Shown one piece after another: positions 1 to 42,737 of a stretch of 42,737 nucleotides of DNA; position 1 is the stretch's first letter, and each line of letters begins with the position of its first letter. The notes below the pieces were generated by a model. It was not told the origin of the DNA. It worked only from the letters and a program-made list of their open reading frames with translations, and searched no databases. The translations under genes and the position numbers were made by a program. Source of the stretch: Desulforegula conservatrix Mb1Pa (GTDB lineage: Bacteria > Desulfobacterota > Desulfobacteria > Desulfobacterales > Desulforegulaceae). The stretch spans positions 1-42,737 of the forward strand of contig NZ_AUEY01000030.1 of NCBI RefSeq assembly GCF_000426225.1, read 5' to 3'.

Positions 1-203
1 GCCTGATGGTGACACTTGTGGCATTGGTACAGATCTCTTGATTTGAGCTCGCAAAATTTCGAACCGCCGCAATTCGGACAACTAAAACCATGCGGCCATC
101 TAAGTCTGAATAATGAGTCTTGGCACTTATCTTCGGTCCCATATTCGGACAGGAATTCGTGAATACTCTTTCCTTTTTGAAATTGGATCATATTTTTTGC
201 CAT
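1..203 (-). CDS. IS1595-family transposase, N-terminal part (cut by window edge)
   Basis: Reading the minus strand from the ATG at 203 gives about 67 residues with no stop before the window edge. The start MAKNMIQFQKGKSI, the RWPHGFSCPNCGG stretch near residues 36-48 and a second CHKC pair near residues 62-65 form the four-cysteine zinc ribbon found at the N-terminus of IS1595-type transposases. A GGAGG lies just upstream of the ATG, so this start is well supported. The DDE-type catalytic part would lie outside the window, so it cannot be said whether the gene is intact. The outer inverted repeat of the element was not identified. Confidence 0.8.
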   Translation of the reverse strand, partial: MAKNMIQFQKGKSIHEFLSEYGTEDKCQDSLFRLRWPHGFSCPNCGGSKFCELKSRDLYQCHKCHHQ

Positions 204-488
204 GCTACACCTCCATCATATCTGGATAATCTTTCACATGCCTTAAGATAAGCATGGCGGAGTAAAAATGGTAATCAAAAAAGTTTTTGCGGAGCTTTTT
301 TCAAAAAAGCGACCCGCCGGAGGCATTAACCAAACATAAAGGGTACATAGCCTTAAAGTTTGATGGTCTCGCAAAAAGCCATAAAACGCCCCTCCTGAAA
401 CGCAGCATCTGGTGCGCAGCCTAATTGAGCCCCTACCAATCAAGGCAAATGATCACACAACACATTGATATATATAACAAAATGCGGC
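204..488. other. Intergenic region with repeat fragments and a palindrome
   Basis: No convincing gene is seen here. A short palindrome GCTTTTTTCAAAAAAGC lies at 294-310. A fragment of the dispersed repeat (gatggtctcgcaaaaagcc) is at about 360-380, and a weak match to its other end (aagtttttgcgga) at 281-293. A 66-codon open frame across this stretch on the minus strand is made of repeat sequence and has no family resemblance. The region separates the insertion sequence from the 3' end of the pilB/gspE-like gene. Confidence 0.5.
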
Positions 489-2786
489 CTATTTAATGCA
501 GACCTTTCTGACCTGAAGAAGATCAGTATGGCCTGCAAAAATCTTTGCGATCCCGTCCTGCTTCAGGGTTGACATTCCTTCCTCTATGGCGACATCCCTT
601 ATTATCTCCATCCTTGACTTTTCCTGTATGAGCCGCTTGATCTTATCAGTACCCATAAGCAGCTCATGTATGCCCATTCGTCCTGAATAGCCTGTGCCTG
701 AGCATTTTTCGCAACCAACGGCCCTGTGGAGGGTCAGATCATTTGTAAAAGGAATATTCACATTCTTTTTAAAAAGATCTTCATCATATTCCCTCACCAG
801 CTCATTATACTCGGCTTCGGATGGATGATATTCTTCCTTGCATGATTTGCAGAGAGTTCTAAGAAGACGCTGGGCCATGATAGCAAGGATTGCGTCTGCA
901 AAATTGAATGGGTCCATGCCCATGTCAAGTAGTCGCGTAATACTCTCAGGGGCGCTGTTTGTATGCAGTGTTGAAAAAACAAGGTGACCGGTGAGCGAAG
1001 CCTCGATACCAATCTGGGTAGTTTCATGGTCACGCATTTCACCCACCATGATGACGTCGGGGTCGGCACGGAGAAATGCCCTCATGGCCGCGGCAAAATT
1101 GAAACCTATCTTGGACTGAACCTGTACCTGCCTCAACCCCCTCTGGGTGATTTCGACTGGGTCTTCGGCCGTCCATATTTTAGTTTCAGGCTTGTTGATA
1201 TATCCAAGGGCAGAGTGAAGAGTCGTGGTTTTACCAGATCCGGTTGGGCCGCAGACAAATATGATGCCATATGGTTTAGTTATCGCTGATACAAAATTCT
1301 CAAAATTACGGTCAGAAAAACCCATTTTATCCAGAGGAAGGGGTTTGCCTGCCGCGAGAATACGCATTACGACATCTTCAACTCCTCCCTGGGTTGGAAC
1401 AGTCGCGACACGGAGCTCTATATCCTTGCCGCCGTATTTCTTGAATTTGATCTTTCCGTCCTGGGGTTTTCTTCTTTCTGCAATATCAAGATCTGCCATA
1501 ATCTTGATTCTGGATACGACAGCGTTCCTGTAGCTGAAAGGAATAGTCTGGTAAAGGCTGCATGCTCCGTCTATCCTGATCCTAACTTCTGTATTCTGAT
1601 TGCCCATATATGGCTCTATATGAATATCTGAAGCGTTCCTTGCATAGGCATCGAGTATGATTTTATTAACAAGCTGGACGACTGCGCTGCTTTCTTCACT
1701 TACGGCTGCCTCGGCCTCTTCTATGCCCTGATCTTCCTGCTTGAGCTGGGACAGGATGTCATCGATGCTGGCCATTTCTTTTTCATCATGGGTAAAATGC
1801 CTTAAGAATTCCTGGATATCTTCCTTAAAGGCAAATGCGAGCTTTATTGGCTGACCCTGGAAAAGAGCCTTGATCTCATTTGTTCTTTGCAAGTCAAGCG
1901 GGTCATCTATCGCAACAAGAGGAAACCCGCCTTCTCTTCTGATCGGAACCCAGAAATTGGCCTTTAGAAACGGTATTCTCAACCCTGCGAGAAGCTCTCC
2001 TGGTATTGGAATTTTTGCGTCATACTCAACAAAGGGCATATTATAGAACTTGGCAAGTGATTTACCAAGATCAGTCTTTCCAACCTGATAATCCTCCTTC
2101 AGGATTTTTTCCATGGGGATTCTCTCAAGTCTGGATTTTGTGATTGCAGCGTTCAGCTCCTTAATGGTTATTATGTGATTCTCGAGCAGATAGTCAAATT
2201 TGCCAGCTGTCTTGTTCTTGGCAATGCGCTTCTGATTATGAAGTGCTATACCAAGAACCTCTGCAAGTTCTTTGACGCATTCTTCATCCTGGGGGGTAAA
2301 CTTTTTTCCGTCAATTCTGTTGATGAGCTGTACTGCGCCGAGAAGGAGAGTCTTATAGATAATGGGGGCGACGATTACCTGGTGGGTTTTAAAACCTGTT
2401 TTCTTATCCCAGGTGCTGTCGAACTTAAGAGATGAGTCTATGGCTTCAAGCTCTTTCTGGTCATAGACATTGGCTACGTTCACCAGAATCTGATTATATA
2501 CTGAATACCCTGATATGCTGTCCGGAGAAATTGGCACACGAATTTCGGAAATTTTATCTTCACCGGATTTATATCTTGAAACAAGTTCCCTTTTGACACC
2601 ATCCACATAATAGATGGTCATTCTTTCAGCCTCAAAAAGAGTGGTGATTTCTTCCCTGAGGTCTATGAAAATCTCATCTAGTTTTGCAGCGGCATAAATT
2701 TTATTGGAGATTTCCTGAAGGCGTGTGCGGTAGTCAACTTCTGTCTTCAGATTATTAACATCTGCAGTGTCTGTGGTGTCCGTCAT
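489..2786 (-). CDS. GAF-domain PilB/GspE-type secretion ATPase
   Basis: A 765-residue hexameric traffic ATPase of the PilB/GspE family, which drives assembly of type IV pili or type II secretion pseudopili from the cytoplasmic face of the inner membrane. Residues about 15-190 look like a GAF domain, an unusual N-terminal addition. A divergent GspE/MshE-type N-domain follows (about 200-330), then the ATPase core. Walker A GPTGSGKT is at 513-520, a Walker B/Asp-box stretch (DVIMVGEMRD) follows, and LVFSTLHTN is the His box. Two CxxC pairs (CKSC near 645, CEKC near 690) form the zinc-binding C-terminal motif. The ATG at 2786 follows a G-rich ribosome site. The gene ends a minus-strand run after a small membrane protein gene; pilC is 17 kb away. 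Pilus versus type II secretion cannot be decided here. Confidence 0.9.
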   Translation of the reverse strand: MTDTTDTADVNNLKTEVDYRTRLQEISNKIYAAAKLDEIFIDLREEITTLFEAERMTIYYVDGVKRELVSRYKSGEDKISEIRVPISPDSISGYSVYNQILVNVANVYDQKELEAIDSSLKFDSTWDKKTGFKTHQVIVAPIIYKTLLLGAVQLINRIDGKKFTPQDEECVKELAEVLGIALHNQKRIAKNKTAGKFDYLLENHIITIKELNAAITKSRLERIPMEKILKEDYQVGKTDLGKSLAKFYNMPFVEYDAKIPIPGELLAGLRIPFLKANFWVPIRREGGFPLVAIDDPLDLQRTNEIKALFQGQPIKLAFAFKEDIQEFLRHFTHDEKEMASIDDILSQLKQEDQGIEEAEAAVSEESSAVVQLVNKIILDAYARNASDIHIEPYMGNQNTEVRIRIDGACSLYQTIPFSYRNAVVSRIKIMADLDIAERRKPQDGKIKFKKYGGKDIELRVATVPTQGGVEDVVMRILAAGKPLPLDKMGFSDRNFENFVSAITKPYGIIFVCGPTGSGKTTTLHSALGYINKPETKIWTAEDPVEITQRGLRQVQVQSKIGFNFAAAMRAFLRADPDVIMVGEMRDHETTQIGIEASLTGHLVFSTLHTNSAPESITRLLDMGMDPFNFADAILAIMAQRLLRTLCKSCKEEYHPSEAEYNELVREYDEDLFKKNVNIPFTNDLTLHRAVGCEKCSGTGYSGRMGIHELLMGTDKIKRLIQEKSRMEIIRDVAIEEGMSTLKQDGIAKIFAGHTDLLQVRKVCIK

Positions 2787-2811
2787 GTACCCCCGCTATA
2801 AGCTGAAAGAA

Positions 2812-3057
2812 TCAGCTTTCAGGATTATTTTCATTATTGCCGGATTTTGAGGAAATCATTATCTTTTTAATGCCCCCAACTATGAGAATCATGGAAATAA
2901 AATAGAAACAAAACTGAATATACATTTTGCCAGAGGTGAACAAAGGATTATCTTTGACTCTTTCAAGTATTTCAGGAATTCTGAAAACAACGGCAATCCC
3001 CATCAATATAAGAGCAAATCCCCATATTCTCTGCAAACCGTTTTTTTTATCACTCAT
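2812..3057 (-). CDS. Small two-helix membrane protein, unknown function
   Basis: An 81-residue protein with two hydrophobic segments, about residues 11-27 and 46-64, separated by a short charged stretch (ILERVKDNP) and followed by a polar, Asn-rich tail. I do not recognise a family. It lies 25 bp upstream of the GAF-PilB/GspE gene on the same strand, so cotranscription is likely. Codon use and base composition match the neighbours, and no competing frame is better. It could be a membrane accessory protein, but nothing in the sequence shows a role. Confidence 0.6.
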   Translation of the reverse strand: MSDKKNGLQRIWGFALILMGIAVVFRIPEILERVKDNPLFTSGKMYIQFCFYFISMILIVGGIKKIMISSKSGNNENNPES

Positions 3058-3184
3058 ATTTAACCTATTTAAACCAAAAAATCAGATACTGTCAAAGTCA
3101 ATTATCCGTTCCATGCAATGCGTATATATTGATTTGGGAACGTTTTGTTTTTGCAAATTGACGGCAAATTGACTTTGGCAAAAT

Positions 3185-3895
3185 CTATCTATGCAGTTTC
3201 TTAATTCTGAAAAGTTCCTTGAATACGAAAAGGAATTTATCGATGCTGTCATACTGAATTCGTGAATTCTCCATATGAGTCCATTTAACAGGAAATTCCG
3301 CAGTCCTAAATCCGTATTGGCACGCAAGCCAGAGGATTTCCGGATCAAATATTACACTTGACAGCTTTTGACCTGAAAAAAGCTTTTTAACGGTCTTGCC
3401 CGTAAAGACCTTGAATCCGCACTGGGTGTCATTAAAATTCAGGCCAAGATGAGTGTTCTGGATCAGCGTGTATATTTTACCTGAAAGCTCCCTTAAAAAA
3501 TTCTGATGCCTTACAACTACGGACCCTTCTACAGCCCTTGAAGCAATTGCGATATCATAACCGTCTTTTATAAGTTCAAAAGCTGTCTCAAGATATTCTA
3601 TCGGAACGGAATAATCAGCGTCCATAAACATTACAGTATCGCCTATAGCTGCAAGCATCCCTGTTTTTACTGCGTATCCTTTGCCTCTGTTCGGAAAATA
3701 CTCAATGGCTCTTATTTTTACGTTTTCCGGGGCTGAAAAGCTTCTGACAGTTTTGACAGTGGCGTCTTTGCTTCCATCGCTGACAACGATTATCTCTGCC
3801 TCTATTTTTTTTTCGGACAGATATGACAGTGTCTTTTCGATTGTTGGTATTATTCTATCCGACTCATTGTAAGCTGGTATTACTATTGATAGCAT
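3185..3895 (-). CDS. Family 2 glycosyltransferase, ALG5/dolichyl-phosphate glucosyltransferase-like
   Basis: A 236-residue GT-A glycosyltransferase. The N-terminal nucleotide-sugar fold is clear: SIVIPAYNESDRI at residues 3-15, VVSDGSKDAT near 36-46, the NRGKGYAVKTGM stretch, the DxD-type metal site MDADYSVP near 93-100, and NDTQCGFKVF near 152-161, typical of ALG5-like enzymes. These transfer a sugar from a nucleotide donor to a polyprenyl phosphate. There are no C-terminal membrane helices, so it is probably a peripheral membrane protein. An AGGGGA ribosome site precedes the ATG. It follows the lipid A genes, a PAP2 phosphatase and a sugar isomerase-like gene, which fits a role in making a lipid-linked sugar for envelope modification. 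The exact donor and acceptor are not known. Confidence 0.85.
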   Translation of the reverse strand: MLSIVIPAYNESDRIIPTIEKTLSYLSEKKIEAEIIVVSDGSKDATVKTVRSFSAPENVKIRAIEYFPNRGKGYAVKTGMLAAIGDTVMFMDADYSVPIEYLETAFELIKDGYDIAIASRAVEGSVVVRHQNFLRELSGKIYTLIQNTHLGLNFNDTQCGFKVFTGKTVKKLFSGQKLSSVIFDPEILWLACQYGFRTAEFPVKWTHMENSRIQYDSIDKFLFVFKELFRIKKLHR

Positions 3896-4043
3896 TTTTT
3901 CCCCTGAATATTAATTATGCTTTTTGTGGCTATGCTCAATTCTCCGTTGCGCTTGAGAATACATAGTCTAAACATCAGAAAACCTGAAATGGTCAGAACA
4001 ATGCCGGATTACGAGCAAATGACGCTCTAATCAGGCCTACGAA
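3896..4043. other. Short intergenic gap
   Basis: A 148-bp gap between two minus-strand genes. I see no convincing hairpin terminator, promoter or repeat copy. A weak promoter for the downstream glycosyltransferase cannot be excluded. Confidence 0.3.
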
Positions 4044-4643
4044 TCAGCAAGCCTTACCCGGATGCTCTCCGTGAAGCTCCACATATAAAACCTGCATAAG
4101 CATGTGAACAATTATCATGTGGATATCTTCCACTTTCTGCATGTCGTTTACTCTTGCGACGAGAGCAACCTCGACCATGCCCGACAGTTTTCCGCCACCA
4201 AATCCGCAAAGACCTATGGAATGGCCATCATTCTCGTTAGCATATTTTATGCACCGAAGAACATTCTCTGAATTTCCACTTCCCGAAATACCTATGACAA
4301 GGTCTCCTGGCATATAGAAATTTTTGAGCTGTTCAACGAATACGGAATCATATGATACATCATTTGCGTAAGCAAGAACCGAAGGCACACAGTCAGAAAG
4401 TGAAATCATCCTGAATCTTTTTTCAAGACCATAACTTACGCCTTTATTCAGATCACACGCAAAATGGGATGCAGTCGAAGCACTACCGCCATTGCCTGCT
4501 ACAAAAATCTGCCTGCCTTCATGATATGCCCCAAGAAGCATTTGCACAATCAGGCTGAATGATGAATGGTCAAATTCCGCAAGAACGGTCGTTAATCTAC
4601 TTATATAATCTCTGGAAAAATTCGATTTATCAGTAATTTGCAT
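4044..4643 (-). CDS. SIS-domain protein, GmhA-like phosphosugar isomerase
   Basis: A 199-residue single SIS-domain protein. The phosphosugar-binding signatures are visible: VAGNGGSASTASHFACDL near residues 48-65, VIGISGSGNSENV near 115-127, and a C-terminal QKVEDIHMIIVHML helix that carries acidic and His residues in GmhA. GmhA converts sedoheptulose 7-phosphate to heptose 7-phosphate for the LPS inner core. The gene sits after the lipid A cluster and a PAP2 gene, which fits heptose supply. Other SIS proteins (for example DiaA-like) share this fold, so the symbol is left blank. The ATG is at 4643; the ribosome site is weak. Confidence 0.75.
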   Translation of the reverse strand: MQITDKSNFSRDYISRLTTVLAEFDHSSFSLIVQMLLGAYHEGRQIFVAGNGGSASTASHFACDLNKGVSYGLEKRFRMISLSDCVPSVLAYANDVSYDSVFVEQLKNFYMPGDLVIGISGSGNSENVLRCIKYANENDGHSIGLCGFGGGKLSGMVEVALVARVNDMQKVEDIHMIIVHMLMQVLYVELHGEHPGKAC

Positions 4644-4689
4644 AAGTCACTTGTATTTAATTATTTCAAATCAATATATTATTTTTAGT

Positions 4690-5382
4690 TCAGTATGGAT
4701 TTTCAGAATCTTTATCAAAAAAAAGCCATATTAGCCATGACAATCCGTAAACCATAAGCCCTGCAAATATCACATCACTAAGGAAATGCCCCCCCTGGAC
4801 TATTCGTGCAAACCCTGTGAGCAAGCCGTAAAAAATACCGGCAAAAAAAAACTTCCTCCTGTGATTTAAACAGACAAAGGACATCGCCACTGGGAAAAAA
4901 CCCGCCGACGCATGTCCGCTGGCAAATGAGCAATTGCTTTGGCACTGATCAGAAGGAATTAAGGGGGGGGTAAATTCCAGCTTTCCACCAAATTCCTGGA
5001 TTGTTGCGGGCCTTGCTCTGCCCCAGAATTCCTTGAGGATTCCATTTATCAAAAGGCCTGGGCCAACTGCAAGCGCCACAAGCAGATATATAATGCCTGA
5101 ATATCCAAGACCGCATATTTTTCTATTTTTGATTCTGATTAGAACCAAAGAAATCAGACAAAATATGATCAGAGCAGGTATAAAAAACTCTATGGACTCA
5201 TATATGAACACTATGAAAGGATTTTTTCGAAGAAAAAACCCGTTTTTAGCATCATAAAATAAATCGGAAACAAGAATATCCGCCTTGGGGAAAAATACAA
5301 ACAAGGTGACAAAACATGACGTGATAAGGCCAAATATCGCAAGTCCGGATATTTTTTTTTGATTCAGTTTGCTAAGCTTCAC
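4690..5382 (-). CDS. PAP2-family membrane phosphatase (lipid phosphatase)
   Basis: A 230-residue integral membrane protein with about six hydrophobic segments and the three PAP2 phosphatase motifs: KEFWGRARP near residue 117, SFASGHASAG near 150 with the catalytic His, and RIVQGGHFLSD near 193-203 with the second catalytic His and Asp. Such enzymes remove phosphate from lipid phosphates, for example undecaprenyl pyrophosphate or the phosphates of lipid A (LpxE/LpxF type). It starts 1 bp after the msbA stop, so the two are almost certainly cotranscribed. That context favours a lipid A or polyprenyl phosphate substrate, but the sequence does not decide which. Confidence 0.85.
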   Translation of the reverse strand: MKLSKLNQKKISGLAIFGLITSCFVTLFVFFPKADILVSDLFYDAKNGFFLRKNPFIVFIYESIEFFIPALIIFCLISLVLIRIKNRKICGLGYSGIIYLLVALAVGPGLLINGILKEFWGRARPATIQEFGGKLEFTPPLIPSDQCQSNCSFASGHASAGFFPVAMSFVCLNHRRKFFFAGIFYGLLTGFARIVQGGHFLSDVIFAGLMVYGLSWLIWLFFDKDSENPY

Positions 5383-5383
5383 C

Positions 5384-7186
5384 TTAGTCAGTTCCAGTCA
5401 CAAATTCATCTGATTGGAGCATTCCCGTTTCCATATTTCTGCCATACTGCATCTGATAAAGCTTACTGTATTCACCCTGTGCGGCTAAAAGCTCGTCGTG
5501 TCTGCCCTCTTCAGCCACTTTTCCGGCAACAACTACAGCTATCCTGTCAGCGTTCACAATTGTGGAAAGCCTGTGGGCTATAACAAATGTCGTTCTGCCT
5601 TTCATGAGATTCTCAAGGGCTTTCTGGACAAGTATTTCAGCCTCTGAATCAAGCGATGATGTTGCTTCGTCAAGTATCAGAATTGGGGCATCTTTAAGAA
5701 GCGCTCTTGCTATGCAGATCCTCTGCCTTTCTCCACCTGAAAGGCGGGCTCCAAGATCACCAATATTTGTTTCATAGCCCTTTGGAAAGCGTTCTATAAA
5801 ATCATGTGCAAACGCCGCCCTTGCTGCGCTTTCAATTTGTTCAGTGCTGGCATCTGGTCTACCATAGGCTATATTATTCCTTATGGTATCATTGAATAAT
5901 ATAGGCTCCTGGGTGACAATCGCAATCTGGGATCTTAAAGATGCTATTGATGCGTCTTTTACGGAAATATTATCGATGAGAATTCGTCCCGAACGCGCCT
6001 CATAAAATCTTGGAACCAGATTTACAATCGAGGATTTCCCGCCTCCGCTCATACCAACAAGAGCAAGAACCTCGCCTGGATTGACATGCAGATTTATCCC
6101 CCTTAAAACATCATCCCTGTCATATCTGAAATATACATCTTCAAAGGTCACACTATGGGCCGAATGTTTTATTGAGACAGGCTGTGCACAATCCTCAATT
6201 TCAGGAACTGCCTCAAGTATGTCAAAAACCCTGTCAGCTGCAGCCATTCCTTCCTGTATAGCATTATTCATATTGGACATTTTTTTTATCGGATCATAAA
6301 GCATCATTACAGAAGCAAGAAAAGACATGAACTGCCCTGTGGAATAAGTCCCTTTAATAACAGACGCGCCGCCGAACCAGATTACGAATGCTATGGCAAT
6401 GCCTGCAAAAACCTCCATAATAGGAGAAGACATATTCTTTGCTCTGGTATTTTTAATCTCAAGATTAAAAAGCCTCTGGGTCAGTGCGCTGAATTTGTTT
6501 TTTTCATACTCTTCCATGCCGAATGCTTTTACAACCTTGGCGCCTGTAAAAGTTTCCTGGAGCATTGCAGTAAGATCAGCCATTGACTCCTGACAGCCTG
6601 TAGTTACTTTTCTTACCTTTCTGCCATAATGAACAATCGGGAATACTGCCACAGGCAATATTGCGAAGCTGAAAAAAGCCAGTTGCCATATCTGGTAAAA
6701 AGTAACACCAATCAGGAAAAAAACAGTGAAAAAGTCCATGAGGGATCTTGTCACAGCAGAGGTAACCATTCCCCTTATTACGTTAACATCATTTGTGATT
6801 CGAGACATCAACTCGCCGGTCTTTTTGCCCTGGTAGAACGAAAGAGGCAGTTCCTGCATTTTTGAGTACAGGCTGTCCCTGAAATATCTGATTATGCTCT
6901 CACCCACATAATTCATCAGGATCGCCTGACCATACATACTGCCGCCTTTGACTACAAAGACAATTACTACAACTACAGGAATAAGAATCAGCTTGTTCAT
7001 GTTCTTGCTTATGAAAATATCATCAAGCGCAGGCTGGATTAAATATGCTGTCGCAGCGGTAGCAGCTGCCGAAAGCATCATGAAAACCATGGCAAAAAGA
7101 AGTCTGTATTTATGTCTCAAAATCAGATTAAGCAGATATCTGTGTCGTGGTTGTAACTCGAATATTTTTCTAAACCAGTTTTTCAT
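5384..7186 (-). CDS. msbA: Lipid A export ABC transporter, permease-ATPase fusion
   Basis: A 600-residue ABC half-transporter with six predicted membrane helices in the first about 310 residues, followed by a nucleotide-binding domain. Walker A (VGMSGGGKSS) is near residues 376-385, the signature LSGGERQR near 480, and Walker B ILILDEATSSLDS follows. MsbA dimers flip lipid A-core from the inner to the outer leaflet of the inner membrane. The length (MsbA is about 580 residues) and the position 15 bp after lpxB support this role over a generic multidrug exporter. The ATG at 7186 begins MKNWFRKIFEL. Confidence 0.9.
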   Translation of the reverse strand: MKNWFRKIFELQPRHRYLLNLILRHKYRLLFAMVFMMLSAAATAATAYLIQPALDDIFISKNMNKLILIPVVVVIVFVVKGGSMYGQAILMNYVGESIIRYFRDSLYSKMQELPLSFYQGKKTGELMSRITNDVNVIRGMVTSAVTRSLMDFFTVFFLIGVTFYQIWQLAFFSFAILPVAVFPIVHYGRKVRKVTTGCQESMADLTAMLQETFTGAKVVKAFGMEEYEKNKFSALTQRLFNLEIKNTRAKNMSSPIMEVFAGIAIAFVIWFGGASVIKGTYSTGQFMSFLASVMMLYDPIKKMSNMNNAIQEGMAAADRVFDILEAVPEIEDCAQPVSIKHSAHSVTFEDVYFRYDRDDVLRGINLHVNPGEVLALVGMSGGGKSSIVNLVPRFYEARSGRILIDNISVKDASIASLRSQIAIVTQEPILFNDTIRNNIAYGRPDASTEQIESAARAAFAHDFIERFPKGYETNIGDLGARLSGGERQRICIARALLKDAPILILDEATSSLDSEAEILVQKALENLMKGRTTFVIAHRLSTIVNADRIAVVVAGKVAEEGRHDELLAAQGEYSKLYQMQYGRNMETGMLQSDEFVTGTD

Positions 7187-7201
7187 TCTTTATCTTTTTT
7201 C

Positions 7202-8362
7202 TCACTTCTTTAAAATCGATAGAATAATATCAGCTGCCCTTCCTGCTGCGCCCGGCCTTCCGAGTTTTTTTCTTACAAGCAGAAAATCAGACTTCATTTT
7301 GTCAAGCTTCTGTCTATCATTCAACAAACTTATAATTTCTTTGGAAATTCTTTCAGGATTAGCCTCGCCCTGAAGAAGTTCAGGAGAAACCTCACGTCCG
7401 GCAATAAGGTTGGCAAGTCCGGCAAACTCAACTTTTACGAGTGCCTTTGCAATACTGAAGCTCAGGTCTGACATGATATATATAAGAATAGTCGGAATAC
7501 CTGCGATGGCGGCTTCAAGCGTTACTGTACCAGATGAGGCCACAAGAACATCACATCTCTCAAAAACTGCCCCTACGTCTCCGGTTTCAACTTCAATTAT
7601 TTCACTGAGACCACATAAAGCTATCTGTTTTTTAGCGTATGCTTCATCTTTCATGGAAAGCAGAAAACCGGCGCAGGGAATGCTCTTTTTTATTATGGCC
7701 GCAGCTTCAAGCATCACAGGAAGATGCCTTGAAATTTCACCCTTCCTTGATCCAGGAAGAAGACCGATTACCGTTCTGCCATCTAAAGATTTACGGCGAT
7801 TGTCCTTCGAAGGTTCGGGGATGGAATCAATCAGAGGATTGCCGACAAAAGTGGCAGGGATTCCATTCTTTCTGTAAAAGGATTCTTCAAAGGGAAGGAT
7901 CAGGCCCATATGATCTATATACCGACGTATTTTTTCGATTCTGCCAGATCCCCATGCCCATACCTTGGGACTTATATAATAAAAAACCGGGATCCCAAGG
8001 TCATGGGCTTTTTTGGCTATACGCAGATTTAAGCCGGGATAATCGACAACAATTACAATGCCGGGCATTGATTCCTGAATAAAAGAAGAGACAGTGGCAT
8101 ATGCGTCAAATATTATATGGCTGTGGCTTAGAACATCAGTCACACCCATCACAGCAAGTTTTTCCGAATTACAAACAGCTTCAACGCCCTGCTGTCTCAT
8201 CAATGGCCCTGCCATCCCATGTATTTTGAGACCAGGTTTTTTCTTTAAAATCTCCCGAACAAGATTGGCTGCGTGGAAATCACCTGATGGTTCACCGGCG
8301 CTAATGAAAATGATGTTTTTATTTAGTTCCGGTTTTTTAGCAGATTTAAAAAAGCTGATCAT
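7202..8362 (-). CDS. lpxB: Lipid-A-disaccharide synthase
   Basis: A 386-residue GT-B enzyme of family GT19 that joins UDP-2,3-diacylglucosamine and lipid X to make the lipid A disaccharide on the inner membrane. Typical features are IFISAGEPSGDFHAANL near residues 18-34, GLNLRIAKKAHDLGIPVFYYISPKVWAW in two parts near 110-137, FVGNPLIDSI and LLPGSRKGEI in the middle, and the ASSGTVTLEAA loop near 275. Length is normal for LpxB. The ATG overlaps the lpxI stop by 4 nt (ATGA type), showing translational coupling. Confidence 0.95.
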   Translation of the reverse strand: MISFFKSAKKPELNKNIIFISAGEPSGDFHAANLVREILKKKPGLKIHGMAGPLMRQQGVEAVCNSEKLAVMGVTDVLSHSHIIFDAYATVSSFIQESMPGIVIVVDYPGLNLRIAKKAHDLGIPVFYYISPKVWAWGSGRIEKIRRYIDHMGLILPFEESFYRKNGIPATFVGNPLIDSIPEPSKDNRRKSLDGRTVIGLLPGSRKGEISRHLPVMLEAAAIIKKSIPCAGFLLSMKDEAYAKKQIALCGLSEIIEVETGDVGAVFERCDVLVASSGTVTLEAAIAGIPTILIYIMSDLSFSIAKALVKVEFAGLANLIAGREVSPELLQGEANPERISKEIISLLNDRQKLDKMKSDFLLVRKKLGRPGAAGRAADIILSILKK

Positions 8363-9273
8363 TTCTCGGCCGGCTCCTTACCTGATCTTTTATCAGATTC
8401 TGATTCAAAGCCTTCCGAAAGAACTGATCCGGAAAGAGCTGATATGGAAATCCCATAGTGATTGGCAAGTCTTGTCATTTCTTGAAGATCTATGCATACC
8501 GTCCTTCCTGCCTCTATCACAAGATGACTTATTCCTGCTTTATTCATGGTTTCTATGGTCTGGGGCCCAACTGCCGGGACGTCAAAACGCATATCCTGAT
8601 CAGGTTTGGGAAGTTTCACAACCACAGCGTTTCCCTTTGCAAGAAGTCCGCCCCTCAGGATTGTGGCGTCGGTTCCGTCGGCAGCTTCGACGGCAAGAAC
8701 AGTTCCACCTGCCACAACAACACTCTGACCGATGTCAAGCCTGCCTATTTCCTTGCAGATCTTCCAGCCAAAGTTCATATCCATTTTTTCTGATTTACCG
8801 GGCTTCTTCTTTGTCCAGCAACCTTCTTCAGCAAGAATTTCAGGAACCAGAAAAGTTGAGGATTCGACCTTGAACCCTTCTTTTTCCAGAAGCGTGGCAA
8901 AGGCCCTTAATATTCCATCATCGTGGGTGTTTTTGAGCGCAGAAAGAAGCTTGATCGCACCAAGATCAGGCCTTATGTCCGTGAACATCCTGGTCTTCTT
9001 GATGCCCCCAAGCATTACAACGGATGAGACTTCACCTGACCTGAAAAAATTCAGGAGCTTGCTCACCTGCCCTGGATTGAGCCAGACAATTTTTTCAGCA
9101 TAATCGTTTATGGCCTCGTCAGCTTCATTTTGATAAGCAGCCACAAAAAGCCTGAATCCCTTTTTAATCGCATTTTCCGCAAATATAATCGGGAAGCGGC
9201 CATTTCCTGCTATAAGACCTAAAGGAAAGGACTTTTTTTCAGATGAATCATAATTGGATATATTTAACTTCAT
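8359..9273 (-). CDS. lpxI: UDP-2,3-diacylglucosamine pyrophosphatase, LpxI type
   Basis: A 304-residue LpxI (formerly DUF1009) protein, which hydrolyses UDP-2,3-diacylglucosamine to lipid X and UMP; it replaces LpxH in many alphaproteobacteria and deltaproteobacteria. Visible landmarks are LGLIAGNGRFP near residues 18-28, VVMLGGIKKTR near 84-94, THDDGILRAF near 115-124, and VPAVGPQTIE in the C-terminal domain. Length is near that of other LpxI proteins, with an extra 15 N-terminal residues and a charged C-terminal tail. It lies between lpxA (6 bp away) and lpxB (4 nt overlap). Confidence 0.93.
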   Translation of the reverse strand: MKLNISNYDSSEKKSFPLGLIAGNGRFPIIFAENAIKKGFRLFVAAYQNEADEAINDYAEKIVWLNPGQVSKLLNFFRSGEVSSVVMLGGIKKTRMFTDIRPDLGAIKLLSALKNTHDDGILRAFATLLEKEGFKVESSTFLVPEILAEEGCWTKKKPGKSEKMDMNFGWKICKEIGRLDIGQSVVVAGGTVLAVEAADGTDATILRGGLLAKGNAVVVKLPKPDQDMRFDVPAVGPQTIETMNKAGISHLVIEAGRTVCIDLQEMTRLANHYGISISALSGSVLSEGFESESDKRSGKEPAEK

Positions 9274-9279
9274 CAGATT

Positions 9280-10050
9280 CTATCTGGTTATGCCGCGCTG
9301 GGACGACTGAATGAAATCAAGGAAGGACTTAACTTCAGGAAGCATATTGACTTCTGCCTTTACCCTTTCTACCGCCTCATTCATTGTGAGGCCTATTCTG
9401 AAAAGAATTCTGTATGTTTTCTTGAGCTCGCCAAGGGTTTCTTCCGTGAACCCCTGTCTTCCAAGACCAACCTTATTTAAACCGTGAAGTACGGCTCTGT
9501 CTCCAGCAGCTATTACATAAGGCGGAACATCTTTTACAACTGCTGATTTACCGCCAATATATGCGTAATCACCTATATGTACAAACTGATGAACTGCAAC
9601 GAGTCCGCCGATCGTAACATAATTGCCAAGCGTGATGTGACCGGCGAGGGTCGCTCCGTTTGCCATGATAACTCTCTTGCCTGTCTTGCAGTCATGGGCT
9701 ATATGCGCATATGCCATGAGGAAATTGTCTTCGCCAACTTCCGTTACTCCGCCTCCGCCAGCAGTTCCTCTGTTTATGGTAACAAATTCCCTTACTGTTG
9801 TTCCCCTGCCTATCTTCACATATGTTTCCTCGCCCATAAATTTAAGATCCTGGGGAGGAGCTCCAATTGACGCATACTGGTATATTTCGCAGTCAGGGCC
9901 AATTTCAGTATAAGAGTCTATCACAACGTATGGCCCTATTTTTGTTCTGTCGCCAATCCTTACATTTGACCTGATTATTGAATACGGCCCTATTTCCACG
10001 TCAGCGCCTATTTCTACATCAGATCCTATGATTGCTGTTTCGTGTATCAT
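9280..10050 (-). CDS. lpxA: UDP-N-acetylglucosamine acyltransferase
   Basis: A 256-residue left-handed beta-helix acyltransferase that starts lipid A synthesis by adding a 3-hydroxyacyl chain from ACP to UDP-GlcNAc. Hexapeptide repeats (for example IGADVEIGPYSII) fill the first two thirds. The catalytic His stretch MAYAHIAHDCKTG lies near residues 112-124 and GGLVAVHQFVHIGDYA near 147-162, then a helical C-terminal domain. The start ATG shares its A with the fabZ stop (TGATG), which couples translation of the two. Confidence 0.95.
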   Translation of the reverse strand: MIHETAIIGSDVEIGADVEIGPYSIIRSNVRIGDRTKIGPYVVIDSYTEIGPDCEIYQYASIGAPPQDLKFMGEETYVKIGRGTTVREFVTINRGTAGGGGVTEVGEDNFLMAYAHIAHDCKTGKRVIMANGATLAGHITLGNYVTIGGLVAVHQFVHIGDYAYIGGKSAVVKDVPPYVIAAGDRAVLHGLNKVGLGRQGFTEETLGELKKTYRILFRIGLTMNEAVERVKAEVNMLPEVKSFLDFIQSSQRGITR

Positions 10051-10496
10051 CAGTCTTCTCCTGCCATTGCAATGAAATGTGCTTCGGCAGCAACCTCTCC
10101 GTCAACCAAAGCTTTCCCGTACATTTTAACGGCTCTTTTTCTCAATCTTATTATTTCAACTTCAAGCTCTACCCGATCACCAGGTGTTACTCTTTTTCTG
10201 AAACGGACTCCGTCAAGGCCTGACATATAGAGTCTGGCCGGAGCGTCTTCACTGCCCCAGGTTTCAAAAGCCAGAATGCAGCCAGCCTGCGCCAGAGCCT
10301 CAAGTATCAGGACACCTGGCATTACAGGATTATCAGGGAAATGCCCCATAAAATAGTGTTCATTCATGGTAACATTTTTTATCGCTGAAATGGATCTGCC
10401 TTTTTCTATCCTTGTGACCCTGTCAACCAATAAAAATGGGTATCTGTGTGGCAGCCGTTCCAGTATTTTTTTTATATCTAACCCAGTCTCATTCAT
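10050..10496 (-). CDS. fabZ: 3-hydroxyacyl-ACP dehydratase FabZ
   Basis: A 148-residue hotdog-fold dehydratase of fatty acid synthesis. The core LPHRYPFLLVDRV near residues 15-27, the catalytic-His stretch MGHFPDNPVMPGVLILEALAQ (in parts, near 50-70) and RKRVTPGDRVELEV near 100 are typical of FabZ. It competes with LpxA and LpxD for 3-hydroxyacyl-ACP, which explains its usual place in lpx operons. lpxA follows with a TGATG overlap; lpxD lies 26 bp upstream. Confidence 0.95.
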   Translation of the reverse strand: MNETGLDIKKILERLPHRYPFLLVDRVTRIEKGRSISAIKNVTMNEHYFMGHFPDNPVMPGVLILEALAQAGCILAFETWGSEDAPARLYMSGLDGVRFRKRVTPGDRVELEVEIIRLRKRAVKMYGKALVDGEVAAEAHFIAMAGED

Positions 10497-10522
10497 CAGC
10501 GTTTGTTCATTAAAAAATGAGG

Positions 10523-11554
10523 TTAATATTTCGATTCAAGCTTGAGAAGTCTGTCCTCAAGATCTTTCATTTTTTTTCTCATTTCAGGCAGCCGAGGCAA
10601 AATCCTGTTCACTTTCAGCCAGAGCCTGTGCGGCATTTCCGGAGAACCAGAGACAATCTGGCCGGATTCGATATTCTGGGCTATGCCAGCCTGGGGGCCT
10701 ATAGTTACCCTGTCGCCTATCTTGAGATGACCTGCAATACCGGCCTGACCGGCGACGACAGCGTGGGTCCCTATTGTAGAACTTCCTGCTATGCCTACCT
10801 GGGCAACAAGAACAGAGTGCTCTCCAACTGTAACATTGTGCGCAATCTGCACCAGATTATCGGTTTTAACGCCTTCCTTGATCCAGGTTTTTCCGAAAGT
10901 GCCCCTGTCTATGCAATTATTGGCTCCTATTTCGACATCATCATCTATCTGAACAAAACCAACGTGTGGTATCTTGTGGTATTTCTGACCGTCAGGAGCA
11001 AATCCAAAACCATCCGAACCTATGACTGTGCCGACATTGATTATCACCCTGCTCCCTATAATCGTTTTATCCATAACAGACACATTCGGATAAATAATGA
11101 CATCTGACCCGATTCTGACGTCATTTCCGATAAAAACACCTGGGTATACCCTTACCCTGTCTCCAAATGTGACCCTGTCACCAACAAAAGCCCTTGCAGA
11201 TATTTCAATATTATCACCAAAGGAAAAATCCGAACCTATACTTGCATCAGGCGATATGGAGCCTGCTATTGCCGGCTGGGGAAAAAAAAGCTGAAGAACT
11301 TTTGCAAAAGCGACATAAGGTATGGGAGCCTTAATAAGATTTCTGCCCTGAATGCTTACTTTTTCAGAAACAATAATTGCTCCTGCGCTGGAGTCAGGAA
11401 TCTGATCTACAAAAGACTGTTTGCCGGCATAGGTAATATGATTTTCACCGGCTGTTTCAAATGGCGAAATAAACTCGATGTATTTGTCAGGATCGCCTTC
11501 AAGTCTTCCGCCTATGGCTTCTGCTATTTCCGAGAGTTTAAAACCCATTTGCAT
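10523..11554 (-). CDS. lpxD: UDP-3-O-(3-hydroxyacyl)glucosamine N-acyltransferase
   Basis: A 343-residue hexapeptide-repeat acyltransferase that adds the second (N-linked) acyl chain in lipid A synthesis. The N-terminal uridine-binding domain (about residues 1-105, with the FISPFETAGENHITYAG region) is followed by a left-handed beta-helix and a C-terminal helix rich in Leu and Lys. The catalytic region NLVQIAHNVTVGEHSVL is near residues 232-248. The ATG at 11554 has a GGA 5 nt upstream; a second ATG at 11548 is possible. This is the first gene after the ompH terminator, so it probably has its own promoter in 11,555-11,815. Confidence 0.95.
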   Translation of the reverse strand: MQMGFKLSEIAEAIGGRLEGDPDKYIEFISPFETAGENHITYAGKQSFVDQIPDSSAGAIIVSEKVSIQGRNLIKAPIPYVAFAKVLQLFFPQPAIAGSISPDASIGSDFSFGDNIEISARAFVGDRVTFGDRVRVYPGVFIGNDVRIGSDVIIYPNVSVMDKTIIGSRVIINVGTVIGSDGFGFAPDGQKYHKIPHVGFVQIDDDVEIGANNCIDRGTFGKTWIKEGVKTDNLVQIAHNVTVGEHSVLVAQVGIAGSSTIGTHAVVAGQAGIAGHLKIGDRVTIGPQAGIAQNIESGQIVSGSPEMPHRLWLKVNRILPRLPEMRKKMKDLEDRLLKLESKY

Positions 11555-11592
11555 CTAATCCGTTTTATTTGTAGTTAATAGTTCTGCTTTTA

Positions 11593-11675
11593 TTCTGGAT
11601 CCAGGCCCCGTCTTACACAGGGAAAGGCCCTGCGGCATGACGCCGAATCCCTTTTTTGACTTTTTGCGACTTTGC
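11593..11675 (-). repeat. Dispersed MITE-like repeat, partial copy
   Basis: Shares the end sequence gactttttgcgact and the internal gcggcatgacgccgaatcc motif with the copies at 22,302 and 32,788, in the same orientation. The other end is missing or degenerate (tctggatccaggccc only). It lies between the ompH terminator and lpxD. Confidence 0.55.
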
Positions 11676-11811
11676 CCAGTAATGGGCTGTTATCATAAAA
11701 AAAACATTATGTTTTTGAGAAGTCTTAAGTAACTTTTTGCAAAAGTTCCCCAAGAAAATAAACTGAAAACAATTTGTTCTTCATATTTCAAGATTTAACT
11801 GGAACATAGCC

Positions 11812-11850
11812 TTAATAAAAAAGCAGATGGGGCGGCATATGCCACCCCAT
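11812..11850 (-). terminator. Rho-independent terminator after ompH
   Basis: On the minus strand, 17 bp after the ompH stop, a 24-nt hairpin (11,827-11,850; plus-strand arms ATGGGG and CCCCAT around GGCATATGCC, with one position pairing as a T-G wobble in the minus-strand RNA) is followed by CTGC and a T-rich run. It separates the lysS-lol-bam-ompH transcript from the lpx operon. Confidence 0.8.
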
Positions 11851-11867
11851 GATCAATTATTTAATAA

Positions 11868-12401
11868 TTATTTCTTTTTTGAGGCATATTTCTTGTTATA
11901 CGCAGTGATCACTTGCGGGGTTATATCTTTGTCAGCCTGGAAATAAAGGACATCGCGGCGCTCAAGTACCATATTGTAGCCCTCGGACTTGCCAATCTCA
12001 TCAATAACCGAAAGTATATCATCCCTGATTTCTGAAAGAGCCTTGGCCTCCATCTTTTTAAGATCTTCCATAAAATTTCTCTGCTGATCCTTAAAATTGA
12101 TTACCTTGGTTCTTACCTCGCGCTGTTTGGTTTCAAACTGCTCAGGGCTCATCACAAGCTTCTCTTTTTCGAGATTTTTCTGGAGTGCTTCAATAGACTC
12201 ACCCTGGGTCTTCAGTTTTCCTTCCATGTCCTTTCCCTGACCTGAAATTTTGGCCTGAGCTTCCTTACCGGCATCTGACTCCATCAATATTTTCTGAACG
12301 TCAACAATGCCTATCTTCAATCCGTCAGCAGCAAATACAGTACCTGAACTAACAAAAACAGCTGCGAGAATAATAACTAAATAATTTGCAAATTTTCTCA
12401 T
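11868..12401 (-). CDS. OmpH/Skp family periplasmic chaperone
   Basis: A 177-residue Skp-like chaperone that holds unfolded outer membrane proteins in the periplasm. A signal peptide runs to about residue 25 (hydrophobic LVIILAAVFV, cleavage after VFA). The mature part starts with LKIGIVDVQKILMESDAGK, the classic OmpH N-terminal strand, and continues as a long charged coiled coil (about residues 45-130). It lies 26 bp after bamA, as in many proteobacteria, and is followed by a terminator, so it ends the transcript. Confidence 0.92.
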   Translation of the reverse strand: MRKFANYLVIILAAVFVSSGTVFAADGLKIGIVDVQKILMESDAGKEAQAKISGQGKDMEGKLKTQGESIEALQKNLEKEKLVMSPEQFETKQREVRTKVINFKDQQRNFMEDLKKMEAKALSEIRDDILSVIDEIGKSEGYNMVLERRDVLYFQADKDITPQVITAYNKKYASKKK

Positions 12402-12427
12402 CTAAAAGTGCCCCCTATATTTTCAAT

Positions 12428-15112
12428 TTAAAAAACCGCTCCCATTGTGAATTCCCATCTTCCGTCACCCTGCTTCCCACCATTATCATCAAGCACATAC
12501 CCATATTCAATGCGTATCGGTCCCATAGGCGAATACCATCGAAGACCATATCCGGTCGTATAGTGGATATTAGAAAATTCCACATCTTCATCCTTAGCAT
12601 ACACATCCCCGGTATCGAAAAAAAACAAGCCCACGACACCAGCGCTTTCCACGATAGGGAAAAGAAGTTCAACGTTTCCCTGAAGATATTTGTTACCGCC
12701 GATTTCCTTGCCTTTGTCATCAAGGGTGGAAATATCACGCCACTTATACCCTCTGACAGAGTTTATTCCTCCAAGATAGAATCTCTCATAATCAGGCAGA
12801 ACTCCGCTGCTCTGCTCGACTATGTTGCCAACCTCGCCATGGATAAAGCCTGTAAATTTCCAGAATATTGGAAAGTAAAGACCTGTCTCTGCACTATTTT
12901 TTATGTAAGCTATGTCACCGCCAAGAAATCCTCCGGCGTATTCAACGCCTAAAGAATACTGGGCACCATGTGTCGGATTAAAAACCCTGTCCCTTGAATC
13001 ATACTTAAGATTACCAGACACCCTGCTCGTGGAATTCTTTCCCGCAAGATCCTTGATGTCATCCGAAGCATCAGCAACTATATCCGTAAGCTCTGTAACC
13101 TCATATCCATAAGACGCCTGAACACGGGTAAAATCCCATACAGGATAACTGGCCCTCAAGGCTCCGCCAACACTCTGTTTGTCATAATCATCATAATCAC
13201 GCTCCCAGTTATATAGATCAAAACCGGCTGAAAGCGGGATATCAAAAAGCCAGGGCTCGGTAAATCCAAGATTATACCTTGTCGATGTTCCGCCTACTTC
13301 GGCCTGGAGGTTGAGAATCTGCCCTTTACCAAAAAGGTTGCGCTGGTTAATGGCTGCCATGACAAAAAGATTGTCAACACTGCTGTAACCACCACCAAAA
13401 CTGAATGTTCCGGTTGGTTTTTCCTTAACATTTATTACTAAATCAAGGGTTCCTGGTTTTTCACCCTTTACAGTGTCAACCTTAAGATCCTTTTCTTCAA
13501 AATAATCCAGATAATGAAGGTTTCGTATGCTTCTCTTGAGTTTGCTTGTTTTATAGAGGGACTGCTCATAAATCTGAAGCTGACGCCTTATAACCTTGTC
13601 ACGGGTCTTTGTATTTCCGGATATGTGGATATTGCCAATATATAAAGGCTGGCCTTTTGATATCTCAAAAGTAATATTTGTGGTCTTTGCTTCTTCATCA
13701 TAATCAATTCTTGGATAAATGTCTGCTTCGGCATAGCCCTCGTCACCATAGATATCAGTAAGTTTCATGATATCCTGCTGGATGGATTCTCTATTATATA
13801 TCTCTTCCTTTGTTATTTTGAAATCAGCCATCAGCTTATCAGGAGGCTGGATTAGATCACCTTCAATTCCGACCTTGCCAACTTTATATTGTGGTCCCTC
13901 ATCAATCTTATAGGTAACGATGATGGTCTCTCCGTCCATATCAATCACAGGCTCGCCAATTCGTGCTTTTGCATAGCCCTTATTATGATAAAAAGCTGTA
14001 AGCTTTCCTGAATCCTGATTGATTATATCCTTGTTGTACTCGCCGGCACTCGTCAGCCAGGTCATGAACCATTTTTCCGAGGAATCCATCTCAGCAAGGA
14101 GCTCTTTTTTAGAAAAATTCTCATTTCCTTCGAACTTTATTTCCTGAACATATATTTTTTCCCCTGGATCGATGTCAAACACAAGCTCCACAAGATTTTC
14201 CTTAAGAGGATTAACCTTATATTCAACCTTGGCGCTGTGGTAATTCTTTTTGATCATCATTTCCCTGATCCTGCGGATACTGTCCTGAACCTTGTCTATG
14301 TTCAAAATACCGCCTGACTTGAGCTTGATCTCTTCCTGTATTTCTTCGGGTTTATATACGCTGCTTATATTGATTGTTACTTTCTGAACAGTCGGGCGCT
14401 CGCGCACTGAAATAATAACTACCCTTCCTGATTTGCCTTTCTCGGTCTCAATTCTTATGTCATCGAAATATCCAAGTCTGTAAACTCTTTTCAGATCGTC
14501 TGACAGCGCTATTTCCCTGAATCTTGACCCTACCTTGGTTTCCATGGCAGTAAGAATAGCTTCTTTCTCGATTCGCTTTGTCCCTTCTATTCTGATTTCA
14601 TCAACTTTTTCAAATGGAAGGGTTTTTTCGGAAATCTGGGATGAAAGAGAGTTAACAGCTGAAAATATCGATTCAATGCCCTTTCCTTCGGATTTCACGT
14701 TAAAAGGTTTGCCACCATCACCTGGAACGACCCAGGATGAAATATCCAGTTTGTCGTCTTTAAAAGAAAGAGAGCCAATGACTGCATATTTTGCCCTGTT
14801 TTCCGCAATGATCTTTCTTATGCGTTCTCCATCAGCTTCTGAATATATAGCAGCTCCGGTTTTTGCTTTATCTGGAACAACAACGGAAGCTCCGTCAGCT
14901 TCGAGATTTTTTGAGATTGTATCAGGTATTTTCTGTCCTAAATAACCAAGATCATCCTTTGATATGATTTCAAATGGGAGTATCACGAATCTGGCCGCAG
15001 TTTTTTCTTCGGCCCTAACCAAGCCTGCTGCCATCACGAAAACAATTAATGCTGCAAAAAAAGTTTTTTTCAGCAAATCAGAACGCCTCCGTTTCAAAAA
15101 CTTGACCTTCAT
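12428..15112 (-). CDS. bamA: Outer membrane assembly factor BamA with extra N-terminal domain
   Basis: An 894-residue Omp85 protein that inserts beta-barrels into the outer membrane. A signal peptide ends near LVRA (about residue 34). Residues about 38-165 form an extra domain (RFVILPFEI, LGYLGQKIPDTISKNLEADG, YAVIGSLSF) that resembles TolB-N/FlgO-like domains. Five POTRA-like repeats follow from about 168 (VDEIRIEGTKRI, VQEIKFEGNENF, IGNIHISGNTKT), then the barrel from about 585, with FYLGGINSVRGYKW near the conserved RG loop and a terminal Phe. Ordinary BamA is about 800 residues, so the extension explains the length. The ATG overlaps lolD by 35 bp and lacks a good ribosome site; a TTG at 15,076, 8 nt after GGAGG, is a good alternative start. 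Confidence 0.93.
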   Translation of the reverse strand: MKVKFLKRRRSDLLKKTFFAALIVFVMAAGLVRAEEKTAARFVILPFEIISKDDLGYLGQKIPDTISKNLEADGASVVVPDKAKTGAAIYSEADGERIRKIIAENRAKYAVIGSLSFKDDKLDISSWVVPGDGGKPFNVKSEGKGIESIFSAVNSLSSQISEKTLPFEKVDEIRIEGTKRIEKEAILTAMETKVGSRFREIALSDDLKRVYRLGYFDDIRIETEKGKSGRVVIISVRERPTVQKVTINISSVYKPEEIQEEIKLKSGGILNIDKVQDSIRRIREMMIKKNYHSAKVEYKVNPLKENLVELVFDIDPGEKIYVQEIKFEGNENFSKKELLAEMDSSEKWFMTWLTSAGEYNKDIINQDSGKLTAFYHNKGYAKARIGEPVIDMDGETIIVTYKIDEGPQYKVGKVGIEGDLIQPPDKLMADFKITKEEIYNRESIQQDIMKLTDIYGDEGYAEADIYPRIDYDEEAKTTNITFEISKGQPLYIGNIHISGNTKTRDKVIRRQLQIYEQSLYKTSKLKRSIRNLHYLDYFEEKDLKVDTVKGEKPGTLDLVINVKEKPTGTFSFGGGYSSVDNLFVMAAINQRNLFGKGQILNLQAEVGGTSTRYNLGFTEPWLFDIPLSAGFDLYNWERDYDDYDKQSVGGALRASYPVWDFTRVQASYGYEVTELTDIVADASDDIKDLAGKNSTSRVSGNLKYDSRDRVFNPTHGAQYSLGVEYAGGFLGGDIAYIKNSAETGLYFPIFWKFTGFIHGEVGNIVEQSSGVLPDYERFYLGGINSVRGYKWRDISTLDDKGKEIGGNKYLQGNVELLFPIVESAGVVGLFFFDTGDVYAKDEDVEFSNIHYTTGYGLRWYSPMGPIRIEYGYVLDDNGGKQGDGRWEFTMGAVF

Positions 15113-15770
15113 GAAGGGTAAGCCGTCTTTTCATACGCCTTGCCAGTTTCATATTGTGGGTGACTACGACCGTTGTCATCCCGTAATCATGATTCAGCTC
15201 AACAAGCAGATCATGTATGGATTCTCCGGTTTTCTCATCAAGATTGCCAGTTGGTTCATCCGCAAGCAGTAATTTGGGCTTCATTACCAGAGCCCTTGCC
15301 AGTGCAGTTCTCTGCTGCTCTCCGCCGGATAGGCCAGAGACCCTGTTCTTCATTCTCTTTTCAAGCCCGACTCTTTTAAGAAGCTGTTCTGCATAGCTCA
15401 TGGCCTGTTTTTTGTTATATCCGCCTATAAGAGCCGGCATCATGACATTCTCTAATGCAGAAAACCCCTGCAGCAAATAATGGAACTGAAACACGAATCC
15501 TATCGACTTGTTTCTGAATCTTGCAATTTGCTCGTCTTTCATGGAAAACACATCAATCCCGTCGAGCACAAGATCTCCTGAATCAGGCCTGTCCAAAGTT
15601 CCAAGCAAATGCAGAAGAGTTGATTTTCCGATACCGGAAGCGCCGATTATTGCAATACTGTCTCCGGATTTTATATGTATATCTACATTATTAAGTACGG
15701 ATACCTGTCCGCCCTCGGTCTGAAATCCCTTTGAAATTTTTCGTGCCGCAAGCAGTATTTTGCTATCCAT
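15078..15770 (-). CDS. lolD: Lipoprotein-releasing ABC transporter ATPase
   Basis: A 230-residue ABC ATPase of the LolD/MacB type. Walker A IGASGIGKSTLL is near residues 38-49, the signature LSGGEQQRTALARAL near 145-159 and Walker B LLLADEPTGNLD near 167-178. With the adjacent LolC/E permease it powers release of lipoproteins from the inner membrane to LolA. It overlaps the end of the permease gene by 8 bp. Its 3' end overlaps the annotated bamA start. Confidence 0.9.
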   Translation of the reverse strand: MDSKILLAARKISKGFQTEGGQVSVLNNVDIHIKSGDSIAIIGASGIGKSTLLHLLGTLDRPDSGDLVLDGIDVFSMKDEQIARFRNKSIGFVFQFHYLLQGFSALENVMMPALIGGYNKKQAMSYAEQLLKRVGLEKRMKNRVSGLSGGEQQRTALARALVMKPKLLLADEPTGNLDEKTGESIHDLLVELNHDYGMTTVVVTHNMKLARRMKRRLTLHEGQVFETEAF

Positions 15771-16992
15771 ATCTTATTCCCTCCACAGGAACAAGCCTGG
15801 ACGCCTGTCTTGCCGGGTATATTGTTGCCACAAAGCATATTACAAGAGCACTGATCGCTATTACCACTACATCAAGATATTCAAGCTGAATTGGCAGACT
15901 TGAAAAGGGATAAGCCGGCGGAAGCTCAAACTTGAACCTTTCCAGGAAAAGGCAGAGGCCTACACCGCCCAATATTCCGATTAGAGTGCCAATGGAACCT
16001 GTAAGCAAACCGCTCACAACGAAAATCTTTCTGATACTTGAATCAGTGGCGCCCATGGCTTTGAGCACTGCAATATCCTTTGTCTTTTCATTCACCATCA
16101 TTATTAAAGAACTTGCAATATTGAATGCGGCGACAAGAATAATAAGAGTCAAAATGACGAACATGGCTGTCTTTTCAAGCTTTAAAGCAGAAAAAAGATT
16201 ATTGTTCATTGTCATCCAGTCTTTAGTCCAGAATGGAAAGCCGAGTTTTTTTTCTATCGCACCGGCTATTTTCCCTGCAGAATATATATCATCAACCCAG
16301 ACACCTATTCTGCTCACAGAACCGTCAAGCCTCATCAGCTTCTGGGCGTCTTCAATATGTATGTAACCCAGAGAGCCGTCATATTCGTACATTCCTGAAG
16401 AAAAAGTACCTGCGACCCTGAACGGTTTGAATCTGGGAAGAATCCCCATGGGTGACATTATACCTTTAAGAGACATTACAAGAACAGTGTCTCCTTCTTT
16501 GGCCCCTATGACATTTGCCAGTTCCTTGCCAAGGACTATCCCCGGTTTGTCATCCTTGGATTTCCTGGAAGAAGGATCAGGGAGCTTACTCTCAAGCTCT
16601 TTGGCCGTCATTTCCTTAAACAGGGGGCCTGGATTATGTGGGTCGACTCCGCGAACATAAGCGCCCGAACTTCCTGAATCAGCGCTCACCATTGCCTGGG
16701 CAATAACAAAAGGAGATGCAGATACAACTCCTTGTTCTGACTTTATCTGATTCACAGACTCCATATAACCGCTGAAAGGGCCGCCATGCCTCGCCACCCA
16801 AACATGTGGCTCTATTCCGAGTATCCGGCGCCTGAATTCTGATTCAGCGCCTGACATCACGGCAATAACAACGACAAGTGCCATAACCCCCACAGCCACA
16901 CCGGCTATTGAAAGAAAGGATATTAACGAGACAAATGACTGACGCCTTTTGGAGCGAAAATAACGGCCCGCTATAAATAATTCATAAGACAT
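15763..16992 (-). CDS. lolC: Lipoprotein-releasing system permease, LolC/LolE family
   Basis: A 409-residue permease with one N-terminal membrane helix (about residues 20-48), a periplasmic domain of about 220 residues, and three C-terminal helices (about 275-300, 323-345 and 375-395), the MacB/FtsX-like plan of LolC/E. The start MSYELFIAGRYFRSKR is typical of the family. Only one permease gene is present next to lolD, as in organisms where a single LolF-like protein may serve both roles, so the C/E label is by family only. It lies 16 bp after lysS. Confidence 0.88.
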   Translation of the reverse strand: MSYELFIAGRYFRSKRRQSFVSLISFLSIAGVAVGVMALVVVIAVMSGAESEFRRRILGIEPHVWVARHGGPFSGYMESVNQIKSEQGVVSASPFVIAQAMVSADSGSSGAYVRGVDPHNPGPLFKEMTAKELESKLPDPSSRKSKDDKPGIVLGKELANVIGAKEGDTVLVMSLKGIMSPMGILPRFKPFRVAGTFSSGMYEYDGSLGYIHIEDAQKLMRLDGSVSRIGVWVDDIYSAGKIAGAIEKKLGFPFWTKDWMTMNNNLFSALKLEKTAMFVILTLIILVAAFNIASSLIMMVNEKTKDIAVLKAMGATDSSIRKIFVVSGLLTGSIGTLIGILGGVGLCLFLERFKFELPPAYPFSSLPIQLEYLDVVVIAISALVICFVATIYPARQASRLVPVEGIRYG

Positions 16993-17008
16993 TAATCACC
17001 AAAATGGG

Positions 17009-18502
17009 CTATTTATCAGCAACCCGTCTCATATGAGGAAAAAGAATGACTTCACGTATCGAAGGTGAATCTGTCAGGAGCATTGCGAGTCTGTCTATAC
17101 CGATTCCTTCGCCTGCAGTCGGCGGCATCCCGTATTCAAGCGCCTCGATGTAATCCTCATCCATTGGATGGGCCTCGCTGTCACCAGCCGCCTTATCCGC
17201 AACCTGCTGAAGAAATCTGTCTCTCTGGTCATCAGGATCATTCAACTCTGAAAAACCATTTGCAATTTCCCGCCCTGCAATGAAGAGTTCAAATCTTTCG
17301 GTAAGCTCTGGTTTTTCATCACTTCTTCTTGAAAGAGGCGATACTTCCACTGGATAACCAGTAATAAATGTAGGATGGATCAGCAACGGTTCAACAAGGG
17401 TTTCAAAAAGTTTGGTAATGACTTTGCCCAATCTGTCAGCCTTTGTAATCTTAACTTCTTTTTCAGCAGCAAATTTTAGCAGAGCTTCTTTATCTGTAAG
17501 AATATTTCTATCAACCCCTGCTATTTCAACCAAAGAATCAAGAAGTGGAATTCTGCGCCAAGGACTTGAAAAATCTATTGTATTTCCCTGGTACTCAACC
17601 TTGACGTCTCCGGTAACTTTTTGGGCGACATCCTGAAACATCTGCTCTGTTATGTTCATGAGATCTTCGTAGGTTGCATATGCCTGATAAAATTCAAGCA
17701 TTGTGAACTCAGGGTTATGACGGGTTGATATGCCCTCGTTTCTGAAATTCCTGTTAATCTCAAAGACTCTTTCAAATCCGCCTACAACAAGCCTTTTTAA
17801 GTAAAGCTCGGGGGCTATCCTGAGGTAGAGATCCATACCAAGCGCATTATGATGGGTAACAAACGGAGTCGCTTCTGCTCCGCCAGGAATGGGCTGCATC
17901 ATGGGAGTCTCAACTTCCAGGAAATCCCTTTCTATAAGAAAATTTCTGATAGCCTGAACAGTCTGGCTTCTTCTAAGGAAAATCTGCCTGGCGTCCTGAT
18001 TCATTATAAGATCAAGATACCTCTGGCGGTATCTTTTTTCAGGGTCTTTGAGTCCATGGAATTTTTCAGGCAAAGCCCTTACTGATTTAGAAACAAGTTT
18101 GAATTCGGTGGCAAGAAGTGTCCATTCGCCAGTCTTGGTCTGAAACACAGGACCCGCAAAACCTGCGAAATCGCCTATATCAAGCTGCTTGAAAAGGCTG
18201 TAGCATTCATCTCCAACCTTGTTTTTCTGAATATAAACCTGCATTGTGCCGGTTCTGTCTTTAAATCTTATAAACGCGGATTTACCAAAAAAATTCATGG
18301 CCATCATACGTCCGGCGGCTTTAAATACCTGCCCCTCCTCACCCAGCGATTCAGGCGAAGTCTCACAAGCATTCCTGATTTCAGAGACTGTATGCTCAAC
18401 CCTGAAATCATTTGGGTAAAGATTCACGCCGCTCTCTTTTAAAGACGCATTTTTATTTTTTCTCAGTTCAACAAGATCCTGTTTAACAGCTTCCGCTTCC
18501 AT
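17009..18502 (-). CDS. lysS: Lysyl-tRNA synthetase, class II
   Basis: A 497-residue class II lysyl-tRNA synthetase. The N-terminal OB-fold anticodon-binding domain (about residues 60-150, RMMAMNFFGKSAFIRFKDRTG in parts) is followed by the catalytic core: motif 2 FRNEGISTRHNPEFTMLE near residues 252-269 and motif 3 GEGIGIDRLAMLLTD near 467-481. Length is typical. It leads the lolC-lolD-bamA-ompH run, a common arrangement in deltaproteobacteria. Confidence 0.95.
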   Translation of the reverse strand: MEAEAVKQDLVELRKNKNASLKESGVNLYPNDFRVEHTVSEIRNACETSPESLGEEGQVFKAAGRMMAMNFFGKSAFIRFKDRTGTMQVYIQKNKVGDECYSLFKQLDIGDFAGFAGPVFQTKTGEWTLLATEFKLVSKSVRALPEKFHGLKDPEKRYRQRYLDLIMNQDARQIFLRRSQTVQAIRNFLIERDFLEVETPMMQPIPGGAEATPFVTHHNALGMDLYLRIAPELYLKRLVVGGFERVFEINRNFRNEGISTRHNPEFTMLEFYQAYATYEDLMNITEQMFQDVAQKVTGDVKVEYQGNTIDFSSPWRRIPLLDSLVEIAGVDRNILTDKEALLKFAAEKEVKITKADRLGKVITKLFETLVEPLLIHPTFITGYPVEVSPLSRRSDEKPELTERFELFIAGREIANGFSELNDPDDQRDRFLQQVADKAAGDSEAHPMDEDYIEALEYGMPPTAGEGIGIDRLAMLLTDSPSIREVILFPHMRRVADK

Positions 18503-18558
18503 ATGGCTCCTGAAAATATCTTCTTCAATTATTCTGATAAACGAAACATCAGCCGACT

Positions 18559-18587
18559 TAGCTATCCCTTTAAGGGCAGAATGTCAA
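18559..18587 (-). promoter_or_regulatory. Possible sigma-70 promoter for lysS
   Basis: On the minus strand TTGACA (18,587-18,582) is followed after 17 nt by TAGCTA (18,564-18,559), about 57 bp before the lysS ATG. The -35 is a perfect match, the -10 is poor. A near-palindrome CCCTTTAAGGG lies in the spacer. Confidence 0.35.
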
Positions 18588-18652
18588 GTGCAGCATTATT
18601 ATGCGTTCCTCTCGAATATATCATTCTACGACATCATTCTTTTTGCGTTGTC

Positions 18653-19939
18653 TTACTTCTTAAAAAAAATCCTGAATTCTGTCCCAGAGTCTTCTCTGCT
18701 GGTGATATCTATTCTTGCGTCATAGTTTTCAAGTATTCTGTGAACAATGCATAAGCCAAGACCATTCCCTGCCGGTTTTGTTGTGTAGAAAGGTGTAAAT
18801 ACTGAAGTCAAGTCCTCGGAACTCATACCTGAGCCATTATCTTTAACCATTAGCATCACTCTTTTATCTGCGGTTTGGGAGCATGAAACCTCGATTCTAC
18901 CGTCAGAGTCTTCTGTGACAATTGCGTCTGCCGCATTCTGTACAAGATTCCATATAACCTGGCTTAACTGGTTAGGATCAATCATAATGCGGCATTCAGG
19001 AAAACTGTTTATCTTGAATTCAATATCCCTGGTTTTATCGTCTTTCCTGAAGCAACCTATGACGTCCTCAATAATGTCCCCAACATTAACAAGCTTTACA
19101 TCACCGGATTTCTGGGAGGACAGGGATAAAAAATTTGTAACAAGATTATTGAGCCTGTCAGTTTCCCTTAAAATAATCTGAATCAGCCTGTAATTATCTG
19201 AACATTCACTTATTTCATCTTTAAGAATCTGGACAGATCCTGAAAGAGCAGCAAGAGGGTTTTTTATTTCATGAGCTAGACCTGCCGCCATTTCACCTGC
19301 AAAAGCTAATTTTTCAACCCTTTTCAGATGAAGTCCCATGGCCTCAAGCTCTTTTTTGGCTTTTTTAGCCTGATCGGCAAGTAGACTTCCAAGAAAGGAC
19401 ATCAAAAAACAGGCCGATACAGTACTCAGTATTTTATACAAAACGCCTGCAAAACTTTTATAATAATTAAACTCAGGGCCAAGAAAACCGATTATTCCGA
19501 ATGCTTCGACCACAGTCAGAACCGAGTATTCCAAAGAACTCAAGCCAGCCACAAAGACAGCAGCCTTTCGCCCTAAAAGCAGACTTGAATACATTATTAC
19601 AAGAAGATAAAGAAAATGGAAAAAGCTGTCAGGCCCTCCGGTGGCGAAAATAATGAGGGTAATGAGTAAAGAATCAATGACTATTTGAAAATATGCAAAG
19701 ACATTCCCCTTTTTTATTCTTGGAAGCACCAGAGCGTAGACCAATGAAAAAAGCAGAATAAGCAGACTTATAAAAAAAACCAACCCAAACGCCATCATGC
19801 TGATTGAAGGCGCCTGGGTTATTCTTGATATAAAGCCTGAGGATAAAAGAACTATGCCAAAAATAGCCCTGAGTGTTATGAGCCATTTGAGTCCTTTATA
19901 AAAATCCGTTTTTTTCCATTTTAATGTATCCAGCGTCAT
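18653..19939 (-). CDS. PilS-like membrane sensor histidine kinase
   Basis: A 428-residue sensor kinase. The first about 190 residues hold five or six hydrophobic segments, as in PilS. After a short coiled stretch comes the dimerisation/His box GEMAAGLAHEIKNPLAALSG (His near residue 223), then the ATP-binding N box QVIWNLVQNAADAI near 330, G1 DNGSGM near 368, and G2 GNGLGLCIV near 392. No PAS domain is evident between membrane and kinase parts. PilS phosphorylates PilR to switch on sigma-54 pilin genes. It lies 17 bp after pilC, which supports a pilus role, but no response regulator gene is next to it. Confidence 0.8.
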   Translation of the reverse strand: MTLDTLKWKKTDFYKGLKWLITLRAIFGIVLLSSGFISRITQAPSISMMAFGLVFFISLLILLFSLVYALVLPRIKKGNVFAYFQIVIDSLLITLIIFATGGPDSFFHFLYLLVIMYSSLLLGRKAAVFVAGLSSLEYSVLTVVEAFGIIGFLGPEFNYYKSFAGVLYKILSTVSACFLMSFLGSLLADQAKKAKKELEAMGLHLKRVEKLAFAGEMAAGLAHEIKNPLAALSGSVQILKDEISECSDNYRLIQIILRETDRLNNLVTNFLSLSSQKSGDVKLVNVGDIIEDVIGCFRKDDKTRDIEFKINSFPECRIMIDPNQLSQVIWNLVQNAADAIVTEDSDGRIEVSCSQTADKRVMLMVKDNGSGMSSEDLTSVFTPFYTTKPAGNGLGLCIVHRILENYDARIDITSREDSGTEFRIFFKK

Positions 19940-19956
19940 TTCAGAGCTTTCGCGGG

Positions 19957-21162
19957 CTATACCCCGCCAGCCATCTGGAATATTGGCAAATACATCGAAA
20001 TAACAAGACCGCCTATGGTTGTACCCAGGAAAACCAGCATAAAAGGCTCAATAAGTGCGGTAAGATTTTCTACTGCCTGGTCAACCTCTTCTTCATAAAA
20101 ATCTGCAATTTTCTCAAGCATGGTATCAAGCGCTCCGGTGGATTCTCCAACTGCTATCATTGAGCATACCATGGGCGGGAAGACACCGCTCTCAAAAAGA
20201 GGTTCTGCCATTGTTCGGCCTTCTGAAATACCTGATCTTACATCATATATAGATTCTTCAATCACCTTATTACCAGCCGTTCTTGCAACTATGTCGAGCC
20301 CTTCAAGAATCGAGACACCACTTGCAAGCAGAGTACTCATTGTTCTGGTAAATTTGGAAACAGCCACTTTTCTTATAAGAATCCCGATCACAGGCAATCT
20401 TAAAAAAAAACGATCCATCACTGATCGCCCTTTTTCAGTTGCATAAAAGCGCTTATATGCAAAAACAAAAATAATAATGGCGCCTATCATATATGGAAAA
20501 TTATTTTTTGTGAACCTGCTCATATTTACGACTATGAGAGTTGGAGTTGGAAGAGCCTTCTCCATTTGGGAAAACATTTCCTCAAATACAGGAATAACAA
20601 AAACCAGAATTACGACAACAACGATTACTGCAATAGCAAGCGTTACAGACGGATAGATCATTGCTCCCTTGACCTGCCTCTTCAGCTTGGCTGTTTTTTC
20701 CATATATGCGGCAAGTCGCCTCAGGATAACATCAAGTATACCGCCAGCCTCACCAGCAGCGACCATGTTAACATACAAAGAGTCAAAGGCCTTGGGGTGT
20801 TTTTTCATTGCTTCAGCAAGGGTTTCTCCGCTTTCTACGGAGTCCTTAATATTCTTGATCACCTTTTTAAAAGTTGAGTTTTCCTGCTGGTTATGCAAAA
20901 TTTCAAGACATTGAACAAGGGGAAGCCCGGCATCTATCATGGTGGAAAACTGCCTGCTGAATATGATGATGTCCATTTCTGTGACCTTGGGTTGAAAAAG
21001 GGCCACGTCCTCAAAAAGATCTTTGGGCTTCTTCTTGATTTTATCAGGTGTAATTTTCTGCCTTACAAGACTCGCGCGCACAACATCTTCTGTTGCCGCT
21101 TCCATCTCACCCTTTTTTGTTTCTCCCTTTCTGTTCTTTCCTTCCCAAAGATATATAGGCAT
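19957..21162 (-). CDS. pilC: Type IV pilus / type II secretion inner membrane platform protein
   Basis: A 401-residue PilC/GspF-family protein, the inner membrane platform on which the PilB/GspE ATPase acts. It has the duplicated T2SF domain: FSRQFSTMIDAGLPLVQCLEIL near residues 68-89 in the first copy and FTRTMSTLLASGVSILEGLDIV near 269-290 in the second, each followed by a membrane helix, plus a third helix near the C-terminus (LVFLGTTIGGLVISMYLPIF). The N-terminal YLWEGKNRKGETKKG segment is typical of PilC. GGAG lies 8 nt before the ATG. The adjacent PilS-like kinase favours pilus over secretion. Confidence 0.85.
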   Translation of the reverse strand: MPIYLWEGKNRKGETKKGEMEAATEDVVRASLVRQKITPDKIKKKPKDLFEDVALFQPKVTEMDIIIFSRQFSTMIDAGLPLVQCLEILHNQQENSTFKKVIKNIKDSVESGETLAEAMKKHPKAFDSLYVNMVAAGEAGGILDVILRRLAAYMEKTAKLKRQVKGAMIYPSVTLAIAVIVVVVILVFVIPVFEEMFSQMEKALPTPTLIVVNMSRFTKNNFPYMIGAIIIFVFAYKRFYATEKGRSVMDRFFLRLPVIGILIRKVAVSKFTRTMSTLLASGVSILEGLDIVARTAGNKVIEESIYDVRSGISEGRTMAEPLFESGVFPPMVCSMIAVGESTGALDTMLEKIADFYEEEVDQAVENLTALIEPFMLVFLGTTIGGLVISMYLPIFQMAGGV

Positions 21163-21203
21163 AATCAGACTCCATATGAAATGAATAGATGTGTTAGACT
21201 ATT

Positions 21204-22142
21204 TTAAACAGCTGAATAAAAAACTCCCCTTGCCATAGAATCTGCTTTAACAAGACCTTCAGAAATGAGTTCAGAGAGTATATCTTCCACCACAGATCTG
21301 CTTTGACCTGTAATTATAAAAATTTCCTCAAGGGTGCATGGCCGCCTTGAAATAACATTCATGACTTTTTCATGGCTATTTTCTGAAAAAACGGCAACCG
21401 CATTGTTTCTATTTTCATAAGGATTTATAATTTCCGATTTTTCCAGATATGAAGATATGGCAGCAAGGCTATCGGCATCCACTGGTTTAACCCAGCTTTC
21501 CGCACCAGGGCGGTCAAGGGAATTCAGTTGGATCCTGTCAGGTTTTACCAGATTTATAAAATCGCGTAATTTATCAAGATGATCTTTTTTATCATTAATA
21601 TCTGGAATAACAAAAATTTCAAGCCATAATTTCCCTTTAAAGCTTTTTTTAAATTCAATTAGCCCATTTTTCATATCCTGAATTCTTATATCTTTATGAG
21701 GCCTGTTTACCGAAAAAAAGATTTTCTCATCCATGGCGTCAAAAGATGTCATTACAATATCAGCCTCCTGAAGTCCATCCCTGACAGAAGGTATATTCAG
21801 CAATGTCCCGTTGGTAATGACCGCAACAGGGTACCGAAAAAAATTCTCTTTGATATACCTGACAATCTCGCCCAGGCCTGAATGAAGAGTCGGCTCGCCT
21901 GCCCCGGAAAAAGTAATTGCATCTATCTCTGGATAAGACGATAAATAAAGATTCAGTTCAGATTTAACTTCTTCTGTTGGCACATATTCAGCTACAGACG
22001 TGACAAGATCAATGGTTGAACCACATTCGCAATATACACAATCAAGGGTGCATGTTTTATATGGCAGCAGATCCACTCCGAGAGAAACGCCAAGTCTCCG
22101 TGAAAGAACAGGCCCGAATAAATATTTAAAATCACCTTCCAT
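21204..22142 (-). CDS. Radical SAM protein, COG0731 type
   Basis: About 312 residues from the ATG at 22,142. The family start FGPVLSRRLGVSLGVDLLP is followed by the radical SAM cluster CTLDCVYC (Cys 31, 35, 38) and GAGEPTLH, the SAM-binding region. The last about 60 residues look like a small winged-helix domain (RRPCTLEEIFIITGQSRSVVEDILSELISEGLV in parts). COG0731 proteins resemble the TYW1 tRNA-modifying enzymes, but most bacterial members have no known substrate. An upstream TTG at 22,196 would add 18 residues; the shorter form matches relatives better. It shares no obvious pathway with pilC downstream. Confidence 0.8.
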   Translation of the reverse strand: MEGDFKYLFGPVLSRRLGVSLGVDLLPYKTCTLDCVYCECGSTIDLVTSVAEYVPTEEVKSELNLYLSSYPEIDAITFSGAGEPTLHSGLGEIVRYIKENFFRYPVAVITNGTLLNIPSVRDGLQEADIVMTSFDAMDEKIFFSVNRPHKDIRIQDMKNGLIEFKKSFKGKLWLEIFVIPDINDKKDHLDKLRDFINLVKPDRIQLNSLDRPGAESWVKPVDADSLAAISSYLEKSEIINPYENRNNAVAVFSENSHEKVMNVISRRPCTLEEIFIITGQSRSVVEDILSELISEGLVKADSMARGVFYSAV

Positions 22143-22500
22143 TTTATTTGACAAGCTCCGGCAGTTTTTATGAAAACACATTACCCTCATATTCAAAATA
22201 AATCTATTATTTTCACACTCAAAAATAAGCGCTGTCTTAATAGAATAAATATGCTAATAACCCAAAATTCTGGAGTTTATCAATGTCCGGAATATATCTT
22301 GCCAAGGTCGTAAAAAGTCTGATTTTAGTCATTCCGCGCAGGCCTGAATCCAGAAATATCTGAAATAACTGGATGTCTGACCAAGCCAGGCATGACACAG
22401 ATGCCTTTTTTTGACTTTTTGCGAGACCATAATATTTTAAAGATATTCATAATAGGGAATTGCGCCACAACAACACGTAAATCAGTTTAATAATTAAGAC
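22143..22500. other. Divergent intergenic region with a repeat copy
   Basis: About 360 bp between the divergent radical SAM gene and the small gene at 22,501. It should hold promoters for both. The only clear structure is the dispersed repeat copy at 22,302-22,430. Confidence 0.5.
22302..22430 (-). repeat. Dispersed MITE-like repeat, copy A
   Basis: About 129 bp. One end reads aaggtcgtaaaaagtc, the other gactttttgcgagacca, which are near-perfect inverted repeats of each other. The middle has gtcattccgcgcaggcctgaatccag and ccaagccaggcatgac, shared with the copies at 31,072, 32,788 and 34,573. Orientation is opposite to the copy at 22,925. Confidence 0.75.
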
Positions 22501-22887
22501 ATGAAAAACAACACTATAAAATACAAAGCGATAAAAAACGAAGAAATTGCAGAAGCAATCATTGAACTTGCAACGCCAATGATAACAGCCTCTGGTGGAG
22601 ACACCGAAATTGTCCAAGCTTTGATTGAGATTGCTGTAAACGCATGGAATATATCTATTTTCAAACCAGCAGGCAATGATTATGACACAGAAATTGAAGG
22701 CATTCTCCCCAAAAAACTGGATGAGACCAAAGCCGTTCTCTTCAAGTCTTTTATAAAATTTATGATAAAAGAAAAACAAAGCAGATACCCTGATTTTTTA
22801 AAAGGCATAAAAAATTATAAATGCAGTATTGATTCCGGTAAAATCACTCTAAATATTGAGGCATTACCTGTCAAACCTGCAATATAA
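22501..22887 (+). CDS. Small soluble protein of unknown function
   Basis: A 128-residue protein, no signal peptide or membrane helix. I do not recognise a family. It appears mostly helical, with an acidic N-terminal half (NEEIAEAIIELATPMI, DTEIVQALIEIAVNAWN) and a more basic C-terminal half (FMIKEKQSRYPDFLKGIKNYK). The regular spacing of hydrophobic residues and a sensible length support a real gene, but the ribosome site before the ATG is weak. It is bracketed by two outward-facing inverted copies of the dispersed repeat and has no partner gene, so it may be a small cargo or orphan gene. Confidence 0.55.
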   Translation: MKNNTIKYKAIKNEEIAEAIIELATPMITASGGDTEIVQALIEIAVNAWNISIFKPAGNDYDTEIEGILPKKLDETKAVLFKSFIKFMIKEKQSRYPDFLKGIKNYKCSIDSGKITLNIEALPVKPAI

Positions 22888-22924
22888 ATTAAGCGCCTTT
22901 TTTCGATTACAAAATTAACTGATG

Positions 22925-23055
22925 ATGGACTGGCAAAAAGTCAAAAAGGAACTGGCTTAATGCCGGACTTGATCAGGTATCTTTGTATTTTAAGTTATTT
23001 CTGGATTCCGGCCATCGCCGGAATGACGGAAGTCAGACTTTTTGCGACCTTGTCA
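22925..23055 (+). repeat. Dispersed MITE-like repeat, copy B
   Basis: About 131 bp running from tggcaaaaagtc to actttttgcgaccttgtc. It holds taatgccggacttgatcagg and the stem pair gattccggccatcgccggaatgac (in parts), as in other copies. It ends 11 bp before the CCA enzyme ATG and creates an open frame that joins that gene. Confidence 0.75.
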
Positions 23056-23066
23056 ACAATAGGGCC

Positions 23067-25748
23067 ATGGAATATTCTCTAAAAAATATTACAATAATAA
23101 CCACGCACATAAACGCAGACTTTGATGCAGTTGCATCTCTTCTCGCTGCCCAGAAGCTTTATCCTGATTCTATTGTTGTATTCCCCGGCTCCCAGGAAAA
23201 AAAACTCAGGGATTTTTTCATAAGCTCAATGGCCTATCTGTTCAAAATGGCAGATATAAACGCTATTGATATGGATACTGTTGCAAGAATAGTTCTTGTC
23301 GATACGGCAAACTCATCAAGGATCGGCACTTTTGCTGAAATATGCGTTAAAGATGATGTAGAGCTTCATATTTTTGACCATCACCCCAAAGTGGAAGGTG
23401 ACTTAGAATCCAGTTTTGAAATAAGAGACAGAACAGGGGCAACAGTAACCCTCTTAACAGAAATAATAAAACAAAAAGGCATACCACTTAGCCCCGAAGA
23501 AGCCACGATACTCTGCCTTGGCATATATGAGGACACAGGTTCATTTTCTTTCCCGTCTACAACAGAAAGAGACTTTCTGGCTGCGGCCTTCCTTCTATCA
23601 AAGGGAGCAAGCCTAAACACAATCTCGGACATAATCGCAAGGGAAATAAATCCTTTCCAGCTTTCTGTCCTTAATGACATGATCCAGGCGGCTGAAAGAC
23701 GCCGTATAAATGGCATTGAAATAGTAATAACAAAAGTATCCAGCGAAAAATATATAAATGATCTGGCATATCTCACCCACAAGATGGTCAAGATGGAGGC
23801 CATAGATGTCATATTTACGCTCGCCCAGATAGACAGTAAAATCCAGATTGTCGCGAGAAGCAGAATTCCTGAGGTAAATGTGGCATTCATCCTGTCTTTT
23901 TTCGGGGGAGGAGGGCATCCTTACGCAGCTTCGGCTACGGTGAAAAATACAACCCAGACTGATATGGAATTAAGTCTGATAGACATACTTCTTAAAAATG
24001 TCAGATCCTCCAAAACGGCAAAAGCCCTGATGTCCTCTCCTGCAATAAAAACGACCCAGGAAGTTACATGTGAAAATGCGGCCAAGATTCTTACAAGATA
24101 CAATGTCAACGCATTATTGATCATTGATCAAGTCACAGATAGTTCTGACGACAGTAAAGAAAAGCTCATCGGATTCATAACGCGTCAGGTTATTGACAAA
24201 GCAATTTCCCATGGGCTTGGCCACCTTCCTGTCAGGGAATACATGAACCCTGAAATAGTTTCTGTGGACCCTGAAGCCGATCTTAGCGAAATTCACTCAA
24301 AAATAATCGCAAGCAACCAGAGAATTCTTCCGGTTGTTGAAAACAGCGTGGTCATTGGAGTTGTTACAAGAACAGACCTGATCAAGACAATTGATGAATT
24401 AAATGACTCAAACTCTTTTTCATCGTCTGATCATGAAGGCAGAACTACTCCAAAAACAAAACACATGTCCAGCTTCATGAAAGAACGTCTGCCGGAGCCA
24501 ATACTTGAACTGCTTGCAAAAGTTGGGGAAATTGCGTCTGATATAGGCTACAATGCATATGTGGTTGGCGGCTTTGTAAGGGATCTGCTTCTTTATGAAA
24601 AAAACTTTGATATAGATATTGTGATAGAGGGTGACGGAATATCTTTTGCCCAGAAATTCGGTGAACTTCACAATGCCAATGTCCATACTTACACAAAATT
24701 CGGCACCGCGGTAATAACAATGCCCGACGGATTCAAGATTGATGTGGCGTCAGCCAGACTCGAATACTATCAGCATCCGGGTGCTCTTCCGACTGTTGAA
24801 AGAAGTTCTATCAAACTGGACATGTACAGACGCGACTTCACAATGAATACACTTGCAATTCAGCTTAACCCGGAAAAATTCGGCGTACTCATAGATTTTT
24901 TTGCTGCCCAGAAAGACATCAAAGACAAGGTTATAAGGGTTATCCACAATCTCAGCTTTGTCGAGGATCCAACAAGGATATTCCGTGCAATAAGATTTGA
25001 ACAAAGGTTCGGATTTACAATTGGCAAGCTTTCGGCAAGCCTGATTCAAAATGCCCTTAAATTCGATTTCCTTCATAAATTAAGCGGCATAAGAATATTC
25101 AGCGAGCTGAAACTGATTTTAGAGGAAGACAATCCTGCCCAGGCTATTCAGAGGATATATGACCTTGGCCTGATGAACGTCATCCACCCTGCCCTGATCA
25201 GGGACAAATATATTGCGGAAAGATTTTCCGCTGTCAAAAAAGTTTTTGACTGGTATGAGCTTCTTTATCTTGAGGAGCCTGTAAAGAGATGGACGGTCTA
25301 TTTCATGGTTCTTATAAGATACACAAACGTTGAAATATCCGAAGCAATATGCAGGAGACTCGAACTGCCGCCAAAATACATAAAACTCTTCTGCCATGAA
25401 AGAATGAAAGCTCTTTCATACCTTCACTGGATTGAGATGAATCAGGCGGCAAAAAACCATGAAATTTTTCATAAACTCACGACCCTGAAGACAGAATCCA
25501 TACTATTCATGATGGCGGCAACAAACGATGAGGCAGCTCAAAAAACTATATCAAGATTTTATACCACGCTGAAAAATGAAGCATGCATACTGTCTGGAAA
25601 AAACCTTGTGGAAATGGGACTTGAACCAGGCCCAACAATAGGGAAAATACTTCTGGATATTCTCAACAGAAGACTTGACGGAGAAATAAAATCCAAAGAA
25701 GAAGAAGCTGAAGCAGCACTTGAGCTTATCAACAAAATCAGTCAGTAA
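23067..25748 (+). CDS. DHH-CBS-tRNA nucleotidyltransferase (CCA-adding family)
   Basis: About 893 residues in three modules. Residues 1-300 are a DHH/DHHA1 phosphoesterase: HINADFD at 14-20, DHHP at 104-107, FFGGGGHPYAA near 277-287. Two CBS domains follow (about 305-435; AKALMSSPAI and REYMNPEIVSV mark their starts). From about 480 is a class II poly(A) polymerase/CCA-adding core with AYVVGGFVRDLLL near 496 and FDIDIVIEG near 514 (catalytic aspartates). The enzyme adds or repairs tRNA 3' ends; whether it adds CCA, CC or A alone is not clear, since some bacteria split this task. The DHH-CBS fusion is known in deltaproteobacteria. The frame runs back to 22,983, but those 28 residues are repeat sequence, so the ATG at 23,067 is preferred. 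Confidence 0.88.
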   Translation: MEYSLKNITIITTHINADFDAVASLLAAQKLYPDSIVVFPGSQEKKLRDFFISSMAYLFKMADINAIDMDTVARIVLVDTANSSRIGTFAEICVKDDVELHIFDHHPKVEGDLESSFEIRDRTGATVTLLTEIIKQKGIPLSPEEATILCLGIYEDTGSFSFPSTTERDFLAAAFLLSKGASLNTISDIIAREINPFQLSVLNDMIQAAERRRINGIEIVITKVSSEKYINDLAYLTHKMVKMEAIDVIFTLAQIDSKIQIVARSRIPEVNVAFILSFFGGGGHPYAASATVKNTTQTDMELSLIDILLKNVRSSKTAKALMSSPAIKTTQEVTCENAAKILTRYNVNALLIIDQVTDSSDDSKEKLIGFITRQVIDKAISHGLGHLPVREYMNPEIVSVDPEADLSEIHSKIIASNQRILPVVENSVVIGVVTRTDLIKTIDELNDSNSFSSSDHEGRTTPKTKHMSSFMKERLPEPILELLAKVGEIASDIGYNAYVVGGFVRDLLLYEKNFDIDIVIEGDGISFAQKFGELHNANVHTYTKFGTAVITMPDGFKIDVASARLEYYQHPGALPTVERSSIKLDMYRRDFTMNTLAIQLNPEKFGVLIDFFAAQKDIKDKVIRVIHNLSFVEDPTRIFRAIRFEQRFGFTIGKLSASLIQNALKFDFLHKLSGIRIFSELKLILEEDNPAQAIQRIYDLGLMNVIHPALIRDKYIAERFSAVKKVFDWYELLYLEEPVKRWTVYFMVLIRYTNVEISEAICRRLELPPKYIKLFCHERMKALSYLHWIEMNQAAKNHEIFHKLTTLKTESILFMMAATNDEAAQKTISRFYTTLKNEACILSGKNLVEMGLEPGPTIGKILLDILNRRLDGEIKSKEEEAEAALELINKISQ

Positions 25749-25839
25749 TAAATTCCTCATATCTTCCTTGCATATTTTGAATTTGCAAATTAATTTCATC
25801 TTTCTAAATTAACAACTCAAACAGAACTAAGGTTTTAAA

Positions 25840-26856
25840 ATGCATAAAACAGTATTAACAGGAATAACAACAACAGGGACTCCTCATCTCGGAAACTATG
25901 TTGGCGCAATAAGACCAGCCATAAAATCTTCTGAAGCCAGAGATGCCTCATATTATTTTTTTCTTGCGGATTTCCATGCGCTTATCAAATGCCATGACCC
26001 CAAAACAATCAATATCTCAAGTATGGAAGTTGCCTCAACATGGCTTGCAATGGGGCTTGATCCTGACCTTGTCTATTTTTACAGACAATCGGATATACCT
26101 GAAATCACGGAGCTTACCTGGATACTGACCTGTGTTACGGCAAAAGGTCTTATGAACAGAGCCCATGCCTATAAAGCAGCAGTTGATGAAAACGTAGAAC
26201 AAAAGGCCAAAGACCCTGACAAGGGAGTCACAATGGGTCTTTTCAGCTATCCGATCCTCATGGCTGCCGATATTCTTCTTTTTGGATCAACCCATGTACC
26301 TGTCGGAAAGGATCAGATACAGCACATTGAAATGGCCAGGGATATCGCAGCAAGATTCAACCATTTTTTTGGAGAGAGCTTCTGCCTCCCGGAAGCAGTT
26401 GTTGATGAGGACACCGCAGTGCTAAGGGGTCTTGACGGCAGAAAAATGAGCAAAAGTTATGGCAACATAATCCCTCTTTTTGTTCCTGAAAAAAACCTGC
26501 GCAAACTCATAATGAAAATAAAAACAAATTCGCTGGAGCCCGGAGAACCAAAGGATTATACAGACTGCACACTTTTTGAAATTTACAGCGCATTTGCAAA
26601 TAAAAACGAAATAGAAACAATGAAAGAAAAATACAAGTCCGGTATTTCATGGGGTGAAGCCAAACAGACTCTTTTCGAATATCTTAACGAAGTCCTCAAA
26701 AAGCCAAGAGAAGAATATTTAAGACTTATGGACTCGCCTGATCATGTAGAACATATTTTGAAAAAAGGTGCTGAAAAGACCAGGGAAAAATGTATCCCTT
26801 TCATGGACTCCATAAGAACAAAAACCGGATATTGCAAACTTGGAACACATAGATAA
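25840..26856 (+). CDS. trpS: Tryptophanyl-tRNA synthetase
   Basis: A 338-residue class I aminoacyl-tRNA synthetase. The N-terminal TGITTTGTPHLGNYVGAI region contains the HIGH-type motif (PHLGN, about residues 14-19), and GRKMSKSYGN near residues 200-209 is the KMSKS loop. MAADILLF and VGKDQIQHIEMARDIA are typical of TrpRS. Length is normal. It lies 91 bp after the CCA enzyme and 8 bp before scpA, so it is probably cotranscribed with scpA and scpB. Confidence 0.95.
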   Translation: MHKTVLTGITTTGTPHLGNYVGAIRPAIKSSEARDASYYFFLADFHALIKCHDPKTINISSMEVASTWLAMGLDPDLVYFYRQSDIPEITELTWILTCVTAKGLMNRAHAYKAAVDENVEQKAKDPDKGVTMGLFSYPILMAADILLFGSTHVPVGKDQIQHIEMARDIAARFNHFFGESFCLPEAVVDEDTAVLRGLDGRKMSKSYGNIIPLFVPEKNLRKLIMKIKTNSLEPGEPKDYTDCTLFEIYSAFANKNEIETMKEKYKSGISWGEAKQTLFEYLNEVLKKPREEYLRLMDSPDHVEHILKKGAEKTREKCIPFMDSIRTKTGYCKLGTHR

Positions 26857-26864
26857 TTGTTGGC

Positions 26865-27593
26865 ATGACAGAAAAACCATACAAAATAAGCATTGAAAAC
26901 ATTTTTGAAGGCCCCATGGATCTTCTTGTCTATCTTATCCAGAAAAACGAGGTCGAGATCAAGGATATCCCCATCGCTTCAATCACTGACCAGTTCATTG
27001 CCTATCTTGAAATGATGAAATATCTCAATATAGATATTGCCGGAGAATTTCTCGTAATGGCGGCAACCCTTGCTCTTGTGAAATCAAGAATGATGCTGCC
27101 GCTACCTCATAGGGAAGGAGAAGACGCAGAAGATCCGAGAATGGAAATCATCAGGCCGCTAATGGAATACATAGCGCTTAAGGCATCGGCGTCCATGCTT
27201 TCTGAAAGAGACATCCTTGGCGAAGATACTTTTTCAAGAAAACCATCTCCTGATGAAATACCAAAAAAATCAGACTGCTCAGAAGAATTTGTCGAGATAG
27301 GTCTCCTTGAGCTTTATGACGCTTTTTCAAAAATACTTGAAAATTCCGTCTCTGCCCATGTGGTCGACATGTCTGATGAATCATTGTCCATAAACGAAAA
27401 AGTGGAAGAAATCATGGATTTGCTTGCAGAAAAAAATGAACTCTTCTTTCACGATCTTTTTTCAGGACTATCTACTAAAGTGGAAATAATCATTACTTTC
27501 CTTGCAGTCCTTGAAATGGTCAAACGAAGTTTTGCAAGTATTTTTCAGCATCTCCAGGATGGGTTCATCCATATCAGAAAAGCAGAAGTATAG
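26865..27593 (+). CDS. scpA: Segregation and condensation protein A
   Basis: A 242-residue kleisin that bridges the SMC heads in the chromosome-condensing complex. The N-terminal helix region FEGPMDLLVYLIQKNEVEIKDI is the classic ScpA start (about residues 13-34), with ITDQFIAYLE next and AGEFLVMAATLALVKSRMMLP near 60-80. The C-terminal winged-helix part (ITFLAVLEMVKR) is also visible. It starts 8 bp after trpS and is followed 4 bp later by scpB. Confidence 0.93.
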   Translation: MTEKPYKISIENIFEGPMDLLVYLIQKNEVEIKDIPIASITDQFIAYLEMMKYLNIDIAGEFLVMAATLALVKSRMMLPLPHREGEDAEDPRMEIIRPLMEYIALKASASMLSERDILGEDTFSRKPSPDEIPKKSDCSEEFVEIGLLELYDAFSKILENSVSAHVVDMSDESLSINEKVEEIMDLLAEKNELFFHDLFSGLSTKVEIIITFLAVLEMVKRSFASIFQHLQDGFIHIRKAEV

Positions 27594-27597
27594 AAAA

Positions 27598-28206
27598 ATG
27601 GAAACAAGTCTAAAGTTTATCATAGAGAGCCTTCTTTTTGTTTCCGAAAAACCCCTTGGAATGGATCAGTTTGCTGATATCCTTCCTGATTATGACACCA
27701 AGGACATAAAAAATTCTTTAAAAGAGCTTTCTGAAGAATATGAAAAAAGAAATGGAGCCTTCGGGCTTTACGAAGTGGCTGGCGGGTTTCAACTCAGGAC
27801 AAAGCCGATCTACTCCGAATGGATAAGAAAGCTTCTTAAACCGCCAAAAAGCAGATTAACCAGGGCAGCCATGGAAACACTTGCAATTATTGCCTATAAG
27901 CAACCGATTACCAAATCCGAAATTGATCATATCAGGGGTGTAGACAGCGGAGGAATAGTAAGATTTCTAATAGAAAGAAAACTGGCCAGAATAACGGGTC
28001 GCAAGGATATTCCAGGCAAGCCGATGATGTATGGAACAAGCGGTTATTTCCTGGAGCTCTTCGGACTCAAGAGTTTAAAAGATCTTCCCCTTACCCATGA
28101 ATTGGGCTCAACATCACCGCAAGAAGAAACACTGCCAGAATCACACGGCAGAAAGGAAAGCATAAATGAACTCTTTGACTCCGTCATTTCAAAATCTGAC
28201 TCCTGA
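27598..28206 (+). CDS. scpB: Segregation and condensation protein B
   Basis: About 202 residues. ScpB forms tandem winged helices that bind ScpA in the SMC complex. The start METSLKFIIESLLFVSEKPL matches the family and is 4 bp after the scpA stop; a longer frame from 27,502 lies within scpA and is not needed. RAAMETLAIIAYKQPITKSEI and IRGVDSGGIVRFLIERKL are the family hallmarks (about residues 90-120). A polar tail of about 40 residues overlaps the next gene by 41 bp. Confidence 0.93.
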   Translation: METSLKFIIESLLFVSEKPLGMDQFADILPDYDTKDIKNSLKELSEEYEKRNGAFGLYEVAGGFQLRTKPIYSEWIRKLLKPPKSRLTRAAMETLAIIAYKQPITKSEIDHIRGVDSGGIVRFLIERKLARITGRKDIPGKPMMYGTSGYFLELFGLKSLKDLPLTHELGSTSPQEETLPESHGRKESINELFDSVISKSDS

Positions 28207-29149
28207 CAGAATTCTAAATCTAATTGAAAAATACACAGGCGAAAGACTTACCGGTCTTCTTGCGCCGCTTCCAAGCTATATAAACAGGGTTTATGAGGTT
28301 CAGACTTTTTCAGGGACAAGACTGATAGCCAAGTTTTACAGACCTGGAAGATGGGAAAAGGAAGCAATACTTGAAGAACACAGATTCATATCCGATTGCT
28401 ATAACGATGAGATTCCAGTCATACCACCTCTACTATTGACAGACAACTCAACGCTTGCGGAAACTGAAGGGATGCATTTCTGCCTTTTTCCTAAAAAAGG
28501 GGGAAGAGAAATGGAATTCAACACAGAAGACGACTGGAAAAGGGCTGGCATGCTCATCGGACGAATGCACCAGGCCGCAGGTAAAAGCAAGGCAGAGAAA
28601 AGGATAACACTTCACCCATCTAAATCGACGGCCTCGGATATTAAATATCTAATTGAAAATGGAGACATTCCTGGCCACCTGTTAGAAACCATAAAATCCG
28701 TTGCGTTCAATTTCATTGATGTAGCATCCCCTTTTTTTGATAAAATCCCCATGTCAAGAATCCATGGAGACTGCCACAATAAGAATATTCTTTCCAGGCC
28801 TGGAGAGGGAATGATGCTGATTGATTTTGACGATATGATGACAGGCCCGCAAGTTCAGGATCTCTGGCTTTTTCTTCCAGGAACGACAGAGGAATGTTCT
28901 TATGAATTGGGCCTTATCCTTGACGGATATGAATTATTCACTGATTTTGATTATGCCAGCTTGAGAATTGTAGAAAGCCTGAGAGCCATGAGGATGATTT
29001 ATTTCCTGGCATGGTGCTGCAGGCAGAAACACGATAATCAGTTCAGAAAGACTTTTCCTGAATGGGGCAAGCCGGAATTCTGGCGTTCGGAAATAAGAGA
29101 CTTAACACAACAAATCGCAACGGCTCTTAAAAAATTCGAAGCTTATTAG
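28166..29149 (+). CDS. srkA: SrkA/YihE-type stress response kinase
   Basis: A 327-residue aminoglycoside-phosphotransferase-fold kinase close to E. coli SrkA (YihE, about 328 residues), a Ser/Thr kinase linked to stress protection. NRVYEVQTFSGTRLIAKFYRPGRW (in parts) carries the ATP-binding Lys; CLFPKKGGRE, HGDCHNKNIL near residue 200 (catalytic Asp and metal-binding Asn) and IDFDDMMTGPQVQDLW near 217 are all present, so it looks active. The ATG lies inside the 3' end of scpB, with an AGGA ribosome site upstream, so the 41-bp overlap is probably real. Confidence 0.88.
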   Translation: MNSLTPSFQNLTPDRILNLIEKYTGERLTGLLAPLPSYINRVYEVQTFSGTRLIAKFYRPGRWEKEAILEEHRFISDCYNDEIPVIPPLLLTDNSTLAETEGMHFCLFPKKGGREMEFNTEDDWKRAGMLIGRMHQAAGKSKAEKRITLHPSKSTASDIKYLIENGDIPGHLLETIKSVAFNFIDVASPFFDKIPMSRIHGDCHNKNILSRPGEGMMLIDFDDMMTGPQVQDLWLFLPGTTEECSYELGLILDGYELFTDFDYASLRIVESLRAMRMIYFLAWCCRQKHDNQFRKTFPEWGKPEFWRSEIRDLTQQIATALKKFEAY

Positions 29150-29272
29150 AATGCAGATTTTTGCTATGCTAGCGGTTTATTTTTTGGTATACAAAGAATA
29201 ATAATATATTCCGTACACCTTTTTCTTAATTCTTTAAAGCATTCCCCAAATAAATCCGGAGGACAGAACTAT

Positions 29273-30934
29273 ATGTGGAAATCACTATCTATTGGTAAAA
29301 AGATATGGCTCAGTATCAGCATTCTTATTTTCGGATACATGGTCTCAACTGTCTATGGATTTATCAGCGGCGGGAAAATACAGAACCAGCTGATCGTTAT
29401 CAAGGAATCTTTTTATCCTGCAACCATAAAAAGCCAGAACTCGCTTAATGCTTTCAACGAGCAGATAAAGCTATATAATGACGCTGTAATGCTTGGTGAT
29501 GCCGCGATAGTCAAACAGGCAGGAGAAAAATCGACTGAATGCATAGCTGCCCTTGATTTCATAATAAAACTCCCTGACATTCCTGCAGATCTTCTGAATC
29601 AAATAGAAAAGACTAAAAAGAATCAGGAAGATTTCACGACCATAGCACAAAAGCTATACACAGATATGAGCACTTCAGCATCTGAAGGCATGGGTGAAAA
29701 AGCGAAAGAACTTGCCGATAAGACCCAGGTAATAAAGGATTCCCTGATAGGATATACAGAGACTTTTGAAAAGGGCCTCAAAGACGAGCTGACAACAATC
29801 AGTTCCAAAACAAAAAGACAAAATTATATCAATCTTGTCATATTTCTTTGCGTGGTTATTGGCACAGGATTCCTCGTCAGCATAATAATATCAAACTCCA
29901 TTACAGGCCCTCTTTCAAAAACTGTAAACATGATCCAGGATATTGCAGAAGGAGAAGGAGATCTTACAAAAAGACTCGAAGTGTCAAGTGCTGATGAAGT
30001 AGGCGAACTAGCCAAGTGGTTTAATGCCTTCATCACCAACCTCCAGGGAATGATCAGAAATATTGCGGATAATTCAGAAATACTAACCGCGTCTTCAGCG
30101 GATCTATCCGGTCTGGCCACAACCATGTCGGACAGATCAAACCAGATGTCATCCAAATCAAACAATGTAGCAAAATCCACATCTTCAATGCATGCCAATA
30201 TGGATACAGCGGCAAATGCAATGGAAAAAGCCACGGCAAATACAAGCATGGCTGCGTCATCAGCAGAGCAGATGACCGCGACAATCAATGAGATAGCGAA
30301 CAATTCTGAAAAAGCGGCAGTAATAACGTCCAAGGCCGTTGAAAAGGCCCAGGAAGCATCCACACAGGTAAGCGAACTTGGGGTAGCAGCAAGAGAAATA
30401 GGCAAAGTAACAGAAACGATTACCGAAATATCAGAACAGACAAACCTTCTTGCGCTTAACGCCACCATAGAAGCGGCAAGAGCTGGAGAAGCCGGCAAAG
30501 GTTTTGCTGTTGTTGCCAATGAAATCAAGGAACTCGCAAGACAGACGGCAGATGCGACCCAGGACATAAAGAAAAAAATTACCGGAATACAGAATACAAC
30601 CAAAGAAACCGTCTCAAGCATAGAGTCGATTTCCAAGGTAATTCATGATGTTAATGACATTGTGGCCACCATAGCGACTGCTGTGGAAGAACAGTCAGCC
30701 ACAACCAAGGAGATTGCTGGCAATATCATCCAGGTCTCAAAAGAAATTAACAATGCATCTGAAAGAGTGACTATTTCTTCACATGTTTCATCCGAAATTG
30801 CCACAGACATATCAGGCGTCAGCTCATCGGCATCTGAAATGTCAGGAAACACGGCGCAAATGAAGGGAAGCGCTGAAAAGTTGTCCGCACTGGCCATGAA
30901 ACTTAAAGAGCTTGTCGGACAGTTCAGGATTTAA
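29273..30934 (+). CDS. Methyl-accepting chemotaxis protein
   Basis: A 553-residue receptor. Two membrane helices (about residues 11-31 and 185-207) flank a 150-residue periplasmic, mostly helical sensor domain of the four-helix-bundle type. A HAMP domain follows (about 208-262, [24 protein letters not shown] in parts), then the signalling bundle. The tip [20 protein letters not shown] begins near residue 387, where CheA and CheW bind. No C-terminal CheR/B pentapeptide is visible. A GGAGG site lies about 9 nt before the ATG. No che genes are nearby, so it is an orphan receptor; the ligand is unknown. Confidence 0.93.
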
Positions 30935-30936
30935 CA

Positions 30937-30990
30937 GGTGGCCTCACAAAAAGTCATAAAAGTCGGTGGCGTTATGCCGGACTTGATCAA
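30937..30990 (+). repeat. Dispersed repeat, 5' half only
   Basis: ggtggcctcacaaaaagtc followed by cgttatgccggacttgatca matches the left half of the full copies; the right half is absent. It starts directly after the chemotaxis receptor stop codon. Confidence 0.65.
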
Positions 30991-31071
30991 AAACATGCCT
31001 TTCTACTAAAATTTGGGGGAGAAGGCAGGGTTGAGCATGAAAACATGCATATATTGTATTTACTTCTATGA

Positions 31072-31222
31072 TGGTCTCGCAAAAAGCCAGAAAAAGGCAT
31101 CAGCGTAATGCCGGACTTGTTCCGGCATCATTGTATTTTCAGATACTTCCTTTCCGGCTCCCGGTTTTCACCGGGACAGGCCCCGCCGGAATGACGGTAA
31201 TCGAACTTTTTGCGACGTTGTC
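31072..31222 (+). repeat. Dispersed MITE-like repeat, copy D
   Basis: About 151 bp, from tggtctcgcaaaaagccag to aactttttgcgacgttgtca. It contains gtaatgccggacttgttccg and the strong internal stem formed by ccggttttcaccggg and ccccgccggaatgac. This is one of the most complete copies together with that at 34,573. Confidence 0.8.
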
Positions 31223-31265
31223 ATCTATAAAAAGAATTATCGAAAAAAACTAAACGGCTCTTGAT

Positions 31266-32024
31266 ATGTCACTCACTCTAATTGAAAGAATATTTTATCC
31301 TGGGGCTAATATTGAACTTGTATTCAATATAGACTCGCTTCTTCCTCGGTCATTCCCATCTATAATTTTTGATGTCAATCATACTTCTAAAACCATAACC
31401 ATTGCCCAGCCGTCAAACATAAGGCTTCATAAAGATATTAAATTTGATCAGCTGCATGCTACAACCCTGGCAAAAAAAGAAAATGGAGAAAAGGCAAGAT
31501 TTGGCATAAGCTGTGCCATAAAAGAAATCCAGCCAGGATATAAGCTAATAAGTGGAGAAACAACTCCTGCGGTAATTCTTGCATATTCTGGAAATATTAT
31601 TCAAACGAACATAAGAAGTGGCTACAGACTGACATTAAGCAGCTTCTATGATGCTGCATGCAAAATCGTTTATGATGGCTCTGAGTTTTTTTCAGGTAAA
31701 CATTTAAAAATATATGATATTTCAACCAGCGGCGCGGGAATCATTATTTACAAAAGGGTAAATAGTGAAAAGAACCCGCTCCTTATGATGGAACCAGGCT
31801 ATAAAGGCAAAATAGGTTTTATTCTGAAAAAACCTGATAACGATTCAAGCCCGCCATTATCAGTCCCCACACATTTTGAAGTGGCTAGGATGGTACTCAA
31901 TTACACTGAAAAATCTGCTTTGTGCGGAATCAGATTCCACAGAATCAGCGCTGACCATGAGGACATGATAAGCAAATTCATACATGAAGCTCAATTATTT
32001 GAAATACATAAAATGCATGGATAA
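31266..32024 (+). CDS. PilZ-domain protein (probable c-di-GMP binding)
   Basis: A 252-residue soluble protein. The C-terminal part has the PilZ signature: RSGYR at about residues 117-121 (RxxxR) and DISTSGAG near 151-158 (D/NxSxxG), the residues that hold cyclic di-GMP. The N-terminal about 110 residues may be a YcgR-N-like beta domain. YcgR-type proteins brake flagella or act on other motility machines; here it follows a chemotaxis receptor gene. No catalytic domain is present. The neighbour downstream is a LOG-family gene, without an obvious link. Confidence 0.75.
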   Translation: MSLTLIERIFYPGANIELVFNIDSLLPRSFPSIIFDVNHTSKTITIAQPSNIRLHKDIKFDQLHATTLAKKENGEKARFGISCAIKEIQPGYKLISGETTPAVILAYSGNIIQTNIRSGYRLTLSSFYDAACKIVYDGSEFFSGKHLKIYDISTSGAGIIIYKRVNSEKNPLLMMEPGYKGKIGFILKKPDNDSSPPLSVPTHFEVARMVLNYTEKSALCGIRFHRISADHEDMISKFIHEAQLFEIHKMHG

Positions 32025-32101
32025 TTCACCCCGATTGACAGCCAGTTCCCATCCTGATATTTATTACCCACGATAAAAACACTATACCAAGGCGGTTCAT
32101 T

Positions 32102-32776
32102 TTGAATATGGAAAAACACTTTGCTATTGATGATCTAAAGTTAGAAGAGTCATGGAGACTTTTTAAAATTATTGGCGAGTTTGTGGATGGTGTCGAAGCT
32201 CTCCATAACATAGGGCCAGCGGTAAGCATATTCGGTTCGGCAAGAATCACTCCTGATAATCCTTACTATAAAAAATCCATGGAAGTTGCAACTCTGCTTG
32301 CAAAAAACGGTTATGCAATAATAACCGGTGGTGGTGGCGGCGTCATGGAAGCAGCAAATAAAGGGGCTAAACTGGCAGGCGGGATATCGGCCGGACTCAA
32401 TATTTCATTGCCATTTGAACAGGAGCCAAACCCATACGCTGATATTAAAATCGAATTCAAATATTTCTTCATACGAAAAGTTATGTTTGTAAAATATGCC
32501 AAAGCCTACATAATAATGCCCGGGGGCTTTGGAACCCTGGACGAAATGTTCGAAGCAATAACTCTAATCCAAACCAAAAGAATAATGCCCCTTCCGGTGA
32601 TCCTTGTCGGCTCAGACTACTGGGGAGGCCTGATTGACTGGATAAAAGACAGACTCATAACAGAAAAAATGGTCTCTCCCAAGGACATCAATATACTTCA
32701 GGTCATGGATGATCCTATAAAGATCCTTGAGGCAGTTAACAAGGCTGCACACGCAAGGCCAATCGAACAGGACTGA
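32102..32776 (+). CDS. LOG family protein (TIGR00730-like nucleotide phosphoribohydrolase)
   Basis: A 224-residue Rossmann-like protein of the LOG/lysine decarboxylase-like family. VSIFGSARI, ITGGGGGVMEAANKG near residues 75-89, and the hallmark PGGFGTLDE near 139-147 are all present. Characterised members split a ribose 5-phosphate from nucleoside monophosphates, including cytokinin forms; bacterial roles are often in nucleotide clean-up. The likely start is a TTG at 32,102, with AAGG 9 nt upstream; an ATG two codons later is the alternative. Confidence 0.85.
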   Translation: MNMEKHFAIDDLKLEESWRLFKIIGEFVDGVEALHNIGPAVSIFGSARITPDNPYYKKSMEVATLLAKNGYAIITGGGGGVMEAANKGAKLAGGISAGLNISLPFEQEPNPYADIKIEFKYFFIRKVMFVKYAKAYIIMPGGFGTLDEMFEAITLIQTKRIMPLPVILVGSDYWGGLIDWIKDRLITEKMVSPKDINILQVMDDPIKILEAVNKAAHARPIEQD

Positions 32777-32787
32777 TAATCAATGTA

Positions 32788-32910
32788 TAACAAAAAGTCA
32801 AATTACCGTCATTCCGGCGCAGGCCGGAATCCAGAAGTGGCTGAAATTACAGGATGCCTGATCAAGTCCGGCATGACGCTAAAGCCATTTTTTGACTTTT
32901 TGCGAGCCCA
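32788..32910 (-). repeat. Dispersed MITE-like repeat, copy E
   Basis: About 123 bp ending in gactttttgcgagccca, with gtcattccggcgcaggccgg near its other end and gatcaagtccggcatgacg in the middle. Orientation is opposite to the copies at 31,072 and 34,573. Confidence 0.8.
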
Positions 32911-32958
32911 TCAACACTTAATTATGAATAAAAAAATCATTCATTCAAATCCAATAAA

Positions 32959-32987
32959 TTGTGTTTTCAAAAAATTTGTTCTATAAA
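32959..32987 (+). promoter_or_regulatory. Possible promoter of the GAF/kinase pair
   Basis: TTGTGT (32,959-32,964) and TATAAA (32,982-32,987) are separated by 17 nt, about 90 bp before the GAF gene ATG. The -10 is good, the -35 matches in only three positions. Confidence 0.35.
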
Positions 32988-33077
32988 TTAAATAATAATC
33001 TTCCCAGAAACATTTCAAATTATTCAGATTCCACGGATCATTTTTCTGCGTTTTAATGACAATTCAGGAGAATCAAA

Positions 33078-33656
33078 ATGACTGAAAGAGCTCAGCGTAT
33101 AACCTTAAGAGAGTTCAAGGCAATAAGCAGCGCTATATCTTCATATGAAGATATAAACCTATTGGGCAGGCATCTTGTTGAAGGTATATGCAGAGCATTC
33201 AGAGTTAAAGGATGCAGCATTTTCCTGGTGGACGACAGAGAAAAACAGCTTTTCAGGGTAAGCACATATGGGCTGAGTGAGCATTATCTGACTAAAGGGC
33301 CTATGCAGATCGATGAAGCATCCATAGAATTCTCCATGGGGGAGCCAGTATACATAGAAGACACCCAGAATGATCCAAGAATTAAATACGCCAAGGAAGC
33401 AAAAGAAGAAGGTATTCATTCCATGCTTTCCGTACCTATAAAATCAAAAAGCATAGTTGTTGGACTCCTTAAAATATACAATGACACTGCGCTTAATCTT
33501 CATGATGAGGATCTTGATTCTTTCAGGGTTCTTGCAAAGCAGGTTGGCGTAGTGATCGAAAACAACGGCCTTAGAAATTTTCTGGACAGAATAAAAATGG
33601 CTCTTGAGAGTCTGCCACTAAGAATGCTTGACGGATTAAATGGTGAATATGACTAA
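33078..33656 (+). CDS. Stand-alone GAF-domain protein
   Basis: A 192-residue soluble protein that is essentially one GAF domain (about residues 20-170), with EDINLLGRHLVEGICRAF, CSIFLVDDREKQLFRV, VYIEDTQNDPR and MLSVPIKSKSIVVGLLKIY as the main strands and helices. GAF domains bind small ligands such as cyclic nucleotides, tetrapyrroles or nitric oxide, or act as protein docking units; which applies here is not shown. GGAG lies 8 nt before the ATG. The 3' end overlaps the start of the kinase-fold gene by 8-17 bp, so the two are translationally coupled and probably act together, for example GAF as sensor and kinase fold as output. Confidence 0.85.
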   Translation: MTERAQRITLREFKAISSAISSYEDINLLGRHLVEGICRAFRVKGCSIFLVDDREKQLFRVSTYGLSEHYLTKGPMQIDEASIEFSMGEPVYIEDTQNDPRIKYAKEAKEEGIHSMLSVPIKSKSIVVGLLKIYNDTALNLHDEDLDSFRVLAKQVGVVIENNGLRNFLDRIKMALESLPLRMLDGLNGEYD

Positions 33657-34557
33657 AAAAATATTCACAGAAACATCAGATTTTTACTCAATAGATTATG
33701 GCTCTGAGCTTCATCTGCCTAACGGAAGAATATTTTCAATAATTGGGAATTCGAAAGAACGTAGATTTGGTGTCGAAGATCCTAAATTTTGGGTCAAGAA
33801 TGCAATAGATATCCAGACCCAGGAAAAAAAAATAATCAAGCTGGAGTATTTCGAATCATTTGTAACAACGTTGGCGGGAGTGAAAATCAGGTGCTTCCGG
33901 GATCCAAAAAAAGAAGCTGACATTCTTGAACTGGTCAACAATCATCCTCTTTTCATGCACGGGACATCATGTATTGACCCCAAAGGATTCAATATCAGAG
34001 TTCTTGATGTTGTAAGAGGACAAAACTTATATACATATCTTGAGGGCGTGGATCTTGATTATAACAGATATTATAGAGAGCTGCTTCCTGGAATTCTGAC
34101 AAAATTAACAGATACTTTTACCGCCCTTCAATTTCTTAATAATAGCGGATTCAGGCATGGCGACGTCAGGAATGACCATGTAATAATTGAAAACAGTACA
34201 GGAAATTATGTCTGGATTGACTTTGACTACGACTATGAATCCACGGAGAATCCTTTCGCACTTGATATTTTTGGAGTCGGAAACATTTTATTATATACGA
34301 TCGGCAAGGGTTTCCACACTCTTTACATGATAGACGGAGACAGAGAAAAATACGGTGAACTGGTGGAGAATCTTTACGCCGAGGATTTTTCACTGCTCGA
34401 TAAATGGCGCTATGTGAATCTAAAAAACATTCACCCTATAATATCAGACAGTCTGAACAATATCTTGCTCCATTTTTCAAAAGGATCAGAGGTTTATTAT
34501 GAGTCAGTTCAGGAAATAATTGACGAGCTAAAAGAGGCAATAAAAGACTCTTTTTAG
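33640..34557 (+). CDS. Kinase-fold protein with WaaP-like catalytic loop
   Basis: A 305-residue soluble protein with the protein kinase-like fold. The probable ATP-binding Lys is K67 (KIIKLEYFE), partner Glu E92 (KKEADIL), catalytic loop HGDVRNDHVII (H173, D175) and metal Asp in IDFDYDYE (D194 or D196). The position five after the catalytic Asp is His (H180), not the usual Asn; WaaP/KdkA-type LPS kinases also have His there. An active enzyme is therefore plausible but the substrate is open: protein, sugar or lipid. The C-terminal third (about 215-305) is helical and may be a lid. Start choice is ATG 33,640 or 33,649, both inside the GAF gene end. Confidence 0.75.
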   Translation: MVNMTKKIFTETSDFYSIDYGSELHLPNGRIFSIIGNSKERRFGVEDPKFWVKNAIDIQTQEKKIIKLEYFESFVTTLAGVKIRCFRDPKKEADILELVNNHPLFMHGTSCIDPKGFNIRVLDVVRGQNLYTYLEGVDLDYNRYYRELLPGILTKLTDTFTALQFLNNSGFRHGDVRNDHVIIENSTGNYVWIDFDYDYESTENPFALDIFGVGNILLYTIGKGFHTLYMIDGDREKYGELVENLYAEDFSLLDKWRYVNLKNIHPIISDSLNNILLHFSKGSEVYYESVQEIIDELKEAIKDSF

Positions 34558-34843
34558 TTTTTCTCAACGATCGATGATCTCGCAAAAAGCCAGAAAATAC
34601 CCTCAGCGTCATGCCGGACTTGATTTGGCATCTGTGTATTTTCAAATACTTCTGGATTCCGGATTCCGGCTTCCGGTTTTGACCGGGGCAGGCACTGCTG
34701 GAATGACGGGAATCAAACTTGTTGCAACCTTGTCACTCTTAATAAAAATGAACAAGCAAGACATGCTAAGCCAGTTGTAAAATTCTCTTTAAAAAAATCT
34801 TGGATGAGAGATTTCATTGATATTCTTTCCAAAGGAGGTTGTT
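34558..34843. other. Intergenic region with repeat copy
   Basis: About 285 bp between the kinase-fold gene and the UspA gene. Most is taken up by copy F of the dispersed repeat. The last 100 bp, AT-rich, should hold the usp promoter, but no clear -35/-10 pair was picked. Confidence 0.45.
34573..34735 (+). repeat. Dispersed MITE-like repeat, copy F
   Basis: About 163 bp, from gatgatctcgcaaaaagccag to aacttgttgcaaccttgtca. It holds gcgtcatgccggacttgatt, attccggattccggcttccg and ctgctggaatgacggg. It is the longest copy and starts 16 bp after the kinase-fold gene, so its internal stems may also act on the 3' end of that transcript. Confidence 0.8.
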
Positions 34844-35317
34844 TTGAAAAATAAAATATTAGCCGCCGTAAGTGATTCTCCAAGCTCATGGGCTGTAATA
34901 GAATTTTTGGGAAGTTTATCCCTGTGCCCTGAACAAGTAGAAATAACCCTCCTGAATGTCCTTAGAAAGCCATCTTCAGGCGAAGAGCTGATGGGGAAAA
35001 AATTTATTGAAGAACAACCTGAAAGATTCCTTAAAACCCTTGAAAAGGCCAAAGAGCGCCTCATGGAAAAAGGTTTTTTTGAAGAATCCATCAAAATAGA
35101 TGTCATCAATGAACCCTTTCCAACCATAGCAGAAGGCATAATCGAGTATTTCAACAAGAATCACTTTAATATGGTTCTTATTGGCAGAAAAAAAATGTCT
35201 AAAGCAGAGGAATTCGTGTTAGGGGATGTAAGCGTTAAACTTGTCAGGGCACTTGATTCAACTGCCGTTGTTGTAGTAAAGATAGATCCTGTTTGGCATG
35301 ACAGGTGTCCACTTTAA
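34844..35317 (+). CDS. Universal stress protein, UspA family
   Basis: About 157 residues, the usual size of a single Usp domain. The start KNKILAAVSDSPSSWAVIEFL and the middle DVINEPFPTIAEGIIEYFNK, NMVLIGRKKMSKAEEF and the end STAVVVVK follow the family plan. The G-x2-G-x9-G(S/T) ATP loop is incomplete (GRKKMSKAEEFVLGDVS), so ATP binding is uncertain. A strong AAAGGAGG site lies 5 nt before a TTG at 34,844, which is chosen over the earlier ATG-like start at 34,817. Confidence 0.8.
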   Translation: MKNKILAAVSDSPSSWAVIEFLGSLSLCPEQVEITLLNVLRKPSSGEELMGKKFIEEQPERFLKTLEKAKERLMEKGFFEESIKIDVINEPFPTIAEGIIEYFNKNHFNMVLIGRKKMSKAEEFVLGDVSVKLVRALDSTAVVVVKIDPVWHDRCPL

Positions 35318-35337
35318 TTCTTTAAAATTATTATTTA

Positions 35338-36528
35338 ATGGCTAACAAAAAAAAAAACTGTGCAACCGTCGCAATGTTAGGCTCATACCCTCCAATCAGG
35401 GGTATCAGTCCATATTGCGCAGAGTTGACCAACTACTTGGCTTTATATATAAATAAATTTATATTTATATCTTTTAATAAAATATATCCTTCTCTATTGT
35501 ATCCCGACGGAGCAAATCAGACAGACGAAACTACGCATATAGATACGCCATCCAATGTAAAAGTTAGTAGAAGGCTTTCATGGTACAATCCATTTTCATG
35601 GGTATCAGAAGCTTATTCGACAAACTGTGACATACTTCATGCCCAGTGGTGGAGTCTGCCTTTATGGCCAATTTATTTTGTCATTTTATGCATAGCAAAT
35701 CTCAGAAAAAAGCCTGTTATTATAACCGTACATAATGTTATTCCCCATGAAACCAGCATCATATACAAGATTTTAGTGTCATTTCTTTTAAAAAAAGCAA
35801 ACCATTTTATAGTACATACAAAAATCAATAAAATTCAGCTAAGCTCATATTTCAAGATACATGAAAAAGATATTTCAGTAATTCCTCACGGCCCGATCGG
35901 AGCGTATATTGATTCAGATACTTGCTTTTCCGCAGGCAAAAAAGCATTAAAAAATAAACTTGGACTTAGAGACAGCTGCAAAGTAATTCTTATTTTTGGA
36001 GCCATAAGAAAATATAAAGGAATTGACACAGCTCTCTACGCGCTTGAGAAAATATGCGCCAAAGGAATAAACTGTCACCTTATCATTGCAGGAAAAGCTT
36101 GGGTTCCATGGGAGCCATATGATAAGCTTGTCAAGCAACTAAAACTTGAAAAAAACGTCACTTGCTTCACTGATTACATCCCTGCAGACCAGGTAAAAAT
36201 TTTTTTTGCTTCTGCAGATCTTGTTATTCTGCCTTACAAACATTTTGACGCTCAAAGCGGGGTAGCAAGCGTAGCCGGAGCCTTTGGAAAGCCTATGATA
36301 GTATCTGATACAGGTGGTCTTTCAGACTGGGTTGCAGATAAAAAATGGGCCTTGCCTCCAGATAATGTAGATGCTTTGGCAAATGCAATGACAGAATGTC
36401 TCGAAGACCAAAATATTCTTAATAAAATGACAATTGATTCAGAAAAAATGGCAAAGCTTCATTCATGGGACTCCATTGCCAAAAAAACATCTGAACTATA
36501 CCAAAAAATTTTTAATGATGTTCTTTAG
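35338..36528 (+). CDS. Family 4 glycosyltransferase (GT-B)
   Basis: A 396-residue GT-B glycosyltransferase. The N-terminal acceptor domain opens with AMLGSYPPIRGISPYCAEL and includes ITVHNVIPH; the C-terminal donor domain has VILIFGAIRKYKGIDTALYAL near residue 215-235, LIIAGKAW, and the E-x7-E-like region near VILPYKHFDAQSGVASVAGAFGKP (in parts). Such enzymes build surface polysaccharides or glycolipids. It begins 20 bp after the usp stop with no good ribosome site, and starts the glycan block. The radical SAM gene follows 7 bp later. Confidence 0.85.
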   Translation: MANKKKNCATVAMLGSYPPIRGISPYCAELTNYLALYINKFIFISFNKIYPSLLYPDGANQTDETTHIDTPSNVKVSRRLSWYNPFSWVSEAYSTNCDILHAQWWSLPLWPIYFVILCIANLRKKPVIITVHNVIPHETSIIYKILVSFLLKKANHFIVHTKINKIQLSSYFKIHEKDISVIPHGPIGAYIDSDTCFSAGKKALKNKLGLRDSCKVILIFGAIRKYKGIDTALYALEKICAKGINCHLIIAGKAWVPWEPYDKLVKQLKLEKNVTCFTDYIPADQVKIFFASADLVILPYKHFDAQSGVASVAGAFGKPMIVSDTGGLSDWVADKKWALPPDNVDALANAMTECLEDQNILNKMTIDSEKMAKLHSWDSIAKKTSELYQKIFNDVL

Positions 36529-36535
36529 GCTTTTC

Positions 36536-37669
36536 ATGAAAGATTCAATAACACTGATCACATCATCCCTACGTTTTTTAGCAATCCGGACAGGTTTTTT
36601 AAAACCGTGCGTTCCAATCAACCTGACTTTTTCTGTAACAAATATATGCCAGTCAAGATGCAAGACATGCTCAATATGGAAACTATATAAAGATAATCCC
36701 GAAAAAAGGCAGGAAGAGCTTACAATTCAGGAAATTAGAAAGATATTTGAACCAATGGGGAGAATATATGTTTTCAATGTCAGCGGCGGGGAACCTTTTC
36801 TAAGGGATGATTTCCCGGAAATCATCAAGCTTGCATGTACTTATCTTAAACCATCAGTTATTCATATACCGACAAATGCAATTGCCGAAAAAAAAATCAG
36901 AAAAAATCTTATTGTTATTCTTGATTATCTAAAGAACAACTACCCAAACGTAAAACTGACAATAAAACCCAGCCTTGACCATATCGGTAAAAAGCATGAT
37001 GAAATAAGAGGCATAAACGGTAATTTTGAAAAAGTAATTTCAGTTTTCAAATGGCTTAAATCTTTGAAAACAGACTATCCTTTTCTTCATGCAGAGCTTG
37101 GGACTGTGGTTTCATCATGGAATGTCAGAGACATAGGTAAAATTTCAAAATATGTCAAAACACTTAATCCAGATAGTTACAGAAACGAAATAGCTGAAAA
37201 AAGATCTGAAATGTTTAATACTGGTGAACCAATAACCCCAGGACCAAATGCTTACAGAAAGGCAATAGACTTTTTTGTTAAGGAAATAAAATCCCAAATG
37301 AAAAATAAAAGTCTCTTTCAGCGCATTACAAACGCATTCAGACTGGTTTATTATGATCTTGCAATCAAGATAATGGAAGAAAAAAAACAGGTTATCCCAT
37401 GCTATGCAGGCATATCAAACGTCCACATGACCGCTTACGGAGACATCTGGCCTTGCTGTACTCTGGGCTATGATAAATCCATGGGCAATTTAAGAGATTT
37501 TGACTATGATTTTAAAAAATTATGGAACAGCCGGCAGGCATTAATGATAAGAATGAGTATTTACAATAAAGAATGCCATTGTCCACTAGCAAATCAGACA
37601 TACTCAAATATTCTTCTGGAACCAAGAAGTCTGATTAAAGTTCTTAAGATTATTATACTGAGCAGGTAA
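36536..37669 (+). CDS. Radical SAM protein with SPASM-like C-terminus
   Basis: About 377 residues from the ATG at 36,536, which sits 7 bp after the glycosyltransferase stop with AGG upstream; a longer frame lies within that gene. The radical SAM cluster motif is CQSRCKTC (Cys 38, 42, 45), with NVSGGEPFLRDD as the SAM-binding region. The C-terminal part has further cysteines (CYAGISN near 289, PCCTL near 306, CHC near 346) around AYGDIWPCC, as in SPASM/twitch domains that hold extra iron-sulfur clusters. The substrate is unknown; its place between a glycosyltransferase and an epimerase suggests a sugar or lipid-linked glycan. Confidence 0.8.
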   Translation: MKDSITLITSSLRFLAIRTGFLKPCVPINLTFSVTNICQSRCKTCSIWKLYKDNPEKRQEELTIQEIRKIFEPMGRIYVFNVSGGEPFLRDDFPEIIKLACTYLKPSVIHIPTNAIAEKKIRKNLIVILDYLKNNYPNVKLTIKPSLDHIGKKHDEIRGINGNFEKVISVFKWLKSLKTDYPFLHAELGTVVSSWNVRDIGKISKYVKTLNPDSYRNEIAEKRSEMFNTGEPITPGPNAYRKAIDFFVKEIKSQMKNKSLFQRITNAFRLVYYDLAIKIMEEKKQVIPCYAGISNVHMTAYGDIWPCCTLGYDKSMGNLRDFDYDFKKLWNSRQALMIRMSIYNKECHCPLANQTYSNILLEPRSLIKVLKIIILSR

Positions 37670-37673
37670 AAAT

Positions 37674-38663
37674 ATGAAATATCTCATAACAGGCGCAACA
37701 GGATTTATGGGGCCTCACTTGGTTAAAAGATTGACTGAAGAAGGTCATTATTGCAGATGCCTGGTAAGATCCAGAAAGAAAGCAGAAAGACTAATTGAGT
37801 ACATGAATATAGAAATCATCGAAGGAGATATAACCGATCCTAAAACTCTTATTGGTATTGCTGATGGCGTCGACAGACTTCTCCACATGGCTACTCTAGG
37901 GCATATGAATAATTTTGTAGTCCAAGAAGACATGTTCGAATCAGTTAATGTCAATGGCACTGTAAATATCATGAATGAAGCTCTTAAGACAGGTGTACCA
38001 AGAATAGTTCACTGTAGCTCAGTGGCTGCAATGGGTATATGTGATGAAATACCTTCTGACGAAAAAACCCTTTGCAAACCTCATCACCCTTATGGAAGAA
38101 GTAAGCTGAAAGCCGAAGAAAAAGTGAGGGATATGGTAGTTTCATCTGGCCTTCCAGCATCTATTATCAGATTTTCTATGGTATATGGTCCTGGCGACTG
38201 GCGTGATATGCTCAAGCTGACAAAATTAGCAAAAAAGGGCCTTTTTCCTAAAATTGGAACAAAACCCAAACTCACACCACTAATTCATGTATCAGATGCA
38301 GTTAATGGACTTCTTCTTGCTGCTGAAAAAGGCATATTTGGAGAGACGTATCTGATAACAAACAAAACATCTGAAAAATTTGACGATATAAGACAGATGA
38401 TTATTGATGGTCTTGGTGTAAAAAGATTTCCACTTTATGTTCCAGAGTCTCTTGCACTTTTGATTGCAGAAGGATCAGAAAAATTATTCACTAAGATTGG
38501 TAAAAACCCTCCGGTAGCAAAAAAAAATATTGAATCAACTCTTGCGGACAGAGTTTTCTCAATAGAAAAAGCATCCATTGAACTTGGTTTCAGTCCAATT
38601 GTAAAACCCATTGACGGAATCAGGGAAACTGTTCAATGGTATAAAAAGAATAACTGGATATAA
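37674..38663 (+). CDS. NAD(P)-dependent epimerase/dehydratase, extended SDR family
   Basis: A 329-residue extended short-chain dehydrogenase. The Rossmann start YLITGATGFMGPHLVKRL (residues 3-20) is clear, as are HCSSVAAMG and the catalytic YGRSK (Tyr and Lys), with FSMVYGPGDW after it. Members act on nucleotide sugars, on 3-beta-hydroxysteroids or on related alcohols; the exact substrate is open. It lies 4 bp after the radical SAM gene and 18 bp before the methyltransferase, so all three probably form one operon. Confidence 0.85.
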   Translation: MKYLITGATGFMGPHLVKRLTEEGHYCRCLVRSRKKAERLIEYMNIEIIEGDITDPKTLIGIADGVDRLLHMATLGHMNNFVVQEDMFESVNVNGTVNIMNEALKTGVPRIVHCSSVAAMGICDEIPSDEKTLCKPHHPYGRSKLKAEEKVRDMVVSSGLPASIIRFSMVYGPGDWRDMLKLTKLAKKGLFPKIGTKPKLTPLIHVSDAVNGLLLAAEKGIFGETYLITNKTSEKFDDIRQMIIDGLGVKRFPLYVPESLALLIAEGSEKLFTKIGKNPPVAKKNIESTLADRVFSIEKASIELGFSPIVKPIDGIRETVQWYKKNNWI

Positions 38664-38681
38664 TTAGATAAATCAGGGCAG

Positions 38682-39476
38682 ATGATTAAAATGAAAAAAG
38701 AAGTCGAAGTATTCGGTGTTACATATGACCGATATATTCTCATGAAACTACATGCAATCATGACAAAGGAGCTTGGCTTAAAAAAAGTGCTTGAAATGCC
38801 GAGCCACGGTGCCAAAGCTGCCGGGTCCCTTTATTCAATAGGATTTGCCAAAGCTGGCTGCGATGTTACACTTATAAATCCTGAACAAGAAATGATGCAT
38901 GAATGGGAGGATCTTGGCATTGGAGAGAAAGCAATCCCTCTTTATGGTAAGAATGTATATAAAACAGGCCTTCCATCGGGTGAATATGATCTTGCCTGGA
39001 ATTTCGTCACCTGGACGGGGCTTGAAGACCCCAAAAGATACATCCATGAGATGAAAAGAATTTCAAACAAATATGTCGTGTTTGTGACATGTAATAATTT
39101 TCAGCCGGGATATCCCTGGCACAGATTTCTTCACAAATGGTACGGATTCAAATGGAATCATGGAGAAGTAAAATATAATCATATAACAACGGTAAGAAAA
39201 CTGTTTAAGGAATGCGGACTGAATGTTGTTGAATATGGTGCAATAGACACTCCTGGGTGGCCAGATCCAAGCGGGCCAAGAGACGTGAGACTTCATAGGA
39301 GATATTCTGGCGAAACCTTAAAAAATCCAAACTGGCATGTAACTCTTCTTGATTATGTAAAAAAGGATTCATTTCCTGGCTGGATGCAACTTCTTGGAAG
39401 ATGGGATATTAGATTCAGAAAGGGTGTTTTTAAGCTGCCGATGAGTCATCTGTTTTATGTAATAGGCAAAAAATAG
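38682..39476 (+). CDS. Class I SAM-dependent methyltransferase-like protein
   Basis: A 264-residue protein with the order of a class I methyltransferase: VLEMPSHGAKAAGSLYSIGF stands where motif I (usually ExGxGxG) is expected, VTLINPEQEM follows as the second strand, and EYDLAWNFVTWTGLEDP as motif IV. Motif I lacks the normal glycine triplet (EMPSHG), so SAM binding is less certain. The last part (PMSHLFYVIGKK) is a typical beta7 ending. Its place after the epimerase suggests methylation in glycan or lipid assembly. ATG 38,682 or 38,691 may be used. Confidence 0.65.
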   Translation: MIKMKKEVEVFGVTYDRYILMKLHAIMTKELGLKKVLEMPSHGAKAAGSLYSIGFAKAGCDVTLINPEQEMMHEWEDLGIGEKAIPLYGKNVYKTGLPSGEYDLAWNFVTWTGLEDPKRYIHEMKRISNKYVVFVTCNNFQPGYPWHRFLHKWYGFKWNHGEVKYNHITTVRKLFKECGLNVVEYGAIDTPGWPDPSGPRDVRLHRRYSGETLKNPNWHVTLLDYVKKDSFPGWMQLLGRWDIRFRKGVFKLPMSHLFYVIGKK

Positions 39477-39478
39477 GG

Positions 39479-39513
39479 TGACAATAGATAACAGCCATTT
39501 CAGCTATTTGTCA
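39479..39513. repeat. Imperfect inverted repeat after the methyltransferase gene
   Basis: tgacaatag and ctatttgtca form arms separated by 16 nt, starting at the stop codon. There is no T-run, so it is not a classic terminator; it may act as a weak 3' hairpin. Confidence 0.35.
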
Positions 39514-39551
39514 AGGATCTTTATATTATAAAATAAGTCACAGAGTTAAAT

Positions 39552-40628
39552 ATGAAAAAAAAAGTCGGAATTGTTATAGGTACATATTATCAAAAAAAAA
39601 TCGCTGATGAAATATATAAACCGATCGCAAATCTACATTCTATTGAAAAACTATTCATAATATCCTTAGAAAATTATTACAAATTCGGCATAGAATTCTG
39701 TAATAAACAAAAAATTTTGCTCCTACATAATTATTTAAAAAAACCGTGGCATGACTGCAATAAAATTATAAAATTGATGCATTTAACAATAGCATTAGCC
39801 AATTTTATTTTTTTGTCTCAAAAAATCAAATACTTTATTTTTCTTGAGGACAGCGGCGCAATAGAGTTTTTTACGATTAAAATGCTTATGAAAACTGGCT
39901 GTAAAGTATTAGTATTGCAAGATGGAATTAAAAGTGACCAACAAAATATAAAAAGACCAAATACTTTTTTAAATATCGCATTTGGGAAATCCGGCGCTGA
40001 CTTATACTTATTAAGAGGACTTATCTACAAAAAATACATCCGCAACAAAAGCAAAACAGAAATTGTTGGATCCCCAATAAGGAGAACGCACAAAAACTGC
40101 AACAAGTCTATCATAAAAATCCTTATAGTGCATCAATGCTTCTATAGGTTTAATTTATGCGAGAAAAAATATGAGATAGATTTTTATTCTCATATTGCAA
40201 AATCATGTAGTGAGTTTGGTAATGTTGAATTAAGAATTCACCCGCAGGGCGATCCCACATTTTTTTCTTTTTTGAAAAAAGATGGAGTAGATGTCACATG
40301 GAGAGAAAAGGATATTGAGCAATCTATCAATGAATCAAGCGTGATAGCTTCCGTAAGCTCCACTGTAATTCACGACGCGATTTGGGCTAATAAACCTGTT
40401 TTTATATTGGATTGGCACAAATCAAAAGCCAGAATCCCTTCATATGCTGGTTGCACAGTTTGCAAAAATAGTTCCAACTTTATTAAAGAACTTAATAATT
40501 TCAAATCAGATGATTTTGAAAACCTACGCAGTCAAAAAAACAATAGAAAAAACCAATTATTAATCGCTTACTCTGGATTTGATTCAATAAGACGAATATG
40601 CAAATCTATAAACTCATTCGTGCATTGA
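39552..40628 (+). CDS. Putative capsule/polysaccharide glycosyltransferase-like protein
   Basis: A 358-residue soluble protein, notably Lys/Ile/Asn-rich and AT-rich compared with earlier genes. The fold looks like two Rossmann-like halves: N-terminal VGIVIGTYYQKKIADEIYKP and KVLVLQDGIKSDQQNIK, C-terminal IKILIVHQCF, LRIHPQGDP near residue 226 and SSVIASVSSTVIHDAIWANKPVFILDW (in parts). The HP(Q)GDP and SxST..H.A motifs resemble capsule polysialyltransferase- or CDP-glycerol transferase-like enzymes. I am not sure of the family. The AT-rich composition suggests acquisition from elsewhere. It is convergent with the flippase gene; the stops are 2 bp apart. Confidence 0.6.
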   Translation: MKKKVGIVIGTYYQKKIADEIYKPIANLHSIEKLFIISLENYYKFGIEFCNKQKILLLHNYLKKPWHDCNKIIKLMHLTIALANFIFLSQKIKYFIFLEDSGAIEFFTIKMLMKTGCKVLVLQDGIKSDQQNIKRPNTFLNIAFGKSGADLYLLRGLIYKKYIRNKSKTEIVGSPIRRTHKNCNKSIIKILIVHQCFYRFNLCEKKYEIDFYSHIAKSCSEFGNVELRIHPQGDPTFFSFLKKDGVDVTWREKDIEQSINESSVIASVSSTVIHDAIWANKPVFILDWHKSKARIPSYAGCTVCKNSSNFIKELNNFKSDDFENLRSQKNNRKNQLLIAYSGFDSIRRICKSINSFVH

Positions 40629-40630
40629 GA

Positions 40631-41863
40631 TTAAAACAGCTTATTGCATTTGTATTTTTTATAAAAAAACAAATATGATGAGGAAATTAATATTGAAAAA
40701 GCTGCCCCTTCTGCTCCGAATATAGGTATAAATATCGAAAATGCTATTAAGCTTATAAAAAAAGACAATAAATTTGCAGTTAATATGATGCGATCCTGCC
40801 CTATAGAATATAATGATAGATGAGCGGAAGAAGCTAATGCAATAAGCCCATTAGATAGTAAAAGCAGCCAAAAAACTCCAATGTGCTCATTATACGATGC
40901 TTTGTTTATATATGATAACATTGGCCAGATTAACAAGCCCAGTGCAAATATGAAAAGAGAAACAAGAATACATATTTGATATGACATCTTTCTCAGATAA
41001 GACCGATAGCTGTCTAATTGGTCATTTTTATAAAAAGAAATCACTTTAGGAAAATATATAAATAGAACTGCAGCGTCAATTAAATATTGAAGAGAAGTTG
41101 TTATGCTCAAATAAAAAGAATAAATACCGACATACATCTCGCCCCAGTTAAACTTCAAAAAAAATTTATCTAAAGTATAAGTTCCTCTTAGTGCTAGTGT
41201 ACCAATAAAGAAAGGGATTGAGGTTTCTATACCTCGAATAATCCATTTCCAATTAGGAGGGCTACTAAAAGCTTGTCTCCAGTCAAGATTACTTAGAATG
41301 ATTATAGCAATAATCAATCCACTTCCAACCCCAATACTCCAACCAGCAAACACAGTTATAAGAGTTCTGGATTCAGGAATCGTTACCATGATTATTATTA
41401 CCGCATATACCCATGCCCCAGACCTCATAAATAGAACCATAGTGGCGTGGAGAGGATACTGAAGAGCTATTAATAGTCTGGTCGTTTCTTGAGATAGATG
41501 TTCAAGAGTCAATATTAAAAAAAACCATTTAAAATACTGCCAATCAATGATTTTGTATATAAATATAGAAGAGAGAATAGGAATAGCTATTATGTATGAA
41601 AATAAATAAAATAAAGATTGATCACGTATAATAGCTGGCCAACAAACTTTTGATTGGCCAATTATCTCTCTATTTGCATAAGTATAAAAATCCAAGCCAA
41701 TAAAATATAATGCATAGTTAACCGAAGCAGAGAATATACCCCAAAGTCCAATTTCCTCTGGTAAAAGTCTTTTAGCTAAATACACCAAAAGAAAAAGCTT
41801 GCTTGCTAAAGTGATAGCTCGTAATAAAGAATTTAATAAACTGGTTTTTAGATTCATTAACAT
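40631..41863 (-). CDS. Wzx-like polysaccharide flippase
   Basis: A 410-residue membrane protein with about 12 hydrophobic segments spread evenly over its length and few polar loops, the plan of MATE/MOP-type polysaccharide flippases (Wzx, RfbX). The start LKTSLLNSLLRAITLASKLFLLVYLAKRLLPEEIGLWG (in parts) is typical of this group. Wzx moves lipid-linked repeat units across the inner membrane. It is on the opposite strand from the other glycan genes and next to the insertion sequence, so it may be a relic of a larger polysaccharide locus beyond the window. AT-rich like its neighbour. Confidence 0.8.
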   Translation of the reverse strand: MLMNLKTSLLNSLLRAITLASKLFLLVYLAKRLLPEEIGLWGIFSASVNYALYFIGLDFYTYANREIIGQSKVCWPAIIRDQSLFYLFSYIIAIPILSSIFIYKIIDWQYFKWFFLILTLEHLSQETTRLLIALQYPLHATMVLFMRSGAWVYAVIIIMVTIPESRTLITVFAGWSIGVGSGLIIAIIILSNLDWRQAFSSPPNWKWIIRGIETSIPFFIGTLALRGTYTLDKFFLKFNWGEMYVGIYSFYLSITTSLQYLIDAAVLFIYFPKVISFYKNDQLDSYRSYLRKMSYQICILVSLFIFALGLLIWPMLSYINKASYNEHIGVFWLLLLSNGLIALASSAHLSLYSIGQDRIILTANLLSFFISLIAFSIFIPIFGAEGAAFSILISSSYLFFYKKYKCNKLF

Positions 41864-41884
41864 CCAAAATCTTTTAAATCTATA

Positions 41885-42737
41885 GGGTACCTCTAAAAAT
41901 CGCCTTTTTCAGATTTTTATTACTAACTTTTCTATATTCAGCATATGCGTAAGTTTTTATCCTGAAAAAAAATAAACATTAGGCAATTATAAGGATCAAA
42001 TTTTAAGGATAATAATCCCGTCTTGAACGCTACTCTTGCAGATCCTATTACTCTGAGAAGTTTGGATCCTGCAATCATAAGCTGAATCCCAAATAAATGT
42101 TCAATTCGCGACCTGACTTTTGATCTTGTTTTTTTGCCTTTTTTTCCCATTTTGTGAGTTTTTTGTTCTTTCAGCCTTTACGCTGAATTTGTGATCTCAG
42201 ACTTTTTTTGCTGAGTATTTCAAGGCTCGCTCCCGATCTGTAAGCCGAATCCGCATAGACATCTCGCCTGCTGTTATCTTCATCAATCAGCTCTTCAAAT
42301 ACCTGGCTATCATGAACGCTTGCAACTGTTACATTCCAGGTACGAATCAGCTTGTGCTGTACATCTACGCTCACATGATTTTTGTAGCCAAAATAGCTGA
42401 CTCCGTTCTTCTTTACCCATCTGGCGTCTGTATCTTTTTGCCGGGCCTTAGCCTTGCTCCAGTTTTCAGGCTTTTCATCGTTCTTGATTCTTTTGTTCTC
42501 TTCTCGGCTATTGCGCTGTTTTGGAACAGGTACTATACTTGCGTCAATTATCTGGCCTTTTCTGGCGGTAAATCCTTTTTTATTCAGATAATTGTCAAAT
42601 CTTGAAAACAGTTCCTCTATTATGCCTGCATCTTTGAGCTTTTCTCTAAAAAGCCAGATCGTCTTGGAATCGGGAACTTTATCGCCTGCATCAATTGAAA
42701 GAAAACGCATAAAGGACAATCGGTCTAAAATCTGATA
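41885..42737 (-). mobile_element. IS5-family insertion sequence, partial at window edge
   Basis: The stretch contains a degraded IS5-type transposase (see separate entry). Its outer end is probably near 41,885, where gggtacctctaaaaatcgcc looks like an IS5-type terminal repeat; the matching end lies outside the window, so this border is inferred. Confidence 0.5.
41938..42737 (-). pseudogene. IS5-family transposase, frame-disrupted
   Basis: The minus strand reads in from the window edge (YQILDRLSFMRFLS) with the IS5 N-terminal domain (DSKTIWLFREKLKD), first catalytic Asp in GQIIDASIVPVPKQ and second in VYADSAYRSGA. The frame ends at a stop at 42,171 just after QRKG. The rest, with the third catalytic residue in RSKVRSRIEHLFG and a normal C-terminus (LLRVIGSARVAFKTGLLSL), continues in another frame from about 42,150 to 41,938. 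A few family residues seem missing at the junction, so a small out-of-frame deletion is likely. Two A7 runs lie after the stop, too late for programmed frameshifting to bypass it. The element is probably inactive. Confidence 0.8.

Follow-up and report, generated by a model that had tools for sequence, protein, structure and literature searches.

A compact GAF-kinase-Usp gene unit whose atypical kinase family recurs beside sulfate-respiration genes

The stretch of Desulforegula conservatrix Mb1Pa DNA analysed here (contig NZ_AUEY01000030.1, 42,737 nucleotides, hereafter "the window") carries two overlapping genes at positions 33,078-34,557 which raise the question of whether a lone GAF domain and a kinase-like protein form a signalling unit of their own, and if so what that unit might control. 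A sequence-only reading had proposed such a pair, and both of its gene assignments are borne out: the first gene encodes a GAF-domain protein (PF01590, 3.6e-13; 50.6 bits against a cut-off of 22.4), and the second is a kinase-fold ORF at 33640-34557. That reading mentioned a UspA gene only as a follower of the pair. A universal stress protein (Usp) gene does lie 3' of the pair (PF00582, 1.5e-11; 45.4 bits against a cut-off of 24), but it proves to be a third member, and the notion of a two-gene unit is given up. The features of the locus are:

33066..33070, + strand: Shine-Dalgarno-like AGGAG of the GAF gene (read from the sequence)
33078..33656, + strand: GAF-domain protein, 192 aa (Pfam, fold model, neighbour survey)
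33640..34557, + strand: atypical kinase with Hanks fold, 305 aa, or 302 aa from the ATG at 33649 (ORF, profiles, model)
34156..34179, + strand: kinase catalytic loop HGDVRNDH, with D175 and H180 invariant (sequence, alignment of 50)
34213..34236, + strand: kinase WIDFDYDY, with metal-binding Asp194 and DFD replacing DFG; the stretch D194 to alpha-F Asp209 is 16 residues long (alignment)
34573..34762, + strand: dispersed-repeat copy in the kinase-Usp gap, outside the system (genome-wide repeat matches)
34833..34838, + strand: Shine-Dalgarno-like AGGAGG of the Usp gene (read from the sequence)
34844..35317, + strand: universal stress protein of 157 aa with a TTG start codon (PF00582; follows the kinase in 48 of the 52 surveyed rows of the window's kinase clade)
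35183..35233, + strand: degenerate Usp ATP motif GRKKMSKAEEFVLGDVS, compared with the form G-2x-G-9x-G(S/T) (sequence, motif comparison)

The GAF and kinase ORFs overlap by 17 bp if the kinase starts at ATG 33640 and by 8 bp if it starts at ATG 33649; the latter start fits the N-termini of related proteins better. The gap between kinase and Usp is 286 bp and contains one of the two repeat copies (31070-31250 and 34573-34762) that had been thought to bracket the pair. These copies belong to a family of about 150-190 bp that is dispersed throughout the genome (41 listed matches for 34574-34730, its own copy counted); because of this dispersal the flanking repeats carry no meaning for the pair, and they were rejected as borders of a unit. 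The promoter that the sequence-only reading had assigned to the pair was not recovered either, since no sigma-70-like site lies on the + strand between 32776 and 33078. Across 32700-35500 there are five sites of this sigma-70-like class, the only class searched, versus a mean of 8.1 in shuffled sequences. Downstream of the module (35338-38663) lie glycosyltransferase, radical SAM/SPASM and epimerase genes which show no conservation with it.

Of 291 genomes sampled from the window's order, 131 have the kinase, as do 69 of 395 sampled across the phylum (eight of the 69 being from that same order); a scan of GTDB contigs with patterns from close relatives gave 57 loci, and gene neighbours were mapped in 85 loci holding a kinase row. 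The kinases fall into two subfamilies that are split by their identity to the window protein (48-59% in the first, to which it belongs, and 33-45% in the second), and the first forms a clade with 100/100 support on a long branch. Of the 52 rows in this clade, 42 have GAF directly 5' of the kinase and Usp 3' of it (40 of 50 when the duplicate pairs L038/L089 and L064/L097 are counted once), with median ORF gaps of 2.5 bp between GAF and kinase and 17 bp between kinase and Usp. The pair of the sequence-only reading is thus conserved together far beyond chance, and GAF, kinase and Usp make up one compact conserved unit. Six of the ten exceptions have Usp only; five of these are cut by contig ends (L042, L057, L065, L067 and L087) and one (L068) is a partial kinase reading. 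The other four (L049, L056, L069 and L090) have neither partner, and together with L118, which has all three genes, they form one 100/100 clade. The second subfamily has an adjacent Usp in 30 of 36 rows (26 downstream and 4 upstream, counting L034, whose Usp belongs to a neighbouring first-type module with GAF) and GAF in none; of its six rows that lack Usp by ORF, L071 has a Usp match by tblastn. Beyond the three genes the largest neighbour family is sulfate adenylyltransferase (sat), present in 9 of the loci grouped.

Several other arrangements were seen. Loci L031 and L034 combine both subfamilies in tandem, a second-subfamily kinase coming immediately after GAF-kinase-Usp; in L031 this kinase has a Usp of its own. 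In three relatives of Desulfomonile (L084, L085 and L086) a second-subfamily kinase without Usp lies 3' of genes that resemble those for electron-transfer flavoproteins and 5' of rhodanese-like genes, as judged by eye. One locus from a bin labelled "Omnitrophota" (L047) groups with Desulfobacterota; since the tree places its kinase there, the bin may be misassigned. Spread of the module by plasmids was considered and rejected, as tblastn of the kinase against 72,556 plasmid records gave no match at E ≤ 0.01.

The two putative sensors differ between the subfamilies in parallel. The model of the window's GAF protein has a GAF fold (mean pLDDT 85.3, confident in the core), and its nearest solved relatives are the GAF domains of PtsP (EI-Ntr), 3ci6 by sequence (6.5e-15) and 3trc by fold (2.0e-12); unlike PtsP, the module's GAF stands alone, without phosphotransferase parts. 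ATP-binding Usp proteins carry the motif G-2x-G-9x-G(S/T). The window's Usp does not (GRKKMSKAEEFVLGD), and the canonical motif occurs in 0 of 48 rows (46 distinct) of its clade versus 27 of 30 in the second subfamily, where the exceptions are L034, whose Usp is that of the first-type module, and L105 and L111, which have Asn for Gly. Because GAF presence and the state of the Usp motif divide the two subfamilies along the same line, these sequences suggest that GAF took over the sensor role from an ATP-binding Usp. It seems that a single gain of GAF took place at the root of the window's clade, in the same lineage as the change in the Usp motif, which would amount to a sensor swap.

What the unit might control is hinted at by the genomes that carry it. 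Outside the window's order, 35 of 40 kinase carriers have aprA over the cut-off, versus 11 of 40 non-carriers (Fisher p 7.3e-8; the 40 carriers were taken from 61 found outside the order, and both sets of 40 were picked by handle number), and the remaining 5 carriers have no aprA over the cut-off. Within the order co-occurrence carries no information, since an aprA match is almost universal there (270 of 291 genomes, 233 over the cut-off). On the other hand 160 of these 291 genomes do not have the kinase family, so sulfate reduction does not need it.

A sat gene lies within 10 kb of a first-subfamily kinase in 9 of 64 genomes from six families (G012, G081, G085, G122, G174, G216, G243, G363 and G573), where 0.48 would be expected under an assumption of random placement that ignores kinship; for the second subfamily in the same genome sample the count is 0 of 23. 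The other 55 of the 64 have no sat within 10 kb, and the window's genome is one of them: its kinase is on contig C30 and its sat and aprA are on C17, draft assemblies being able to hide such links. The arrangements vary. In L049 the kinase lies between two sat genes and in L056 sat and kinase are convergent, both kinases being without GAF and Usp; in L064 sat is divergent from GAF, and in L093 it follows Usp. In L074, L076, L077, L078 and L081, which form one clade, sat is followed by a second-subfamily kinase. In L116 a single strand reads sat, kinase, Usp, an ORF of about 229 aa (7563-8252, no Pfam match), aprB, aprA, qmoA, qmoB and qmoC. In L118 aprB, aprA, qmoA, qmoB and qmoC are followed by a 490-aa ORF on the other strand, then by Usp, kinase and GAF in leftward orientation and sat in rightward orientation; L117 has the same leftward Usp, kinase and GAF, then rightward sat, then aprB and aprA; and in L119 rightward sat meets a leftward kinase, with qmo and apr genes further on. 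NCBIfam models confirm sat, aprB, aprA and qmoC in L116 and sat, aprB and qmoC in L118, and the genes called qmoA and qmoB in these two loci have HdrA-type matches below the model cut-offs and are named from their position. The kinase family is over-represented in aprA-bearing genomes, and in several lineages its genes adjoin sat or are embedded in a sat-apr-qmo cluster. Because the module recurs in sulfate reducers and next to sulfate-respiration genes in more than one lineage, it may be a switch for sulfate-respiration metabolism. The reading that we favour, tentatively and at somewhat less than an even chance, is that of a sensor-controlled atypical kinase in a three-gene intracellular signalling module, seen here chiefly in sulfate-reducing Desulfobacterota, that would tune energy or sulfate metabolism.

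A broader role deserves the most serious weighing against this. The module could be a general device for starvation or redox stress in which the kinase modifies Usp and has no dedicated part in sulfate respiration, its links to sat and apr merely reflecting the clustering of energy genes. Usp is indeed the steadiest partner in both subfamilies (48 of 52 rows in the first and 30 of 36 in the second, the latter with L034's borrowed Usp), most modules do not adjoin sat, and there is a likeness to E. coli UspA, which is reportedly phosphorylated in stasis. This reading is nonetheless somewhat unlikely, as it accounts poorly for the aprA enrichment, for the repeated independent placement by sat, apr or qmo in differing orientations, and for the four kinases that lost both GAF and Usp, two of which (L049 and L056) adjoin sat. 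A further, more specific possibility is a kinase dedicated to sulfate respiration and gated by GAF or Usp. Its targets would be Sat, AprAB or Qmo, whose phosphorylation would control dissimilatory sulfate reduction at its early steps, which cost ATP, and in one lineage GAF would have taken the place of an ATP-sensing Usp; we consider this reading unlikely.

Neither Pfam nor NCBIfam has a model that the window's kinase ORF matches at E ≤ 1. When 50 relatives were compared singly with Pfam at E ≤ 0.1, however, the Pkinase family PF00069 was matched by 43 (best 2.7e-8), Kdo/WaaP PF06293 by 12 (best 0.0069), APH by 8 and PK_Tyr_Ser-Thr by 7, and a profile built from these relatives matched RNase L (2.6e-8) and then MSK1 (5.6e-8) best among solved structures. 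The AlphaFold model (pLDDT 93.4, pTM 0.90) is a two-lobed protein kinase fold. Its best 50 Foldseek rows are protein kinases (E from 4.2e-08, with middling TM-scores of 0.38-0.54), and the best VIA-align match is PknB (Z 18.0, rmsd 3.3 over 220 residues); the best 50 VIA-align rows are Hanks kinases and do not include WaaP, RIO or Bud32, an absence which is no proof. Lys67, Glu92, Asp175, His180, Asp194 and Asp196 are invariant in the 50 aligned relatives, and the alpha-F Asp209 is present in 49. The kinase thus shares fold, Lys/Glu/Asp/Asp set and alpha-F Asp with Hanks Ser/Thr kinases such as PknB, Stk1 and YabT. It differs from them in that the signature catalytic-loop Asn and DFG are absent (His180 replaces the metal-binding Asn, and Asp196 makes DFD, in 50 of 50) and in that the segment Asp194-Asp209 comprises only 16 residues in all 50, with no full activation segment ending in APE; the equivalent span in MSK1 (3kn5) is about 37 residues. 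By its profiles, model fold and residue alignment, the predicted protein is a divergent Hanks-fold enzyme without a normal activation segment.

The sequence-only reading had compared this protein with WaaP-type kinases on the strength of the His in HGDVRNDH. The substitution itself is real and invariant, and WaaP too has His at this position, along with a short activation segment. Since Pkinase outmatches Kdo/WaaP and the nearest solved folds among the best 50 rows are Hanks kinases, the likeness is confined to the His and perhaps the short segment and does not extend to the protein overall; membership in the WaaP/Kdo family was rejected because PF06293, a weak match, is not the best family. 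A further difference from WaaP/Kdo kinases is that the conserved partners of the module kinase are GAF and Usp. WaaP, choline kinase and APH enzymes phosphorylate small molecules, and the very short activation segment (16 residues in 50 of 50), the HGD...H and IDFDY motifs and the weak matches to APH (8 of 50) and Kdo/WaaP (12 of 50) would all suit a kinase with a small-molecule substrate. The best profile matches are nevertheless protein kinases, and the partners are a sensor domain and Usp rather than a biosynthetic pathway, other neighbour families reaching at most 9 of the loci grouped, which makes this reading decidedly improbable. Least probable, and very unlikely in our view, is a pseudokinase that relays the GAF or Usp state to a partner by shape as a nucleotide-binding scaffold, in the way of the RNase L kinase-like domain. 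No solved structure matched the sequence profile better than RNase L, which also has DFD and a short segment, its alpha-F Asp lying about 18 residues beyond DFD. Unlike RNase L, the module kinase has no ankyrin or nuclease parts and has His for Asn. Lys67, Glu92, Asp175, His180 and Asp194 are retained in 50 of 50 relatives, as expected under selection for catalysis, and active WaaP-type kinases likewise have His for Asn, both of which speak against a pseudokinase.

If the sensor-controlled kinase module is the right reading, it might work as follows. The GAF protein would be made in step with the kinase, bind it and set its activity. The sensor of a small ligand or of the nucleotide state, and with it the control of the kinase, would be GAF in the first subfamily and an ATP-binding Usp in the second; for the window we infer control of the kinase by a GAF ligand. 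The kinase would then phosphorylate Usp, one of the enzymes that activate sulfate or serve energy metabolism (Sat, AprAB or Qmo), or both, so that ATP-costly sulfate activation would be matched to the energy or redox state. A precedent for a kinase and a Usp that restrain an energy-costly complex after translation is KdpD, whose N-terminal serine kinase domain, with a Usp domain, phosphorylates and inhibits KdpFABC and which has GAF as a further domain (PMC11018627). In KdpD, as in the module, Usp and GAF sensor parts are joined to a kinase. However, KdpD is one protein that unites a histidine kinase with an atypical serine kinase of the Walker type, whereas the module has a Hanks fold and separate genes; family scans of the three module proteins found neither the N-terminal Walker domain of KdpD nor its histidine kinase part. 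An archaeal Usp is described as a partner of the phosphatase PP2A (PMC7472852).

Each part of the module is a known kind of protein. In the open PMC literature we found no description of the gene combination, of the short-segment kinase subfamily or of the link to sat, apr and qmo, nor of any kinase devoted to sulfate reduction, and subscription papers may contain earlier notice of such genes beside sat. Among anaerobic respirations sulfate reduction is a major one, and for testing whether sulfate activation is controlled after translation the module offers a set of named genes and culturable hosts (Desulfonema magnum and Desulfoluna species). Sensor replacement likewise becomes testable, in a lineage whose Usp lost the ATP motif as GAF was gained.
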